Source: Calothrix membranacea FACHB-236 (lineage in GTDB: Bacteria; Cyanobacteriota; Cyanobacteriia; Cyanobacteriales; Nostocaceae). From it: a DNA stretch of 64,000 bases. The stretch spans positions 1 to 64,000 of the forward strand of contig NZ_JACJPX010000008.1 in NCBI RefSeq assembly GCF_014696315.1, in the 5' to 3' direction. Under the pieces are notes generated by a model, which saw only the letters and a list, made by a program, of their open reading frames with translations, had not been told where the DNA came from and made no database searches. The position numbers were made by a program, and so were the translations under genes. This document shows, piece by piece, positions 1-64,000 of the stretch. Position 1 is the stretch's first letter, and each line of letters starts with the position of its first letter.

Positions 1-41
1 CCCCAATCCCCAATCCCCACTACTCCCCCGTCCCCATAGGC
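1..41. repeat. CCCCAAT-type short tandem repeat
   Basis: Degenerate heptamer repeat (ccccaat, ccccaat, ccccact, then drifting) at the window edge. This is the short tandemly repeated type typical of heterocystous cyanobacteria. It may continue to the left of the window. Confidence 0.7.
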
Positions 42-140
42 GTTATCTTAAAAATTAGTGCATAGACGTAAATCATCTATCCAGCGCTGTTTGCTGAATT
101 CAGCACAAACTGACAAATTGTAGTTCTCAAGGTTCATTTA

Positions 141-725
141 ATGAATGGCGTAAAGTATCGGTTTTTACATAAAAAATCTAATTGGCAACGATGGGTTTCC
201 AAAGCTTTAGTGATGCTTGTTTGCCTGTTCATTATCAATATGCAAGCAGCATCCGCTGGTCTTAAAGATGACATTTATGATGGCAACATTTTCGTGGTTT
301 ATGCTGGTAATGGTTCACTGGTGCCACCGAGACAAACACTAGCACAGACTTTAGCAGAGCATAAACCAGCATTTTTGGCTTTTTATGTTGACGACAGCAA
401 AGATTGTAAGGAATATGCCATTACAATTTCACGAGTGCAAGAATTCTATGGCAAAGTCGTAGAAATTCTTCCCATCAGTGTAGATACCATCCCTGCTAAA
501 AAAACCTATGAACCTACGGAAGCAGGATATTACTACTCTGGCGCTGTTCCTCAAGTTGTAGTCTTTGATCAATCAGGTAAAGTACTTTTAAATAAGCAGG
601 GTCAAGTTCCCTTTGAGGACATCGACGATCGCTTTCGTGAGGTGTTTGATTTACTACCTCGTACCGAATCAGTGCAGCTAAAACGGCGTTCCTTTAATGA
701 GTTCAGTAGTGAGTTAAGTAAATAA
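141..725 (+). CDS. Exported thioredoxin-fold-like protein, possible thylakoid PSI accumulation factor
   Basis: A 194-residue protein with an N-terminal hydrophobic segment (about residues 20-38) ending in AASAG, which reads as a signal peptide or membrane anchor. The rest resembles the cyanobacterial thioredoxin-like family annotated as thylakoid membrane photosystem I accumulation factor: a strand with AFLAFYVDDS, a helix, then VEILPISVD and a cis-Pro-like AVPQVVVFDQSGK stretch. The usual CxxC is absent; only one Cys lies near the active-site position (DSKDCKEY), so a classical dithiol oxidoreductase role is unlikely. The ATG has an AAGG Shine-Dalgarno 8 bases upstream. A good terminator follows, so it is probably monocistronic. 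The family assignment is from memory. Confidence 0.6.
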   Translation: MNGVKYRFLHKKSNWQRWVSKALVMLVCLFIINMQAASAGLKDDIYDGNIFVVYAGNGSLVPPRQTLAQTLAEHKPAFLAFYVDDSKDCKEYAITISRVQEFYGKVVEILPISVDTIPAKKTYEPTEAGYYYSGAVPQVVVFDQSGKVLLNKQGQVPFEDIDDRFREVFDLLPRTESVQLKRRSFNEFSSELSK

Positions 726-731
726 CTTTCA

Positions 732-762
732 GGGTAGACCAATGGTCTGCCCTATGTTTTTA
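732..762 (+). terminator. Rho-independent terminator after the thioredoxin-like gene
   Basis: Stem GGGTAGACC / GGTCTGCCC with loop AAT (one G-T pair), followed by TATGTTTTTATT. It begins 7 bases after the stop codon at 725. Confidence 0.75.
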
Positions 763-880
763 TTATGTCAAACAATTAAGACTGCTATATCTGATACTGC
801 ATTTACCCTAAGCTTAAAGCATAATACTGTAAGAATTTACCTAAGCCATTAAGAAAGTTAATCCATAATAAATAAGCAAC

Positions 881-966
881 AATAAATAACAAATAACAAA
901 TGACAAATGACCAATGACAAATAACTAACGATAAACGACAAATGACCAATGACAAATGACAATTGA
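881..966. repeat. TGACAAA/TGACCAA short tandem repeat
   Basis: About a dozen degenerate heptamers (aataaca, aatgaca, aatgacc) run up to the start region of the next gene. The array fills most of the 236-base gap and supplies no obvious promoter. Confidence 0.75.
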
Positions 967-986
967 CTAATTTAGAGTGTGTTCTG

Positions 987-1595
987 ATGTCAAAGGTTTA
1001 CACTACCGAGGAACTTATAAAAATATTGGCAGATGAGCGTCAAGCTTGTCTGAAAGGTGAACGCCTGAAGTTAGAAGTAACGGTCTCTGGCAATCCTTTA
1101 ATTGACCAATTTATCAGAAGCGATGGATTGCAAAAGTTTACTGCTTATCAAGATTTTAAAGCCGCCATTCACGATTATCAAAGAGAAAATTATGTGTCAG
1201 GAATTATCTGGCATGAAGTGAATGTCAAAGGCAAAACCCTAAAATATCCTAAAATAGACCATGAGTTAATCGCCATTACTAGTGACTTAGCAATATTACA
1301 TACTGCTAAAAATTCTATCTTAGAATTTTGGTATGAAGTCACAATAGAAATGGACTTATATTTGAGTTTTAATAATAGCAAACAATATCAGCAAATTAAT
1401 AAGCTTGATGTTGAAAGAATTGCTCAAATCACAGAATGGGCAAGTTTATGGAAATGGGAAAATTCCAACTTTCTAGAAATTATTTTGCAGCTAGGATGGG
1501 GTAAACCAGAAGAAGCTCAATATAAACGTGGTAGACCGCATTCTGGTAGTGAATATATTCACGCGGTAAATCCCGGAAACCGCCCAATTGGTTAA
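987..1595 (+). CDS. Hypothetical cyanobacterial protein
   Basis: About 202 residues from the ATG at 987. A TTG at 963 would add 8 residues, but those are encoded by the end of the tandem repeat, so I prefer the ATG. No signal peptide or membrane segment is visible. The sequence is mixed alpha/beta, with charged helices near the N-terminus (TEELIKILADERQACLKGERL) and a C-terminal basic stretch (KRGRPHSG). I do not recognise the family. It ends 12 bases before an orphan hicB-like gene, so the two are probably co-transcribed. An association with HicB could mean it occupies the toxin position, but no HicA signature (GSHHIF-like) is present. Confidence 0.6.
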   Translation: MSKVYTTEELIKILADERQACLKGERLKLEVTVSGNPLIDQFIRSDGLQKFTAYQDFKAAIHDYQRENYVSGIIWHEVNVKGKTLKYPKIDHELIAITSDLAILHTAKNSILEFWYEVTIEMDLYLSFNNSKQYQQINKLDVERIAQITEWASLWKWENSNFLEIILQLGWGKPEEAQYKRGRPHSGSEYIHAVNPGNRPIG

Positions 1596-1607
1596 ATAAC
1601 AAGAATA

Positions 1608-1787
1608 ATGCGTTATACAGTCGTGATTGAAAAGGGAGAAACTAGCTACGGCGCTTATGTCCCCGATTTACCTGGTTGTGTAGCTGTGGGCGAAACTTTA
1701 GAAGAAGTTAAACAAATGATTGCAGAAGCCATTGAATTTCATATCGAGGGAATGCTAGAAGAGGGTTTACCTATTCCCCGTCCTTAA
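1608..1787 (+). CDS. HicB-family antitoxin-like protein, orphan
   Basis: A 59-residue protein starting MRYTVVIEKGETSYGAYVPD and continuing with LPGCVAVGETLEEVKQM and an EEGLPIPRP end. This is the partial RNase-H-fold signature of the short HicB family (Y-x-A-x-V-P-D-L-P-G-C plus the IPxP tail). There is no C-terminal helix-turn-helix or ribbon-helix-helix extension. HicB normally neutralises the HicA mRNA interferase, but no HicA is encoded on either side: upstream is an unrelated 202-residue protein and downstream is a repeat-rich gap. It is either a solitary antitoxin or paired with an unrecognised partner upstream. Confidence 0.8.
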   Translation: MRYTVVIEKGETSYGAYVPDLPGCVAVGETLEEVKQMIAEAIEFHIEGMLEEGLPIPRP

Positions 1788-1852
1788 AGATAATAAACTA
1801 AGCGAGAATTTAAGACTAAGAGACCATTTATAAAGTAAATCTTAAGTAGGGG

Positions 1853-1990
1853 AGCCACTGCGTTGCGCGGTGAGTGCAGCCACACGTGCGGCTATGCCGC
1901 CGAGTGGACTGCCGCTCGCGTAGCGTATCCGAAGGATTCACCCGAAGGGGTTTCCCGCGTTGTAGCAAGTGGCGTTGTGTTACGGCTATG
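1853..1990. repeat. GC-rich palindromic interspersed repeat
   Basis: A stretch much richer in G+C than its surroundings, built of small palindromes (gccgccgag, cccgaagggg, gccactgcgttgcg). The core gagccactgcgttg recurs at about 42350, and its complement caacgcactggctc at about 39476 and 48529. An ORF across it on the minus strand is judged non-coding. Confidence 0.55.
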
Positions 1991-2029
1991 AAAGGATTTG
2001 GGACACAGAGACAATGGAATTTAGCCGTA

Positions 2030-2130
2030 ATACCAATTTGAAAAAAGAATGCGACAGATTGTAGGGTCAAGGCACTGCCTTGACCTCTAGAATATATTGA
2101 TGTGTCGCAAACATTATTTGAATTGGTATA
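2030..2130. mobile_element. MITE-like element, family 3, copy 1
   Basis: Terminal inverted repeats: the left end reads taccaatttgaaaaaag then aatgcgaca, and the right end reads tgtcgcaaacattatttg then aattggta. They match over about 26 bases with mismatches. The centre is a perfect hairpin, GGTCAAGGC-ACT-GCCTTGACC (2065-2085). No coding capacity. A diverged second copy lies at 48440-48584. Confidence 0.6.
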
Positions 2131-2314
2131 ACGCACCGCCGCGTGGATGATGCGTTATGCGCTAGGATAGTTCTTTCGTGACAAATCATATTGGAAACCA
2201 GCGCCTAACACATCCTACGATAATTTTATTTTTACTTTATAAATAACCTCTAATTGATCAATTAACCAAGCACAACGCGATCGCATTTTTGCATTGTACT
2301 TGGCTGTGCTGTAT

Positions 2315-3766
2315 TTATTTCGCCAGCGTTTTTACACTCAATACCTGCGGTGGTGTTGAATCTGGCGGATAAATTAAATCTACCTGTACCATTTTTTGAG
2401 TTGCAGGTGGCAGCGTCACCTGTAGTAATGGTTCTAAAACCTGTGCTGTTCTATGCCATAAATGGACATAACGCGTTTGTTTTTGTCCTTGTTCATCGGT
2501 ATAGCGTAGCCGCACCGTACCCCGGAAGAAGGGAAAATCTAAGGATGGTTTGCGGAAGCGGAGATTTCCTTTAGCTAATTTATCTTCCTTTAATGGTGTT
2601 TCTAGGGTGACAGCAACTTTCTGAGTTTGTTTAGTTGTATTGCTCAAAGGTAAACTAAGGCTATATTCCACACCATAATTACCATGCGCTTCATACGCCG
2701 TATCTGGATAGCGGGCTAACATTTTTGCAGTTTGGATTTGTTCGCTACCTAAACGTCCACCTTTAAGAGTGGCGATCGCATAAGAAATCGCTTTACCTGG
2801 TTGGGGAATTGTGAGAGTTTGAGCTTTGGGGTTATCTGTAAGAGACGCTTGCCATTGCGAACCCTGCGATACACCAGCTACACGCCCATAAATCAGCACA
2901 CCACCAGTAGCATTTGGGGGCGTAGGGGTTTTGTCTCGTGGCCCGGCAAAGTTACCATTATTGAGTAAAGCTTGCCATTCTGCGAGAGTAGGGGCGCGAT
3001 CGCTTCCGTCGGCGTTTTTCTTAGCAAACATCGCCAAACTAGCTGTATAAACTTTGCCATTACTACGCAGCCGCATAAAACTAGAGCGACCATTTACAGG
3101 CTTTTCCAGATTTTTCACCGGAATGGGATGATTCAGCAGCATTCGGCTTTGTCCTGGTGGGATTACCAGCTTTGCCGGAAAATCAGCTTGGCGAACCCCA
3201 CGCAATACATCAGCTACAGCGCGATTACCTGGCCCTGAGAAAGTTTTACCATCGTTATTGTCGATATAAGGCCCTAACGTTACAAACGGCGCATCCTGCA
3301 TCAAATAACTCGCCGCTTGCAATACATCTACTGTTACAGCTTGCTTACCTGGATTATTTACAATTACACCCAGGTATAGCGTCTGTAAATCCTTAGGAGT
3401 GTGGGTATAGTGGTGAGCAAATAAATCAAAGCGTCCCGAAAAGGGAAAATTTAAATGCGCCGCCGAAACTTTTTTCCCCTGTGGAGAAAACGTAGACAGC
3501 AAAATGCCTTCATTTTTAACCCATTCTGGGCTATTGCTGTTAAATACAGGAATATTATCCAGCTTGCCAGGTAAAGGACGTACTTCTCCAGCTTGTACAA
3601 CTTCTTGAGGTCCTGGCTTGGGCGAAGTTTGGGCGACGACTGCAGAATTGTGACTGTCAGTATTTGATTTAAAAGTTGCGTATGTCAAAGTTTGAGACAT
3701 CGCAGCTCCTAATAAAAATAAGCATATAGGTGCAGTCAGTTGATATTGAGGCTTATTAGCTGGCAT
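2315..3766 (-). CDS. Secreted DUF3370 protein
   Basis: A 483-residue protein with an N-terminal signal sequence (hydrophobic LTAPICLFLLGAAMS, residues 10-24). A Pro/Gln-rich linker (AQTSPKPGPQEVVQAG) leads into a long beta-rich domain characteristic of cyanobacterial DUF3370 proteins (EVRPLPGKLDNIPVFNSN, FDLFAHHYTH). The length is normal for the family. The function is not known; the domain is all-beta in appearance and the protein should act in the periplasm or outer layers. It stands alone, with 165 bases between it and the upstream gene's end. Confidence 0.8.
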   Translation of the reverse strand: MPANKPQYQLTAPICLFLLGAAMSQTLTYATFKSNTDSHNSAVVAQTSPKPGPQEVVQAGEVRPLPGKLDNIPVFNSNSPEWVKNEGILLSTFSPQGKKVSAAHLNFPFSGRFDLFAHHYTHTPKDLQTLYLGVIVNNPGKQAVTVDVLQAASYLMQDAPFVTLGPYIDNNDGKTFSGPGNRAVADVLRGVRQADFPAKLVIPPGQSRMLLNHPIPVKNLEKPVNGRSSFMRLRSNGKVYTASLAMFAKKNADGSDRAPTLAEWQALLNNGNFAGPRDKTPTPPNATGGVLIYGRVAGVSQGSQWQASLTDNPKAQTLTIPQPGKAISYAIATLKGGRLGSEQIQTAKMLARYPDTAYEAHGNYGVEYSLSLPLSNTTKQTQKVAVTLETPLKEDKLAKGNLRFRKPSLDFPFFRGTVRLRYTDEQGQKQTRYVHLWHRTAQVLEPLLQVTLPPATQKMVQVDLIYPPDSTPPQVLSVKTLAK

Positions 3767-3844
3767 ATATATTTATTTTTCAAGAAAACAGTAGTTTTCA
3801 CGATGACCTTATGTAACTACAAGTTCCTTGAACAATATTTCTGA

Positions 3845-3940
3845 CAATGGGCATAGCGCATGGGGCATTGGGCATTGGTGTTTGTCTCATTACCCATTCC
3901 CCATTCCCCATTCCCCATTCCCCATTCCCCATTACCCCCC
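3845..3940. repeat. Inverted pair of heptamer tandem arrays (GGGCATT / CCCCATT)
   Basis: A left arm of ggggcattgggcattgg and a right arm of about six CCCCATT units can fold back on each other. The right arm runs into the 3' end of the flavoprotein gene: its stop codon (3932-3934, minus strand) and last glycine codons lie in the repeat. Confidence 0.75.
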
Positions 3941-5053
3941 AAACCCAGGAATCAAACGCTTCAAAGCCCGACTAGCAACATCACCATAGCGTAATTCGCC
4001 ATTGAAAATTCTACCCATAGTCTGGACAGTAGAAGGACGCTTGACACAAACGTTGTAGGCAATTTTAGGAAAGCGATAAAATGCGTTAGCTAATTTTTGT
4101 GCCCATGCCATCTCTGTACCCCATTGTTCGCTCATGGCATTGGTATATTGTTCTAAAGCGTTGATATCACCTGTCAGTGCTTCATTAATAGCATTAGCTG
4201 CTAGCAATCCACTAAAAATTGAAGGACGGATACCTTCTGCTGTCATGGGGTCAACTACACAAGCTGCTTCCCCAGCCAAAATTGCATTTTGAGTATGTAG
4301 CTTTTGATTACCATTCCACAAGCAAATAGGATGACCATGTTGCTTGCAGATTTTCACATCTACATTAAAAGATTGAGAGTAATCATCCAAAATTTTCTTG
4401 AAATCTTGGGGTACGCCACCCATAAAAGTACCAACGCCAATGGAATAACCATCAGCCTTGGGGAAATTCCAAATATAGCCATTTTTGACCATACCAAACT
4501 CAAAATGAGCTACAGATGTATTCTCGACATCGGCGGGAACTTCTGCCTCTAAAGCACCTGTTAAGTGGCGTTTGCGGTCTTTGAAACCTAGCCATTTTGC
4601 CATCGGCCCTTTAGCACCATCAGCCGCAATTAAATAACGACCTATAACTGGGCCGTTAGCTGTGTTGACCTGCCAAGAATCTCCTTTAAACTCAATTCCA
4701 GTGACCTCTGTCTTGTCTTGTAGGTCTGCCCCTTGCTTCTGGGCTTGCTCAACTATAAAATTGTCAAAAACCTCTCGCCGCACCATCCAAATCGCTTCTT
4801 TAATTCCAATTTTTGCCTCTACAGAATCTTCTAAGTTCCAGGTGAAGCGGTAAGAGTCAACCTTCACCGAAATCGCTGGGCTAAAATCAAAGTCAAACCA
4901 TTGGGCAATGACTGGTGATACTCCGCCTCCACAAGGTTTGTATCTTGGTAGGGATTCTTTTTCTAAAACTAATACTGAGTGACCCCGCTTGGCCAAATGA
5001 TATGCGGCGGTTCCACCAGCTGGCCCGGCTCCAACGATGATACAATCGTACAT
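3932..5053 (-). CDS. Geranylgeranyl reductase family FAD-dependent oxidoreductase
   Basis: A 373-residue cytosolic flavoprotein. The Rossmann dinucleotide motif is at the very N-terminus (IIVGAGPAGG, residues 5-14), followed by the RYKPCGGG signature around residue 40 that marks the geranylgeranyl reductase/ChlP family. A second FAD motif (AILAGEAACVVDPMTAEGI) sits near residue 265. ChlP itself is about 400 residues, so this shorter protein is more likely a paralogue acting on another isoprenoid or lipid double bond than the chlorophyll enzyme. The last residues are encoded by a heptamer repeat, which may have replaced the original C-terminus. Confidence 0.8.
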   Translation of the reverse strand: MYDCIIVGAGPAGGTAAYHLAKRGHSVLVLEKESLPRYKPCGGGVSPVIAQWFDFDFSPAISVKVDSYRFTWNLEDSVEAKIGIKEAIWMVRREVFDNFIVEQAQKQGADLQDKTEVTGIEFKGDSWQVNTANGPVIGRYLIAADGAKGPMAKWLGFKDRKRHLTGALEAEVPADVENTSVAHFEFGMVKNGYIWNFPKADGYSIGVGTFMGGVPQDFKKILDDYSQSFNVDVKICKQHGHPICLWNGNQKLHTQNAILAGEAACVVDPMTAEGIRPSIFSGLLAANAINEALTGDINALEQYTNAMSEQWGTEMAWAQKLANAFYRFPKIAYNVCVKRPSTVQTMGRIFNGELRYGDVASRALKRLIPGFGG

Positions 5054-5313
5054 AAGGCTAAATTTTAGCTCCTCACTTTGTTGGCAAAAAAATATATTTT
5101 TCTAATCTAGAGATAGAAAGTATCACAATAACTTTAAATAATTTTAGAGTTTGTTGCTGAAAATTTATCAGCATTTTATCTTTGATTTTTTAAGAAAAAA
5201 TTTACTCTTCAAGCTTCATTTTAAGCTAGTTAATAGCTTAAAAAAGCCTTATATAGCAATCAATCTCAATCCTAGCTATATTTTAAAAATTGTTTACTAT
5301 AGCGCTTCCTAGC

Positions 5314-5490
5314 CTAGTGAAGTAGAAATTTATCGGCGTGTAAGTGTAAATAAAGCTATCCCTTTACACAGTTACAAGCCTTGATTTCTAAAACTTTTGA
5401 ATTTTGAATTTTGCGAAAAGTTGCGTGCGGGGGTTCCCCCCGTTGAGCAAACTTTTCAAGACGAATTTTGAATTCCGCACAGCGGTACTG
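5314..5490. mobile_element. MITE-like element, family 2, degenerate copy
   Basis: The left end reads ctagtgaagtagaaattt then atcggcg; the right end is ccgcacagcggtactg. The inside holds taaataaagctatcc, TTTTGAA heptamers and a GC-rich hairpin (GAAAAGTTGC... GCAAACTTTTC, 5416-5460). Outer flank tatagcgcttcctagcct also occurs, inverted, beside the copy at 22951. It fills most of the 445-base gap between the flavoprotein and the kinase. Confidence 0.55.
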
Positions 5491-5498
5491 TCCCTTTG

Positions 5499-8135
5499 CT
5501 ACTTATAGCCTATAGGGATCTCAATCATAAATTTTGTACCTTGTCTGGGTATAGATTCACACCACAATTTACCACCATGCTTCTCTGTAACAATTTGATA
5601 GCTGATTGATAAGCCCAACCCAGTACCTTTGCCTACTGGCTTTGTCGTAAAGAAGGGATCGAATAGACGTTGGCAAACTTCTTCTTTCATTCCAGGGCCA
5701 TTATCGGCAATACAAATCCGCACTCTGTCACTGTGAATTACCTCTGTCTGAATCGAAATAGTGGCGACTCTTTCTTGATTGCCATCTTCCAGCGCATCGA
5801 TCGCATTACTGATAATGTTCATGAATACCTGATTTAGCTGCCCAGCATGGCATTCTACCAGTGGTAAATTACCATATTCCTTGATAATTTTAATTTCTGG
5901 GCGTTGTGGATGGGCTTTTAATCGGTGATGCAAGATGGTAATAGTGCTGTCAATACCATCATGGATATTAACATCTTTAACTTCCGCTTCGTCTAAGCGT
6001 GAGAAGTTTCGCAAGGAAAGTACAATCTCCCGAATCCTGTTAGTACCCAAGCGCATGGATTGGAGAACTTTAGTCAAGTCTTCAATAAGAAATTCTAGAT
6101 CCATCGATTCGATTGCAGCTGCAATTTCTTGCGGTGGTTGGGGATAATGCTGCTGATAAAGTTCTACTAAATTTAATAAGTCATAAGTATATTCACCAAC
6201 ATGGGTGAGATTGCCATGAATAAAGTTAACAGGGTTATTAATTTCGTGAGCAACACCCGCTACCATTTGACCTAGGCTGGACATTTTCTCACTCTGAATC
6301 ATCTGGAGTTGGGTTTGTTTCAATTCTTGCAGGGTTTGCTCAAGTTCCTGGGTTTTTTGCTGGAGTGTGATTTCAGCTTGTTTGCGTAAGCGAAGCTCGT
6401 CGTAAACTTCGCTTAAATCTCGCAGAATACCTTGCAATCCAATAACTTTACCATCGGCATCCTTCATTGGTGAAACATTCGAGGTAACCCATCCCCAAGT
6501 TCCATCCGGTTTCGGATGGCGAAACTCCATACCTGCACCACTCTCACCTGTGGCAATAATTTGATTGAGGAAGTCTGTCACCTTGGCTAAATCATCGGTA
6601 TGAATTAAAGGTGTAAAGGAGCGATTTAACCATTCACAAACTTCATAGCCAAAAATATCCCGAAACTTAGGAGAAATATAAGTCAGGGTACTATCTAAAT
6701 GAGAAGTCCAAATCACATCATTGGCACCTTCGACAAGGTTACGGAACTTAGCTTCGCTTTCGGCAATTGCAGCTTCGGCTCGCTGGCGTTCGCTGATGTC
6801 CCTAATTACTGCTAAGGCATGAATTTTGCCATTGTAAAGACATGGAGTTGCTCTAACTTCCACATTAAACGGCGTGCCATCTTTACGTACATCTACAGCT
6901 TGAATACTAATTTCACGACCAGCTGTAATAGTGTGAATAAAGTCTGATAACTGTGGCAGACTATCTGGATGAATAAAGTCTTGAGCTTGAAGTTGAGTAA
7001 ATTCCTCTTGGGAATAGCCATGCATTTTACAAACTGCATGATTGGCGACAATAATTTTTCCCATTTCCAAATCGACGATGTTAATTCCATCACTAACATT
7101 TTCAAAAATCGTGCGGTAAAGAATTTCTTGCTGCTCTAGTGCGCTTTGAGCTTGTTTGTGCGCTGTAATGTCGGTTGCCGTCACGACAATTTGATGAATG
7201 CGTGAAGTACTATCTCTTAAGGGTGTGACGCTCAACGACCACCAAGTTTCTTGATCGTCAACACAGAAATGCTCTTCAAAATAATTAGTTTTTCCAGATT
7301 GGACAGCCGCCAAATAGCGTTGACGGTAGAGGTTCGCCATATCACTAGAGAAGGCTTCTGCCAAGGTTTTACCTAAAAGGTATGTCATCGATACCGCGTT
7401 ATTACGGGCGATCGCTGAGTTGTAGTTTGCAAACCGGAACTCTGCACCATCATCTAATACATCCAAAACAAAGATGCCATAGTCCACGCCCTCCCAAACA
7501 CTTTGCAAAAGCTGTTTTTGCTCTAAAAAACGCTGTTCTGTAGATTTGCGATCGCGAATATCACGGCTGATGGTTGCCAAACCTATAGGCTGGTTGTTAG
7601 TGGGATCTTTGACAACAAACAGAGTAAAATCCACTGGAATCAGCTCTGCAGTCACGAAATGGCAAAATTGGAATTCACTGTGCCAATATCCCTGCTGCAT
7701 CACAGTTGGTAAAATTTTTTGGAGCAGTTCTTCTTGATCTTGGGAAATTAAAAACTCGCTGATGTGTTTAGTTTTAGCTGACTCAATATCTTTTAGCCCC
7801 ACTAATTCTAATCCTGCGGGGTTGATGTAGAAGGGTTGTCCCGCCAAAGAAGCAATACCAATAAAGTCAGCACTAGCTTCTAGAATTGTTTTCAAAACTT
7901 GGTGTTCTTCCATTACTTGCCCAAAAAAGCTTAGGGGAAGCCCGTCGTAGGCATCGCTTTCTTGCTGTGCTGCTAAATCTGGGCTGGCTGACTTTTGCCG
8001 GTGTGCCAACTCTTGCTCTAATTGTGCTACTCTCTGGCGCAAGGTAATTAGTTCTAAGTTCAGGCTTGCATCGCTCTCGGTATCTAGAACTATTTTGTCT
8101 GTAGGCATTTCATTGTTGGCAGAAAGCTGAGTCAT
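5499..8135 (-). CDS. Four-PAS soluble sensor histidine kinase
   Basis: An 878-residue protein with no membrane segment. An N-terminal coiled coil (about 25-55, LRQRVAQLEQELAHRQ) is followed by four PAS domains (about 72-195, 205-325, 335-450 and 458-580), each ending in a D-I-(S/T)-(E/D)-R/H type PAC motif. A long coiled coil (585-625) leads to a HisKA of the SEKMSSLGQMVAGVAHEINN type, with the phospho-acceptor His near 640. The HATPase has N box NIISNAIDAL, DNGPGM and GTGLGLSISYQI boxes, and ends at 878. There is no receiver domain, so a separate response regulator must accept the phosphate; none is adjacent. The signal is unknown; PAS domains suggest redox, light or a small ligand. Confidence 0.9.
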   Translation of the reverse strand: MTQLSANNEMPTDKIVLDTESDASLNLELITLRQRVAQLEQELAHRQKSASPDLAAQQESDAYDGLPLSFFGQVMEEHQVLKTILEASADFIGIASLAGQPFYINPAGLELVGLKDIESAKTKHISEFLISQDQEELLQKILPTVMQQGYWHSEFQFCHFVTAELIPVDFTLFVVKDPTNNQPIGLATISRDIRDRKSTEQRFLEQKQLLQSVWEGVDYGIFVLDVLDDGAEFRFANYNSAIARNNAVSMTYLLGKTLAEAFSSDMANLYRQRYLAAVQSGKTNYFEEHFCVDDQETWWSLSVTPLRDSTSRIHQIVVTATDITAHKQAQSALEQQEILYRTIFENVSDGINIVDLEMGKIIVANHAVCKMHGYSQEEFTQLQAQDFIHPDSLPQLSDFIHTITAGREISIQAVDVRKDGTPFNVEVRATPCLYNGKIHALAVIRDISERQRAEAAIAESEAKFRNLVEGANDVIWTSHLDSTLTYISPKFRDIFGYEVCEWLNRSFTPLIHTDDLAKVTDFLNQIIATGESGAGMEFRHPKPDGTWGWVTSNVSPMKDADGKVIGLQGILRDLSEVYDELRLRKQAEITLQQKTQELEQTLQELKQTQLQMIQSEKMSSLGQMVAGVAHEINNPVNFIHGNLTHVGEYTYDLLNLVELYQQHYPQPPQEIAAAIESMDLEFLIEDLTKVLQSMRLGTNRIREIVLSLRNFSRLDEAEVKDVNIHDGIDSTITILHHRLKAHPQRPEIKIIKEYGNLPLVECHAGQLNQVFMNIISNAIDALEDGNQERVATISIQTEVIHSDRVRICIADNGPGMKEEVCQRLFDPFFTTKPVGKGTGLGLSISYQIVTEKHGGKLWCESIPRQGTKFMIEIPIGYK

Positions 8136-8375
8136 ATCTTTGAAACCGTAGCGTATTTGTTATTCTGAACGCGATACGTAAACTTACTCTAGGTTTCCCA
8201 CGGATGAGTTCAGTTAAACAAAAACTGTCATATTCTGCCAAATTCCTAAAATAGCCGTGCTGAATTGTGTGGTGATTGCATATAGCGTTTCCCTGATAGG
8301 GACACAAAATTTTGCGCCCCTACGATGAGCTTTACTTTACTCCCATGCAATCTGCTGTAGTTACTAATTGGTAAT

Positions 8376-8506
8376 TAAGTAAGTCCGTGGAAATAAACCC
8401 AACTATGTTTAGAAACGTAAATAGGTTTGAAATCCTTACAAATGACAAATGACTAAGGACAAATGACAGCCTCAGCCAGTTATCTTTAATTTCGCCGACC
8501 TACTTA
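8376..8506. mobile_element. MITE-like element, family 1, copy A
   Basis: A 131-base element. Left end TAAGTAAGTCCGTGGAAAT; right end, read on the other strand, TAAGTAGGTCGGCGAAATT. The inside holds heptamer-like aatgacaaatgac. It ends 6 bases beyond the sdhA stop codon. Copies B (11435) and C (54371) share both ends and the cctcagccagttatcttt core. No coding capacity. Confidence 0.7.
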
Positions 8507-8512
8507 CCTTGA

Positions 8513-10240
8513 CTAATATTTTCTTTCCTGCGGCTGAAACATGTTAATCGCGACAGGGCGATATTGAATATCAATCCCGGCTGGTGAATAATAAGCCATT
8601 GTGTGTTGGAGGAATTTCTCATCATCTCTATTGGCATAATCTTCACGGAAATGTGCGCCACGACTTTCTTGACGATTTAATGCAGAGGCGAGAATTGTTT
8701 GCCCTACTACCATTAAACTGCGTAATTCTAGGGCTTCCACAATTTCTGTATTCCAGGAATTACCTTTATCATCTAAATATATCTGTGGATATTGTTGTTC
8801 TAATTCTGCTAATTTCTCTAAACCTTGACTCATTAATTCTTCAGTACGGAAAACGCCGCAGTACTGAGTCATGGTATCTTGGAAAGCTTGGCGAACTTCG
8901 TTAATGCGGTATTTTCCAGGCTGTTCTAGTAAAGCTTGAATTTCTTGCTGCGCTTCTTTGATGTAACGTTGCTCATCTACTATGGGTAATTTGCGATTTT
9001 GCACAAAATTGGCGATCGCAGATCCGGTTCGTTTACCATAAACTACGCACTCTAACAGCGAATTACTACCCAAGCGATTCGCACCGTGGACAGAAACGCA
9101 AGCTGTTTCACCAGCCGCAAAGAAGCCATCCACAAAATTTTCACCGCTACTGCGGACTCGACCATCAACATTTACAGGGATACCACCCATACAATAATGA
9201 ATGGTTGGACGTACAGGCATGGGCTGAGTCACAGCATCCACACCAACTAAGCGATAGGCTTCTTCCCAGCAGAAGGGAACGCGACTCATGATTTTTTCTT
9301 TACCCATGTGGCGCAAATCCAGATAAACAAATGGCCCGCCTGCACTGCCATCATGATGGATACCACGCCCAGCCCTTATTTCGTATGCGATCGCCCTTGA
9401 GGTAATATCACGAGGAGCCAGTTCCATACGGCTAGGTGCATAGTTTGCCATAAAGCGATCGCCTTCGGAGTTAATCAGATATGCGCCTTCACCCCTGACT
9501 GCTTCAGAAATCAGTACACCCACCGGATATAAGCCAGTCGGATGGAATTGCACAAATTCCATATCTTCTAAAGGTAAACCTGCGATCGCCGTCATTGCTA
9601 AACCGTCACCAGTGGAGGCGTAATCATTAGATGTGGTGTTATAAACGCGACCATATCCCCCTGTGGCAAACATCACAGCTTTAGCTCGCAGCACCTCTAT
9701 ATGCCCATCCAACAGGCGGTACATTACTACACCTTTAGCTTGTCCCTCCTCCAGAATCAGCTTCATCACGTACCATTCTTGGTAAACTTGTACACCATTA
9801 CGGCGTAAGTTATTGACCAATTCATGCAAAATCGCGTGACCAGTTTTATCTGCAGCGTAGCAAGTCCGGTTGTGGGAATGTCCACCAAACGCCCTTTGAG
9901 CAATGCGTCCATCCGGTAAGCGCGAGAACAGAACACCCATGTGTTCCAAGTCAATCACCACATCCGGCGCTTCTTGAGCGAGGATTGCTACCGCATCTTG
10001 ATCTGCTAAGTAATCAGAACCCTTAACAGTATCAAAGGCGTGAGCTTCCCAACTATCTTCAGTATCAACATTTTTTAGTGATGCAGCCATCCCACCTTGC
10101 GCTGCAACCGAATGCGAGCGAATTGGGTGAGTTTTCGCAACCACAGCAATATTTAAACTAGGGTTAATGCGGGCAATTTCCACCGCCGCACGGCATCCTG
10201 CCAAGCCGCCCCCAACAATAATTACATCATGTTCTAGCAT
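8513..10240 (-). CDS. sdhA: Succinate dehydrogenase/fumarate reductase flavoprotein subunit
   Basis: A 575-residue protein. FAD Rossmann motif at residues 6-16 ([10 protein letters not shown]); [14 protein letters not shown] near residue 43 contains the His that carries covalent FAD in this family; [11 protein letters not shown] and the catalytic [13 protein letters not shown] segment near residue 390 are intact. It oxidises succinate to fumarate at the membrane face and feeds quinone or the iron-sulfur subunit. As is common in cyanobacteria, the iron-sulfur and anchor subunits are not adjacent. The ATG start fits the family N-terminus exactly. A repeat element abuts its stop codon. Confidence 0.93.
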
Positions 10241-10727
10241 AATTAATCTTGATTAGCCCCGATTGCAATAGAAATTACGTAAGTGTCATATTTTTTTCGC
10301 AAAGGTTGTCAATAGTCAATAACTGTTGGACTCTTGACCCTCATAGTTCAATTGCTGAGTATTTGCGTAGCAGTTTGTCGCAGACATCGCGCCTCTACAA
10401 AAAAATTCCCTGCCTAGTGACAGGGATATGATAGCGATTTTGAATGCTCATTTGAGACTTTTGCTCAAAAAAGGATAAAAGGTGAAGAAGTGATACGTAC
10501 CGTTAGTTGACAAAGATGAGGTAGTACGCTTTTAGTTTTTGCTGAAGAGGCGCAACTACCGTGGATTTTCTTTGTTCATACCCATCTCTTTATTGATAGG
10601 TTAATTTCATCTTTCATGCTTCATCCTTCATCTTTGATCGTTCAGTTAAAGATTAGGCGAGTTTTCATTTATTTAGATTAAACTTACCCGCTTCTATCCC
10701 AAGATATAAATTTCCCAAAAAATCAGT
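10241..10727. other. Intergenic stretch
   Basis: 487 bases between sdhA and a small membrane-protein gene, both leftward. Apart from the terminator at 10399-10426 I see only A+T-rich sequence. The upstream region of sdhA contains no operator I can name. Confidence 0.4.
10399..10426 (-). terminator. Probable Rho-independent terminator, leftward
   Basis: On the minus strand a TCCCTG/CAGGGA stem with an 8-base loop is followed by a seven-T run (plus-strand A run at 10399-10405). It lies about 300 bases past the stop of the leftward small membrane-protein gene and before sdhA, so it would separate these two units. Confidence 0.55.
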
Positions 10728-11048
10728 TCAGCTAGTTGCTTGTACAGGTTTTTGCTGGGAAACATTTCCTGGAATCGGTTCAGTTTTTGTTCCTGGTTCT
10801 ACAGCAGTTAATTCAATATGATTTAACAATGTAGTTACAAATGCAAATAACAAGAAAGGCAGCGATAGCAGGACTACCAGACCAACAGTAGCTAAGGCAT
10901 AAACTGGTCTTCTGGCACCCATTAGTGCTAAAGCTGATGCCAAACTTATAGTAATTGTAATTAACCAAACGATGATTTGACCGTAGATATCCCCAAAGGT
11001 CAAGGTGCAGACAAACCGATAGTTTTGAATATTATTCATGTTCATCAT
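10728..11048 (-). CDS. Small two-pass membrane protein, unknown function
   Basis: 106 residues. Two strong hydrophobic helices (about 27-45, IIVWLITITISLASALAL, and 50-75, YALATVGLVVLLSLPFLLFAFV) are joined by a short ARRP turn, followed by a soluble Pro/Gln-rich tail. I do not recognise the family. The N-terminus reads MMNMNNIQNY, so the true start could be any of the three Met codons. It is flanked by long non-coding stretches and appears monocistronic. Confidence 0.6.
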   Translation of the reverse strand: MMNMNNIQNYRFVCTLTFGDIYGQIIVWLITITISLASALALMGARRPVYALATVGLVVLLSLPFLLFAFVTTLLNHIELTAVEPGTKTEPIPGNVSQQKPVQATS

Positions 11049-11434
11049 ATCCGCCTCAAGTCTCTCCTATAGGTTCTACCTTAGAGCCAGGTTTGACGAG
11101 ACGGCAATTTCTCAATATTTTTCCAAGGTTTGTAACCTTACTTTACACTTAATTTGTTTTGTAAGGACAAATAATCATTATTTTAATTCTTTAGGAGGAT
11201 AGTTTTTGATGGTTAAAGATATAGCGATCGCACTAACAAATTAGACAAACAGATGAAGGTTAGGGAACAGGGAATAATGGCAAAATCCCACCTATACAAC
11301 TTTTCTGAGCAACGATACAGTACGTTGCTCAAAAATTAATAATTAATTAATAATTTTGCAATTGAGGAAGAATATTATTGACACATGATTACAAAGATTT
11401 TCTTCCTATTCCCTGCCTCTACAAATAAATTACA
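11049..11434. other. Intergenic stretch with a perfect 8-bp hairpin
   Basis: A+T-rich gap. At 11307-11330 there is a perfect GAGCAACG...CGTTGCTC stem with an 8-base loop, flanked by T- and A-runs. A strong AGGAGG site at 11193-11198 precedes an 11-codon ORF only (11209-11244), possibly a gene remnant. Confidence 0.4.
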
Positions 11435-11557
11435 TAAGTAACTCGGTGGAAATAAACCAAACCATGTTAGGAACTTAAATAGGCTTGAAATCCTTACCAA
11501 TGACAAATGACAAATGACAGCCTCAGCCAGTTATCTTTAATTTCGCCAACCTACTTA
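11435..11557. mobile_element. MITE-like element, family 1, copy B
   Basis: A 123-base copy in the same orientation as copy A. Left end taagtaactcggtggaaat; right end gccaacctactta preceded by the cctcagccagttatcttt core. It ends 8 bases beyond the stop codon of the WD40 gene, the same placement as copy A beside sdhA. Confidence 0.7.
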
Positions 11558-11565
11558 ATCTCTGC

Positions 11566-13359
11566 TTAACTTCGTTGCCAAATTTTAATCGTCTTATCCA
11601 AACTCCCACTCACCAGCATTTCCCCAGAAGCTGTGAACGATACTGCTGTGACTGTATCAGTATGCCCTGTAAAAGTGCCTAGGAGTTCCCCCGTTGCTAA
11701 ATGCCATAGCTTGATAGTTTTATCTGCACTCCCACTAGCAATAATTTGCTCATCCGGACTCAAGGTGATTGTGCAGACTTCATCTCTATGCCCTTTGAGG
11801 GTATGAATTAATTCTCCAGTTTCCAAGTGCCAAATTTTAATTGTCTGATCCCGGCTACCACTAACGAGCAGCTTACCATCGGCACTAATAGCTAGGGAAC
11901 GCACAATATGAGAATGGCCCATGAGGTTGTAGAGTGGTGGCACATCCTGTAAATTGCTTACCCCAGCTAAATGGGAGGTACACCAAACTTTGATTTTGCG
12001 ATAGCTACCTGTAACAAGAATTTGCCCATCTTGGCTGAGGGCGAGAGAATGCGCTGCGGTATCATCTAATGAAAGAGCGATCGCTACTTGCCGCTTCATC
12101 AAATCCCAAAATAGGATTTTTCTGTCATCGCCACCAGTAGCTAGCATTCTGCCATCTGGGGTAAAAGCTACGCATCTAACTACACCATTATGTTTGTGCA
12201 GGATATCAATTAAATCTAATGCACCGACGTGCCAAATCTTGATTGTGGAATCTGCACCAACGCTGGCTAAAGTCTGTCCATCAGAACTAAAAGCTAAGGA
12301 ATTAACTTCATCGACTAATCCAGATACCACCCAAGGCGCTTCTGACAATGTCTCGATTAGTTCACCTCTAGTTAAATCCCAGAGTTTTGTTTCGCCTCGG
12401 CTACCACTGGCTAATATGGGGGGTTTTCTGTTAAGGTCACAGCTATTGATGTTGGCTGTGGGGATTCTCGCAGAATAAGCCAGGCAATTAATTCCTCTCG
12501 TGTGCCCTTGCAAGGTCTGCCAATATTCCCAGTCACCTACGATACTCTTGAGGGGATGCTCAGATGGGACTGTTTCAATTTTAGGTGCGATCGCTTTTTC
12601 TTTGACCACTAGGGCTACATCTTTTTTGCCTACTAGTGATTCTAAATACCAACTTAATCCACCTGCATACAACAAGTCACTGGGTGTAATGAAGATTTTT
12701 GGTTCATGACATTTCACCTGTTCTGTAGGTAAAAACCCAGTAATTACTACTTGTTTTTCGTCGCCTAATTTACTACTTTGTGGATACAACAAGCAAAGAA
12801 AAATCAATACATGATGCTTTTTTATCTCCTCTTGAGTAACTGACCACTTAATTTTATTTTTCTTAATCCCATTAAAACTCTCTCCATCGGCTGCATAAAC
12901 TTGAATAGTCAATTTTTGGTTAGCTGTGAGTAAATAAGAGAATTTACTCTCACCACGTAAATTGCCCTCATCATCTAAAACCATGTGGTTAATAGTGTCT
13001 TGCGACACTTTTTTTACCAACTTACCAAGGCGTTCCGCCATTACCTGCTCAACAATTTGCTCCCGCAAAATATAATCCTGTGCCTGCTGTTGAAAGTGTT
13101 GCGGAAAAGGGATTGTCCAATCAGGCGGTTCTGGATATTCAGGTGGTGTTGGCGGTGGATTTTTAGCAAGAATTTCTGCTTGTTGGCAAGACAATTCTTG
13201 CATTTTTGCCAATGGCTCACCCCAAAATGTCATAATTTCACTATGACAATTTTTAACATGACTTTTCAGTATAGATAAGTCATTTATTTTCAGTTTTTTG
13301 ACGCGGTTTAGAAAGTCAGCTTGTTGAGCTTTTAGTAAGCTAATCCAATCCATCTGCAT
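11566..13359 (-). CDS. WD40 repeat protein with an uncharacterised N-terminal region
   Basis: 597 residues. The C-terminal half (about 280-597) is a WD40 propeller: six clear repeats end in IKIWHV, ILFWDL, IKVWCT, IKIWHL, IKLWHL and IKIWQ, and a degenerate first repeat (LQGHTRGINCLAYS ... TKLWDL) makes a plausible seven-blade ring. The first 270 residues are helical and charged, with a Pro-rich NPPPTPPEYPEPPDW stretch; I see no kinase, caspase or NB-ARC domain, although these often precede WD40 repeats in cyanobacteria. The protein is cytosolic and probably a scaffold. It is monocistronic, with a repeat element directly after the stop. Confidence 0.85.
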   Translation of the reverse strand: MQMDWISLLKAQQADFLNRVKKLKINDLSILKSHVKNCHSEIMTFWGEPLAKMQELSCQQAEILAKNPPPTPPEYPEPPDWTIPFPQHFQQQAQDYILREQIVEQVMAERLGKLVKKVSQDTINHMVLDDEGNLRGESKFSYLLTANQKLTIQVYAADGESFNGIKKNKIKWSVTQEEIKKHHVLIFLCLLYPQSSKLGDEKQVVITGFLPTEQVKCHEPKIFITPSDLLYAGGLSWYLESLVGKKDVALVVKEKAIAPKIETVPSEHPLKSIVGDWEYWQTLQGHTRGINCLAYSARIPTANINSCDLNRKPPILASGSRGETKLWDLTRGELIETLSEAPWVVSGLVDEVNSLAFSSDGQTLASVGADSTIKIWHVGALDLIDILHKHNGVVRCVAFTPDGRMLATGGDDRKILFWDLMKRQVAIALSLDDTAAHSLALSQDGQILVTGSYRKIKVWCTSHLAGVSNLQDVPPLYNLMGHSHIVRSLAISADGKLLVSGSRDQTIKIWHLETGELIHTLKGHRDEVCTITLSPDEQIIASGSADKTIKLWHLATGELLGTFTGHTDTVTAVSFTASGEMLVSGSLDKTIKIWQRS

Positions 13360-13751
13360 GAGAGCGGCACATTACTGCATACCTACGGTAAGCTATACCA
13401 ATCCAATTACTCAAGTTTATAATCTCTATTGATTAAAATTCAGTAATTATATCGGTTTCATAGAACACAAGCATCAGCATGAGTTCACGGTAAAGATGCA
13501 CCTAAATAGCACCCAAACATACCATTAACTGATATGGCTGAGGTATAGAGAGTTAACTGATGTCACATTATTCTAACTACAATGGAGAATAACATACTGT
13601 TTCGATGGAAACAGTTCTTAAATGAAAAAATGGTGTGATTAGCAGCGGACACCAAGAGTAGCAGCAATGTTAAATTATAAAATAGCCATGTCAAGATGTT
13701 CTGATTTTACTGACTCTGGAAATACTTAAGAGTATAAATTATCAATATTGG
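13360..13751. other. Intergenic stretch, nothing recognised
   Basis: 392 A+T-rich bases between two leftward genes. I see no hairpin terminator, tandem repeat or short ORF with a ribosome binding site. Confidence 0.35.
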
Positions 13752-14129
13752 CTAATTTTCGGATTGATTTTGTGGTAGTACATTTTTATTATTGTTATTT
13801 GCCTCTAAACTTTGAATTTTCATATGCAAATCAAAATCGTTATGGCTCACAATAGTTTCTAAAGTAGCTATTCTTGCTTCTAAAAGCTCTATCTGCTGTT
13901 GTTGCAGATAACCATTTTTAGATTTTTTATGATCAGAACGCCATATTGCAACTGTACCAGCTGCTGCACCACCAATAGCTGCTAAGGGCAGAATCGCACC
14001 ACTTCTGGTAACAGCTGAAAGCGGAATGCAAATTGCTAGGATTCCCACTGTCAGTCCCCAGATTTTAGAAGTAGCAGCTACTCTGATATCCGAGGATTGC
14101 TCTAGGCTGTCTTTAGATTTTTTAGCCAT
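13752..14129 (-). CDS. Small membrane protein with coiled-coil tail, unknown function
   Basis: 125 residues. A charged N-terminus (MAKKSKDSLEQSS) is followed by two hydrophobic segments (about 25-42, IWGLTVGILAICIPLSA, and 46-62, AILPLAAIGGAAAGTVAI). A heptad-like helix follows (QQQIELLEARIATLETIV, about 76-93) and then an Asn-rich end (NNNNKN). The layout suggests a membrane-anchored protein that oligomerises in the cytoplasm. Family not recognised; isolated between long gaps. Confidence 0.6.
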   Translation of the reverse strand: MAKKSKDSLEQSSDIRVAATSKIWGLTVGILAICIPLSAVTRSGAILPLAAIGGAAAGTVAIWRSDHKKSKNGYLQQQQIELLEARIATLETIVSHNDFDLHMKIQSLEANNNNKNVLPQNQSEN

Positions 14130-14824
14130 AAGTTTTTCCTAGATGAGTCCTTGTCTAGATTCGCACGATCGCTAAAAAAAATACTTCCTACGTTAGGGTT
14201 AAGTATAATTACTCCATAGGGCGATCGCGTCTGCTTCTTTTGAAGTAGCTTCAGATGAGCCGACACCACAAAATCTCTACATTAGGGTAGATGCGAATTT
14301 TTTTATTCGTTATTCTCCTAGCACTCAAACTCTGATTCTCATCTTTCTCCGTAAGCTAAATCAAATACTTTGTGATAATATGATTGCTGATATTCAGCAA
14401 TTATACTGTAAGCATTATCAATTTTTCAAGTCAATTACCTTTTGACTATAAGTTTTTATTTGTTTGCTTCTTCCGTAATTTAAACAAAAATCCGCAAATA
14501 TACCATACATAATCTGAGGTATTTGAATTTATTCTGAGGAGTGAATACATAAAAAAATCGATAAATTTGACTCTAAGACGAAAATTTTTCATCTTCTAGT
14601 GATTTGTGGCTAAATTTAAAATTACTGCTGCAATACTGGCACTCAATAATTGGAGATATGTGGATGAATAGCTGAATCCAGAAATCAAGCCCAGTCTATC
14701 CTTTTATAAATACCGAGAAAATTGATTTAGTAGCTCATCCAGGAAATATAAGCTCAAAGTTAGCACTTATTGGAGTTTTATTTTTCCCAAGAAGACCAAA
14801 GATATGACAATGTGAGGAAAAGAC
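14130..14824. other. Long divergent intergenic region
   Basis: 695 A+T-rich bases between divergently transcribed genes. I see a gtatgg-poor tract with one gcgatcgc site (14221) and no coding potential, tandem repeat or clear operator. Promoters for both neighbours must lie here, but no convincing -35/-10 pair stands out. Confidence 0.35.
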
Positions 14825-17485
14825 ATGCCAGAACATGAACGGGAAAAAATACGTCACCTTTTGGTTGTCAAAGACTTACAAGGGCAACGCACTATCCCTC
14901 TTCAAGACGCTACTTATTCTCTGGGACGAGATTCTAGAAACGCTATTGTCCTGCGTTCGCGCTCAGTATCCCGGCAACACGCCATTTTATTAAGAGTAAC
15001 GATTCCCGAAACCGATCAATATGGCTTTCGGATTATTGATGGCGATTTTAAAGGTAAAAAAAGTACTAATGGTGTATTTGTAAATGGTACCAAATGCTTC
15101 TCCCATAATCTGCAAAATGGAGATGTAATTGCATTTGGGAATAACCAAGTTCATGCAAAATATTATGCTATTTCTAATATTTCCGAAAAAGCTTTTTCGG
15201 AATCTATTACAGTAGAAGATATATCTAGCTTTTTATCCGAACAAGCCAATCCAGTTAATCCTTTTGAAACTTTAATTTCGCCGGATTCTACTTTTGAGGG
15301 AGCTAGCGAAACTGTACTGGCCCGACTAGCATCTTTTCCCGAACTTATTCCCAATCCTATTATTGAAATGGATATAGAGGGAAATGTAATTTATCTGAAT
15401 CCGGCTGCATCTCTCAAGTTTCCTAAACTGCGAGAATTTGGGGAGAAACATCCAGTATTGTCAGGATTGCTGAATGCGATTCACAATCGAGATGGCAATT
15501 CTGAAAATTCTTTCGTGCGCGAGGTAGAAGTTGGCACAGAAATTTTTGAACAATCTATTCATTACCTTCCCGAAAGTGATTTAATTAGAACCTTTATCGT
15601 TAGGGATATTACAGAGCAAAAGCAAGCCGCAGCAGAATTACGCCAGCGAGACAGGCTACTACAAGCAGTTGCTGAATCGGCTAATTATTTGCTGGTGGAA
15701 ATGAACTACCAGGCTGGGATTGAGAAAGCTCTGACTATGATGGGTGAAGCGGCTCAAGTAGACCGTGCTTATTTCTTTAGGAACCATATTGACCCAATTA
15801 CAGGGGAGTTAGCAGTCAGCCTCAAGTTTGAATGGACAGATTCCCACATAGAGCCATCACTACTACATTGGCAGAATCAATCCTATAAATCTTCTGGGCT
15901 AGCTCGTTGGTACAGTACACTCTCAAGTGGTGAGTCGATTATGGGACTCACTCAGGAATTTCCCATTGATGAACAAAAAATCCTGGCTCGCGATGGTATT
16001 CAATCTCTCTTCCTAGTGCCTCTGCGTCTGGAGGAAAAGTTTTGGGGTTACGTAGGCTTGGCAGACTGTTCAAGAGAGCGCCGCTGGTCAAGGCATGAAG
16101 AGTCCACTCTGTTAACAATGGCAGCTAGTATTAATGCAGCTTGGCAGCGTCAGCAAGTCGAAGAAAAGATTCGCTTCCAGGCGCTGCATGATTTGCTGAC
16201 AGGATTACCTAACCGCCTGTTGTTTAACGAATTACTTGATAAAGCTTTACCTAATGCAACTCGCTCTCATGACAGTCTAGCTGTTATGTTCTTAGATCTA
16301 GACCGTTTCAAAGTCATCAATGATACTTTAGGCCATACATTGGGAGATACTCTATTAAAATCTGTAGCTCAAAGATTGAAAGATTGTCTCAGAGCAGGAG
16401 ATACCATTGCCCGTTGGGGGGGAGATGAATTTACAATTTTACTACCCCAAGTAAATTATCTTGAAGAAGTAACACAAGTATCTCAGAGAATTCTACAAGC
16501 CTTAGAAAATTGCTTTGAAATTGAGGGACACGAACTTTATGTAAGTGCTAGTCTTGGTATCGCCTTGCTTAATGAAGATAGTCCCGATCCTGAAACCCTC
16601 ATACAGCATGCGGATGCAGCTTTATATTACGCCAAAGATGCGGGGAGAAATAATTACCAATTTTACACCACAGCCCTATGTACCAAAACACCTGAACTCC
16701 TGACTTTAGAGAAGAGTTTGCGTTTTGCTCTAGAACGGGAAGAATTTATGGTGTACTATCAGCCTCGAGTCAATATTCTCACCGGACAAATTTCTGGTAT
16801 GGAAGCTCTTTTACGCTGGCAACATCCAGAAATGGGACTAGTATCGCCTAGTGTATTTATTCCCCTAGCCGAAGAAAGTGGATTGATTGTCCCCATTGGA
16901 GAATGGGTACTACGGACAGCTTGTAAGCAAAATAAAGCTTGGCAAGAAGCTGGATTTCCTCCCCTGACAGTGGCTGTTAATCTCTCCCTAAAACAGTTTC
17001 GTCAACCAAATCTGGTGGAAATTTTAAATAGCATTTTAAAAGAGACAGGTCTTGAACCTAGATTTTTAGAGTTAGAAATTACAGAATCAATTGCAATTGA
17101 AGATTTAGAATTTACCAGAAATGTATTAGATTTACTCCAAGAGATGGGTGTTTATCTATCTATTGATGATTTTGGAACAGGTCATTCTTCTCTTTCTCGA
17201 CTGCAACTTTTACCACTCCATCATTTAAAAATTGATAAATCTTTTATCCAAGAATTAACAAGAGATAGTAAAGTAGCTCATATTATCAAAGCGATAGTGG
17301 TATTAGGTCAGAATCTGGGGTTACGGCTAACAGCTGAAGGCGTAGAAAAAGCTGAGGAATTAGAATTTTTGAAATCTATAAATTGTGAAGATGTACAAGG
17401 GTACCTTTTCTACCGTCCGGTTGCTGCTGATAAAGCTACAGAAATACTTATAAAAGAGCAAAACAAGCATAACGAGGCTAAGTAG
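14825..17485 (+). CDS. FHA-PAS-GAF-GGDEF-EAL cyclic-di-GMP protein
   Basis: 886 residues, no membrane segment. FHA domain (about 10-115) with SLGRDSRNAIVL and SRSVSRQHAIL phosphothreonine-binding loops; PAS (about 170-265); GAF (about 280-440); GGDEF (about 445-610) with intact RWGGDEF; EAL (about 625-880) with intact MEALLRWQHPE and DDFGTGHSSL. Both catalytic motifs are intact, so it could make or degrade c-di-GMP, or switch. The FHA domain suggests gating by Ser/Thr kinase phosphorylation. ATG with AGGAAA upstream. An inverted repeat follows at 17513. Cell-surface polysaccharide control is the usual role of c-di-GMP, which fits the cluster 15 kb downstream, but that link is inference. Confidence 0.92.
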   Translation: MPEHEREKIRHLLVVKDLQGQRTIPLQDATYSLGRDSRNAIVLRSRSVSRQHAILLRVTIPETDQYGFRIIDGDFKGKKSTNGVFVNGTKCFSHNLQNGDVIAFGNNQVHAKYYAISNISEKAFSESITVEDISSFLSEQANPVNPFETLISPDSTFEGASETVLARLASFPELIPNPIIEMDIEGNVIYLNPAASLKFPKLREFGEKHPVLSGLLNAIHNRDGNSENSFVREVEVGTEIFEQSIHYLPESDLIRTFIVRDITEQKQAAAELRQRDRLLQAVAESANYLLVEMNYQAGIEKALTMMGEAAQVDRAYFFRNHIDPITGELAVSLKFEWTDSHIEPSLLHWQNQSYKSSGLARWYSTLSSGESIMGLTQEFPIDEQKILARDGIQSLFLVPLRLEEKFWGYVGLADCSRERRWSRHEESTLLTMAASINAAWQRQQVEEKIRFQALHDLLTGLPNRLLFNELLDKALPNATRSHDSLAVMFLDLDRFKVINDTLGHTLGDTLLKSVAQRLKDCLRAGDTIARWGGDEFTILLPQVNYLEEVTQVSQRILQALENCFEIEGHELYVSASLGIALLNEDSPDPETLIQHADAALYYAKDAGRNNYQFYTTALCTKTPELLTLEKSLRFALEREEFMVYYQPRVNILTGQISGMEALLRWQHPEMGLVSPSVFIPLAEESGLIVPIGEWVLRTACKQNKAWQEAGFPPLTVAVNLSLKQFRQPNLVEILNSILKETGLEPRFLELEITESIAIEDLEFTRNVLDLLQEMGVYLSIDDFGTGHSSLSRLQLLPLHHLKIDKSFIQELTRDSKVAHIIKAIVVLGQNLGLRLTAEGVEKAEELEFLKSINCEDVQGYLFYRPVAADKATEILIKEQNKHNEAK

Positions 17486-17512
17486 GATTCAAAATATTAC
17501 TAGAAATATTAT

Positions 17513-17546
17513 ATTATCCTCATGAGGCGCTACTCATGAGGATAAT
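17513..17546 (+). promoter_or_regulatory. Perfect 14-bp inverted repeat abutting a start codon
   Basis: ATTATCCTCATGAG, loop GCGCTA, CTCATGAGGATAAT, then TTT and the ATG at 17550. It could terminate the GGDEF-EAL transcript (short T run only) or hide the start region of the next gene. There is no separate ribosome binding site between hairpin and ATG; the GAGGAT within the right arm is the only candidate. Confidence 0.65.
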
Positions 17547-17549
17547 TTT

Positions 17550-18239
17550 ATGGCGATGGTTTTAGATAAAGTTGTTCCGTTTGGGAGGTCAATGGATGAA
17601 TATATAAAAATGTTTAATTTGACGCACACAGATTTAAATAAAAAAATTATTGGTATTGGCGATGGCCCAGCAAGTTTTAATGCTGAAATGAATCATCAAG
17701 GTAAAACTGTAGTTTCAGTTGATCCCCTATACCAATTCTCTTCTCAGGAGATATTGGCTAGATTCAATGAAGTAGTTGAGCAAATTATTGACCAAGTGAA
17801 AGCTACGCCTAATGATTGGGTATGGAGCTATCATAAATCACCAGATGACTTGCGTGATCATCGCGTAAAAGTTATGGAAAAATTTATTGCTGACTACGAA
17901 ATTGGCAAAAATCATCACAGATATATAGTTGGAGAATTGCCAGAATTAAGCTACCAAAACCAAGAATTTGCTCTAGCTCTTTGTTCACATTTTTTATTTT
18001 TATATTCTGACCATTTTGATTATGATTTTCATCTCAACTCTGTAGCTGAAATGCTGCGTATTGCTCAAGAAATCAGAATCTTTCCCTTGCTGACTTTAAT
18101 GTTAAAACCTTCACCATATTTAGACGGGGTAGTAAATCATTACATCTCGCAAGGTTATAGTGTAGAGATTGAAAAAGTTGGCTATGAACTACAGCGTGGT
18201 GGCAATATGATGTTAAAGATTAGCAGGAAAGATAATTGA
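17550..18239 (+). CDS. SAM-dependent methyltransferase-like protein
   Basis: 229 residues, cytosolic. Motif-I-like IIGIGDGPASFNAEM (about 36-50) followed by an acidic strand end VVSVDPLYQFS fits the class I SAM-binding fold. LALCSHFLFLYSD (about 140-152) looks like motif IV. No substrate can be read from the sequence. Such proteins are common and unnamed in cyanobacteria. The ATG at 17550 sits 3 bases after a perfect hairpin; a second ATG two codons later may be used instead. Confidence 0.7.
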   Translation: MAMVLDKVVPFGRSMDEYIKMFNLTHTDLNKKIIGIGDGPASFNAEMNHQGKTVVSVDPLYQFSSQEILARFNEVVEQIIDQVKATPNDWVWSYHKSPDDLRDHRVKVMEKFIADYEIGKNHHRYIVGELPELSYQNQEFALALCSHFLFLYSDHFDYDFHLNSVAEMLRIAQEIRIFPLLTLMLKPSPYLDGVVNHYISQGYSVEIEKVGYELQRGGNMMLKISRKDN

Positions 18240-18314
18240 GTTTGGGGTTTGTCAAGGGTCACAGAGACGTGATTAATCGCGTCTGTACAAGACTCAAGAT
18301 ATCCTATTGCCAAT

Positions 18315-19412
18315 TTAAGTGGATTCTTCTGTTAAGATTTCTGGTAGGCTTGGGGGTTCAATAGTGTTTTTATCATCATCAGAGAGAGATATAAAACCAT
18401 CGGCTGCATCTTTGATAAAGCCAGCTACAGGTACAGCAATTAGTAAGCCTAACAAACCACCAATATAAGTTCCTACTAGCAGGGAAACTATTACCCAGAC
18501 AGGTCTTAATCCTGTAAATCGACCTAAAAGACGGGGTGCGATCGCTTGGTCAATTACTTGATCTATAATAATAGCCACTGCAAAAATCTTGACTGCTAAC
18601 CAAATATCATGGGATGCTATTATTAAAATAATTACTATTAAGCTGACGACATCACCAAAAGGAATTAAGCTTAAAATTCCCACCCCTAACCCAAATAGTA
18701 AAGCAAACTGAATTTGAAAAGCTAAAAATAAAAGTGTTTCAGCTATACCCATCAATAAAGCTAAACTAACTTGACCAATTAAATAATTTTGAAAATTTTG
18801 TTGCAGAGATTCTCTCACTTTTTGAGCAGAGTTGCTGGGTATTTTTTTAAAAATTGCCTCCCAAATTCTGCCACCATCTATTAAAAGGTAAAAAGTTAAA
18901 ACTACTGTTACTATGACTTCAGAAATGCTATCGATAGTATCTTTAATAATAATTAAAAAATTATTAAATATTGCTTCTAGTTCATCAGGTAAATGATTAG
19001 TGATTTGAGTAAGGATTTGTCCAAAATTAACTTTTAATCTTTGGTTACCAAGAGCATCATTTAAAGTTTGAATTTTTGCCTCATTAGCATCAATCCATTG
19101 TGGCAAAACTTTAGCCATTTCATTAAATTGTTCCAAAGCCAGAGGAAATAAAGTAATACCTAAACTAATAAAAATTAATAAAGCTGAGATAAAAACTAAT
19201 GCTACTGCATAGTTCCGCTTAACTCCGCGTTTTTGCAATTGTGAAACGGGATAGTTTAAAATAAAAGCCAACAAACTTGCTAATACAAAAATTGTGACTA
19301 TTGGTTGAAAATAATGAAAAAATCTAAATGCTAGCCAACCATTCAGAAACACTAAAGGAAATATTAGCGTTAGAATTAATACTTTAATGAGTTGATTAAG
19401 CGAGAAATTCAT
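18315..19412 (-). CDS. AI-2E family transporter (PerM/YdiK-type permease)
   Basis: 365 residues with about eight transmembrane segments. Two are at the N-terminus (LIKVLILTLIFPLVFLNG and IVTIFVLASLLAFILNYP), one at about 65-90, then a long amphipathic region (100-150), and the rest in the C-terminal half. The C-terminal block ALLFGLGVGILSLIPFGD ... VDQ-AP-LLGR ... IGGLLGLLIAVPVAG is the AI-2E exporter family signature. Substrates vary in this family (signal molecules, ions), so the true cargo is open. It is convergent with the methyltransferase gene across a 75-base gap. Confidence 0.88.
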   Translation of the reverse strand: MNFSLNQLIKVLILTLIFPLVFLNGWLAFRFFHYFQPIVTIFVLASLLAFILNYPVSQLQKRGVKRNYAVALVFISALLIFISLGITLFPLALEQFNEMAKVLPQWIDANEAKIQTLNDALGNQRLKVNFGQILTQITNHLPDELEAIFNNFLIIIKDTIDSISEVIVTVVLTFYLLIDGGRIWEAIFKKIPSNSAQKVRESLQQNFQNYLIGQVSLALLMGIAETLLFLAFQIQFALLFGLGVGILSLIPFGDVVSLIVIILIIASHDIWLAVKIFAVAIIIDQVIDQAIAPRLLGRFTGLRPVWVIVSLLVGTYIGGLLGLLIAVPVAGFIKDAADGFISLSDDDKNTIEPPSLPEILTEEST

Positions 19413-19559
19413 GATTACCTATAAAAACTCTGACGTTGGTTAGCAAAGATAAATGTAATATACAACTGCGATCGCGCGTCTGTAGTAGAATTTGAACACC
19501 CAGATAAAAATATTTTTTACAGAGGCGATTAATTACATCTCTACTTTTTACTTGCAGCA

Positions 19560-20993
19560 CTAGCTTTCTTTAAAAGCTGAAAATTGCTCTTCATTAATAC
19601 GTCCAGCTTGATACAGGGTTTCTATAATTTCGGAAATGGTTAAAACTGCATGACTATTGTAACCATTTGCTTTTAACCTATCTTTTACCCCTGCTTCATG
19701 GTCGATAAATACCACGATATCATTAACTTTTAACTCAGCAGATTTTAATTTTTCTGCTCCTTCTATTGCACTTTTACCACTGATGAGAATATCATCAACA
19801 ACCACAACCGTTTCACCCGGATGGAAGTTACCTTCAATTACTTTACGAGTTCCGTGTGCTTTTACTTCTTTACGTGGGAAAATCATCGGATAATTAAGAC
19901 GCAAAGCTAAACCTGTTGCTGTTGGCAAAGAACCGTAAGGAATACCTGCTATCCTATCAAAAGTAAGATTTTGCAAAATCTCTGCATAAGCAATCAGCAC
20001 TTGGTTAAAAACTTGAGGATTAGAAATTATTTTCCTTAAATCGACGTAATAAGGAAATGTTGCTCCTGATGCTTGCACGAAGCTACCAAACATAATGCAG
20101 CCAATATCATAAAGTTGTAAGATTAAATCTTGCTGCGGATGCTGCTGAAAAAAACACACATCAGGTAACCACAAAGAACAGCTTGAATTCTCTTGAATAA
20201 TATTATTTCTTGCTAAATTAATTTCTTCCCGTAAAGATGCAATTTCTTGAGATAGCTGGGGGCTACCTAACATATCTTGAGGCACAGGAATTAACAATCC
20301 ATCGCCGTTATGATTCAAACCTGAAACTAAAATTTCATTGAGATTGTGATCTTCTACCCAGATACTACGGGCCATAATCATTCTTTCAGGGGCTATGGCT
20401 CGAATTAATGCTAAAACTTCAGGATTAGTAGTTCCCACCTCTAAGCCTAATTGCTCAGGTGTACCCCAATTTTTTGATTCTTTTACTACTTGTAAATATA
20501 GGGGTGATTCGTTTGTGGGATATTGCTGTACACTTTCGGCTCCGGGATTAGATGTACAACACAAAATAAAGGCAGCTTTCTCAGGATAAACTAAAAATGG
20601 CGCTACATGATCTTGTCCAATATAAGGACTAAGGGTAATAGCATCTACCTGCCATTCTGTAAATATAGTGCGAGCGAAAATGGTACTAGTATTTAAATCA
20701 CTGTGTTTGGCATCTAAAATAATGGGAATATGATTTGGAATAGCTTTTAAGGTTTTGTCTAACAGTTCTAAACCAGGAATACCCAAAACTTCATAAAAGC
20801 CTAGTGTGGGTTTATAAGCACAGACAAAATCAGCAGTTTCAGTAATAATAAATTGCAACCAATCCCACAAACCCGTTATCATATCTTGCTGTGTATAGCG
20901 ATTGGGCATCATCTCTGGGTTGGGATCAAGCCCCACAAATAGTAAGCTTTGGTTATGGGCAATGTTATTTTGTAGTTTGTCAAAAAAATTCAT
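19560..20993 (-). CDS. pyrF-pyrE: Bifunctional orotidine-5'-phosphate decarboxylase / orotate phosphoribosyltransferase
   Basis: 477 residues covering the last two steps of UMP synthesis. The N-terminal OMP decarboxylase (about 1-270) has the LLFVGLDPNPE start and a catalytic ILDAKHSDLNTS segment near residue 93. This keeps the Lys and Asp of the DAKxxD motif, although the usual Arg-Gly is His-Ser. The C-terminal phosphoribosyltransferase (about 280-477) carries the PRPP loop VVVVDDILISGKS. The domain order is the reverse of eukaryotic UMP synthase and typical of cyanobacteria. Cytosolic, single-gene unit. Confidence 0.92.
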   Translation of the reverse strand: MNFFDKLQNNIAHNQSLLFVGLDPNPEMMPNRYTQQDMITGLWDWLQFIITETADFVCAYKPTLGFYEVLGIPGLELLDKTLKAIPNHIPIILDAKHSDLNTSTIFARTIFTEWQVDAITLSPYIGQDHVAPFLVYPEKAAFILCCTSNPGAESVQQYPTNESPLYLQVVKESKNWGTPEQLGLEVGTTNPEVLALIRAIAPERMIMARSIWVEDHNLNEILVSGLNHNGDGLLIPVPQDMLGSPQLSQEIASLREEINLARNNIIQENSSCSLWLPDVCFFQQHPQQDLILQLYDIGCIMFGSFVQASGATFPYYVDLRKIISNPQVFNQVLIAYAEILQNLTFDRIAGIPYGSLPTATGLALRLNYPMIFPRKEVKAHGTRKVIEGNFHPGETVVVVDDILISGKSAIEGAEKLKSAELKVNDIVVFIDHEAGVKDRLKANGYNSHAVLTISEIIETLYQAGRINEEQFSAFKES

Positions 20994-21051
20994 AATTAAT
21001 TGTTTATTAGTCAGGTCAAAAATTCAAAATTTATACTAATTGAAATTGTTG

Positions 21052-21774
21052 CTAAAGTCCTGCAAACCATTCGTAACCTTGGTCTTCCCAATAGCCTTTA
21101 AAAGGTGATAAATAATTAGTTAACGTAATTTGGGTTACCCATTTACTTTGTTTATAGCCCAGTTTAATAGGCGAAGCTAAACGAAGAGGTGCGCCATTAT
21201 CAACTGGTAAAGGTTCCCCATTTTTTTGATAAGCTAATAAGGTTTGGGGATGTAAAACTGATGCTATATCCCAACTTTCATAGTAGCCATCTGCTGATTT
21301 AAAATAAGCATATTTGACATTGGCTTTAGGCTGGGCAAGGGTAAGAATTGCTTTTAAATTTACACCACTCCATTGCACGATCGCAGCCCAGCCTTCTACA
21401 CAAACATGGCGAATAATCATGGAAGTGAGAGGTAAAGCGCGAATTTCTGCCATAGTTAGGCTTAAAGGATTATTTACTTCACCATCAATAATTAAGCGAT
21501 ACTTATCCTCATCAATAATAGGAGTAGCCCTAAAGGTATTAACAATTAATGCCTCTGGTTGAATTTCAGTTGGCGAAAATTCTGGTACTGGTTTTTGTGA
21601 GTTAAAGATGAAAGTCTCTACCTTCTGGTTAAGTGGTTCAGATAGTTTACCCACCAAATCTTCAAAGCTAGGTGTACCACAGCCACCAAGTAATAAACTG
21701 GTACTAGACAATCCAGAAATTTGTAAAAATTGCCGACGTGTCAATTGAGGAATATTTTTGCGAATTAAACCCAT
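21052..21774 (-). CDS. Tat-exported molybdopterin-dependent oxidoreductase (sulfite oxidase/MsrP fold)
   Basis: 240 residues. A Tat signal (TRRQFLQISG at 12-21) is followed by a lipobox-like LLLGGC with Cys32, so the protein may be lipid-anchored in the periplasm. The molybdopterin domain contains HVCVEGWAA with Cys125, the molybdenum ligand of the sulfite-oxidase family, and LPLTSMIIRH before it; a GAPLRLASP-type cofactor segment follows (about 192-200). Substrate unknown: methionine sulfoxide (as in MsrP), sulfite or another oxide. The next upstream gene encodes a membrane cytochrome b, a likely electron partner as in MsrPQ. Confidence 0.85.
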   Translation of the reverse strand: MGLIRKNIPQLTRRQFLQISGLSSTSLLLGGCGTPSFEDLVGKLSEPLNQKVETFIFNSQKPVPEFSPTEIQPEALIVNTFRATPIIDEDKYRLIIDGEVNNPLSLTMAEIRALPLTSMIIRHVCVEGWAAIVQWSGVNLKAILTLAQPKANVKYAYFKSADGYYESWDIASVLHPQTLLAYQKNGEPLPVDNGAPLRLASPIKLGYKQSKWVTQITLTNYLSPFKGYWEDQGYEWFAGL

Positions 21775-21963
21775 ATAAAAAAGCCAAGAAATAATTTAGC
21801 TAAACATAGAATTTGGAGGGTGGACACTATTCAATATTGATACACAAGTAGCAATTAAAATTCTGACTCCACAAGAGTTAGATTATTTTTTTTAGTTATG
21901 TATCTGCAACCTGTTGTGGCGTGTAGTACCCAATTTAAGATAAAAAGAGCGATTAATACCAAG

Positions 21964-22563
21964 TTACCAAAACATCGATTCTGTAAGTTCTTGACCACCA
22001 GCTTTCCGTCCTAAGAAATAATGTGCGATCGCAAATATAATAACTATGGGAACTGAAGCAAAATGAGCAATACGTAATCCTTGCCAACTGCCAAACAAAT
22101 CCACAATCCAGGGGAATTGAGCAGGTTTATACATACCTATACCAGTAAATAAAGCCAAAAGTAAGATAGGAATAATAGCTGTGTAAACAAGGCGATGCCA
22201 AGCATAAATTAACCGCTTGGCGTTATGAGTTTTTTGTAATGCTTTTACATCATTAGCACCCACAAATCTATGCCGCCAACGGCGAGTAATTAAAACATAA
22301 ACTCCGTACCACAATAGATTTAGTGAAAATAACCACATAGCAAAAAAGTGCCAGTGTCTACCCCCTGCAAGCCAACCTCCTAATGTAAATAAAGGAAAAA
22401 TATGTATACCTGTACGCCCACCAAAAACAGGGTTAGCATTATAAATTTGTAATCCACTAGTAAGCATCAGAAACAAGCTGATAATATTTATTCCGTGGAA
22501 AATTTTAGCTCCGATTGCTTGATTTGGTAACTTCCTGGGTTTAGAGGGAATAGTTGCAGTCAC
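21964..22563 (-). CDS. Membrane cytochrome b (cytochrome b561/hydrogenase cyt b type)
   Basis: 199 residues with four hydrophobic helices (about 22-42, 65-90, 122-145 and 166-185). Helix-end histidines suit b-type haem ligation: KIFHGINI, GRHWHFFAMW, WHRLVYTA, RIAHFASV, IAHYFLG. It lies 189 bases before the molybdopterin oxidoreductase in the same direction. I infer that the pair forms a quinol-to-periplasm electron chain analogous to MsrQ-MsrP, although this protein belongs to the cytochrome b561/thiosulfate-reductase group and is not a FRD-type MsrQ. Confidence 0.8.
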   Translation of the reverse strand: MTATIPSKPRKLPNQAIGAKIFHGINIISLFLMLTSGLQIYNANPVFGGRTGIHIFPLFTLGGWLAGGRHWHFFAMWLFSLNLLWYGVYVLITRRWRHRFVGANDVKALQKTHNAKRLIYAWHRLVYTAIIPILLLALFTGIGMYKPAQFPWIVDLFGSWQGLRIAHFASVPIVIIFAIAHYFLGRKAGGQELTESMFW

Positions 22564-22867
22564 TTAACTTTACTCCAAATTCAAAATTTAACATTAACCA
22601 TCTCTGCCTTACGTAGTAAAATGTATTATTTTAATGTCTAATTTATAAGTGGTAAGACATAATTTTGAGCAAGCAAAAGCTACAGAAGTTGTTTGAATTT
22701 TTATTGATTGCTGGTTAACTATTAATTATTTCAGACTTTTGTCATTCATCCCACAAATGTTGTCATAGCAAAAGATATGACGTGCTTTTTATTGTCATGA
22801 TAGCGGTTCCCATATTGGTGAGGTACAGCAATAAAAAAGTAACAGGGAAGAGGATAAACGCAGATAT

Positions 22868-22892
22868 AGACGCGTAGCGTCTCCGCAGGAGA
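22868..22892. repeat. Overlapping tandem hairpins in a GC-rich repeat
   Basis: AGACGC-GTA-GCGTCT overlaps TCTCC-GCA-GGAGA. A similar palindrome-rich style is seen at 1853-1990. It lies in the 950-base gap before the large hybrid kinase. Confidence 0.5.
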
Positions 22893-22950
22893 AGCAACTG
22901 CTGAACCCGGAGGGCTACTCTAACGGGTACGCCGCTAAATTTTTACTTCA

Positions 22951-23101
22951 CTAGTACAGCACGGCGTAAATAAATAGACCATACCCTACGAGAAGCCGCT
23001 CCGTGTCTACAAAATCAACAAAAAGCTTACTCTGTCTTAATTTTGAATTTTGAATTTTGAATTTTGAATTTTGAATTTTGAATTCCGCCTTGCGGTACTA
23101 G
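22951..23101. mobile_element. MITE-like element, family 2, copy 1
   Basis: 151 bases. Left end CTAGTACAGCACGGCG; right end read inward CTAGTACCGCAAGGCGG. It carries about seven TTTTGAA heptamers (23039-23086) just before the right end. The same architecture occurs at 60555-60665. Flank ggctaggaaacgctata (23101-23117) also occurs, inverted, beside the copy at 5314. Confidence 0.65.
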
Positions 23102-23206
23102 GCTAGGAAACGCTATAAAATAAGCTTTAAAAAATTAATTATCTTCAGTTTACAAACAACAATAAGTAGTTAAACAAAATTAATTACACAATCTCATTGA
23201 TTTTAC

Positions 23207-23341
23207 GTGGTTACTTATTTTGCCTTGATTGTAGCCTATTCAGGTGCTGCTGTATTTACCAGTTGTGTCATTCATAAAACAGAAAAATTACATGGTGCAA
23301 TAGTCAAGGCAATTGGCGGTAAAAACTTGCAAGGCTTGTAG
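23207..23341 (+). CDS. Candidate small membrane protein (44 residues)
   Basis: An open frame starting at GTG (23207), bounded upstream by an in-frame TGA, and ending TAG. It encodes a hydrophobic helix (YFALIVAYSGAAVFTSCV) followed by a basic/amphipathic tail (HKTEKLHGAIVKAIGGKN). The composition is protein-like and unlike the surrounding A+T-rich repeats. There is no Shine-Dalgarno and only a non-ATG start, so it could also be a gene remnant. Confidence 0.35.
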   Translation: MVTYFALIVAYSGAAVFTSCVIHKTEKLHGAIVKAIGGKNLQGL

Positions 23342-23513
23342 ATACATCATATCAGTGAAGTTACTATAACGATTTTCGTAAAAAAGTATCATTATTAATA
23401 TAAGAATTTAATTTTTTTATTGTATAAATTCTGACTGCATATGTTGGGTATTTTGACGAGAAACCACTTAAACAGCGATCGCGCACTCAGCACGATCGAT
23501 TTATTGAGGTCTT

Positions 23514-26500
23514 TTGACCTACAAATCAAGCTCAAGGATGAAAGCACCATTACCTAATAACGAAGCACAGAGACTTGAAGCACTTTTGCAATATCAGATC
23601 CTAGATTCAGTATCTGAAGCAGCTTTTGACGACCTGACTTATTTAGCATCATATATTTGTGGCACTCCCATCGCCCTAGTCAGCTTAATTGATAGCAACC
23701 GTCAATGGTTTAAGTCCAAAGTCGGTTTGACAGCCTTAGAAACGCCCCGTGATATTGCATTCTGCGCTCATGCAATTCTACAATCTGAGGTTTTTGTGGT
23801 TTCTGATGCCACAACTGACGAAAGATTTGCCACAAATCCTTTAGTTACATCAGATCCGCATATAAGTTTTTATGCAGGCGTACCTCTGATTAATGGTGAA
23901 GGATATGCCTTAGGAACGCTTTGCGTAATTGACCATGTACCAAGGGAACTGACATTAGAACAGATGGAAGCCTTACGGGTTTTAGGTCGCCATGTTGTTA
24001 GGCAATTAGAACTGCGACGCGATTTAACACGTTTAGGGCTGCCATATCAGAAAAATAAATATATTAAAAAGACACGTATGCAATTCTTAAAAAAGATTGC
24101 GGCATCATTAGGATTAGCATCTACCATATTAGTGATAACTGGTATAGTTTCATATCAAAATACAAAAATATTTCTTGACAATCTTAACGGTCAGCAAATT
24201 ACAAAGGAGAAAATTTATACTCAAGAAAAACTTCTATCTCTGCTCAAAGATGCTGAGATAGGAGAACTTGGTTATCTGCTGACAGGAGAAAAAAATTATT
24301 TAGAACCTTATAAATTAGCAGTTAGTAATATTAATATCCACATAGAAAGACTAAAAACAATATCTGTATATCGCCAGGAACAACAAAAAATTCTTCATCT
24401 AGAAGGATTGGTCAAAGGTAAATTGGCAGAAATTCAAGAAAATATAGATTTTCGCCAGCAAAACATTTCCGCTCCTAACTTGCAGTTATTTTTGAGCAAT
24501 CGCGGCAAAAATCTCATGGATGAGATCCGCAAGCTAATAGCTGAGATGGAAAATGAAGAAAACCAGCGGTATCAGCAATATTCCACAGCCACCAAAGACA
24601 GTGGAACCAAGACAATCTTCACAATTGTAATGGCCATTAGTCTGTGTTTTTTCATTCTCAGTGTAGTCTACTACTTGAGTTATCGAGAAATCAAAGAGCG
24701 ATCGCAGACGGAGGCTATCTTAGAACAAGAACGCTACTTAATCTCGGAAATTTTAAATACAGTTGCAGCCTTGGTGATTGTTCTCGACGCACAAGGGCGA
24801 ATTGTTCGCTTCAATCAAGCTTGTGAGCAAACCACTGGTTACTCATTTGATGAAGTCAGGGGTAAATATTTTTGGGACATATTCCTGAGTCCAGAAGAAG
24901 TTGAGCCAGTTAAAGCAGTTTTTCAGCAGCTACAAGGTGGTCAATTTCCCAATGAGTACGAAAACTCCTGGGTCAGAAAAGATGGTAGTTTGCGGCTGAT
25001 TGCATGGACAAACACCATCCTCAAAGATGATGCAGGGCAAGTTGAATATATTATGGGTACTGGGATTGATATTACCGAACGCAAAAAAGCAGAAGCCGCT
25101 TTGCAAGATAGCAAGTGGTTTGCGGAAAGCATTGCAGACAATTCACCCAGCTTGATTTATGTGTTCGATTTGGACACCATGAGCGCTATTTATACCAACA
25201 AACCCGCAAATAGATATTTTGGTTACGAGCCAGAACAAATTATAACAATGGGTTCCGGCTTGCTGACTAATATTATTCATCCCGACTATCTACCCAGCAG
25301 AATGAGATATTTCGAGGCTGCTCAAAAACTCAAAGACAATGAGGTAGTGGAGTTTGAGCAACGTCTGAGGCATAGTGGTGGTGAATGGCGCTGGTTTTGG
25401 CACCGTGAAACCATTTTTAAGCGGAGAGCAGATGGTACGCCGTGCCAAATTATGGGCACTGCACATGATATTAACGATCGCAAACGAGCAGAACAACACC
25501 TGACTGCACAATATGCTGCAACTAGTGTATTAACAGCCGCTCATACTATTGCTGAAGCTATCCCATTGATTTTACAAGGAATCTGCGAGAGTTTGGGCTG
25601 GGATGCAGGGGAAATGTGGTTAGTGGATCGGCAAGCAAATGTGTTGCGTTGTCTTGATATTTGGTATGCATCATCTCTAGCAACATCAGAGTTGGAAACA
25701 TTTACCCGACAAACCACTTTTGCTTTGGCAGAAGGTCTACCTGGTCGTGTGTGGGCTGATAATACACCTGTTTGGATTGATGATATTTTGACAGATCCCA
25801 ACTGTGCCTGCCAACATATTGCTGAAACAGGGTTGCACACTGCTTTTGGTTTTCCTGTCTATAGTCGCAACGAGACTTTTGGTGTGATTGCTTTTCTCAA
25901 GCGGGAGAAGCAGCAAATTGATTTAGATTTACTAGTGAGTCTGACTACTATTGGTAACTTAGTAGGTCAGTTTATCGAGCGTAAGCAGGGAGAAGAAGAA
26001 CTCCAACGCCAAAACTTGCGATCGCAACTGTCAGCTGATATTACTCTCAAAATTCGGCAATCTTTACAAATAGATGAAATTCTGCAAACCAGTGTGACCG
26101 AGGTGCAAAAGCTGCTGAAGGCAGACAGAGTACTGATATTGCAATTAGAATCAGATGGCTCTTTTACAACGCTAAAAGAGGTAGTGATGCCTGATTTGCC
26201 TACAATCATGGGTCAGAATATCTCTGATCCTTGTTTTAGCGAAAATTATATTGAGAAATACCGCCAAGGCAGAGTTAGTGCAATTAACGATATCGAGCAA
26301 TCTCAGATTCAACCTTGCCATATCGAAATGCTCCAGCGATTTGCTGTGAAAGCTAACTTAGTTGTACCCATTATCTTAAAAAATCAACTTTGGGGATTGC
26401 TGATTGCTCATCAATGCCATCATCCGCGGCAATGGACTAATTGGGAAACTGAACTTTTGCGTGAATTAGCTGACCAAATTGGTATGGCCTTAGCCCATGC

Positions 26501-28559
26501 TAAATTGCTAGAAGCAGAAACTCTCCAAAGACAAGAACTTGAAGGTGCTCGCAGTCAAGCTGAGTTGGCATCTCAAGCTAAAAGTGCTTTTTTAGCAAAC
26601 ATGAGTCACGAAATTCGTACCCCGATGAATGCCGTTTTGGGGATGACTGGTTTGTTGTTAGACACAGTTTTAAATGCAGAACAGCGAGATTTTGTGGAAA
26701 CTATTCGCATTAGTGGCGATGCTTTATTAACTTTAATCAATGAGATTTTGGATTTATCCAAACTAGAAGCGGGGGAAATGGTTCTCGAAACTCTAGACTT
26801 TGATTTGTCAATCTGTGTGGAAGAAGTAATCGATTTGTTAGTTCCCCAAGCCCATACTAAAGGCATAGAAATGGGGGCATTAATACAACGCGATGTTCCT
26901 ACTTACCTCAAAGGGGATGCTAGCCGTCTGCGACAAATTTTGATGAATTTACTCAGCAATGCTATCAAGTTTACTAGTAAAGGTGAGGTTCTAGTCCGAG
27001 CAGAACTAGAATCAGAAACTCCAACTACAGCTACCATCTATTTTGCGGTTACAGATACAGGTTTGGGTATTTCCATTGAAGACCAAAGCAAACTTTTTAC
27101 TCCATTTACCCAAGTGGATGCTTCCACTACCCGTAAATATGGCGGCACAGGTTTAGGGTTAGCTATTTGCAAACAGCTAGTAACTTTAATGGGGGGAGAA
27201 ATAGGGGTAGAAAGTCAGCTTAGTGAAGGCTCAAAGTTTTGGTTTAGAGTGACGTTTGCCAAGCAAATCCAGCCTGTCGCACCAATTAGCGATCGCGGGT
27301 TTTTAAAGAATCGCCGTTTATTAGTTGTGGATGATAATGCTACTAATCGTAAAATTATCTACCATCAAGCTACCCGTTGGGGAATGCAGGTAGATACAGC
27401 CGACTGTGCAGCAGCTGCCTTCAGTGCTATACAAAAAGCTTATCAGCAGTCACAGCCTTATGATATTGCTTTGATTGATATGCAAATGCCCGACACAGAT
27501 GGTATGAGTTTAGGAGCAAAAATTAAAGCCAATTCTGCCATTGGTGAGATACCTTTGATTATGCTCACCTCTACTAGTCAACGGGATGAAGTGAGACAAT
27601 CACTGCAAATAGGATTTGCTGCTTATTTAGTCAAGCCTGTGAAGCCATCTCGCCTCTTAGATACTATTATGAATAACTTAGGAACCGGGACAGAAACTCA
27701 TAATTTTGATAATTCAGAAGTTACAAAAATGTCAAATTCTGTGCAACCCGCTCAAACTAAAGTTGCTAGTAAATCTCAGTTAAGAATTCTGCTAGCTGAA
27801 GATAATCTCGTAAATCAGAAAGTCGCTATCAAACTATTGCAAAGCTTAGGCTACAGCGCGGATGTGGTTGCTAATGGTCAAGAGGCACTGGAAATATTAG
27901 AAAAAGTTCCCTATGACTTAATTTTTATGGATTGTCAGATGCCTGTGCTTGATGGATTGGATGCCACAAGACAAATTCATCGTTTGCCAGAAACCGCCTT
28001 TGCTAGCCGTCGTCGTCCTGTGGTGATTGCGATGACTGCTAATGCGATGAAAGAAGATAGACAAAAGTGTCTTGATGCTGGTATGGATGATTATTTGAGC
28101 AAGCCAGTAATTAAAGACAAACTAGCAGCAATGTTAGACCATTGGGGAAGTATGATTTTGAAAACACAGGATACTGTGGTTTGTAAACCTGAAGCGACGA
28201 CCACAGACACTAATCCACTGGCTTTACTAATTGATTGGGAACACCTGCATCAACTTTCAGAAGATAATACAGAATTTGAATTTGAACTATTGGAAATTTT
28301 TGTGGAAGATACTTATACTCATTTAGATATTACGAAAGCCGCAATCGAAAATAACGACTTTGAACAACTAGCACAAGAAGCTCATCATATCAAAGGTGCT
28401 AGCGCCAATGTGGGAGTTACAGCTATGCGCCGAGCCGCAGAACAATTAGAACAACTAGCTCACGACCAAGAACGCAGAGGTACTGCTAAGTTAATTGATG
28501 ATTTAACGAAATATATTAGCCAAATTCAAGCCTTTTTAAAAACCCAAAATCATCAATAA
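23514..28559 (+). CDS. Giant hybrid histidine kinase: GAF-CHASE3-PAS-PAS-GAF-GAF-HK-REC-REC-HPt
   Basis: 1681 residues. GAF (about 20-165), two membrane helices (about 190-212 and 372-392) bracketing a CHASE3 sensor, PAS-PAC pairs (about 405-530 and 540-660), GAF domains (about 675-810 and 835-985), HisKA with [15 protein letters not shown], an HATPase with [10 protein letters not shown] and [15 protein letters not shown]1 ([10 protein letters not shown] ... ALIDMQMPD), REC2 (ILLAEDN ... [12 protein letters not shown]), and a C-terminal HPt with [12 protein letters not shown]. The phosphorelay is complete within one chain, so HPt output probably goes to a separate regulator; the REC-PP2C gene next door is a good candidate. 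The first start is TTG; an ATG at 23538 gives [10 protein letters not shown], the usual N-terminus of this GAF type. The 3' end overlaps the opposing anti-sigma gene by 7 bases. Confidence 0.93.
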
Positions 28560-28969
28560 TATTTACTAATAAATAAACAGTAACGAGCATCCTCTGTTTG
28601 CTCGTAAGTTAACTTATCAGCAATCTCCGACATAATTTTTAAGCCGCGTCCACGATCTTGATCATTATCTTCAAATTCTGACACTTCTTTTAATTTTTGC
28701 TCTAAATCGAAAGCTGGGCCTTTCGACAAAATTCTGATTTCTATATTGTCGCTTAACCGCACAGCTTCTAATTCAATAGGTGTTTCTACAGGTAGATTTT
28801 TGTGTGCATGTTCCACAATATTAGCAAAGCCTTCTATAAGCAAAGTTTGGCATTGCCACCAGATTTTGGCATCGGCAATTGGTGGTTTATTTATCTGCTC
28901 AAACCACGATAAAACCTGTGCAGAATTATTCAGATCTGTATCAACTTTGAGATAAATTTTATTATCCAC
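28553..28969 (-). CDS. RsbW-like anti-sigma factor Ser/Thr kinase
   Basis: 138 residues, a single GHKL ATPase domain. N-box-like [15 protein letters not shown] (about 50-64), a G1-like ILSKGPAFD (about 95-103) and [14 protein letters not shown] (about 120-133) match the RsbW/SpoIIAB family. These kinases phosphorylate a STAS antagonist and release their bound target when it is dephosphorylated. Transcription converges on the hybrid kinase gene, with 7 bases of 3' overlap. The divergent neighbour is a PP2C phosphatase and the next gene is a STAS protein, which completes a partner-switching set. Confidence 0.88.
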
Positions 28970-29132
28970 TGTTACTTTAACCTGTAAAATTTATTGATTA
29001 CATTAAGTAAAAACTAAAACTAGTAATTTTTATATTTTATTATATAATATTTAATTACAGTTTTCTTGGTTAAGATAAGTGCGAATCTTAATTTCATCCA
29101 CAATGAAATATGAGTTTATTTAAATAAGATTT

Positions 29133-30323
29133 ATGTTTAAAATTCTGATTATCGATGATGATCCCATAGTGCGGATAGCGCTAAAAAGAACACTGCAAAA
29201 TCAAGGTTACGATACTACAACAGCTAGCGATGGAGAAGAAGGAATCGCACTAGCGAAAAGCTTAACTCCTGCTCTAATTATATGTGACTGGATGATGGCG
29301 AAACTGGACGGAATAGAAGTCTGTCGTCGCATCAAAGCCGATCCAGAATTAGCGACTACTTTTTTCATTCTCTTAACAGCTAAAGGTGCATCTCGTGGAG
29401 AAGAAAAAGATAGAGTTTTGGGATTAGATGCGGGTGCAGATGAATTTGTCTCCAAGCCAATCGAGATGAATGAACTAAAGGCCAGAGTTAGAGCGGGGTT
29501 AAGGCTACATCAACTAAATCAAGATTTGCAAACTCAAAAACAGGCTTTAGAGCAACTCAATCAAAATTTGCAAACTCAAAAGCAAATTTTAGAAGCAGAA
29601 CTAGCTGAAGCTGCTGATTATGTGCGATCGCTTTTACCATCGCCAATGGTGGGAACAGTCACAACAGAAGCTTTGTTTGTCCCTTCAGCACAATTAGGCG
29701 GCGATTGTTTTGACTACTACTGGCTAGATGATGAGCGTTTAGCGATTTATCTGATGGATGTATCAGGACATGGGGTGGGTTCAGCACTATTATCTGTATC
29801 GGTGGTGAATGTGTTGCGATCGCAGTCTTTACCCAACACAAACTTTAGTCAACCAAAAGAAGTACTTTACGCTCTCAATCAAGCCTTTCCCATGAGCCAT
29901 CATAATGATAAATACTTTACCATCTGGTATGGAGTTTATGATCGCTCAAAACGTCAGCTAGTCTACGCAAGTGCTGGACATCCACCCGCAGTATTGTTAT
30001 CTGGTACAGATACAACAGACATTAGTGTGAAACAGCTAAGTTCTTTAGATCTACCCATTGGCTTTGTCCCTGATGTGGAGTTTGAGGATGCAACTGTGGA
30101 AATCTCTGCTCACAACAGTTTATACATTTTTAGTGATGGTGCTTACGAAATTCATCAGCCAAATGGTCAGCTTTGGGGTATTAATGCTTTTATTGAATTG
30201 TTAATCAAATGTAGCAATGAGAAGACCAATGAGCTTCAGCAATTATTAGCGCAGCTTTTGTCTTTAAATGCTCAAGAAAATCTAGAAGACGATTTATCTT
30301 TGCTGAAGATAAGCTTTAGCTAA
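29133..30323 (+). CDS. Response regulator with SpoIIE-type PP2C phosphatase (RsbU-like)
   Basis: 396 residues. REC domain (1-125) with DDD at 8-10, phospho-acceptor Asp52 and KPIE around 108. A coiled-coil linker contains a near repeat of LNQDLQTQKQALEQ / LNQNLQTQKQILEA (about 129-155). The PP2C/SpoIIE domain (about 170-396) has FVPSAQLGGDCFDYY, LMDVSGHGVGSALLS, YASAGHPPAVL and YIFSDGAYE, so its metal-binding acidic residues are present. It should dephosphorylate a STAS antagonist when the REC domain is phosphorylated. Divergent from the RsbW-like gene and convergent with the STAS gene. Confidence 0.93.
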   Translation: MFKILIIDDDPIVRIALKRTLQNQGYDTTTASDGEEGIALAKSLTPALIICDWMMAKLDGIEVCRRIKADPELATTFFILLTAKGASRGEEKDRVLGLDAGADEFVSKPIEMNELKARVRAGLRLHQLNQDLQTQKQALEQLNQNLQTQKQILEAELAEAADYVRSLLPSPMVGTVTTEALFVPSAQLGGDCFDYYWLDDERLAIYLMDVSGHGVGSALLSVSVVNVLRSQSLPNTNFSQPKEVLYALNQAFPMSHHNDKYFTIWYGVYDRSKRQLVYASAGHPPAVLLSGTDTTDISVKQLSSLDLPIGFVPDVEFEDATVEISAHNSLYIFSDGAYEIHQPNGQLWGINAFIELLIKCSNEKTNELQQLLAQLLSLNAQENLEDDLSLLKISFS

Positions 30324-30452
30324 CTTAGCAGCTTGGCGCAAAATTCAAAAATCTCTAATTCAGGGTTTTGTGCTGCTGACAAAAGTGTATTTATTTACGC
30401 CAACCTGTAATAATCAAATTTGTATATATACCCCAATCAACTCTGAAATATT

Positions 30453-30785
30453 TCATTGTACTGACAATACCTGGCGTTGAAATTCTTCACGATCGGCAAA
30501 GTTTTGAATAATTCTATCTACTTTAGTTAGTTCAAATAACATTTTGACTTGAGAGCTAGCAGAACAAACAAAGAGTTTGGCATTAGCATTGCGTACTATC
30601 TGCATCGCTGAGACTAAAGCTCCTAACCCAGAACTATCAATAAAGCTAACGTCTTTTAGGTCAATCAATAAAACATCTAATCCTGCTTGCCTAGCTACAA
30701 TGTCGCTGACCTCACGACGCAATTGATTACCCCTAATAGCATCTAAAATACCCGATGGCTCTATTATCGTTAATTTGATTTTCAT
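30453..30785 (-). CDS. STAS-domain anti-sigma factor antagonist (first copy)
   Basis: 110 residues, one STAS domain. VSFIDSSGLGALVSA contains the serine pair Ser51-Ser52, the site of phosphorylation in SpoIIAA/RsbV. It should be phosphorylated by the RsbW-like kinase at 28553 and dephosphorylated by the REC-PP2C at 29133. It lies 129 bases from the phosphatase stop (convergent). It shares the QLRREV, DSSGLGAL and QMLFE(L/M)TK(V/M)D type motifs with the second STAS gene at 39820. Confidence 0.92.
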   Translation of the reverse strand: MKIKLTIIEPSGILDAIRGNQLRREVSDIVARQAGLDVLLIDLKDVSFIDSSGLGALVSAMQIVRNANAKLFVCSASSQVKMLFELTKVDRIIQNFADREEFQRQVLSVQ

Positions 30786-31029
30786 TGCTGACTTTTCCTG
30801 TAGTTTGGATGATAGATTACACCTTATTATTTTGGCATTTAATTAATCAAAACTGCAAGACTTGTAATAATAAAAAATTACAATTTTTTCCTGTAGAATT
30901 TACCCAATAAGCATTGAAATTTAACTGTCTTATTTAAGTAAAAAGACATAAAATCACGTTCCAATATCGATGTTTTATTTGCTGTCCCTGTTATTTATTA
31001 ACAGGACTTACTTACCTAATATTTCTTCT

Positions 31030-31073
31030 TCCCTTTTACCCATTCCCCAGTCACCAGTCCCCATTTCCTAATA
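31030..31073. repeat. CCCCAGT/CCCCATT short tandem repeat
   Basis: Degenerate heptamers (cattccccagtcaccagtcc) directly abut the stop codon of the glycosyltransferase gene. Confidence 0.6.
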
Positions 31074-33083
31074 TTAAGATTTTTTTGATGGTTTCCAATA
31101 AGAAGCGTGAATTACTGACCAAAGAAGTGATAGGTTATAGGTAGCCCAAAGACCATTGAGCAGATAAACCAAAGGATAATCTAAGTTACCAGTGACAAAG
31201 CGATATAGACTCCATAGCATTCCTAAAATACTCAAAATAAACATGAGTAATTGCGGCCAAATTAGTTTAAAGTAGATACCTGACTGCCGTTCTTTTGGTG
31301 TAACTTTAAATTTGATTGCTTTTCCAGAAAAGACACTCCAAACTGCTTGGATCAGCAGGGGGAATATTGCGATCGCATATTGTTCAGAACGCCAGATCTC
31401 TCTAGCTGGTATTCCCCAAGCTGCTGACAGAAATGTCAGCCTATTCATGACAAAAGCAGGGAAAAAATGTAAGGCGAAATCATAACCCTGTGTTTCCACA
31501 GGTATTAATCCTGTAAAGAAATAGATAATAGGGCAAGAAATAAAAACAACTGTAGAAAACCCAGCAAAATAGCTATACATTGTTTTAAAGTAATGCAGCT
31601 TTTGCCAAAATGTAAGTCCAGCTTTGGTTAAGGGATTTTCTCTGACTAATACTTGAATAGTTCCTTGAGCCCAGCGCAGTCGTTGTTGCAGAGTAGAACT
31701 CAAATCTTCTGGTGCTAAACCTTCTGCTAAAAGTTCATGGTGATAAATAGATTTCCAACCAGCACTATGTAACCGCATGGCGGTATTCATATCTTCTGTA
31801 ATACTTTGGCTAGATACGCCGCCAATCAATTCAAATTCATCTAACCTTTTTTCATCTTTGGCATATTCATCAGCAAAATATTGTAGTCCGACACTAATCA
31901 GCGCTTCTCTTCTCAATACAGCATTAGTTCCTGTATAGAAGGCTGCATTCATTCCATCTTTACCTTGTTGTAGCGGCCCATAAAATAAATTGGCTCGATG
32001 TCCAAAGGGATCGTTGTCAGGAAGATTATAAAAACCTTGGGGTGTCTGGACAAAGGCAATTTTGTTCGGCTCATATTTGCCACCAAACAGATTGTAATTA
32101 TAGAAATATGGCAAAACACGCTTGAGAAATTGTGGTTGAGGAATATGATCTGCATCTAAAGTTAAAATAAATTCCCCAGCTGTTTCACCAGAAAAAATAG
32201 CATAATTGAGGTTACCAGCTTTTGCATGATGTGAAACACCGGGTTGTTTAGGACGCGCGATGTAGCGTAATCTAGCCAAATCACCCAATTCTAATTCCTT
32301 TTGGTGAATAGCTTTTTCTAAAAATTCTTGCTCAGTAATCAGGCGTTCTTTTAAACTTTTTTGAGCAGAATTATGCTTTTGATTATGAGGGCTAAAGTCA
32401 AGAATAAATTGCCGTAAGCTTTGTAAAAATGTTGTGCTAGTCTCTTGAGCTTGATTATCTTCTGGAGATAAATTTTGTAATAATTCTTCCGCGTTTAACA
32501 AATTAGGTTTCAAAGTTTCTAATTCTTGTAACTGCTCCATCAAAGCCGAGCGCACAACGTCAATTTTCTGAGCTTCTTGTTGCAGTAATGGTGACTGTAA
32601 ATCTTGAATACATAGACTTTCTGACATAGCTCGCATCTGGAGCGAGTTACCATCATCTAATATGTACACTCGGAGCTTGTTAGGAGGATAATCTATATTT
32701 AAAGCGGCTCTGGCAGTTGCTTCTACAATTTCTGTTGGCTCATTGTAACAAGCGATAAATACATCTACATTAGGCCAATTAGATATTGTTAAAGGAGGCG
32801 TTAATTGATCAATAGACTTAATCTGCCTGACCAAAGGTCTCCACAATCCTACGACAAACATCATACCGCCGAGATAGCTATAAATTTCTGCAAATAACAA
32901 CGGTAGAGATAGCCACAGAGCATCAAAGTTGATGGAATGGGTGATGCGCCATTGCAAATACCAAGCACCAAAAATTAAATTTATTTCTGCTAAATAACGG
33001 AATATTAGCGTTCTTTTTTTGAGAGTAGAACGGCTATTACCCGGAAAATCTGAGGAACTGTCAATAAAAGATACGGAGGTCAT
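31074..33083 (-). CDS. Cellulose-synthase-like family 2 glycosyltransferase
   Basis: 669 residues, an integral membrane protein. Two N-terminal helices (about 25-85), a cytosolic GT2 domain and C-terminal helices (about 500-665). GT2 motifs in order: FIACYNEPTEIVEATA, LDDGN, LTLDADHIPQP (DxD), SITEDMNTAMRL (TED) and QQRLRWAQGT (QxxRW), the processive synthase set. An insertion of about 130 residues between LDDGN and the DxD is coiled-coil and Gln/Glu-rich. No PilZ domain follows the QRLRW, so c-di-GMP would not bind as in BcsA. It is the last gene of a leftward cluster with three DUF3131 genes, 19 bases from the nearest. I infer synthesis and export of a beta-glucan-like exopolysaccharide; the sugar is unknown. 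Confidence 0.9.
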   Translation of the reverse strand: MTSVSFIDSSSDFPGNSRSTLKKRTLIFRYLAEINLIFGAWYLQWRITHSINFDALWLSLPLLFAEIYSYLGGMMFVVGLWRPLVRQIKSIDQLTPPLTISNWPNVDVFIACYNEPTEIVEATARAALNIDYPPNKLRVYILDDGNSLQMRAMSESLCIQDLQSPLLQQEAQKIDVVRSALMEQLQELETLKPNLLNAEELLQNLSPEDNQAQETSTTFLQSLRQFILDFSPHNQKHNSAQKSLKERLITEQEFLEKAIHQKELELGDLARLRYIARPKQPGVSHHAKAGNLNYAIFSGETAGEFILTLDADHIPQPQFLKRVLPYFYNYNLFGGKYEPNKIAFVQTPQGFYNLPDNDPFGHRANLFYGPLQQGKDGMNAAFYTGTNAVLRREALISVGLQYFADEYAKDEKRLDEFELIGGVSSQSITEDMNTAMRLHSAGWKSIYHHELLAEGLAPEDLSSTLQQRLRWAQGTIQVLVRENPLTKAGLTFWQKLHYFKTMYSYFAGFSTVVFISCPIIYFFTGLIPVETQGYDFALHFFPAFVMNRLTFLSAAWGIPAREIWRSEQYAIAIFPLLIQAVWSVFSGKAIKFKVTPKERQSGIYFKLIWPQLLMFILSILGMLWSLYRFVTGNLDYPLVYLLNGLWATYNLSLLWSVIHASYWKPSKKS

Positions 33084-33102
33084 GTTAGCACCCTAAAGTA
33101 AA

Positions 33103-34575
33103 TTAAAAAATTAAGGAACGTTTTTTTCTAGCTTGATAAATCAGACTTTCTAAAATTACAGCGTTAGTATTAACATCTAAGGAATTATTAATACCTAACT
33201 CTTGATTTTCATACTTGCCCGTGAAGTAGCCATTATTTAAACTAGCTAAATTTTGGACAGCATCTCGCAGCATTTTTGTGTAGGGATCATCTGGCATGAG
33301 TGCATACCAAGAAAATGCGGCTTTAGTGCTGAGAAATCGCAAGTGAGGATAATTTTTTTCACTAACACTAATAGCTGGCCAAGTTACTCCATTGGCATAG
33401 ACACTGTAATAAAGAAAATAAGGTGGACGATCCAAAGAATCTTCATTGACAGCAGTTAAAATATTGGTGCGCTTAAACCTTTGTACTTGGACTTTGAGAA
33501 GATTTTCGGCTTGAGCTTTAATTGCATCTGTCCAACCTATTTCTAATCCCAATAATAGATAAGGGTCATTTGTTAAGTAGTTACTAGCCCCAGAATTTTT
33601 GAAATTTCGCCTGTCAATTTGTAAGCTAATACCATCTACTTGCACTTTGTCCGTTGGGGGATGAGCAAGAGCTTTAGTAGCTTGGATATTCCACAGCTTT
33701 AAACTATGAGCAGCGTATTGTTCATAGCCTAAACGCCCCTCTTGTACCTCACGAATTTTCCCCTCAGATGTGGGAACACCGCCATTTAACCAACCATCCT
33801 TAACTAGTTTGGTTAACTTCCAGCCAGTAACAATACCATTAATGCGATCGCTATACTCGGGATAATGCGATCGCAAAATATGCAATGCTAATAAAAATCT
33901 GGCTAAATCTAAAGCAGACCAACCACTCTTACCCTCTGGATCGGGAGTATTGTTGAGTTTTCGCATTTGAGCAGTACTGGTGCTATAGGCTTTATTGGGC
34001 AAACCTGTAGCTGGTAGAGGTAGCGTTTCTAGAGTCCTCAGTAAAGTGTTGATGCGTTCCCGAAATACATCCGTTGATAATAAATTTAATTGTCGAGCCG
34101 CAACAATTCCTAGTAAAGCACTACCTTGATCCCACCAAGTCGTCCAAGCTATGTTGTGAGATGAATTAACTAAACCTGTTTGTGGATTCCAATTGCGTTC
34201 AAAATATTTCCAAGCACGTTGAGCAGCAATTAAATCTGCTTCTCTAGTCAATCGGGGTTGAGAGATATTTTCAGTCGGGATAACAGTTTTTTTCGGAGTA
34301 GGTGTAGGCTTTGGCGCAACTAATGGCGGACTGATTGTAGGGTCTGGAGAAGGAGGTAACCCCTCTACAGGCGTAGTAGATTCTGTATTCTGGGGGTCAG
34401 GATTAAAGTTATCAGGGGCTGCAATAATCAAAGAGGGAGAACATTGCCATACCTCTGTGACACACCCTGAAATTTGCCGATTGAGTTCTATATACAGAGC
34501 TGATTCCAGAATCACATTATTTATCCCTGTTAAATCAGTTGCTCTATTGCTTAGAGCTTGATTGAAGTTTGCCAA
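33103..34575 (-). CDS. DUF3131 protein, apparently truncated at the N-terminus
   Basis: 490 residues from a TTG start. The DUF3131 domain spans about 115-490 (RAWKYFERNWNPQTGLVNS, WWDQGSALLGIVAARQLN, GWSALDLARFLLALH, GRLGYEQYAAHSLKLW). A Pro/Thr-rich linker precedes it. The first 30 residues (LTGINNVILESALYIELNR) match the terminal motif of a DUF3131 domain (compare LTANNNGVILESLLYK), and readable similarity seems to continue upstream of the TTG. There is no signal peptide, unlike its two neighbours. It is probably the remnant of a two-domain protein that has lost its 5' part, or it is expressed without export. DUF3131 proteins are thought to be all-helical (alpha/alpha)6-type sugar-active domains. 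Confidence 0.82.
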   Translation of the reverse strand: MANFNQALSNRATDLTGINNVILESALYIELNRQISGCVTEVWQCSPSLIIAAPDNFNPDPQNTESTTPVEGLPPSPDPTISPPLVAPKPTPTPKKTVIPTENISQPRLTREADLIAAQRAWKYFERNWNPQTGLVNSSHNIAWTTWWDQGSALLGIVAARQLNLLSTDVFRERINTLLRTLETLPLPATGLPNKAYSTSTAQMRKLNNTPDPEGKSGWSALDLARFLLALHILRSHYPEYSDRINGIVTGWKLTKLVKDGWLNGGVPTSEGKIREVQEGRLGYEQYAAHSLKLWNIQATKALAHPPTDKVQVDGISLQIDRRNFKNSGASNYLTNDPYLLLGLEIGWTDAIKAQAENLLKVQVQRFKRTNILTAVNEDSLDRPPYFLYYSVYANGVTWPAISVSEKNYPHLRFLSTKAAFSWYALMPDDPYTKMLRDAVQNLASLNNGYFTGKYENQELGINNSLDVNTNAVILESLIYQARKKRSLIF

Positions 34576-34670
34576 GTATAGTTCACTACTCCAATTTGCA
34601 CATTTAAATTTAGAGATTTGTTATCAATTTATACATAAAAACTAGCTAATGAACACCAGGAAATTATGGA

Positions 34671-34818
34671 GTTGGGGACTGGGGACTGGGGACTGGGGAC
34701 TGGGGATTGGGGATTGGGGATGAGGGAGATGAGGGAGATGAGGGAGACAAGGGGAGAAATCCTTATTACCAATTACCCATTACCTATTACCAATTACCCA
34801 TTACCAATTCCCCATCCC
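34671..34818. repeat. Facing heptamer tandem arrays (GGGGACT and ATTACCC/ATTACCA)
   Basis: About six GGGGA(C/T)T units, three GAGGGAGAT units, then about eight ATTACC(A/C) units ending at the stop codon of the 986-residue gene. The array occupies the place where the missing 5' part of the neighbouring DUF3131 gene would be expected. Confidence 0.75.
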
Positions 34819-37779
34819 CTACTTAGACGGTACCGCTAACAGATTCTCTAGTTTTTGTTCGCTCAAGTTGATGGTGTCGCTACTGTTGGAAACCCAGTAT
34901 TGGCCTGAGGTATTAGAAATAAATCTAGATGTCTGCTTAGGTGCGCTAGGTAAACCGTGACCAGAATCTCCTTCGCCGATCGCTTTCCACCAAGGCGAAT
35001 TCATGGCGGTATCGGGGCGAATTAAGGGTTGCTGCTTGGTTACTTTATACAGCAAGGATTGCAGAATCATACTATTGGTGCTGCTAGTAAAACCAAGGGC
35101 GATTTTGCCAGTTTTCTCGTAAAAACCCTCATGGAATCCAAGTAGAGGATTATACACATCAGTTGCGGCAGTCAGTAATTCTTGGGCATATTTATCGTCT
35201 GGTAGCAGGGCATTATAGGCGAATGCAACTGCCGAACTTACCAATCGCCCATCTTCTATGGGTTTGCCATCATCACCTAAAGCTGCCCAAGGTTGTTCAT
35301 TCCCGATAATTGTGCTGTGAACGGTATAGGGTTGACTATCGAGTAACGTGGTTCCAGAGGCGGTAAGTTTACCTGTGATGTTGTAGCGTTCAGCTTGTGC
35401 TTGGAAAATTGGTGTAAATAGCGATCGCATTTGCGGATCTAGACCAAATTCTAAGGCGTAAAGCAAGAAAGGATTGCTGACTGTATATTGATTTGTTTTT
35501 AAGGTGCTATCTGTTCTAGTACGGGCAATTGGTATTTGAACGCCCTCTACTGTTGCAGTTTTATATTGACCGCCAACAGCAGAGCGATCAACATCAAATC
35601 CCCACAATTGGAAAGCACGTGCAGCATATTCCTCATATCCTAAGCGGGTTTCTGGCTTCACCCGGGGAAGCGATCGCCCTTTTGTATCTTTAATGGCGGT
35701 AGCGCTGGAAATTACACCGTTGCGTACTATCCGTAAGTAAGACCAATCAAGAACAATTTGATCTACAGCTGCTGTATATTCTGGATGGCAAGTTTTCAAG
35801 TTATATAGAGCTGCGAGCATCCGTCCTACATCTAAAGCCGACCAGCCATTGCCATCTGCAACTGGATTTGCACCATAATCTATGGGTTGTAGTGTGCGTG
35901 TATCGTAACCTCGGTTGGGTAATTCACCAGCAAACAAAGGCATCTGTGCGATCGCCGCTAATAATTGCCGAGTACGCTGATCGAACTCTTTTGGCTTGAT
36001 TATATCCAGTGCTAAAGCAGCATGGAGTGCGGCGAGATAATCTCCCAATCCCCAGAAAGTTGCGCCAGGGACATCAGCGCGATCGTTCACCAACCCATTT
36101 GCAGATTGTAAATTGGCTTGGAAATATCCCCAAGCTGCCTCAGCATAGCGTTTTTGGGTGACTGTTAGGGGTTTTGCCGGTACTGGATAGGATGCTGGTA
36201 GAGGATTTCCTACTGGTGGAATAGGTGCAACTGCAACTATTTCAGCATTTGAGCTGGAATTACTAGGCTTCTTGCCTGTAGAGGGACGATTGCTGGGTTT
36301 TGTACCTGTAGAGGGTGGATTACTAGGATTTTTAGTTGTGGAGGGTGGATTACTGGGATTTTTACTTGTAGAGCTTGAGTTACTGGGATTTTTGCCTGTA
36401 GAGGCTGGAGTATTGGCATCAGGATCTATTGGTGGCGATTTCGATGGTGATGCGGGAATAGTTACTCCACTCGATCCAATTAAAGGGCGATTACCTCTAG
36501 CTTTGTAGTATAAAATCTCCAGAATTAGCCCGTTGGTGTTGCCTGTCAGAGATTTGTTTGGTTGTTTAGTTTCCTCATATAAGCCAGCATAAAAACCACC
36601 CTTAGGACTATACAAATCCTTGACCGCATCAAAAACTTTCTGAGCGTAGGTATTATTGGGATAAAGATAACGCCAGCCAAATGCAGCCTTAGTACTGATG
36701 CTACGTAACTGTGTATAGGGCTTATTTTTTTCTGTAATGGTTGCCCAACTCACACCATTAGAATAAATAGTATTGTAAAGAAAATAAGGAGGTTGATCGA
36801 TGTTATCTTCTGAGACAGCAGTTAGCTGTCCTGTTGAGTCAAAGCGACGCTTTTGTACTTCTAAAACTCTGGCAGCAAAGTCTTTTAAATATCCCTCTAA
36901 ACCAAATTCGATACCATCTAAAATATATGATTCACTAACTACATAATTGTTAGCGTTGGTTTTTTGAAAGTCACGTGTATCAACAGGAATTTGTATACCG
37001 TTAATCTCGACCATTTTATATGGTTCTAAAGCTACAGCTTTGGGTGCTTTAAATCCCCAAAGTTCATAGCCCCGCACAGCATATTCTTCATAACCGAGTC
37101 TTCCTTCTTGTACCAACAGGGTATTTTTATTAGGTAAAACAGCAGCACCAAATAGTTGACCATCTTTGAGCGATCGCGCTAACTGCCACTTGGCTAAAAC
37201 TCCTTTGATCCAATCTTTATATTGAGGATGGCAAGTACGGATCACATGAAATGCCGCAAGTAAGCGACCAATATCTAAAGCTGACCAACCAATACCTTTT
37301 TCTACTGGTTTATTCGTGTAATCCACTAATTGTCCTGTGGCAGCATGGTAAACTTTATTTGGTAAAGCACCTTCAAATAATGTCAGTTTCCCCAGTCCAG
37401 TGAGGAATTTGTTCATTTTCGAGTCGAATTCAGTTTGGTTAATTAAATTGATCCAACGTGCTGTATTTAACGCCATCAAATAATTCCCAATATCCCAAAG
37501 GGTGCCTGAAGGATATCCACCAGTCGAATTAGCAAAACCTGTTGCTGGCTGGTAATTTTTTACAAAATACTCCCAAGCAATCTTGGCATAATTTTGTTCT
37601 TCAGGTGTGAGTGGATTAGGGAGACTACTACAACTATTAGCACTACCCCCACCTCCACCTCCACTATTAGGTTTTTGCGCTATAGCTACAATTGGTAGAT
37701 AAAATAAAAATTGCAAAAATGTGCCAATGAGAAAGAATGCAATCGCTCTCATTAGCCTTTTTTTATGGCGTTGCAGCAT
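34819..37779 (-). CDS. Secreted protein with two DUF3131 domains
   Basis: 986 residues. N-terminal signal peptide (AIAFFLIGTFLQFLFYLPIV, residues 13-32) followed by a Gly-rich patch. DUF3131 domain 1 (about 55-430) ends LTGNTNGLILEILYYKARG. A repetitive Ser/Pro/Asn/Lys linker with units of about 10 residues (KNPSNPPSTT) spans about 440-530. DUF3131 domain 2 (about 565-930) ends FTSSTNSMILQSLLYK, and a 55-residue tail follows. Both domains keep the GWSALD(I/V)GR and GRLGYEEYA-type segments. The two-domain build shows what the truncated neighbour may once have been. It begins 32 bases after the stop of the next DUF3131 gene, so the two share an operon. Confidence 0.85.
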   Translation of the reverse strand: MLQRHKKRLMRAIAFFLIGTFLQFLFYLPIVAIAQKPNSGGGGGGSANSCSSLPNPLTPEEQNYAKIAWEYFVKNYQPATGFANSTGGYPSGTLWDIGNYLMALNTARWINLINQTEFDSKMNKFLTGLGKLTLFEGALPNKVYHAATGQLVDYTNKPVEKGIGWSALDIGRLLAAFHVIRTCHPQYKDWIKGVLAKWQLARSLKDGQLFGAAVLPNKNTLLVQEGRLGYEEYAVRGYELWGFKAPKAVALEPYKMVEINGIQIPVDTRDFQKTNANNYVVSESYILDGIEFGLEGYLKDFAARVLEVQKRRFDSTGQLTAVSEDNIDQPPYFLYNTIYSNGVSWATITEKNKPYTQLRSISTKAAFGWRYLYPNNTYAQKVFDAVKDLYSPKGGFYAGLYEETKQPNKSLTGNTNGLILEILYYKARGNRPLIGSSGVTIPASPSKSPPIDPDANTPASTGKNPSNSSSTSKNPSNPPSTTKNPSNPPSTGTKPSNRPSTGKKPSNSSSNAEIVAVAPIPPVGNPLPASYPVPAKPLTVTQKRYAEAAWGYFQANLQSANGLVNDRADVPGATFWGLGDYLAALHAALALDIIKPKEFDQRTRQLLAAIAQMPLFAGELPNRGYDTRTLQPIDYGANPVADGNGWSALDVGRMLAALYNLKTCHPEYTAAVDQIVLDWSYLRIVRNGVISSATAIKDTKGRSLPRVKPETRLGYEEYAARAFQLWGFDVDRSAVGGQYKTATVEGVQIPIARTRTDSTLKTNQYTVSNPFLLYALEFGLDPQMRSLFTPIFQAQAERYNITGKLTASGTTLLDSQPYTVHSTIIGNEQPWAALGDDGKPIEDGRLVSSAVAFAYNALLPDDKYAQELLTAATDVYNPLLGFHEGFYEKTGKIALGFTSSTNSMILQSLLYKVTKQQPLIRPDTAMNSPWWKAIGEGDSGHGLPSAPKQTSRFISNTSGQYWVSNSSDTINLSEQKLENLLAVPSK

Positions 37780-37811
37780 ATTGAAAAAATTAATTTTTTA
37801 AGAATTTGGGA

Positions 37812-39284
37812 TTAGGGAGATTTTTTGCTAGAAGAACGCCCTGATTTTACCCCTGCCCAAACTGTAAGTGGCTTGCCTACATGCTTATAAAGCAAACTCT
37901 CAAGAATTACACCATTATTATTAGCAGTTAGAGAAGTATTTGGCTGCTGTAAATCTTCGTAGAAACCGTTATACCAACCTTTCTCAGACTTGAGATTTTT
38001 TTGCACAAAATCAAATAATTGACGAGTGTAAGCATTGTTATAAAGTACATGCCAGCCGATCGCGGCCTTGGCACTGAGAAACCGCAAATTATTGTGTTTT
38101 TCTTGAGTTTCGGTTATGGTTGCCCACGGTTCACCATTCACAAGCAAGCTGCTGTAAACAAAGTAGGGAGGACGGTCTAGGTTATCTTCGGAAACAGCTG
38201 TTAATTGTTTTGTGTTGTGATAACGAGCTTCTTGCGCGGCTAAAACTCGATCTGCATAAGCTTTGGGTAAAGCTTGAAATCCAGTTTCAATCCCATCAAG
38301 AATATAAGGCTCGCTCAAAACATAGTTATTGGCTCCCGAATTTTCGTAGTTACGCTGGTCGAAGGGTACACCTTTACCGTAAAGATTGGCAAAGGCAACA
38401 TCAGACTGATAATCTAAGGCTTCATTGACATCCAAACCCCACAGTTTTAAACCATAGGCGGCATAATTTTCATAGCCTAAGCGTCCTTCTTGGTTGTATT
38501 GTTCCTTACCTTGGATAACGCTTGTACCATACATTTGCCCGTCTTTAGTCAGACGTTGAACGTGCCAATGCTGCCAGACAGCATCAGACTTGGATTTTAA
38601 CTCGGGATATTTTGCCCCTACAATCTTGAGCCAGATTGCCATCCGTCCCAAATCAATAGCTGACCAGCCAACTTCTGCTTTTTTATCTATTTGACCGTAT
38701 TCTACGGGTTCTAGAGTTTTAGAGTTGTAAGCTTTGTTGGGCAGTTCCCCCTTATATAAAGGCAAAGATGCTAGAGTTTCTAACATTTTGCTCATTTTGA
38801 GTCCAAAATCTGTGACAGATATAAAATTGAGTTCTCTAGCTGTGATCAACGCGGCGATCGCTGATGCTTGATCCCACATTGTTACATAAGTTAATCCGTC
38901 AACAGAGTTTACCAAGCCCGTTTCTTTGTTCCAATTACGTTGGAAGTACAACCAAGCTTGATGAGCAGTCGCAATGTCCCAAGGGGTTAATGCTCCTACT
39001 CCAGGTGCAACATAAGGAATTGTATTGACTGTCACCTGACTAGGAATCACAGGTGTACCGGGCAATACTAAAGATTGGGCATCAAGTTTGGCAATTGCTT
39101 GTGCTGCTTTGCCATTTGTATCAGAGTGAGAAGTTGAAATTTCAGTTTTAAGCACAGTATCAGTACTAGTTAGCTGCTTAGATAAATAATTTAGACTAGC
39201 GATAGCGATTATAGCTGTAACAACCCCTCCCACGGAAGCTAATAAAGATAAGCTTTTAGGTGGTGGTTCAAAATCATGTGTCAT
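37812..39284 (-). CDS. Membrane-anchored DUF3131 protein
   Basis: 490 residues. A single N-terminal membrane helix (about 10-32, LSLLASVGGVVTAIIAIASL) with a short cytoplasmic start indicates a signal anchor. A 70-residue linker leads into one DUF3131 domain (about 105-475: AHQAWLYFQRNWNKETGLVN, GWSAIDLGRMAIWL, GRLGYENYAAYGLKLWG, LTANNNGVILESLLYK). It is the first gene of the leftward cluster, so its upstream region (39285 on) should hold the promoter for the DUF3131-GT2 unit. Confidence 0.85.
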   Translation of the reverse strand: MTHDFEPPPKSLSLLASVGGVVTAIIAIASLNYLSKQLTSTDTVLKTEISTSHSDTNGKAAQAIAKLDAQSLVLPGTPVIPSQVTVNTIPYVAPGVGALTPWDIATAHQAWLYFQRNWNKETGLVNSVDGLTYVTMWDQASAIAALITARELNFISVTDFGLKMSKMLETLASLPLYKGELPNKAYNSKTLEPVEYGQIDKKAEVGWSAIDLGRMAIWLKIVGAKYPELKSKSDAVWQHWHVQRLTKDGQMYGTSVIQGKEQYNQEGRLGYENYAAYGLKLWGLDVNEALDYQSDVAFANLYGKGVPFDQRNYENSGANNYVLSEPYILDGIETGFQALPKAYADRVLAAQEARYHNTKQLTAVSEDNLDRPPYFVYSSLLVNGEPWATITETQEKHNNLRFLSAKAAIGWHVLYNNAYTRQLFDFVQKNLKSEKGWYNGFYEDLQQPNTSLTANNNGVILESLLYKHVGKPLTVWAGVKSGRSSSKKSP

Positions 39285-39402
39285 GACATATTTCCACTTT
39301 GACGTGACAAATCATACTTACCTGCTAATACTAGTAATAACTCTTATTTTCTACGAGAAATTAATACAGGTTAAACGCTAAGAAAGCAACTGTAATTAGC
39401 TT

Positions 39403-39545
39403 GGGCATGGGGCATGGGGCATTGGGCATTGGGCATTGGGAAGTTTTCTTCCGCCGCCCACTCAACTGTCCTCCGCAACGCACTGGCTCTCCTGCTTCCT
39501 CTGCTCTCTCCCTTGTATTTCCTCTGTTACCCTGCTGCTCTACCG
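39403..39545. repeat. GGGCATT tandem repeat plus interspersed GC-rich repeat
   Basis: At 39403-39440 there are five GGGGCAT/GGGCATT units. The following 39441-39545 segment includes caacgcactggctc, the complement of the motif at 1854. Two short overlapping open frames across it are judged non-coding. The rest of the 535-base divergent gap shows nothing I recognise. Confidence 0.6.
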
Positions 39546-39819
39546 CTTTCTTGTGTCAAGTCATACCAATTCTTCAAATCCTGGCGGCAGATAAAGTATC
39601 TACTTAAAGATACAAATTTCTTCCCTTATTGTCATCTTCCACAGCCTTATAGAAAAAGAGATCAGGCATTTTCCTGGATTGCTAAAGGGGAAGATAAGCT
39701 CAACAGGAGGTTTGTATCATCATAAGTATATTTTTGTAAATTTGTCCAAAAAAAAGTTTCCGAATATACTAGTGAATTAAATCTTCTGGTCTAGTTCTGC
39801 CCGCAAAAGGCTTTACTGT

Positions 39820-40140
39820 ATGAGTTATGCAATCAAAATTTTTCATCCATCTGGCATTTTTAATGGAATTCAAGGTAATCAACTGCGTAGAGAAGTTAAC
39901 TCTGCTGTAGGCGATGGTGCTGAAATTGTCTTGATTGACTTGGCTAGTGTAACGCTAATGGATAGCTCTGGCTTAGGCGCGCTCTTGTCGCTGCTGAGGA
40001 CAATGAGAGAGTCAGGTGCTAAACTCTTTATCTGCTCGGTGAGTGAGCCTGTACAGATGCTGTTTGAAATGACAAAGATGGACAGTGTTTTTGATACTTT
40101 TTCTAATCAGGATGAATTCAACCGCGCGATTCTTACATAG
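39820..40140 (+). CDS. STAS-domain anti-sigma factor antagonist (second copy)
   Basis: 106 residues, one STAS domain with VTLMDSSGLGALLS; the serine pair is Ser49-Ser50. It is clearly paralogous to the STAS protein at 30453: both have SGI(L/F) near residue 11, GNQLRREV at 19-26 and QMLFE(L/M)TK(V/M)D. Two antagonists on either side of the polysaccharide genes with only one RsbW-like kinase suggest competition or two inputs. It is followed 142 bases later by a pentapeptide-repeat gene. A GGGGATT tandem repeat touches its stop codon. Confidence 0.92.
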   Translation: MSYAIKIFHPSGIFNGIQGNQLRREVNSAVGDGAEIVLIDLASVTLMDSSGLGALLSLLRTMRESGAKLFICSVSEPVQMLFEMTKMDSVFDTFSNQDEFNRAILT

Positions 40141-40290
40141 GGGATTGGGGAACAAGGACAGAAAATTCAAAATACCCTGTGCTAAGACGCTATGCGCTGA
40201 CAAAATTCAAAATTACGCTGTGTGTATTGTTCATAGTTCCCCATATCCTCTGATGGAATTGTGTCTACTTAGTTAATAAGGATGTGTTCA

Positions 40291-40962
40291 ATGATGGATG
40301 CAGATGAAGTACAGAAAAGATACGCCGCAGGTGAAAGAGATTTCAGCCAGGCTCAATTAACTGGAGTCAACCTGAGCAAAATTAAAGTAGCTGGAGTAGA
40401 TTTCAGTGGAGCTAACTTAGCTGGTGCTAACCTCAGCGAAGCTAACTTATTTGGAGCTAATTTTACAGCAGCAAACTTGGCTGGTGCTAACCTGACGGGA
40501 GCAACTGCGATCGCAGCTATCTTAGTAGGTACAGATTTGAGTGGCACATCTCTCAATAGTGCTGATTTTAGTGGAGCGAGTATCACAGAGGCTAACCTGA
40601 CTGACGCTAACCTAACAGAAGCCAATTTAACAGGTGTCAATTTGAGTATGTCTAACTTAGTTAGAGCTAACCTCATGAAAGCAAATGTTAGTGGCTCAGC
40701 GCTACTATTAGCGACAAATCTCACAGAAGCAGATTTAAGTTGGGCAAATCTACGGGGAGCTAACTTGGCTGGGGCGATTTTGGATCAAGCTAATTTAACC
40801 GAAGCTATTTTGTGTGATGCTAACTTGACTGGAGCTAACTTAAATAAAGCAAACTTGACTAAAGCCAATCTTCGTGCAGCCAGCCTACTAGAAAGTGATT
40901 TGACTGGAGCTGAACTCACAGAGACTAACTTTACAGGAGCCAAAGGATTGGCAGACTACTAA
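40291..40962 (+). CDS. Pentapeptide repeat protein
   Basis: About 223 residues of nearly uninterrupted A(N/D)Lxx repeats (FSGANLAGANLSEANLFGAN and on), roughly 35-38 copies. These form a right-handed quadrilateral beta-helix. The N-terminal 25 residues (MDADEVQKRYAAGERDFSQA) are the short helical cap typical of cyanobacterial members. There is no signal peptide or membrane helix, so it is cytosolic. I chose ATG 40291 because AAGGA lies 8 bases upstream; an ATG at 40282 overlaps that site. Same strand as the STAS and SGNH hydrolase genes. Role unknown. Confidence 0.88.
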   Translation: MMDADEVQKRYAAGERDFSQAQLTGVNLSKIKVAGVDFSGANLAGANLSEANLFGANFTAANLAGANLTGATAIAAILVGTDLSGTSLNSADFSGASITEANLTDANLTEANLTGVNLSMSNLVRANLMKANVSGSALLLATNLTEADLSWANLRGANLAGAILDQANLTEAILCDANLTGANLNKANLTKANLRAASLLESDLTGAELTETNFTGAKGLADY

Positions 40963-41069
40963 TAGTATTTTAAATTGCGAGTTTCTTTCTGGGTCTAGCT
41001 TGTCTGAATCTATCTATCGCAATTACTTTTCAAACTGGTACGACCTTGATTGAAATATCAAACTAAGAG

Positions 41070-42323
41070 ATGAAGCCCATTAAGAAAGCTTTTACTCTGT
41101 TGCTAATAGCAGCTACAGTCATATGCTTTTTAGTAACAGGAACAAAATTATCAACTGCAGCAGAGATTCACTGTTCTTTATTTGGTAGAAATTGCCAAGC
41201 ATTGAACGTGGTGCAAAAGCCGCAAAACTTATCTTCTGCGATCGCTAGCACCGTAAAACAGCAATTAGGTTTATCCCCAAAAGTATTATTTTTTGGTTCG
41301 AGTACTACAGTAGGTGTAGGTTCCACAAGGGGCGATCGCCGTTGGAGTACGTTGCTTTCTAAATATCTCGGTTGGCAAGAAATTAACCAAGGTTTGTCCG
41401 GTTCTAAAATTACTAACTTTTTTACAACACCGAATTCTCCTTGGCGTGTTCCACCTGCTGTGGAGCGATCGCGTCAGGATGTTTTGCATTATGAGCCAGA
41501 TTTAGTGGTGATGATGTATGGCACTAATGACATTTATCGCCAAGTTCCTTTAGGTTCAGCTAGCGAAAATCGTCCAGGGACATTTTATACAGATCTGAAA
41601 ACTTTATTGACTGATTTAAAATCTGGTTTGCCACCAGAGCGATTAATTGTGTCTACGCCTCAACCTAGTATTAAAACTCAGGACAGTCGAACTCCTTATG
41701 ATTTGGCATTACAAGCAGGTGCGCGTCAAATAGGAGCAATTTTTGTTGATACTGGACATGAAGCATTTCCAGCATCAGATTTACCTCAATATGCTGCTGA
41801 TGCCTTACATCCCAACAACTTAGGACATGCTGCGATCGCCTCATTTATGGCTGGTAAGATGGTGGATTTAGGTTTAGTATCGCCACCTCCTACGGCTATA
41901 GGAGGAAATCAGTTAAGCGAAAAGCTTGTACCTCTCAAAGGGGGAAGACTCCGCATTGACTTAGACAATCCATTAACATTTGGAGAAGTCAGCACAATAG
42001 AAGCTGAATGGGTAGCTTCCGGTCAAGCAGCTTTGGCGATATTCCGTCCTAGTGGACGCGGTGGCTATGAAATTGTTTACCGTACACCTAGTTTTTCCGT
42101 GAAACCAGGACGCGATCGCATCAAAGTTTCTCGTTGGTGGGTTCTCGATGGCGATCGCTTAGCTGTGTGGACTCAAGGAGACTGCTTAGGCTCAGAGGCG
42201 ACGAGCCAAGGAACAGCACACCATTTATATTCTGCTGTTAAATCTGATGCAGATATTAACGATATAACTCAGGAATTTCTTGCCTCAGATTCCCAGCGCT
42301 TAGCTATCTGGACAGGAAAATAA
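41070..42323 (+). CDS. SGNH/GDSL-family hydrolase, exported
   Basis: 417 residues. N-terminal hydrophobic segment (about 7-28, FTLLLIAATVICFLVTG) as signal or anchor. The SGNH domain (about 68-265) has block I as LFFGSSTTVGVGS, block III as MYGTNDIYRQ and block V as DALHPNNLGH, so Ser, Gly, Asn and His/Asp are in place. A second beta-rich domain (about 275-417) containing LAIFRPSGRGGYEIVY is not recognised. The enzyme probably removes acyl groups from a lipid or sugar outside the cytoplasm; next to a polysaccharide synthase, deacetylation of the polymer is a reasonable inference. Confidence 0.85.
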   Translation: MKPIKKAFTLLLIAATVICFLVTGTKLSTAAEIHCSLFGRNCQALNVVQKPQNLSSAIASTVKQQLGLSPKVLFFGSSTTVGVGSTRGDRRWSTLLSKYLGWQEINQGLSGSKITNFFTTPNSPWRVPPAVERSRQDVLHYEPDLVVMMYGTNDIYRQVPLGSASENRPGTFYTDLKTLLTDLKSGLPPERLIVSTPQPSIKTQDSRTPYDLALQAGARQIGAIFVDTGHEAFPASDLPQYAADALHPNNLGHAAIASFMAGKMVDLGLVSPPPTAIGGNQLSEKLVPLKGGRLRIDLDNPLTFGEVSTIEAEWVASGQAALAIFRPSGRGGYEIVYRTPSFSVKPGRDRIKVSRWWVLDGDRLAVWTQGDCLGSEATSQGTAHHLYSAVKSDADINDITQEFLASDSQRLAIWTGK

Positions 42324-42569
42324 ATTTACTCAATTTTAGATTTTAGAGCCACTGCGTTGCGGAAGTTTCTTCGGTTGTAGTGACGTGATTTTGGATTGAT
42401 AAAATACACATACAGGGGCACAACATATTATGCCCCTACAATTTATCTGCCTGTTTTCCTAGAGTAATTAATTAATCTATTGCTCTGAAAATGTCAGCCT
42501 CGCAGGAATTTGATAGCCTATCAAAAGCGGAGATGAAGATTTAATCCCATTAAAATTTCTAGAAATTTT
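42324..42569. other. Intergenic with GC-rich repeat fragment
   Basis: Contains gagccactgcgttgcgga (42350-42367), a fragment of the interspersed repeat at 1854. Nothing else recognised. Confidence 0.4.
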
Positions 42570-42680
42570 TTAGCGAGATTCTGTTCCTTGATTGTGAAGA
42601 CCAGGGGCTGTAATGGTACCTCCAGCAGCTTCTGGATCTGCACCCTGGCGAACATCACTCCCAGATTCTTGACAAGTCAT
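42570..42680 (-). CDS. Candidate 36-residue peptide gene
   Basis: A short frame with an ATG start (MTCQESGSDVRQGADPEAAG) and the ending APGLHNQGTESR. It is rich in Gly/Gln/Asp and has protein-like composition in an A+T-rich setting. It lies 62 bases downstream of the next gene on the same strand (42743-42967). A weak GAAAG lies 9 bases upstream of ATG, and the frame stays open about 17 codons further upstream without a start. It could be a secreted peptide precursor or a remnant; I cannot tell. Confidence 0.4.
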   Translation of the reverse strand: MTCQESGSDVRQGADPEAAGGTITAPGLHNQGTESR

Positions 42681-42742
42681 CCGATAACTTTCAAAATAGG
42701 TAAAATTTAATTCTAAATTCCAGACTGAAAGCTAGATCCTGG

Positions 42743-42967
42743 TTATTTATTAGCTTGTTCTACTATCTTTTTGAGACGCATATATGCTTCTTCTGGTGTG
42801 AGTGGTTCGGAGTGGTTTTCATCTGGAATATAGAACTGTCTGCTATCAACAAAGTAGCGCACTACAAAACTAGGAATTAGCCCTAATTCCAACGCTTTTT
42901 TTCCAAATTCTTCAGCTCTTTCTGATAGGCTAGCCTCATCATGAAAAGAAGGCTTGTTAGTAGTCAT
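42743..42967 (-). CDS. Small hypothetical protein (74 residues)
   Basis: A charged, mostly helical soluble protein: SLSERAEEFGKKALELGLIP, then SFVVRYFVDSRQFYIPD and LTPEEAYMRLKKIVEQANK. AGAGG lies about 9 bases before the ATG, a good ribosome binding site. I do not recognise the family. It is followed on the same strand by the candidate 36-residue peptide gene; a two-gene unit is possible. Confidence 0.6.
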   Translation of the reverse strand: MTTNKPSFHDEASLSERAEEFGKKALELGLIPSFVVRYFVDSRQFYIPDENHSEPLTPEEAYMRLKKIVEQANK

Positions 42968-43377
42968 AAATATTTCCTCTACATATTTACTAATTCGTAA
43001 CTGAAAAACTCTAAAAATAATTAGGATTTTTCAGGTTTTTTTCAGTTTTGATGAGCTTTCAGATTAGAAGCTTAAATTAAATTCAGGATTTTGAATTATT
43101 TACCAGTTAAGTAACATTAAGTAATTAAATTGAAATTTATTATACTATGTTTTACTAAAATTGTAACAATTAATATTTTACTTACACTCTATCGGTAGTG
43201 CAAATTGGTTTTAAACGCTCGGTATATGAATTGACTAGCCGCCAGAGAATGAAGTCTCTGGCTAATAGCTAATACCAATTTAAAGAGCGATCGCTACTAC
43301 AGATGCAGGTTTACTATGTAGTGTGCGTTACGGCTTACGCCAAACGCACGAACAGCGTTGCCAATTTTGAAAGTCGT
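42968..43377. other. Intergenic stretch with a hairpin repeat
   Basis: GTGCGTT...AACGCAC (43323-43349), with a nested GGC/GCC, lies 28 bases past the dapL stop and may act as a 3' processing hairpin; there is no T run. The sequence taataccaattta at 43271 resembles the left end of family 3 repeats. The remainder is A+T-rich. Confidence 0.4.
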
Positions 43378-44613
43378 CTACAAAGACAAGCGAGTTGCAA
43401 TTCGTTGCATTGCTTCTTCTACATTTTCGCGGCTATTAAATGCGGAAATGCGGAAGTAGCCTTCACCAGCAGCACCAAAACCAGAACCAGGAGTTCCGAC
43501 TACATTGACGGTTTGCAGTAATTTATCGAAAAATTCCCAACTAGACAAACCATTGGGGGTTTTCACCCAAACGTAAGGTGCATTCACGCCGCCATAAACT
43601 GCTAATCCCGCGGCTGTTAGTTTCTCGCGGATAATTTTGGCATTTTCTAAATAGAAGCTAACTAGTGCTTTAATTTGAATTTGTCCCTCTGGAGAGTAAA
43701 CTGCTTCAGCACCCCGTTGCACAATGTAAGATACACCATTAAACTTGGTGGATTGGCGGCGGTTCCACAGCTTCCACAGTTCCACATCAGAACCGTCTGC
43801 GGCTTTGGCTGTTAGGGTTTTGGGTACAACTGTTAAGGCGCAGCGAGTTCCTGTAAAGCCAGCATTTTTAGAGAAGGAACGAAATTCGATCGCCACATCT
43901 CTTGCACCTTCAATCTCATATATAGAATGAGGAATTTCAGGATCGGTAATGTAGGCTTCGTAGGCTGCATCAAAGAAAATAATTGAGCCATTCGCTTTAG
44001 CATAGTCTACCCATGCTTTTAAGTGTGCTTTGCTGGCTGTTGCACCTGTAGGGTTGTTGGGGAAGCAAAGATAAATTAAATCAACTTTTTGTGAAGGAAT
44101 CTCTGCGGTGAAGTTGTTCTCTGCGGTAATGGGGAGATAGACTAAGCCAGCAAACTCGCCTTTATCATTAGCGTTCCCTGTATTTCCTGCCATGACGTTA
44201 GTGTCTACATAGACAGGATAAACAGGATCGGTAACAGCGATCGCGTTATCATGTCCAAAGATTTCCAAAATATTGCCTGTATCGCATTTGGAACCGTCGG
44301 AGATAAAGATTTCAGAAGCATCGATATCGGCTCCCCGTGCTTGGAAATCTTGAGCCGCGATTTTTTCTCTTAACCAAGCATAACCTTGTTCTGGGCCATA
44401 GCCTTTAAAGGTAGAGCGATCGCCCATTTCTTCCACGGCTTTGATCATGGCTGTGCGACAGGCTTCTGGTAAGGGTTCTGTGACATCACCAATACCGAGC
44501 CGAATGATTTTAGCATCAGGATTAGCATCAGCAAAAGCATTTACCCGTCGTGCAATTTCGGGAAACAAGTAGCCAGCTTTCAACTTGAGGTAGTTGTCGT
44601 TAATCGTTGCCAT
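43378..44613 (-). CDS. dapL: LL-diaminopimelate aminotransferase
   Basis: 411 residues, the standard length. A PLP fold-type I aminotransferase: [14 protein letters not shown] near the N-terminus, [44 protein letters not shown] and the PLP-lysine segment [12 protein letters not shown]. It converts tetrahydrodipicolinate to LL-diaminopimelate in one step for lysine and peptidoglycan synthesis, the route used by cyanobacteria and plants. Single-gene unit; a gcgatcgc site lies about 53 bases upstream. Confidence 0.95.
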
Positions 44614-44721
44614 AGTAGATTGTGAAAAACGCCCTCAAACAGCTTACTGCTAATTGCTAGGTGCGATCGCATCTTTCGTTGACTGTTGACTGTTGACAGT
44701 TAACGACTGACAAACCCAGAT

Positions 44722-45309
44722 CTAGAATTTTGCGCCTGCTTTTTTGAGAACAGCAACTAATTTCTGCCAATTACCTCCAGTCGCAACACTCAATGGTGAT
44801 GCACCCATTTGGTTTTTGACATTTATCTTCGCTCCCTTAGCTATTAGCATTTGTACAACTTTTACATAATCATCTTCATAGTATTGAGCAGGGGGAGAGC
44901 AAGCAAACATGAGTGCAGTACTACCTTTTAGGCTTTTAGCATTAACTACGGCACCTTTGTCTAGCAGGAATTTTGTCATTTCGACCCCAGCACGATAGGT
45001 ATATCTGGCTGCAACCATCAAAGGTGTGATGCCATTTTTATCGCTATAATTTACATTTGCACCCCGCAGCAGCATCAGTTGTATAGTCTGCATTGCACCA
45101 TCACTCACCGCCAGTGCAAAATATCTATTGGGATCGCCGCCATTATCAAGATACTTTTTTACCACATCAACTTGATCGGTTGAGACCGCTTCAATTAATA
45201 TGTCATCTTGGCTCTGTACTTCTGTTTGAGCAATAGCAATAGAGGGTGTGCAAAGCAATATAAGTGCTAACAGTAATCCCAGCTTACTGCGTAAGTATTG
45301 TTTATTCAT
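44722..45309 (-). CDS. Exported ankyrin-repeat protein
   Basis: 195 residues. Signal peptide at the N-terminus (LGLLLALILLCTPSIAIAQ, about 10-28) with cleavage near AIAQT. About four ankyrin repeats follow (residues 40-193: GGDPNRYFALAVSDG, GANVNYSDKNGITPLMVAA, GAVVNAKSLKGSTALMFA, GAKINVKNQMGASPLSVA). It should act in the periplasm or thylakoid lumen as a binding scaffold. No catalytic domain. Single gene; the upstream gap (45310-45637) holds a fragment of the family 2 repeat end. Confidence 0.85.
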   Translation of the reverse strand: MNKQYLRSKLGLLLALILLCTPSIAIAQTEVQSQDDILIEAVSTDQVDVVKKYLDNGGDPNRYFALAVSDGAMQTIQLMLLRGANVNYSDKNGITPLMVAARYTYRAGVEMTKFLLDKGAVVNAKSLKGSTALMFACSPPAQYYEDDYVKVVQMLIAKGAKINVKNQMGASPLSVATGGNWQKLVAVLKKAGAKF

Positions 45310-45637
45310 AGCTTAGGCAAAATATCTACTGGAGCCAAACTTCACTGTAAAAACAATGATTTCCGGACTGTATCAAATTTTGTCCCTGTATATATTTAGT
45401 GTCAAAAGTCAAGAGTTAAAGTGAATTTACCCGCATGAAACGCCTTACCTGCTTCATATTCGGAATGAGGTTAAGTTAAGAGCGATCGCTCTTTTCTCTA
45501 CTTTGTGAAATTTTTAATCCCCTTGCGGGGAGTAGTTAAGTTGAAAGTCAAGTTGTGGCTTTTGACTTCCGCACAGTCGTATTAAGGGACATAAAATACA
45601 CTTGCTGAAAAGCTATAAAACAGCCCTTATCTAACAT
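45310..45637. other. Intergenic stretch with repeat fragments
   Basis: Contains the 16-bp palindrome AAGAGCGATCGCTCTT (45479-45494), a ccccttgcgggg hairpin (45521-45532) and cttttgacttccgcacag (45558-45575), a fragment of the right end of the family 2 element. No coding potential. Confidence 0.4.
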
Positions 45638-46339
45638 TTAATAACCAGAATCACCAGTAGTTGCTGACTCTTGAATTACAACTTGTGATTGTTGAGGATT
45701 AACTTTCGATCCGCCTCTTCTAGCAATTTGCTGTTGGGAAAACATTTCTCGCAGAACCATTGCTGGATCTACATAGTTAGTGTCATACTTTAATCCCCAA
45801 TGCAAGTGAGGCCCGGTAGTTCTTCCGGTCATTCCTACTCGCCCAATTCTAATACCACTGGGAATATTTTGACCTTCAGCAATTTGAATTCCACCTGCGC
45901 GATCAACTAGATAACGACGACCGGAGATATTTTCAACATTTCCTTCCATGTGACAATAAGTATGCTCCCATGATCCGGATTTAATGATTATATGGGTGCC
46001 ACAGGCATTGCGATCGCCTACTTTAATCACTCTACCAGCCCACCAATTGCGAATGTAACTACCTTGTGGGGCAGCAATATCTAAGCCACCATGAAATTCC
46101 CAATTACTACCACCAGTAGCAGAACGGCGATAACCAAAAGCCGAACTATAGCCTTGAAAATTCTCTACAGGAAAAGATGCAGCTAGCCAGGCGTTGCTGG
46201 AATTTGCTTTATTTGACTTAATTTCTCTAGCTCCAGCAACTTCTGGTTTAGGTAATATAGTGATTAAACTTACCAGACTCAATCCAATTGTTAATAAAGT
46301 AGCTCCGTATACTAATGCTTTTTTATGATGCATACTCAT
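45638..46339 (-). CDS. M23 (LytM-type) metallopeptidase
   Basis: 233 residues. An N-terminal hydrophobic helix (about 8-28, ALVYGATLLTIGLSLVSLI) serves as signal or anchor. The LytM domain (about 68-195) has FHGGLDIAAP (His and Asp ligands), HTYCHMEG and GPHLHWGLKY (HxH), so the zinc site is complete. It should cut peptide cross-bridges in peptidoglycan during growth or division. The C-terminal 35 residues are Gln/Ser-rich. A perfect 18-bp palindrome lies 94 bases upstream of its ATG. Confidence 0.9.
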   Translation of the reverse strand: MSMHHKKALVYGATLLTIGLSLVSLITILPKPEVAGAREIKSNKANSSNAWLAASFPVENFQGYSSAFGYRRSATGGSNWEFHGGLDIAAPQGSYIRNWWAGRVIKVGDRNACGTHIIIKSGSWEHTYCHMEGNVENISGRRYLVDRAGGIQIAEGQNIPSGIRIGRVGMTGRTTGPHLHWGLKYDTNYVDPAMVLREMFSQQQIARRGGSKVNPQQSQVVIQESATTGDSGY

Positions 46340-46884
46340 TTTTCGTCCTCAATCCAATTGATTTATCAGTAAATTGCTTGAAAATTACAGTTGAATATGT
46401 TTAAAAAAGCTGCTATATCAGCCAATTTATTATTGATATTGCAATATCAAGACATGATAATATATCATCTGTAAACATTGTCATGTCAAGTTATCTGGCT
46501 AACAATCTCAGATTTTTTAAATATCAAATTTGTGGGTTTAATTATTGCGATTACTCACCAAATAATCAGATTAAATTCGGCATTTATCATACATTTCAGT
46601 ACACAAGTATAATCGCTAATCGGCGTAGTGTTTAGCTAGTAATTACGGATTAATTGCATATATAGGAAAAAATACTTGTGCTTGTTTTCACGGAGTTATA
46701 GTGTATGTAAGTTTATTCACTAATGACTAAAACTAAAGTCATAGCTGAGATAATTTACCACTAAGCGAATTGCACATCCGGTAAAATACTGTTAATTTTA
46801 GACAAAAAATTAATGAAACCGCTAATTGAGCATCGATCCCAGCTTTAACGCTAAAATTAGGCATTTGCGACACTCCGACAAGCT
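46340..46884. other. Divergent intergenic region
   Basis: 545 A+T-rich bases between the M23 peptidase and a membrane-protein gene. Palindromic sequence is concentrated at 46433-46490; otherwise I see nothing beyond A+T-rich sequence. Confidence 0.35.
46433..46490. promoter_or_regulatory. Nested palindromes upstream of the M23 peptidase
   Basis: Perfect 18-bp palindrome TTGATATTGCAATATCAA (46433-46450), directly followed by GACATGA ... TCATGTC (46451-46487) enclosing TGATA-ATA-TATCA. It is a possible operator or attenuator hairpin. The regulator is not known. Confidence 0.45.
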
Positions 46885-47271
46885 ATGCTGACAGAACTTT
46901 TGCCTTTCCAGTTTGAATTGGATAAAATTGCGATCGCTGGAGCGAGTTTGTGGTCTTTGGCATTATATTTAGCTTTTTCACGAGTTAGTGAATGGGTAAT
47001 TGTGCAGCTAAATCGTTGGTTTAACTTTGCTGAGCGATCGCTCTACACCAGTCAATCAGAATTTGAAAAAACTCGTCAAGCCAGAGAATCTCAAAACGCT
47101 TTCTACGCTTCTTTGTTTAGTATTGTGCCTTTTTTGATAGTAGGCGCTTTAGTTTACTGGGGTGTTGAAATCAGTTTAGGTCGTAGTTGGGGAATCAGTA
47201 CAGGAATACTTGCTTGTATTTCTTCTGGTATTTATGAACTAGGAAGGCGAGATGGAAGTTCTTCTGATTAA
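46885..47271 (+). CDS. Small integral membrane protein, unknown function
   Basis: 128 residues with about three hydrophobic helices (about 15-35, 73-92 and 99-116), a short charged loop (FEKTRQARESQNAF, about 59-72) and a polar end (GRRDGSSSD). The N-terminal half overlaps a gcgatcgc site. Not recognised. Alone on its strand; a fold-back repeat follows at 47314. Confidence 0.6.
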   Translation: MLTELLPFQFELDKIAIAGASLWSLALYLAFSRVSEWVIVQLNRWFNFAERSLYTSQSEFEKTRQARESQNAFYASLFSIVPFLIVGALVYWGVEISLGRSWGISTGILACISSGIYELGRRDGSSSD

Positions 47272-47313
47272 GAGACATTAAAAAATCTCACCTAGGTTCA
47301 TGCTTCCCAGATT

Positions 47314-47336
47314 CCCGACTTTTTCAAAAATTCGGG
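47314..47336. repeat. Hairpin repeat CCCGA(N)13TCGGG
   Basis: CCCGACTTTTT, loop C, AAAAATTCGGG: an almost perfect fold-back just after the membrane-protein gene. The same kind of hairpin is common between genes in Nostoc-type genomes. There is no T run after it, so terminator function is uncertain. Confidence 0.45.
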
Positions 47337-47519
47337 GATCTAAATTCTGTTAAAGCGATCGCAAAACTGCTTTTCCTTACTCTACAAGGGTTTCCAGTGT
47401 TCACACCCGAACTTTCAAGGAGTAAGTTTTAGCTGAAGACAAAACTGGGGTAGGGTAACGCAGATAGCAATGATCAGTGATTATTCAATTGCCAAAGCAA
47501 GCGATCGCACTTATATAAG

Positions 47520-47557
47520 GACAGTATTCTATAAATATGACACTATAGAATACAGTC
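47520..47557. promoter_or_regulatory. 14-bp inverted repeat upstream of hicAB, likely operator
   Basis: GACAGTATTCTATA (47520-47533) and TATAGAATACAGTC (47544-47557) are inverted copies (13 of 14 match) separated by 10 bases. The second copy ends 16 bases before the GTG start of hicA and overlaps a TATA-rich -10-like region. Placement and symmetry fit autoregulation of a toxin-antitoxin operon. Confidence 0.65.
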
Positions 47558-47573
47558 AAATCATCTCAAACTC

Positions 47574-47840
47574 GTGAGTCAACCAGATCCACTTTTAGCG
47601 AAAATCCTATCGGGGATATCTGATACAGCAATCCCTTTTGCCCAACTATGGCAACTTTTAAACAGACTAGGCTTTGATGAACATATTCGTGGCGGACATT
47701 ACATCTTTACTAAACAAGGTGTTGAGGAAATATTAAACTTACAACACCATAATGGCAAAGCCAAAGCCTATCAAATTAAATTAGTCCGTGCAGTAATTCT
47801 GAAATACCAGTTAGGAACTAAAAATGAACCTTCGTTATGA
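47574..47840 (+). CDS. hicA: HicA-family toxin
   Basis: 88 residues from a GTG. A double-stranded-RNA-binding-like fold of the HicA mRNA interferase family: LLNRLGFDEHIRGGHYIFTK, where the His of GGHYIFT is in the position of the catalytic His of the GSHHIF motif; the C-terminal part carries HHNGKAKAYQIKLVRA. The N-terminus is about 20 residues longer than classic HicA; an internal start is possible. The last 17 bases overlap hicB, the tight coupling expected for a toxin-antitoxin operon. Confidence 0.82.
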   Translation: MSQPDPLLAKILSGISDTAIPFAQLWQLLNRLGFDEHIRGGHYIFTKQGVEEILNLQHHNGKAKAYQIKLVRAVILKYQLGTKNEPSL

Positions 47841-48036
47841 AATAATTCTCTACTGGAGTAAAGAAGACCAAGCATTTATTGCTGAAGTTCCAGAATTACC
47901 GGGATGTGCGGCTGATGGGCAAACTTATCAAGAAGCACTAAAAAATACAGAAATTATTATGAAAGAATGGGTTGAAACTGCTAAAAAATTAGGTCGTACA
48001 ATTCCTGAACCTAAACAACGCATAATATTTACGTAA
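47824..48036 (+). CDS. hicB: HicB-family antitoxin
   Basis: 70 residues: YEIILYWSKEDQAFIAEVPE and LPGCAADGQTYQEALKNTEI, ending IPEPKQRI. The partial RNase-H fold and GRTIPEP tail match the short HicB type. It starts inside hicA. No DNA-binding extension is visible, so if the inverted repeat at 47520 is its operator, binding must use the RNase-H-like fold or the HicA-HicB complex. Sister of the orphan HicB at 1608. Confidence 0.85.
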   Translation: MNLRYEIILYWSKEDQAFIAEVPELPGCAADGQTYQEALKNTEIIMKEWVETAKKLGRTIPEPKQRIIFT

Positions 48037-48040
48037 AACA

Positions 48041-48067
48041 TTAGGATGCGTTAGTAACGCATCCTAA
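48041..48067. terminator. 12-bp perfect hairpin between convergent genes
   Basis: TTAGGATGCGTT, loop AGT, AACGCATCCTAA. It sits 5 bases after the hicB stop and 28 bases before the stop of the opposing gene. There is no strong T run on either strand, but the position suits a bidirectional terminator. Confidence 0.55.
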
Positions 48068-48094
48068 ATTAATTTCAAAAATTAATAATTGCAG

Positions 48095-48403
48095 CTATTC
48101 CTTCGAGCGATCAAATAATTCCAGTAAACCAACTGTACCCACAAAAAAAGTATAAGTAGCATATTTTATGGGCAGCTGCTTTCTGGAAGGTGCATAGAAA
48201 CCTGCGATAATTGCTTCAACTAAATGGCAGGATACAGCAAAACGCTCAAACCAAAAAATTGGAGTAAGGCTACTTGGTACTTGAATATTATGGGTAATTG
48301 CATAAAGATTCCACAGTTCTAAACCAATGGCGCTGGATATAAGAAATATAGATATCACTTTGATAATAGGTGAAAATTTTCCCTTGATATAGTTTAAATC
48401 CAT
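48095..48403 (-). CDS. Small three-helix membrane protein, unknown function
   Basis: 102 residues with three hydrophobic segments (about 12-35, ISIFLISSAIGLELWNLYAI; 49-66, FERFAVSCHLVEAIIAGF; 80-97, TYTFFVGTVGLLELF). It resembles small cyanobacterial membrane proteins with conserved His and Glu in the middle helix. Function not recognised. Convergent with hicAB. Confidence 0.6.
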   Translation of the reverse strand: MDLNYIKGKFSPIIKVISIFLISSAIGLELWNLYAITHNIQVPSSLTPIFWFERFAVSCHLVEAIIAGFYAPSRKQLPIKYATYTFFVGTVGLLELFDRSKE

Positions 48404-48439
48404 GCAATAGTAACCCTATTTAAATTGTGTTTTTTATCT

Positions 48440-48584
48440 AATACCGAGTTGAAGAATGATTGCTACAAATGTATGTTGGGTTTCACTTCGTTCAAACGCC
48501 AGTTACTACAACGGGGGGAACCCCCGCAACGCACTGGCTCCCCAACCTACGCATCTGTCGCATTCTTTTTTTTAATTGGTATAA
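48440..48584. mobile_element. MITE-like element, family 3, copy 2
   Basis: Left end ataccgagttgaagaatg; right end tgtcgcattctttttttt then aattggtat, matching the ends of the copy at 2030. The centre differs: an acggggggaacccccg palindrome and caacgcactggctc, the interspersed motif seen at 39476. No coding capacity. Confidence 0.5.
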
Positions 48585-48780
48585 TTTTTTCATTCATTAT
48601 TAATTTATCATTTTTATTGTTTCAAAAATGATTTGGGATTGCTATATCTTGCCAAAAAAATAGTTTGTCAAGCTTTTGATTTGTAAATATTACAATTAAT
48701 CCTGATGGAAAAATTCCACTAATAATTAAGAGAAAATCTTTCATTTCCCTAATTTTTGTTCTGTTGATCAAGCCTCATGC

Positions 48781-49785
48781 CTAATCTATTAAGTCTGCAC
48801 GGGGTTTAAAAGTTTCAATTTCCCGCAATTTCTCATAGAGTTCCCGTTCTTCAGCACTAATAGTTTTAGGGGTAAGTATTTGAATTTCGACTAATTGATC
48901 GCCACGTTTACCACTGTCGTTGGGGTAGCCTTTGTTTGCTAAACGGAATCTTTGACCAGACCTCACTCCAGAGGGAATGGTCATTTTCACGGGGCCATCC
49001 AATGTTGGTGCTTCTACCTGTCCGCCCAAAACGGCTTCGCTGGGAGTTACTGGAACTTGGCAGAAAATATTAGAACCATCTAGCTTAAACAAAGGATGTG
49101 GTTCGACGGTAATTTTTAAGTATAAATCTCCGCCACTAATACCTTGATTTCGCAGGCGGATAGTTTGACCTGTCACCATTCCAGCAGGCATACTTACTTC
49201 TAGCGATCGCCCATCCTCAAGTCTAATCCGTTCATTACCGCCTACATAAGCTTTTTCTAGCGGTAGAGTTAGTCTGGCTTCAATATCCCGACGGGCGGGG
49301 CGAGGCGGACTTTTTGGGACTGTATATTCAACTCGGCTTTTAGTAGTGCGAAATGGATCGCTATTTGTATTGTTACCTGCACCATTTTTGCTGCTTTTAC
49401 CATTACCTACCCCAATGACCTGATTAATAAAACTTTCAAAATCAGGAAATTGACTGGGATCTACTTCTTGATTGTTGCGATTGTTATTGCGATTATCGCC
49501 CCAAGATTTAGCTTTGGCAGCTTGTTTATTAGCATTAGCAAAGCCTTTTTGTTTCCAGTAGCGGCTAAATTGGTCATATTGTGCGCGCTTTGCTGGATCG
49601 GAAAGGATTTCATAAGCCTCCCCAATATCCTTAAATTTCTCCTCAGCTTCTTTGTTTCCAGGGTTGAGATCGGGGTGATACTGTCGCGCTAACCGCCGAT
49701 AAACCTTTTTGATTTCCTCACTTGAGGCTTCTTTAGGTACTCCTAAAATCTCGTAGTAATCACGAAAATTCTGCAAATTTTGCAT
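48781..49785 (-). CDS. dnaJ: DnaJ-type co-chaperone (CbpA-like, no zinc finger)
   Basis: 334 residues. J domain (about 5-72) with [20 protein letters not shown] and the HPD motif (QYHPDLNP). A Gly/Asn-rich region replaces the zinc finger ([19 protein letters not shown]). C-terminal substrate-binding domains (about 165-315) have [10 protein letters not shown] and [18 protein letters not shown]. It stimulates Hsp70 ATPase. It lies 258 bases downstream of dnaK on the same strand, the conserved dnaK3-dnaJ order of cyanobacteria. Confidence 0.9.
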
Positions 49786-49946
49786 AGTTCAGTTATTCAA
49801 CTTTAAATTTGAGATTGTAGTTTTTGGTAATAGGTAATGGATATAGTCAGTTGTCAGCTGTTGTTTCGCCTTCTGCTGACTAATAACAAATTACCAATCA
49901 CCAATCACCAAATCCGAATTTTGAATTAATTTCACCCGCTATGGGG

Positions 49947-49985
49947 AAGTCAAAAGTCAAAAGTCAAAAGTCAAAAGTCAAAAAG
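49947..49985. repeat. GTCAAAA short tandem repeat
   Basis: Five perfect GTCAAAA heptamers in the gap between dnaK and dnaJ, preceded by a degenerate caccaatcaccaa array near 49900. The repeat lies within the presumed shared transcript. Confidence 0.75.
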
Positions 49986-50042
49986 CTATATTTCTATCTA
50001 TATTTCTTCTGACTTCTGGCTACTGGCGATACTAGCTAGGTG

Positions 50043-52250
50043 TTACAGCCAATCATCATCATCATCCCAGTTATCTTGGTAGCTAGGACGCGATCGCCGA
50101 GAAGATCGATTGTCCGAGGAGGAGGAACGATTATCTCTGCCATAGTCGCGGTTAGAATCTCTGCCGTAGTCTCTACCAGAATTCCCGCTGTAGTCTCGGT
50201 TAGAATCTCTGCCGTAGTCTCTACCAGAATTCCCGCTGTAGTCTCGGTTAGAGTCTCTGCCATAGTCGCGGTTAGAATCTCTACCGTAGTCTCTACCAGA
50301 ATTTCCACCGCCATAGGAATTATTATCCCAATAGGAATCTCCTCGAGAATAATCGCGTTCCCGTTCCCGTTCTTTATCGCCACCGGTAAAGATGTCGCGG
50401 ATTGTCCCAAATAAATCGTCGTCTTCGTCCTCAGCATAATACTGGCGGACTTCGCGATTTAGTTCATACAAAGCATCTTGCAGGTCAGCGTAGGCTTGGT
50501 CAATGCCGCGATCGTCGTCTTGCTGTAAACTGTCCTTGAGTTCCCGACAAATAGTGTCAATGCGTTGGCGACGGCTGCGGGCGAACTGCATCCCAAATTC
50601 TAGGGCGACTTCTCGCAGTTGACGTTCGGCTTGTAAAATTAACGCTTCTGAACGAGTCCGTTTTTCTACTCTTTCTTTGCGTTCGCGGTCAATATCGGCA
50701 TATTTTTGAGCATCTTGAATCATGCGATTGACTTCCGATTCGCTCAAGGTAGAAGCACCTTGAATTGTGATACTCTGCTCTCTGCCAGTTGTCCGATCTA
50801 GGGCTGTTACTTGCAAAATACCGTTAGCGTCAATATCAAATGATACCTGAATCTGCGGAATACCCCGAGGCGCAGGGGGAATACCATACAGCTTAAATCG
50901 TCCCAAAGACTTATTATTAGCTGCCATTTCCCGTTCGCCTTGGACTACGTGGATTTCCACGGTATTTTGGTTATTTTCTGAAGTCGAGAAAATATCAGAA
51001 CGGCGAACTGGGATGGTGGTATTGCGGGGAATCAATTTTTTCATCACGCCGCCGATGGTTTCCAAGCCCACAGATAGGGGCGTAACATCCAATAGCAGCA
51101 CGTCTTTGAGTTCCCCAGCTAAAATACCTGCTTGAATAGCTGCACCTACGGCTACCACCTCATCAGGATTCACATTTTCGCTCGGTTCTGCACCAATTAA
51201 GTCCCGCACTAACTGCTTGACCATTGGAATCCGGGTAGAACCGCCTACTAACACCACTTCTTCAATATCTGTGGGTGCTAGGCCAGAGTCTTTGAGGGCG
51301 CGTTTCACTGGGGTACGTAAACGTCCTACCAAATCACCGCATAAACCCTCAAATTGGGAACGAGTCAGGCGAGTTTCTAAGTGTTTGGGCCCATCCTCAG
51401 TAGCGGTGATAAAAGGTAGGTTAATCTCGGTAACGCTAACTGCCGAAAGTTCGATTTTGGCTTTTTCTGCCGCTTCCATCAGCCGTTGTAAAGCCTGGCG
51501 ATCGCGTCTTAAGTCTACGCCTTCCACTTCTAAAAATTGCTCTGCCAACCAATCTACAATTTTTCTGTCAAAATCATTACCACCAAGCTGGGTATCTCCA
51601 CTAGTGGCTCTGACTTCAAATACTCCATCACCAACTTCTAGAATGGATACGTCAAAGGTTCCTCCACCTAAATCGAATACTAAGATTGTCTCCGTATCGC
51701 CCCGATCCAATCCATAAGCTAAAGAAGCGGCTGTAGGTTCATTGAGAATCCGTAACACATCTAACCCAGCAATTCTGCCTGCATCTCTGGTGGCTTGGCG
51801 CTGGGAATCATTAAAATAAGCGGGAACTGTAATTACTGCCCCTGTCACAGGTTCACCCAAATAGCGACTAGCATCGTCTGCCAATTTCTTCAGCACCATT
51901 GCCGAAATTTCTTCTGGGGCGAATTCCTTATTTAACCGAGGACAGGCAACTTTAATATTACCGATTTCATCTTTGCGGATAGTATAGGGTACACGCTTAG
52001 ATTCTGGATTCAACTCCCCATACTTGCGCCCAATAAAACGCTTCACAGCAAAAAAAGTATTTTGTGGGTTAAGGACGGTTTGTCGCCGTGCCATTTGCCC
52101 CACTACTCTTTCACCTTCTTTGCTAAAGCCAACAACGGAGGGGGTTGTTCGCATTCCTTCTGCATTGGCAATCACCACCGGCTTGCCACCCTCCATTACG
52201 GCGACTACTGAGTTGGTTGTACCCAAGTCGATGCCGACTACCTTGCCCAT
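50043..52250 (-). CDS. dnaK: Hsp70 chaperone, DnaK3-like, with long repetitive tail
   Basis: 735 residues. Nucleotide-binding domain (1-375) with [37 protein letters not shown] and [12 protein letters not shown]; substrate-binding beta domain (about 385-500, [17 protein letters not shown]); helical lid (about 505-600). Beyond this is a tail of about 120 residues, first acidic (EDEDDDLFG), then Asp/Arg/Tyr/Gly/Ser tandem units ([12 protein letters not shown] repeated about four to five times), ending WDDDDDWL. Long C-terminal tails mark DnaK3, which in model cyanobacteria associates with thylakoid membranes and is essential; I infer DnaK3 from this and the dnaJ neighbour. Confidence 0.93.
50140..50312 (-). 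repeat. Coding tandem repeat in the dnaK tail
   Basis: Near-identical units of about 33-66 bases (tctctgccgtagtctctacc, agaattcccgctgtagtctc) encode the [16 protein letters not shown] repeats. Adjacent units are close to identical at the DNA level, so copy number is likely variable. Confidence 0.75.
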
Positions 52251-52431
52251 GCGTTACTCTTCTCCTAATGTGTCTTACTATATATATTATGATTGGGAGA
52301 GACAGCCTCTAGCTTGATGCTGTGGAATCGGAATACCTCAAATATCTAATATTCATTATTAAGGTAATAACGATCAAAATTATTAGCTCAAGAAGCTAGT
52401 TGCAAGACTAGGATAACATTGACATAAAGAA

Positions 52432-53280
52432 TTGAATTTAAAACAACGTTTACAAGCTTACCTAACGGAAATAGCGAGAGAACGCGATCCCTACATGGCA
52501 ACTGCTGGACATTTTTTTGTCCAAGAATATATTCGTCAGCAATTTAGCCAATGGGGAAGTGTGGAAATCCACACCTTTGATGTTGGGGGAAAAATCTGTC
52601 AGAATCTCATCTTAAATTTGCCTGCGACACCTAAAAGGCAAAAGCAAAATTTACCACCAATTTTAATTGCAGCTCACTATGATGGTGTACCAGGAACAGT
52701 AGCCGCTGATGATAATGCTACAGGTGTAGCAGTTTTATTGGAATTGGCGAGGAAGTTTGCCAATGAACCAGTGAGATATCCCTTACGACTGGTGGCTTTT
52801 GATATGGAGGAATATGGCTTACTGGGTAGTGCTGAGTATGCAACCTTATTACGCCAACAACAGCAACCGCTACGCTTGATGTTGTCTTTAGAAATGCTGG
52901 GTTATAAAGATTCTACTCCTGGTAGCCAAAGCTATCCCCCTCCCTTAGAACGCTTTTACCCCAATACTGGGGATTTTATTGCTTTGATTGGAAATCTGCG
53001 AACAATTCCTGACTTAGTTAGTATGAGTCGCAATATTCGCCAAGCTGGTATATCTAGTCAGTGGTTACCAGTACCAAATCGCGGTTTAATTGTGCGGCAA
53101 ACTAGACTTAGTGATCATGCACCTTTTTGGGATGCAGGCTATCCAGCAATTATGGTGACAGATACGGCATTTTTACGGAACCCTCATTATCATAAACCCA
53201 GTGATACGATCGCGACTTTAGATTTAGATTTTCTTACAGGTGTGTGTGAAGGGCTGGAAATTGCAATTCGGCGGTTGTGA
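52432..53280 (+). CDS. M28-family zinc aminopeptidase-like protein
   Basis: 282 residues. IAAHYDGVPGTVAADDNATG contains the His-Asp and Asp zinc ligands, VAFDMEEYGLLGSAEYA the catalytic Glu pair, and NPHYHKPSDT the C-terminal His; the co-catalytic di-zinc site looks complete. It has no clear signal peptide, so it is probably cytosolic or exported by another route. I kept the TTG at 52432 because the preceding LKQRLQAYLTEIARERDP is conserved in this family; an ATG 63 bases later is possible. It converges on the bestrophin gene, 8 bases apart. Confidence 0.85.
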   Translation: MNLKQRLQAYLTEIARERDPYMATAGHFFVQEYIRQQFSQWGSVEIHTFDVGGKICQNLILNLPATPKRQKQNLPPILIAAHYDGVPGTVAADDNATGVAVLLELARKFANEPVRYPLRLVAFDMEEYGLLGSAEYATLLRQQQQPLRLMLSLEMLGYKDSTPGSQSYPPPLERFYPNTGDFIALIGNLRTIPDLVSMSRNIRQAGISSQWLPVPNRGLIVRQTRLSDHAPFWDAGYPAIMVTDTAFLRNPHYHKPSDTIATLDLDFLTGVCEGLEIAIRRL

Positions 53281-53288
53281 AATTAGTA

Positions 53289-54224
53289 TCAATTACCGAT
53301 ACTCAAATCTTCTGGAGTGGCAATTTTGCTTTGAGGCGATCGCACATTTGGCGTTAAGCTAATCAAATCATCAATATTGCGTTTCATTGTCTGGCAAATT
53401 GTATCAAGTGGTAAGTCATTGGCATCATAACCAAAGGGGTTTTCGATTTCTAACCCAATGGCTTCAATACCAAATAATGTAAAACTTACTAAAGCTGCAA
53501 TTAAACCAGTCCACCAACCCAGGCTTTCCACCATTTGAAATGGTAGCAGCAGACAATAAAGAAATAATAATTGCTTCAAATGAATTGCATAGGCCATTGG
53601 CATAGGCGTTCTTAAAATCCGTTCGCAAATTCCTAAATTATCTACCAAACCATTCAATAATTCTTGCATAGAGGTTAATTGGTAGCTATTGAGGCAATTG
53701 CAGTTATATTTACGCTGTAAATAATCGCCAATCCAAAAAGCTACTTCTATTGGCGGATTATTCATAATTTTTAATTCATGATACATAGAGGCTGGCATCA
53801 ACTCTTTTAGCTCATGATTTACAGGTTCGCTGCGTAAATGCAATTTCATCGCCACAGCAAAAGCTACTAATAAATACAAAGCTGTAATTTTATCTTTTCT
53901 ATCTTCAGGGGAAATTTCATCAACACTCACCCAGATTTGCCGTGCTAAATTTCTCACAGTATTGACTATCGAACCCCAGCTTTTTCTACCTTCCCAAAAA
54001 CGCTCATAAGCTGTATTGGTACGGAAAACTAGTAACAAACCTAAAACAATACTGGGAATCACACTACCCAATATTGGTTGAGAAACTGGCAACTGATAAT
54101 AGTGAAGTATGGAAATAATAGTTCCAAAAATTCCAAACAATAAAACATTGTTAGCAATAGCTGATATAACCGAGCCTTTAAGCTGTAAAACCATTGGAAC
54201 CCGTTTTCTTGTGTCAGCTGTCAT
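53289..54224 (-). CDS. Bestrophin-family ion channel
   Basis: 311 residues. N-terminal helix pair (about 18-65, VISAIANNVLLFGIFGTI, SIVLGLLLVFRTNTAYERFWEGRKSWGS) with the RTNTAYERFWEGR signature of bacterial bestrophins, two more helices (about 215-250), then FTLFGIEAIGLEIENPFG. The latter acidic and Pro-containing stretch is the bestrophin calcium-clasp region equivalent. It is a pentameric anion or cation channel in the plasma or thylakoid membrane; thylakoid bestrophins tune ion balance in phototrophs, which is a possible role here. Confidence 0.9.
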   Translation of the reverse strand: MTADTRKRVPMVLQLKGSVISAIANNVLLFGIFGTIISILHYYQLPVSQPILGSVIPSIVLGLLLVFRTNTAYERFWEGRKSWGSIVNTVRNLARQIWVSVDEISPEDRKDKITALYLLVAFAVAMKLHLRSEPVNHELKELMPASMYHELKIMNNPPIEVAFWIGDYLQRKYNCNCLNSYQLTSMQELLNGLVDNLGICERILRTPMPMAYAIHLKQLLFLYCLLLPFQMVESLGWWTGLIAALVSFTLFGIEAIGLEIENPFGYDANDLPLDTICQTMKRNIDDLISLTPNVRSPQSKIATPEDLSIGN

Positions 54225-54370
54225 GCAATTTACCTAAATAAGCAATGAAGTGAGCGTTTGATAACCTCAAAATAATAACTCTACGGGTAGCACAATTGGC
54301 AACAATAATGATACAGAAAGTTCTGTGCCAGAGTTAGTAAGCACTTAAGTATTGATTTTGTAACCGCTTT

Positions 54371-54475
54371 TAAGTAGGTCGGCGAAATTAAAGATAACTG
54401 GCTGGTCATTGGTAAAGATTGCAAGCCTATTTAGGTTTCTTAATATAGTTTGGTTTATTTCCACTGGCTTACTTA
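54371..54475. mobile_element. MITE-like element, family 1, copy C
   Basis: 105 bases in inverse orientation to copies A and B. Left end TAAGTAGGTCGGCGAAATT; right end read inward TAAGTAAGCCAGTGGAAAT. It includes aaagataactggctg and gcaagcctatttagg, the complements of the cores of A and B. It occupies the middle of the 367-base gap between the bestrophin and DUF2945 genes. Confidence 0.7.
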
Positions 54476-54591
54476 TGTTCCATATACTCCTTTTTGACGG
54501 CTGCTAGCTTCGCTTTCTGTCTCTCGACTGATTAATTCGTTTTGCACCCACAACATAATGAGCAGGTATAAAACATCAGTGAGGAAAACTC

Positions 54592-54807
54592 ATGGCTGAA
54601 GAGTTCAAGAAAGGGGACAAGGTGAAGTGGAACACAGCGCAAGGTGAAACCACTGGTGAAGTAGAAAAAGAGATTACTTCGCCTACTGATATTAAAGGAC
54701 ATCATGTAGCCGCTGCTGAAGACAATCCAGAGTACTTAGTAAAAAGCGACAAAACAGGAAAAAAAGCCGCTCATAAGCCTGATGCGCTGGAGCATATTGA
54801 GGAGTAA
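54592..54807 (+). CDS. DUF2945 (Tudor-like) protein
   Basis: 71 residues. FKKGDKVKWNTAQGETTGEV, an ITSPTDIKGHHV segment and the closing YLVKSDKTGKKAAHKPDAL match DUF2945, a small beta-barrel, SH3/Tudor-like fold found in stress-linked loci. It is soluble and very charged. A GAGGAAAA site precedes the ATG. It ends 9 bases before the DUF3140 gene, so the two form an operon. Confidence 0.88.
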   Translation: MAEEFKKGDKVKWNTAQGETTGEVEKEITSPTDIKGHHVAAAEDNPEYLVKSDKTGKKAAHKPDALEHIEE

Positions 54808-54816
54808 TTTTAGTTT

Positions 54817-55155
54817 ATGAGTAAAGATGTAAAGACTGTGCTAAATGAGTTTCATGCTTCAGTGAACATGACAGCAAAAGAACTCCAATCTTGGCTGAAC
54901 ACAGAAGAATCTCAATCTGTTGGACAAAAAAAGGATGAGGATGAATCAATCGGACATAAATCTGGTAAGCGCATTATAGATTTGCTGCAAAACAAAGCAG
55001 ACAATTATAGCGATGATGATTTATCGCACATGAAAAAAGTCGTCAGTTATATCCATCGTCACTCAGCACAGCAGGCTGAAGGTGATTTGGAACATACGCG
55101 TTGGCGCTACTCATTAATGAATTGGGGACACGATCCCCTCAAAGCGAAAACTTAA
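54817..55155 (+). CDS. DUF3140 protein
   Basis: 112 residues. The signature runs HKSGKRIIDLLQNKADNYS, then DDLSHMKKVVSYIHRHSAQQ and RWRYSLMNWGHDP, as in DUF3140 proteins. Function unknown. The highly charged composition and pairing with DUF2945 suggest a stress or desiccation role, possibly DNA binding; that part is inference. Confidence 0.88.
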   Translation: MSKDVKTVLNEFHASVNMTAKELQSWLNTEESQSVGQKKDEDESIGHKSGKRIIDLLQNKADNYSDDDLSHMKKVVSYIHRHSAQQAEGDLEHTRWRYSLMNWGHDPLKAKT

Positions 55156-55470
55156 GAATTAGGGTTTTTTAACTCTGCAAACTCAGGCGACCAATCCAAC
55201 GTTGAGCTTTTAGTAGAAAATTGAGATGGTGTGATAGTTTTCTTGTCATTACTCACATTTTTTATACTTTATATCTCCTACCTCGCTGTTACCTCACTTA
55301 AGGCTGAAATCTCCTACTCAATCTATGTGGATATAATTTAGCTATTAGCTGGGAAATTGATGGACAAGGGAGACAGCAAAGCAAGTGTAAATTTAAAAAA
55401 TGTGGGTAACGACAACAATTTGTACGTAGTTTATTAATTTTTAATTTTCCAAAATTTTCAAAATGTATTT
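55156..55470. other. Intergenic stretch, nothing recognised
   Basis: 315 A+T-rich bases between convergent genes. No clear hairpin, tandem repeat or open frame with a ribosome binding site. Confidence 0.35.
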
Positions 55471-55911
55471 TTAATTTTCCGCAAGAGTTGAATCTTGAAG
55501 ATTTTGATTTGCCTCATATATGCGCGTCTGGATATTTAAAGACTCTATCAATGCGGAAAGAGAAACTCCCCGCGGACTTGCTAATTCTGCTAAATTATCT
55601 AGGTATTGTGCTTGTAGTTGTTCTATCTGTTCAGTTAAACCCAATAATTCCCCATACTCATAGCTTGTGAGCGTCGCTACATCTTTTTTCGCTACTAATT
55701 CTCCATGATATTTTTTAATAGCTAAAGGGGTGGGTCGATTAATTTTTGTTAACAATCCCCCTTTAGATTCTAGCGGCTTTTGAGTGCGACGTTGTGCTTG
55801 TAGCGCTATCACTTGAGAGACAAAGTTTTCTAAATCTTGCTGGCTTAATTGCTCAACAGCTTTGAGCAATTGTTCTAATGACAGTTGTATTTCAACTTTC
55901 ACTGTGGACAT
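55471..55911 (-). CDS. Hypothetical helical protein
   Basis: 146 residues, mostly helical, no membrane segment. The N-terminal block KVEIQLSLEQLLKAVEQLSQ then QDLENFVSQVIALQAQRR is a form common in small cyanobacterial proteins of unknown role that often neighbour toxin or nuclease genes. The middle (KDVATLTSYEYGELLGLTEQ) and the end (IESLNIQTRIYEANQNLQD) are heptad-like. No recognisable toxin follows. A terminator lies between it and the next upstream gene, so it has its own transcript. Confidence 0.55.
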   Translation of the reverse strand: MSTVKVEIQLSLEQLLKAVEQLSQQDLENFVSQVIALQAQRRTQKPLESKGGLLTKINRPTPLAIKKYHGELVAKKDVATLTSYEYGELLGLTEQIEQLQAQYLDNLAELASPRGVSLSALIESLNIQTRIYEANQNLQDSTLAEN

Positions 55912-55986
55912 TTGGATATATCTGATTACCTAAATTTCTAGGTATTCTAGCAAGCAATCTAGGAAATAGGTTGTTAAGAAACTAAG

Positions 55987-56030
55987 AAAAAACCCCACTC
56001 CAACTTTTAATGTAAATATTAGCTGGAGTG
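55987..56030 (-). terminator. Rho-independent terminator, leftward
   Basis: On the minus strand CACTCCAGC and GTTGGAGTG form a stem (one mismatch) with a 17-base loop, followed by GGGTTTTTT. It lies about 120 bases past the stop of the leftward 125-residue gene. Confidence 0.65.
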
Positions 56031-56149
56031 TGATTTAAGAATAGCGATCGCATGATAGTTAGGTACTTTAAATCTATCTTTTGATTAGATCAGATAAATT
56101 AAGGTAATTTCACTACTGCAATCAACAACAACAAGACTTATTATCAAGA

Positions 56150-56527
56150 TTAACCAAACCAGTGAGATGGTTCAAAACCAGGTTGGATTTTTTCGCAAAG
56201 ATGATGACTGATCCAATCTGACTTATCTTGAAAAATGGTATAAATACCTTGATGAATTAAATTCTGAACATGGAGTTGCTGTTCTAAAGGACTACGAGGC
56301 AACTTATAGTTTATTAAGCATTCTTTGTCGTCTTCAGAAAATGGAACATGTCCCCCAAGATTTGAGGAGTAAAGGCAGGGAATACGGTTAAGGACAAAGT
56401 TAATTAATTCTTGGCGTAAATCAGGAATTGCAAAAGCTTGTTGATAAGGGTTATATGGATAAGTATCCAACACACTTTCAATTTCGCCTTGCACCGATTG
56501 CTGTGTTAACTTAACTACTGTTTTCAT
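56150..56527 (-). CDS. Hypothetical protein, weakly ComFB-like
   Basis: 125 residues, soluble. QQAFAIPDLRQELINFVLNR then IPCLYSS recalls the N-terminal region of late-competence ComFB-type proteins of cyanobacteria, but the similarity is short and the rest (CLINYKLPRSPLEQQLHVQN) is not recognised. A conserved family member is likely given the clean frame and terminator. I would not assign a function. Own transcript, ended by the terminator at about 56000. Confidence 0.55.
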   Translation of the reverse strand: MKTVVKLTQQSVQGEIESVLDTYPYNPYQQAFAIPDLRQELINFVLNRIPCLYSSNLGGHVPFSEDDKECLINYKLPRSPLEQQLHVQNLIHQGIYTIFQDKSDWISHHLCEKIQPGFEPSHWFG

Positions 56528-57081
56528 AACTATTCATCTCCTTTTTTATCCAGTCAATAAATTGTCGGGAATAAAGTTTCTAGGTGGCAAAGTTGACAAA
56601 ATAACCAGCTAGAACTGATTTACATTAAGAGATGCTCTAAACCCTGAATATCAAATTTTATTTCGGTACAATTATCAAAGCTCTATCCTGTCTATTTTTA
56701 GTTAAAACTTATACTCAATGCTGGTATAAATCGTAGAAACAGCATTCAATAAAATGGATAAGTACCGTGTTTTATCTCTCTAATGTTAATTATCCAAAAT
56801 TTTTTAGTCTGTATCAGTAAACTACACAAAACGCAGCAAAACTTTTTGGGGATCAATTCTTTTACTAGAGAAACAGAGTTAATTGTTGCTAAAGATTAAT
56901 CCGTGTAAATGCATGATGGTGTTTACATTAGTTATTAATGTTTGCTACAGTTCTAGCTGAATTATTGCGATATTTGAAATAGATGATTTAGAAAATTCCT
57001 TGTATTGATTACATAAATTGCCTCTATTAGCTTAATAAGTAACATAGGATACTTAAGTAACCAGTGTATTCATAGATAAAA
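56528..57081. other. Intergenic stretch, nothing recognised
   Basis: 554 A+T-rich bases between two leftward genes. I see no repeat array, strong hairpin or plausible small gene. Confidence 0.35.
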
Positions 57082-58140
57082 TTATTCGGGAGAAAAGTTG
57101 AAAAAATTAACATTAGGTAAAGACCTTAGGTGTTGATTAATTTCCACAGCAGCAGTTATTCCAGAAAGCATTGCACTTTCTACAAGATTGCCACCACACC
57201 AATCACCACAACAGATTAAAGGTAGAGGAGTGTGAGCAGATAAAACCGCTTCCGGCCAGGGACGACTAACAAAGGCATAGCGCCAGCGATGTACTTGCAT
57301 CCAGTCAGGAGTTGCTAACCAAGGAATTGTTAAGCTTTGGGCTGTATGTTGCAACATATACTGACCCACTACATTTAAATCTGCGGATTCTAGATGCAGT
57401 TGGGCAAAAGCCGCACTACTTTGCACTACAAAGTGTGGCTGTTGAGGATGGGGACGCTTGCTACTATCTAAACCAATCCAGGCAATATTAGGATCATCAA
57501 CAAAAGTTATAGCTTTCCATGTGGGTAGGGGTTGGGATGTAGGCGGATAACCTGCGATCGCACTAATACATGGATGAAATTCTACTGAACTTAGGCGATC
57601 AATAAAAGCGGTATCTAATAAACTTCCACCCAAAGGAGCTAAAAGCGCCAATGCTTGTGGTGCAGGAATTGCCACAACTAAGGCATTAGCTGTAATTTCT
57701 TCATTACTCGTTTCTAAAGTCAGCCGCCAGCTATTGTTAGTAGGAGTAATGGCAATTACACGCTGATTTAAGACAATATCCAAACCTGGAGCTAGAAACT
57801 TGGCGATAGCACTCATTCCCTGAGGAGCAATATAACGAGGGCTACGGCTCTCAGGTGGAATAATGCCAACATCAGCTTTAAATTCGTAAACTGTATCTGT
57901 CCAAATTTGCAACACCTTGGCATGACATAGTAAATCGACAAAACCTTGCAGCAATTCACCTTTGGGTTTGAGGTAACAAGCGCCATGATCTGCCGAAGTC
58001 CCCTGTAAGCGGCGTGTTGCTAGTCTTCCGCCTAAACCACGAGATTTTTCTACAACTATTACCGAATATCCGGCTTTTCTTAACTGCTGGGCGCAGACTA
58101 AACCTGCCATCCCTGCACCAATTACTGCAACATCAATCAT
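57082..58140 (-). CDS. Renalase-like NAD(P)/FAD-dependent oxidoreductase
   Basis: 352 residues. VAVIGAGMAGLVCAQQLRKA (residues 4-23) is the FAD Rossmann motif, followed by VVEKSRGLGGRLATRR, the GG-R-x-A-TRR segment of the amine-oxidase/renalase-like group. Near the C-terminus CGDWCGGNLVESAMLSG is the second FAD site. It is cytosolic and oxidises an unknown small molecule; cyanobacterial relatives are of unknown physiological role. Divergent from the YaaW-like gene; no clear operator in the 133-base gap. Confidence 0.85.
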   Translation of the reverse strand: MIDVAVIGAGMAGLVCAQQLRKAGYSVIVVEKSRGLGGRLATRRLQGTSADHGACYLKPKGELLQGFVDLLCHAKVLQIWTDTVYEFKADVGIIPPESRSPRYIAPQGMSAIAKFLAPGLDIVLNQRVIAITPTNNSWRLTLETSNEEITANALVVAIPAPQALALLAPLGGSLLDTAFIDRLSSVEFHPCISAIAGYPPTSQPLPTWKAITFVDDPNIAWIGLDSSKRPHPQQPHFVVQSSAAFAQLHLESADLNVVGQYMLQHTAQSLTIPWLATPDWMQVHRWRYAFVSRPWPEAVLSAHTPLPLICCGDWCGGNLVESAMLSGITAAVEINQHLRSLPNVNFFNFSPE

Positions 58141-58273
58141 CTATTAATCGTCCTTGGTGAGAAGCGGTCATTGGTTATTATCAGATGACAAAGCTACAAA
58201 GACTACTAATTGACTGCTGAAAGCTGATAGTAGAATAAGGTACAGAAAGCAGCACGGAAGGGAGGAAGGGAAA

Positions 58274-59116
58274 TTGGATGAACTGAGGGCGGCTTTAGAG
58301 CTAGCAACTGAAGATGAATTGCAGGACTTAACGGCAATTCTGTTTAGTCGTAAGTTCAATCCTTTAGATTACGTTCACACACCTGAACCAATTGAAGTTC
58401 AAAGCCAAGACCGAAAAGCATGGTTAGATACATTAGAAAATCGTTTTCGCTTTTTGGCTGCTGATGGGATGACAGTATTACGGGGACGCACCAGCCAAGT
58501 AACTTACCGACAAGCGCTAATTCAAGTATGTAAGTATTTAAAAATTCCTTATTCTAGTCAGCTAGCAACTGTTGATTTAGAAGCAGAAGTATTTTTGCAT
58601 CTATTAGGGCAAGTGTGGAAAAAATTGCCCGAACAGGAAAAGCAAAAATTAACTGTCCGGGTACAGCGTCAGTTGATGAAATCGGAACTGAAACAACCCC
58701 TACCACTTTTATTACAAAAAGACCCCTTAGGGTTAATTTTCAAAGGTGGTAGTGCTTTAGCAGTGACTTCTGTGATTCAACCGCTGGTACTGAAACAAAT
58801 TGCCCGCCAATTTGCGGCACACTTTGCTACCTATCAAGTAGCTAAACAAGCTGCAATCCAAGGTTCGACAGCGGCGACAGCACAGTTTCAAAACTATGTA
58901 GCTTTACAAATGGCCAAGCGGGGTATGACTGTGAATGCAGCTCGTTATGGAGCAGTACGTAGTATCTTTTCCTTTATTGGGCCAGTGATGTGGGCTTGGT
59001 TTTTTGCAGATTTAGGATGGAGAGCGATCGCTACTAATTACGGTAGAATCATTCCCACTGTCTTTGCCTTAGCGCAAATTCGTCTCACCCGTACTGAATG
59101 TTGGGAGTTAGCTTGA
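58274..59116 (+). CDS. YaaW family protein
   Basis: 280 residues. N-terminal EDELQDLTAILFSRKFNPLD, a central RQALIQVCKYLKIPY helix, and later hydrophobic SALAVTSVIQPLV and FSFIGPVMWAWFFADLGWRA segments, which match the YaaW family (unknown function; related to a DUF3944 N-terminal unit). The start is TTG, preceded by GGAGGAAGGG, a strong Shine-Dalgarno. The last 19 bases overlap the following O-antigen-ligase-family gene, so they are co-expressed. Confidence 0.8.
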   Translation: MDELRAALELATEDELQDLTAILFSRKFNPLDYVHTPEPIEVQSQDRKAWLDTLENRFRFLAADGMTVLRGRTSQVTYRQALIQVCKYLKIPYSSQLATVDLEAEVFLHLLGQVWKKLPEQEKQKLTVRVQRQLMKSELKQPLPLLLQKDPLGLIFKGGSALAVTSVIQPLVLKQIARQFAAHFATYQVAKQAAIQGSTAATAQFQNYVALQMAKRGMTVNAARYGAVRSIFSFIGPVMWAWFFADLGWRAIATNYGRIIPTVFALAQIRLTRTECWELA

Positions 59117-60450
59117 AGCAAGCTGTTTATCATCCCAATCCGGCTTTGCAATTACCTTGGAATTTAACTCAATTGGGACTAATCCTATTCCCATTGAGTC
59201 CCTTCCTAGGGGCTGTATTGATAGTTTTGGCATCCTTAATTACTTTGGCACGCCAATGGAGAAAAATTATCCGCCGCCCTCTCAATTGGGGATTTGCACT
59301 TCTGAGTTTATTGCTGATAATTACGGCTGGGTTTGCCTATGAAAAAAACCCAGCTTACGTTGGTTTATTTAATTTTATTCCCTACTTTATCGTTTTCGCG
59401 GGCTTGAGCGCCCTAATTCAAAAAACCGCTCAATTGCGACAAATGGCTTGGATTTTGGTAATTGCTTCCGTGCCAATCACAATTTTGGGCTTTGGGCAGT
59501 TATTTTTAGGCTGGACTTTAGATTTAACGTTTTTGTGGGTTGTTTTAGAGTGGGCGATCGCACCACAAGGAAATCCCCCAGAGCGCATGGCTTCTATCTT
59601 AATGCACGCTAACACCTTAGCTGCTTATCTGGTAATAATTTTTACTCTTGGTTTAGGTTTAGCGCTAGAACAGTGGCAATTAATTACAAAGAAAACTTCA
59701 AATACCCCAATCCCCAGTACCCAATCCCCAGTCCCCAATCCCCAATCCCTCACCCCCCTTATCTTTCTCACTATTGCGGGAATTCTTAACTTCATCGCCT
59801 TAATTTTTACTAACTCACGCAACGGATGGGCGATCGCAATTTTTGTTTGTTTAGCTTATGCACTATACAAAGGTTGGCGGCTTCTGGTTGGTGGTGTAGC
59901 TGGTGTTGTGACTACTGTTCTGTTAGCAGCTTTTGCGCCTTCACCAATCGCCCAGTTCTTTCGTAGCTTCGTTCCCGCTTTCTTTTGGGCGCGCTTAAAT
60001 GATGATATGTATCCCGATAGGCCAGTCGCTTTAATGCGAAAAACCCAATGGCAGTTTGCCTGGAATTTAACTCAAAAACATCCTTGGACTGGCTGGGGGT
60101 TACGCAATTTTACAACACTCTACGAAGCCAAAGCGCAGATTGCTTTAGGCCATCCCCACAACTTATTTTTGATGCTATCAGCGGAAACTGGGATACCTAC
60201 TGCTTTATTATTTTTTGGTTTAATTGGTTGGGTTTTGATTGCATCTATTCAAGTTTTGCAAAAACCACAATTTTTAGAGAAAGAAGACCGATTGATATTT
60301 TTTAGTTATCTCGTAGTTTTGTTTGGCTGGGTACTTTTTAATACGGTTGATGTTACTCTTTATGATTTTCGCTTGAATACGCTTTTTTGGTTAATATTAT
60401 CCGCGCTTTGTGGATTGATTTATCGCTATAACCAAGACGCTAGAATTTAA
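59098..60450 (+). CDS. O-antigen ligase / IctB-like membrane protein
   Basis: 450 residues with about ten to twelve transmembrane helices. The region near HPHNLFLMLSAETGIPTALL (about 349-368) is the Wzy_C-type motif of the O-antigen ligase family, which in cyanobacteria also includes IctB-like proteins once called bicarbonate transporters. It may attach or polymerise a surface glycan. Odd feature: residues about 200-219 (NTPIPSTQSPVPNPQSLTPL) are encoded by a CCCCAAT heptamer array inside the gene. Overlaps the YaaW gene by 19 bases. Confidence 0.85.
   Translation: MLGVSLKQAVYHPNPALQLPWNLTQLGLILFPLSPFLGAVLIVLASLITLARQWRKIIRRPLNWGFALLSLLLIITAGFAYEKNPAYVGLFNFIPYFIVFAGLSALIQKTAQLRQMAWILVIASVPITILGFGQLFLGWTLDLTFLWVVLEWAIAPQGNPPERMASILMHANTLAAYLVIIFTLGLGLALEQWQLITKKTSNTPIPSTQSPVPNPQSLTPLIFLTIAGILNFIALIFTNSRNGWAIAIFVCLAYALYKGWRLLVGGVAGVVTTVLLAAFAPSPIAQFFRSFVPAFFWARLNDDMYPDRPVALMRKTQWQFAWNLTQKHPWTGWGLRNFTTLYEAKAQIALGHPHNLFLMLSAETGIPTALLFFGLIGWVLIASIQVLQKPQFLEKEDRLIFFSYLVVLFGWVLFNTVDVTLYDFRLNTLFWLILSALCGLIYRYNQDARI
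59700..59757 (+). repeat. Translated CCCCAAT/CCCCAGT tandem repeat
   Basis: About seven heptamers (ccccaatccccagtacccaa and on) lie in frame in the O-antigen-ligase-family gene, in a loop between hydrophobic helices. Seven-base units shift the frame, giving the alternating P-x-P-x-T/P pattern seen in the protein. Confidence 0.75.
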
Positions 60451-60554
60451 GCTACACACGATGTATGAAATTATCCTTTGGTGATTGATTTTGGTTAGTG
60501 TTCTATGTAAATACAGTTCAGTTAAGAAAATTAATTGATAACAAAACCAAAAAA

Positions 60555-60665
60555 CTAGTACACTGCGGCGTAAATAAAGCTATCCTTTTAAATTGTCAAA
60601 AACCTTGATATATGAACCTTTTGACTTTTGACTTTTGACTTTTGACTTCCGCGCAGCGGTACTAG
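60555..60665. mobile_element. MITE-like element, family 2, copy 2
   Basis: 111 bases. Left end CTAGTACACTGCGGCG; right end read inward CTAGTACCGCTGCGCGG. It includes taaataaagctatcc and four TTTTGAC heptamers (60618-60648) before the right end, the same order as at 22951. Confidence 0.7.
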
Positions 60666-60737
60666 TTACTCAACAAAAAAACAGAACAATCATTTTGGAG
60701 GGGGTTTGGGGGACGCAACCGTCACCCAATCGGGGTT

Positions 60738-60756
60738 TTGGGGGAGAATCCCCCAA
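60738..60756. repeat. TTGGGGG...CCCCCAA hairpin in a G-rich repeat
   Basis: TTGGGGG-AGAAT-CCCCCAA in a G-rich segment (ggagggggtttgggggacgc upstream). It lies between the O-antigen-ligase-family gene and the convergent hybrid kinase. The T run is about ten bases away, so terminator use is doubtful. Confidence 0.45.
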
Positions 60757-60910
60757 TTGAGAGAGCTTTTTTAATAAGTGACAAATCAATCGCTAATAAG
60801 CTTAACCCAAGCGTATTGTATTATATGTAACCTGAGTTCGGATTCAGCATTTTCCCAATTCAACACCATTAAATACGTTAGCATCTGAGTTAACGCACCT
60901 AAAATTTTGT

Positions 60911-63007
60911 TTAGCTAAGGGTAGAGTGCAAATTTACTTTTAATAGTTTGACGATCATATTAATTAATTTAGCTGGCTCAATGGGCTTAGAAGCATACAT
61001 ATGAAAGCCGGCTGCTATGGCTTCTGTAGAATCTTCTTCTCTGGCGTAGGCTGTTAAAGCAATAGCTGGAATTTGCCCGCCTCGTTCTGGTTCAAGCAAT
61101 CGGATTTTACGGATGAGTGTGTATCCATCTTCTTCGGGCATACCAATATCACTGATCAAGATTTCTGGTGGATAGTCTTGAATAGCTAACATTGCTTCGT
61201 TAACTGAACTAACGGCCCTAACTGCGGCTCCTGATTGCTGTAATGCGGCTTTGAGGAAAAGGCGTGTATCAGTATCGTCATCTACAACTAGCAATTGCAC
61301 ATTATTTAGTGGTAATTCCGGTGAAGATATAGATTCTACAATTGCTGCTTTTTCGGAAGTTTGCGGATGTTTTGCTTCTAAAAGCGGTAATTTAACAGTA
61401 AAAGTTGCACCTTGTCCTTCACCTGCACTATTTGCATAAATATTGCCGCGGTGTAATTCTACCAAGTGGCGGGCGATCGCTAATCCTAATCCTAGTCCTG
61501 TGTGGCTGCGGGTGGTACTACCGTCGGCTTGGCGGAAGCGATCAAAAACATATCTGAGAAAGTCTGGTTGAATGCCAATTCCGGTATCACTGACTTGAAT
61601 TTGAGCGTAGTTATTGTCAGTGGAAAGGGTAATATCCACACGGCCGTTTTCTGGTGTGAACTTGATGGCATTACTAAGTAGATTCCAGACGACTTGTTGT
61701 AAGCGATCCGGATCGCCAGAAACCATAAAGGGTGAGGCTAGATGCTTTGCTAGAGAGAAATGACCGTTATTTTCTTTATTTGCGGGGATGTTTGCTTTAT
61801 CTGTGGGTGCGATGGCAGGCATCGCAAATTCAAAGGCAATATTTTTCGCCTCGGCTTGCAAGCGCACTGTCTCTACTGCGGTTTCAATTACTGAAACGAG
61901 GTTAACAGGGCAAATATTTAACACCAATTTGCCGCGAATAATTCTGGAGACATCTAAAATATCTTCAATTAGCTGTTCCTGTAAACGTGCATTGCGCTCG
62001 ATTGTTTCTAAAGCACGGGCTGTAGCTTTCTCATCGAGTTTGCGATTGCGGAGAAGTTTAGCCCAACCGAGGATAGAGTTGAGAGGTGTCCGCAGTTCGT
62101 GAGACAGAGTAGCGAGGAACTCATCTTTCATGCGGTTTGTAGCTTCCGCTTCTTTGAGTGCTGCTTGTTCGCGAATTAATTTAGCGCGTTCTTCCTCAGC
62201 TTGTTTGCGATCGCTAATATCTTCTACTGTACCCACATAACCAATGACTGCACCTTCATTGGAAAGCATGGGCGAGGAACGCAAGGTTAACCAGCGCAAA
62301 ATCCCAGTGGCTGTAACAATACTAAATTCACTATAGTATTCTTGCCCCTGTTGAGCCGCCGCCGACCAATCAGCAAATATCCTATCTCTATCTTCAGGAC
62401 GAAGCGATCGCAACCAACCTGTGCCTAAACAATCTGCATCAGAGATGCCTAAAATACTTTGGTAGCGGGGATTAGTATAAGTACAATTACCAGTAATATC
62501 TGTGAGAAAAATGCCTACAGGTGAGCAAGCAGATAACGAGCGAAACTGTTCTTCACTTTTTCTGAGATCAGCATTTAAGGCAGCTAGTTGGTTAGCTTGT
62601 CTTTCTATCTTTGCCGTTTTTTGAAATAAATCGACAAACGCCGCGACTTTCGACTTTAAGATTTCCGGTTCGATGGGCTTAAATAAATAGTCTACTGCTC
62701 CTAGGGAATAGCCTTTAAATACCATCGAATCGTTGGTACTAAATGCCGTTAAAAAGATGATGGGTGTATGACGCGATCGCTCTCGTTGGCGAATTAGTGT
62801 AGCCGTTTCAAACCCATCCATATCTGGCATTTGTACGTCGAGCAAAATCACCGCAAAATCTTGATTGAGTAAACATCTCAAAGCTTGGGCACCTGATGTC
62901 GCCCTGACCAAATTTTGACCTAAACTGTGCAGTATTGCTTCTAAGGCCAACAAGTTTTCCGAGTGATCATCAACCAGGAGAATATTTACTGGTAATTCGG
63001 ACGGCAT
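60911..63007 (-). CDS. Hybrid kinase: REC-PAS-HisKA-HATPase-REC
   Basis: 698 residues, soluble. N-terminal REC (about 6-125, Asp57 in ILLDVQMPDMDG), coiled coil (about 130-150), PAS-PAC (about 152-275), HisKA with EFLATLSHELRTPLNS, HATPase (about 380-525, [32 protein letters not shown]), C-terminal REC (about 560-690, VDDDTDTR, ISDIGMPEEDG). With no membrane segment and a receiver at each end, it probably takes phosphate from another kinase and passes it on. Alone on its strand. Confidence 0.92.
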   Translation of the reverse strand: MPSELPVNILLVDDHSENLLALEAILHSLGQNLVRATSGAQALRCLLNQDFAVILLDVQMPDMDGFETATLIRQRERSRHTPIIFLTAFSTNDSMVFKGYSLGAVDYLFKPIEPEILKSKVAAFVDLFQKTAKIERQANQLAALNADLRKSEEQFRSLSACSPVGIFLTDITGNCTYTNPRYQSILGISDADCLGTGWLRSLRPEDRDRIFADWSAAAQQGQEYYSEFSIVTATGILRWLTLRSSPMLSNEGAVIGYVGTVEDISDRKQAEEERAKLIREQAALKEAEATNRMKDEFLATLSHELRTPLNSILGWAKLLRNRKLDEKATARALETIERNARLQEQLIEDILDVSRIIRGKLVLNICPVNLVSVIETAVETVRLQAEAKNIAFEFAMPAIAPTDKANIPANKENNGHFSLAKHLASPFMVSGDPDRLQQVVWNLLSNAIKFTPENGRVDITLSTDNNYAQIQVSDTGIGIQPDFLRYVFDRFRQADGSTTRSHTGLGLGLAIARHLVELHRGNIYANSAGEGQGATFTVKLPLLEAKHPQTSEKAAIVESISSPELPLNNVQLLVVDDDTDTRLFLKAALQQSGAAVRAVSSVNEAMLAIQDYPPEILISDIGMPEEDGYTLIRKIRLLEPERGGQIPAIALTAYAREEDSTEAIAAGFHMYASKPIEPAKLINMIVKLLKVNLHSTLS

Positions 63008-63118
63008 TATAGGTATAGACTCCTAGGTAGACTAAAAACAAATTTCTACGCTATTTTATAGACTTTCAACCTTGGGACACGTATTTTACAACTATCTCTG
63101 GTTACAAATTTTGGAATC

Positions 63119-63152
63119 GGGGGGGAATAGGGACTGGGGATTGGTGACTGGA
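63119..63152. repeat. GGGACTGG/GGGATTGG short tandem repeat
   Basis: About four degenerate G-rich heptamers in the gap between the hybrid kinase and the retropepsin module, the same family as at 34671. Confidence 0.55.
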
Positions 63153-63198
63153 AGGGAACTAGACTAGATAAATATGCAAGTTAAATGCAGAACACCTT

Positions 63199-63522
63199 AT
63201 GACACATATATCCCAGCAAAGACGCACCCGCATCTTATCTCCATCTCCTATCGTGCCAGAGGAAAAGCGTCATCAGCGAGAACAACGTGATGCCCTTGCA
63301 GCAAAGTGCCGTGAGATTTTTGAGCGCTTGCGTCCGCAACTGATAGAGACAAATTACAACTGGCATATTGCCATTGACCCAGAGACAGAAGAGTACCTCC
63401 TTGACCTAACTTTAAAAGGGATAACGCAAAAAATTCGTGATACTTACAGTAATACTAATCAAGTAAAAGTGACTATCTTTCGACTTAACGATACGGGAAC
63501 CTGTGGCAGGTTATGGCTGTAG
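63199..63522 (+). CDS. Hypothetical partner of the retropepsin-like protein
   Basis: 107 residues, soluble. A basic, Ser/Pro-containing N-terminus (SQQRRTRILSPSPIVPEEKR) is followed by a helical then beta region (IDPETEEYLLDLTLKGITQ). Family not recognised. It overlaps the following aspartic-protease-like gene by 10 bases, so translation is coupled. The pairing resembles small two-gene modules such as toxin-antitoxin sets, but no toxin or antitoxin signature is visible. Confidence 0.6.
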   Translation: MTHISQQRRTRILSPSPIVPEEKRHQREQRDALAAKCREIFERLRPQLIETNYNWHIAIDPETEEYLLDLTLKGITQKIRDTYSNTNQVKVTIFRLNDTGTCGRLWL

Positions 63523-63893
63523 GTTCATTTGGAGATAACGGCGAGCTATTTTTTGAAATTCAGCTTGTTGGCGTTAACGGCGAAGAATTTATCATTGAAG
63601 CCTTATTTGATACAGGGTTTACAGATGGCTGGTTAGCTATCAACACTCAAGACCTGGATGCTTTGGGGTGGTCATTGCTAGCCGCACAAGTTGAAATGAC
63701 CACAGCACGAGGGAACGCAAGGTTAGACATCCATGAAGGCAAAATTATCATTGATGGAATTGAAGCCATAATCCCCGTCCATGTCGGTGATGAGATTCCC
63801 GATACCATTATGGGTTCTTTGTGGCTGGATACTATGCAGCTAATCGTGAATAAACCAAGAAACATATTGACTTTAGCGATGGTGGACGAATAA
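63513..63893 (+). CDS. Retropepsin-like clan AA aspartic protease
   Basis: 126 residues, a single aspartic protease lobe. EALFDTGFTDGWLAI (about 29-43) has the D-T-G active-site triad, and IMGSLWLDTMQLIVNKPR the ILG-like hydrophobic-Gly and second-strand region. One lobe of about this size implies a homodimer, as in viral proteases. Cyanobacterial members are soluble and of unknown target. The ATG lies inside the preceding gene's last codons. A GGGGATT repeat begins shortly after the stop. Confidence 0.8.
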   Translation: MAVGSFGDNGELFFEIQLVGVNGEEFIIEALFDTGFTDGWLAINTQDLDALGWSLLAAQVEMTTARGNARLDIHEGKIIIDGIEAIIPVHVGDEIPDTIMGSLWLDTMQLIVNKPRNILTLAMVDE

Positions 63894-63907
63894 AAGACTT
63901 AAACAAT

Positions 63908-63945
63908 TTGGGATTGGGGATTAGGGATTGGGGACTGGGAAAAGG
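63908..63945. repeat. GGGGATT short tandem repeat
   Basis: About five G-rich heptamers (gggattggggattagggatt) begin 15 bases after the retropepsin-like gene. Facing attaccc units appear at the very end of the window. Confidence 0.65.
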
Positions 63946-64000
63946 AAGAGGGTAGGGAGCAGGGAAAAAAATAATTAATGACAAACACCAATTACCCATT

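Follow-up and report, generated by a model that had tools for sequence, protein, structure and literature searches.

The D3 gene in the window (the whole 64,000-nucleotide stretch of DNA analysed here) is best read as what was once domain three of an exported ancestor, D1-D2-D3, and became a separate gene by an old fission in the ancestry of the Nostoc-type cyanobacteria, a reading to which we assign a probability of roughly 0.77. The fission appears old and common to the Nostoc-type loci compared, not a recent 5' loss, because outgroups keep D1-D2-D3 together while these loci are split. As judged by sequence comparison, the first ~20 residues of D3 descend from a DUF3131 tail, specifically from the last helix of D2, and we call this stretch the scar. 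The neighbouring D2 has retained its tail, which is thus found twice at the locus. D3 is a full-length DUF3131 domain (PF11329; E = 1.9e-145, ~485 bits against a curated cut-off of 20.3, profile positions 2–366 of 367), and four of the five DUF3131 domains in the whole genome lie at this locus, where the minus strand is transcribed in the order Dsingle, D1-D2, D3, GT2 (Table 1). The nearest protein-level matches, N. carneum (91%) and N. linckia (90%), point to a Nostoc-type cyanobacterium. Loci of relatives are cited below by L numbers.

Table 1 Features of the DUF3131/GT2 locus in the window.
Feature	Position	Strand	Basis or remark
D3 gene, reading from the probable GTG start	33103..34515	-	470 aa, one DUF3131 domain, N-terminal scar and Pro-rich linker
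D3 DUF3131 domain	33127..34227	-	PF11329, 485.8 bits
Scar, putative D2 tail remnant, codons 1–24 of D3	34444..34515	-	HMM of 18 N-termini; Cys pair in 17/18
Probable leader, formerly taken as codons (TTG at 34575)	34516..34575	-	1-nt gaps in L038 and L057; no in-frame upstream start in five relatives
GTAN8TAC box, NtcA-like	34576..34589	-	In six related genomes, window included
Spacer tandem repeats (heptamers and related units), incidental	34673..34815	.	GH26-like gene here in several relatives
D2 tail in the two-domain neighbour, counterpart of the scar	35020..35070	-	Residues 910–926 of the stop-to-stop ORF
D1-D2 gene, 986 aa	34819..37779	-	Signal peptide-like N-terminus
Dsingle, 490 aa, DUF3131	37812..39284	-	Hydrophobic N-terminal segment
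GT2 cellulose-synthase-like glycosyltransferase	31074..33083	-	Pfam PF03552, E 3.1e-40; under the CelA equivalog cut-off

By translation, the DUF3131/GT2 genes are flanked (28553–30785 and 39820–40140) by RsbW-type ATPase-, response regulator-phosphatase- and STAS-like genes. A SpoIIE-type phosphatase gene is also found near the Pantoea and Paracoccus DUF3131 clusters, together with STAS and ATPase genes in Paracoccus. The GTAN8TAC box above D3 agrees with the NtcA consensus given in the abstract of PMC3898017, and its inner bases vary among the six genomes. Because the window holds 18 GTAN8TAC sites where 10.25 are expected, a single one means little.

An earlier note on this DNA had described D3 as a 490-codon open reading frame starting from TTG at 34575 (33103–34575, minus strand) and containing LTGINNVILESALY within its first 30 residues, which is correct. 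Its statement that D3 lacks a signal peptide while its neighbours have one also stands: the maximal 10-residue hydropathy of D3 is 1.41 from the GTG at 34515 and 1.35 from the TTG, whereas D1-D2 reaches 2.57 and Dsingle 2.62 (throughout, hydropathy and inspection by eye served to recognise export-type starts). The protein itself probably starts not at the TTG but at the GTG and would then have 470 aa, because several features of the relatives agree on this position. Of 20 sequences, the window among them, 18 have a start codon at the site corresponding to 34515 (GTG in 11 and ATG in 7), and the two without one are L047 and L103. The possibility, raised in the earlier note, that the orthologues all begin at the same TTG does not hold, since outside the window this codon is found only in L036 and L037. 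No ATG, GTG or TTG lies in frame above the GTG in L038, L057, L042, L048 and L049; there are 1-nt gaps between TTG and GTG in L038 and inside the TTG in L057, and L057 (G005) has two stop codons right above the place of the TTG. With a GTG start, the LTGINN encoded below the TTG would be leader and not protein; its counterparts are LIGLNN (L036, L037), LVRINR (L038) and LARINR (L057). A ribosome-binding-like AGGG is located at 34525–34528 in the window, and AGGG or AAGG precedes the GTG by ~8–10 bases in several relatives. The TTG may serve as a start in the window, L036 and L037, and in Nostoc loci with a GH26-like gene an ATG right behind the GH26 stop, eight codons upstream, is a second start candidate. 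Seven more divergent loci (L052, L056, L095, L097, L100, L102, L104) have no start at the hand-set place of 34515 and start upstream. Translation of D3 would thus re-use as its start the codon of the old D2 helix methionine, which is ATG, or GTG in the lineage of the window.

The earlier note had seen a closing motif shared with both neighbouring DUF3131 proteins. For residues 1–40 of the TTG frame this is true of the Dsingle tail (score 49, 0/1000 shuffles) but not of D1-D2 (score 32, 11% of shuffles), and the Dsingle match depends on residues upstream of the GTG that differ in sister genomes. Similarity was also thought to continue upstream of the TTG, but the 35 residues before the GTG (15 above the TTG and 20 below) are at chance level (18% and 63% of shuffles). 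Read from the GTG, the first 24 residues of the window protein are likewise at chance against D1-D2 (score 25, shuffle maximum 41, z 0.4), as are L036 and L037 against their own D2 (z 0.4–0.6 across the three). The other 13 of the 16 genomes in this same-genome test, which left out 4 of the 20 sequences with D1-D2 on the other strand or not given, reach z of 3.8 to 11; overall, 11/16 beat all 300 shuffles, and the best match falls on the D2 tail in 16/16.

The origin of the scar is most visible in a profile of its orthologues. When 18 orthologous N-termini are built into an HMM and compared with 2778 ORFs, in which some loci are represented twice, D3 N-termini rank first and D2 tails next, the best D2 tail at 4.9e-7 (L101 fused protein) and many others at 1e-6 to 1e-4, with the D2-tail match running on to QQPL. 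D3's own C-terminal tail is found at 5e-4 in two loci (L042, L108), Dsingle tails reach 0.04 at best, and D1 tails give no match among the 2778 ORFs. When the window, L036 and L037 are left out of the HMM, the D2 tail of the window is still found at 1.5e-6, and its D3 N-terminus only at E 1.5, in the correct place. Because of this value and the z of 0.4, the scar in the window is recognised by orthology and not by its own letters. At the nucleotide level, 41–45 of 60 nt are identical between D2 tail and D3 start in six Nostoc genomes, and 30 of 60 in the seventh, L049. The longest D2 remnant on a split D3 measures ~20–30 residues.

In the D3 structure model, the domain's own equivalent of the scar is the last helix (model residues 448–462), so the scar amounts to roughly the latter half of one helix of the barrel. 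Docking of the scar on the D3 barrel was set aside as an idea, residues 1–83 of the model being below pLDDT 50. Two N-terminal cysteines, at residue 17 or 18 and at residues 24–27, are found in 17 of the 18 D3 proteins, and 15 of the 18 have no other Cys; in the window, the first conserved Cys lies within the scar and codon 25 encodes the second. In the D2 tails compared, the first position is never Cys and mostly Arg, and the cysteine pair was therefore probably gained after the split. The D3 of N. flagelliforme (L046, 7764–9362) carries a ~45-residue insertion behind the scar, and the second cysteine is absent. In a MAG (L050:3466–5574), a deletion has taken out the scar and joined GH26 to D3 in a single ORF, which could be an assembly fault.

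The undivided gene is found in more distant relatives. Of 25 relative loci, three have D1-D2-D3 in one ORF (L054, L055, which is cut by the contig end, and L058) and two are without D3 (L059, L060). D3 matches in 388 class genomes (E ≤1e-130) lie in ORFs of at least 860 aa in 10 of 21 cases, and those in 388 order genomes (E ≤1e-160) in 3 of 16, the two genome sets sharing three genomes. L106 has a complete D1-D2-D3 gene. L105 (reverse complement, 6204–9125) has a signal peptide-D2-D3 gene that stands alone, as the 14 kb covered contain no further match to DUF3131, GH26-like genes or GT2. Among the Nostoc, Anabaena, Fischerella and Calothrix loci with D3 that were compared, D2 and D3 never occur in one ORF, and D3 is split in 5/5 of the other same-genus genomes with a close orthologue; two further genomes have none. 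Hence the intact longer orthologue that the earlier note had suggested looking for exists, as D1-D2-D3 in outgroups and as signal peptide-D2-D3 in L105, but not in the close relatives compared, which are all split.

A tree of D3 (50 rows and 4 D1 outgroup rows, from a quick search with 15/51 inner branches open) covers D3 only, and not D2. A single clade of the 14 fused rows is rejected (p-AU 9e-42), and the tree requires no fewer than 8 changes between fused and split. A branch with support 92, below the program's mark of 95, has on one side 23 split rows of Nostoc type and Aliterella/Gloeocapsopsis type: the 18 of the HMM, L047 (scar weak by HMM, 0.014), L052, L095 and L097 (scar by eye) and L050 (scar deleted). 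Grouping 28 rows by adding L100, L102, L103, L104 and L056 is weakly rejected (p-AU 0.02; 0.135 without L056), and outside the 23 the HMM scores the scar at 7e-6 in L102 and 3e-3 in L100 and L104. Because of this weak rejection, more than one fission or transfer is possible. One fission is likely for the Nostoc-type group, and further events are likely elsewhere. D3 is split off without a scar, and by eye without an export signal, in L108, L110, L111, L112 and L113, and L107 and L109 have signal peptide-like starts. In L108:7860–8010 and L113:7840–8000 (reverse complement), the D1-D2 and D3 frames differ and overlap at a run of ten A in the linker. Run length alone fails to explain this split, because the related L069, which is fused, also carries a run of ten A in the stretch scanned, as does L070; the frame break may be a sequencing error, a recent mutation or slippage.

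The gap between D1-D2 and D3 holds a GH26-like gene in nine loci (L039, L040, L041, L043, L045, L046, L049, L053, L094), although the copy is broken in L041 and the L045 protein reaches 20.1 bits against the Pfam cut-off of 20.2. The gene is also found in the gap in L095, L100, L102 and L104, in pieces or partial in L100 and L104; in all, many relatives have it either between D1-D2 and D3 or directly before D3. GH26 is gone from L051, in which the DNA before D3 resembles the upstream region of GH26 in L043 (82% over 45 nt, E 1e-7). The clade of the window lacks GH26 here, the spacer of the window holds no GH26 relic (best E 0.36), and the window's genome has a GH26, 55% identical, elsewhere. 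The heptamer arrays that the earlier note had placed where the lost domain would have been are present in the spacer (34673–34720 and 34765–34815), where many relatives have the GH26-like gene; the heptamers are incidental and say nothing on the event.

We propose that the D1-D2-D3 locus was duplicated in tandem and that the copies then decayed in a complementary way, one losing D3 and the other losing D1 and most of D2. Such decay would have left the GH26-like gene between D2 and D3, and GH26 would later have been lost in the clade of the window. Tandem duplication followed by complementary loss would explain together why the D2 tail is doubled and why GH26 is found where it is. A two-copy intermediate is absent from the 25 and 20 loci compared and the window, some loci being counted twice. 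The monkey-king gene family of Drosophila has reportedly undergone gene fission by duplication and complementary partial degeneration. The likeness lies in complementary fragments of one ancestral gene, with an overlap stretch kept in both; unlike monkey-king, the D3 case is bacterial, has a GH26-like gene between the fragments, and comes without sight of the duplicated intermediate.

Alternatively, D1-D2-D3 could have been interrupted by insertion of a GH26-like gene that duplicated the D2 tail beside it, so that no locus duplication was involved. This is possible but on the whole doubtful. The scar is short, and the GH26 stop is directly before the D3 frame in L039, L040, L041, L043, L045, L046, L049 and L053, both of which fit an insertion. 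However, in L054, whose locus is of the fused type, GH26 lies at the 5' end ahead of Dsingle, and in L109 it forms one gene with D1; because of these positions it is not clearly a newcomer to the locus. Furthermore, the N-terminus in L103 is weakly scar-like although GH26 is absent from the part of this locus that was covered. Two related ideas were rejected. A GH26 leader fused to D3 finds no match in the clade of the window, though it is true of L051, and stop-codon readthrough from GH26 into D3, considered because several Nostoc loci have an in-frame stop right before D3, is possible but unsupported, the frames differing in L047, L095 and L100.

On the reading of D3 as a domain split from D1-D2-D3, the enzyme would have lost its export signal. 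D3 is a full-length DUF3131 domain, yet unlike nine DUF3131 proteins of Pantoea, Paracoccus and Vibrio it starts with a piece of a second domain and without an N-terminal export segment. By eye, all nine start with a membrane segment, a signal peptide or a lipobox-like sequence, and hydropathy is 2.73–3.52 in six of them; extracytoplasmic location is a property seen in DUF3131 relatives and no part of the Pfam definition. It is conceivable that the N-terminus of D3 is a weak or unusual export signal that resembles a DUF3131 tail by convergence. Besides the proteobacterial starts, the hydrophobic N-termini of L052, L095, L097, L100, L102 and L104 (hydropathy 2.2–3.25 from upstream starts) fit this idea. 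We nevertheless consider it improbable, as the HMM picks out D2 tails specifically and its match reaches QQPL, and the N-terminus in the window lacks hydrophobic character, with acidic residues in its helix. A different and more tentative thought, which we regard as rather unlikely, is that the scar is now a working N-terminal module, made of the half helix, the Cys pair and a stretch resembling IIAAP(D/N)NFNP, and that it stands in for the signal peptide that was lost. Its route may be non-classical export, a disulfide to D1-D2 or GH26, or, in some lineages, a true signal sequence. The hydrophobic versions of the N-terminus in L095, L097, L100, L102 and L104 fit a change from scar to signal sequence.

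The earlier note had interpreted the tail-like N-terminus as the outcome of a two-domain gene losing its 5' half; on this view the loss would be recent and confined to this strain, and the heptamers would mark where the deletion occurred. A start within a DUF3131 tail and an origin in a longer multi-domain gene are upheld, and the signal peptide-D2-D3 gene of L105 speaks in favour; a strain-specific loss and a two-domain ancestor are not upheld, and neither the TTG start nor the similarity above it nor the heptamers count as evidence. The same split is found in all same-genus orthologues (5/5) and in every Nostoc, Anabaena, Fischerella and Calothrix D3 locus compared, distant relatives have it with GH26 and not heptamers in the gap, the undivided gene of most fused relatives has three domains, and D2 is intact next door. 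A recent loss is hence very improbable. In sum, the observation was largely right and its interpretation half right.

Selection was estimated from pairwise Nei–Gojobori sums, which give non-independent values. The dN/dS of the D3 domain is 0.14–0.17 in all three groupings (0.15 in the clade of the window), and for D1-D2 two groups, of 7 and 5 genomes, give 0.145 and 0.149, which indicates purifying selection on both. The scar (residues 2–20) has a dN/dS of 0.31 over all 18 sequences and 0.58 in the clade of the window, and the linker 0.43–0.65. The scar thus appears moderately constrained and, in the clade of the window, no more so than the linker. The absence of a signal peptide-like N-terminus could suggest that D3 is a pseudogene decaying without its former export signal, but this is barely credible, as the dN/dS of 0.14–0.17 suggests a working domain and the cysteine pair is kept in 17/18. 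Both an undivided gene in relatives and selection on both fragments, as in gene fission, are found here.

The predicted fold of D3 offers a hint at what it does. Its closest matches, the top 13 entries with Z 26–32 over 324–343 residues, are bacterial SGL-clan chains or Bacteroides 'putative glucoamylases', followed by GH162 of the same clan (Z 22.6) and by other families at 22.5 and below. Identity to the closest folds is ~10–16%, and Foldseek E values go down to 1.6e-9. The model has the (alpha/alpha)6-barrel of the SGL clan, a fold near GH144, GH162 and GH189, and thus matches beta-1,2-glucan enzymes best. Against the PDB, the single D3 protein sequence finds nothing below E 0.22, and a profile of 11 DUF3131 domains finds 8wy1, a glucan synthase, at 3.6e-5, a weak and partial match over 88 positions. 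A passage of PMC12102758 names E239, F286 and Y367 of XcSGL as conserved in the SGL clan; DUF, Pfam and 'cyanobacteri' do not occur in its main text. An attempt to place the catalytic residues by way of L118, a cyclic glucan synthase from a cyanobacterium, was abandoned because the alignment was not significant (hhalign E 0.24 and 0.44). L118 is a frame of 2926 codons that includes a cyclic glucan synthase-like domain (PF10091), present in 1 of 60 cyanobacterial genomes searched. In the part of the literature covered, few papers name DUF3131 and none was found on its function. By analogy, D3 probably processes a beta-glucan made by the neighbouring GT2, a role that rests on the fold and on the weak, partial profile match; we favour a picture in which three to four extracytoplasmic DUF3131 domains process the GT2 product.

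D3 is a readable case of bacterial gene fission, in which the start codon re-uses an old helix methionine. The order of events can be read from the sequence because a fragment of one domain stayed attached to the other at the break. The case raises the question of how an enzyme without a visible export signal stays under strong selection in a family whose members examined elsewhere are exported. It also hints at a role for DUF3131, which may carry out beta-1,2-glucan-type chemistry beside a cellulose-synthase-like enzyme.
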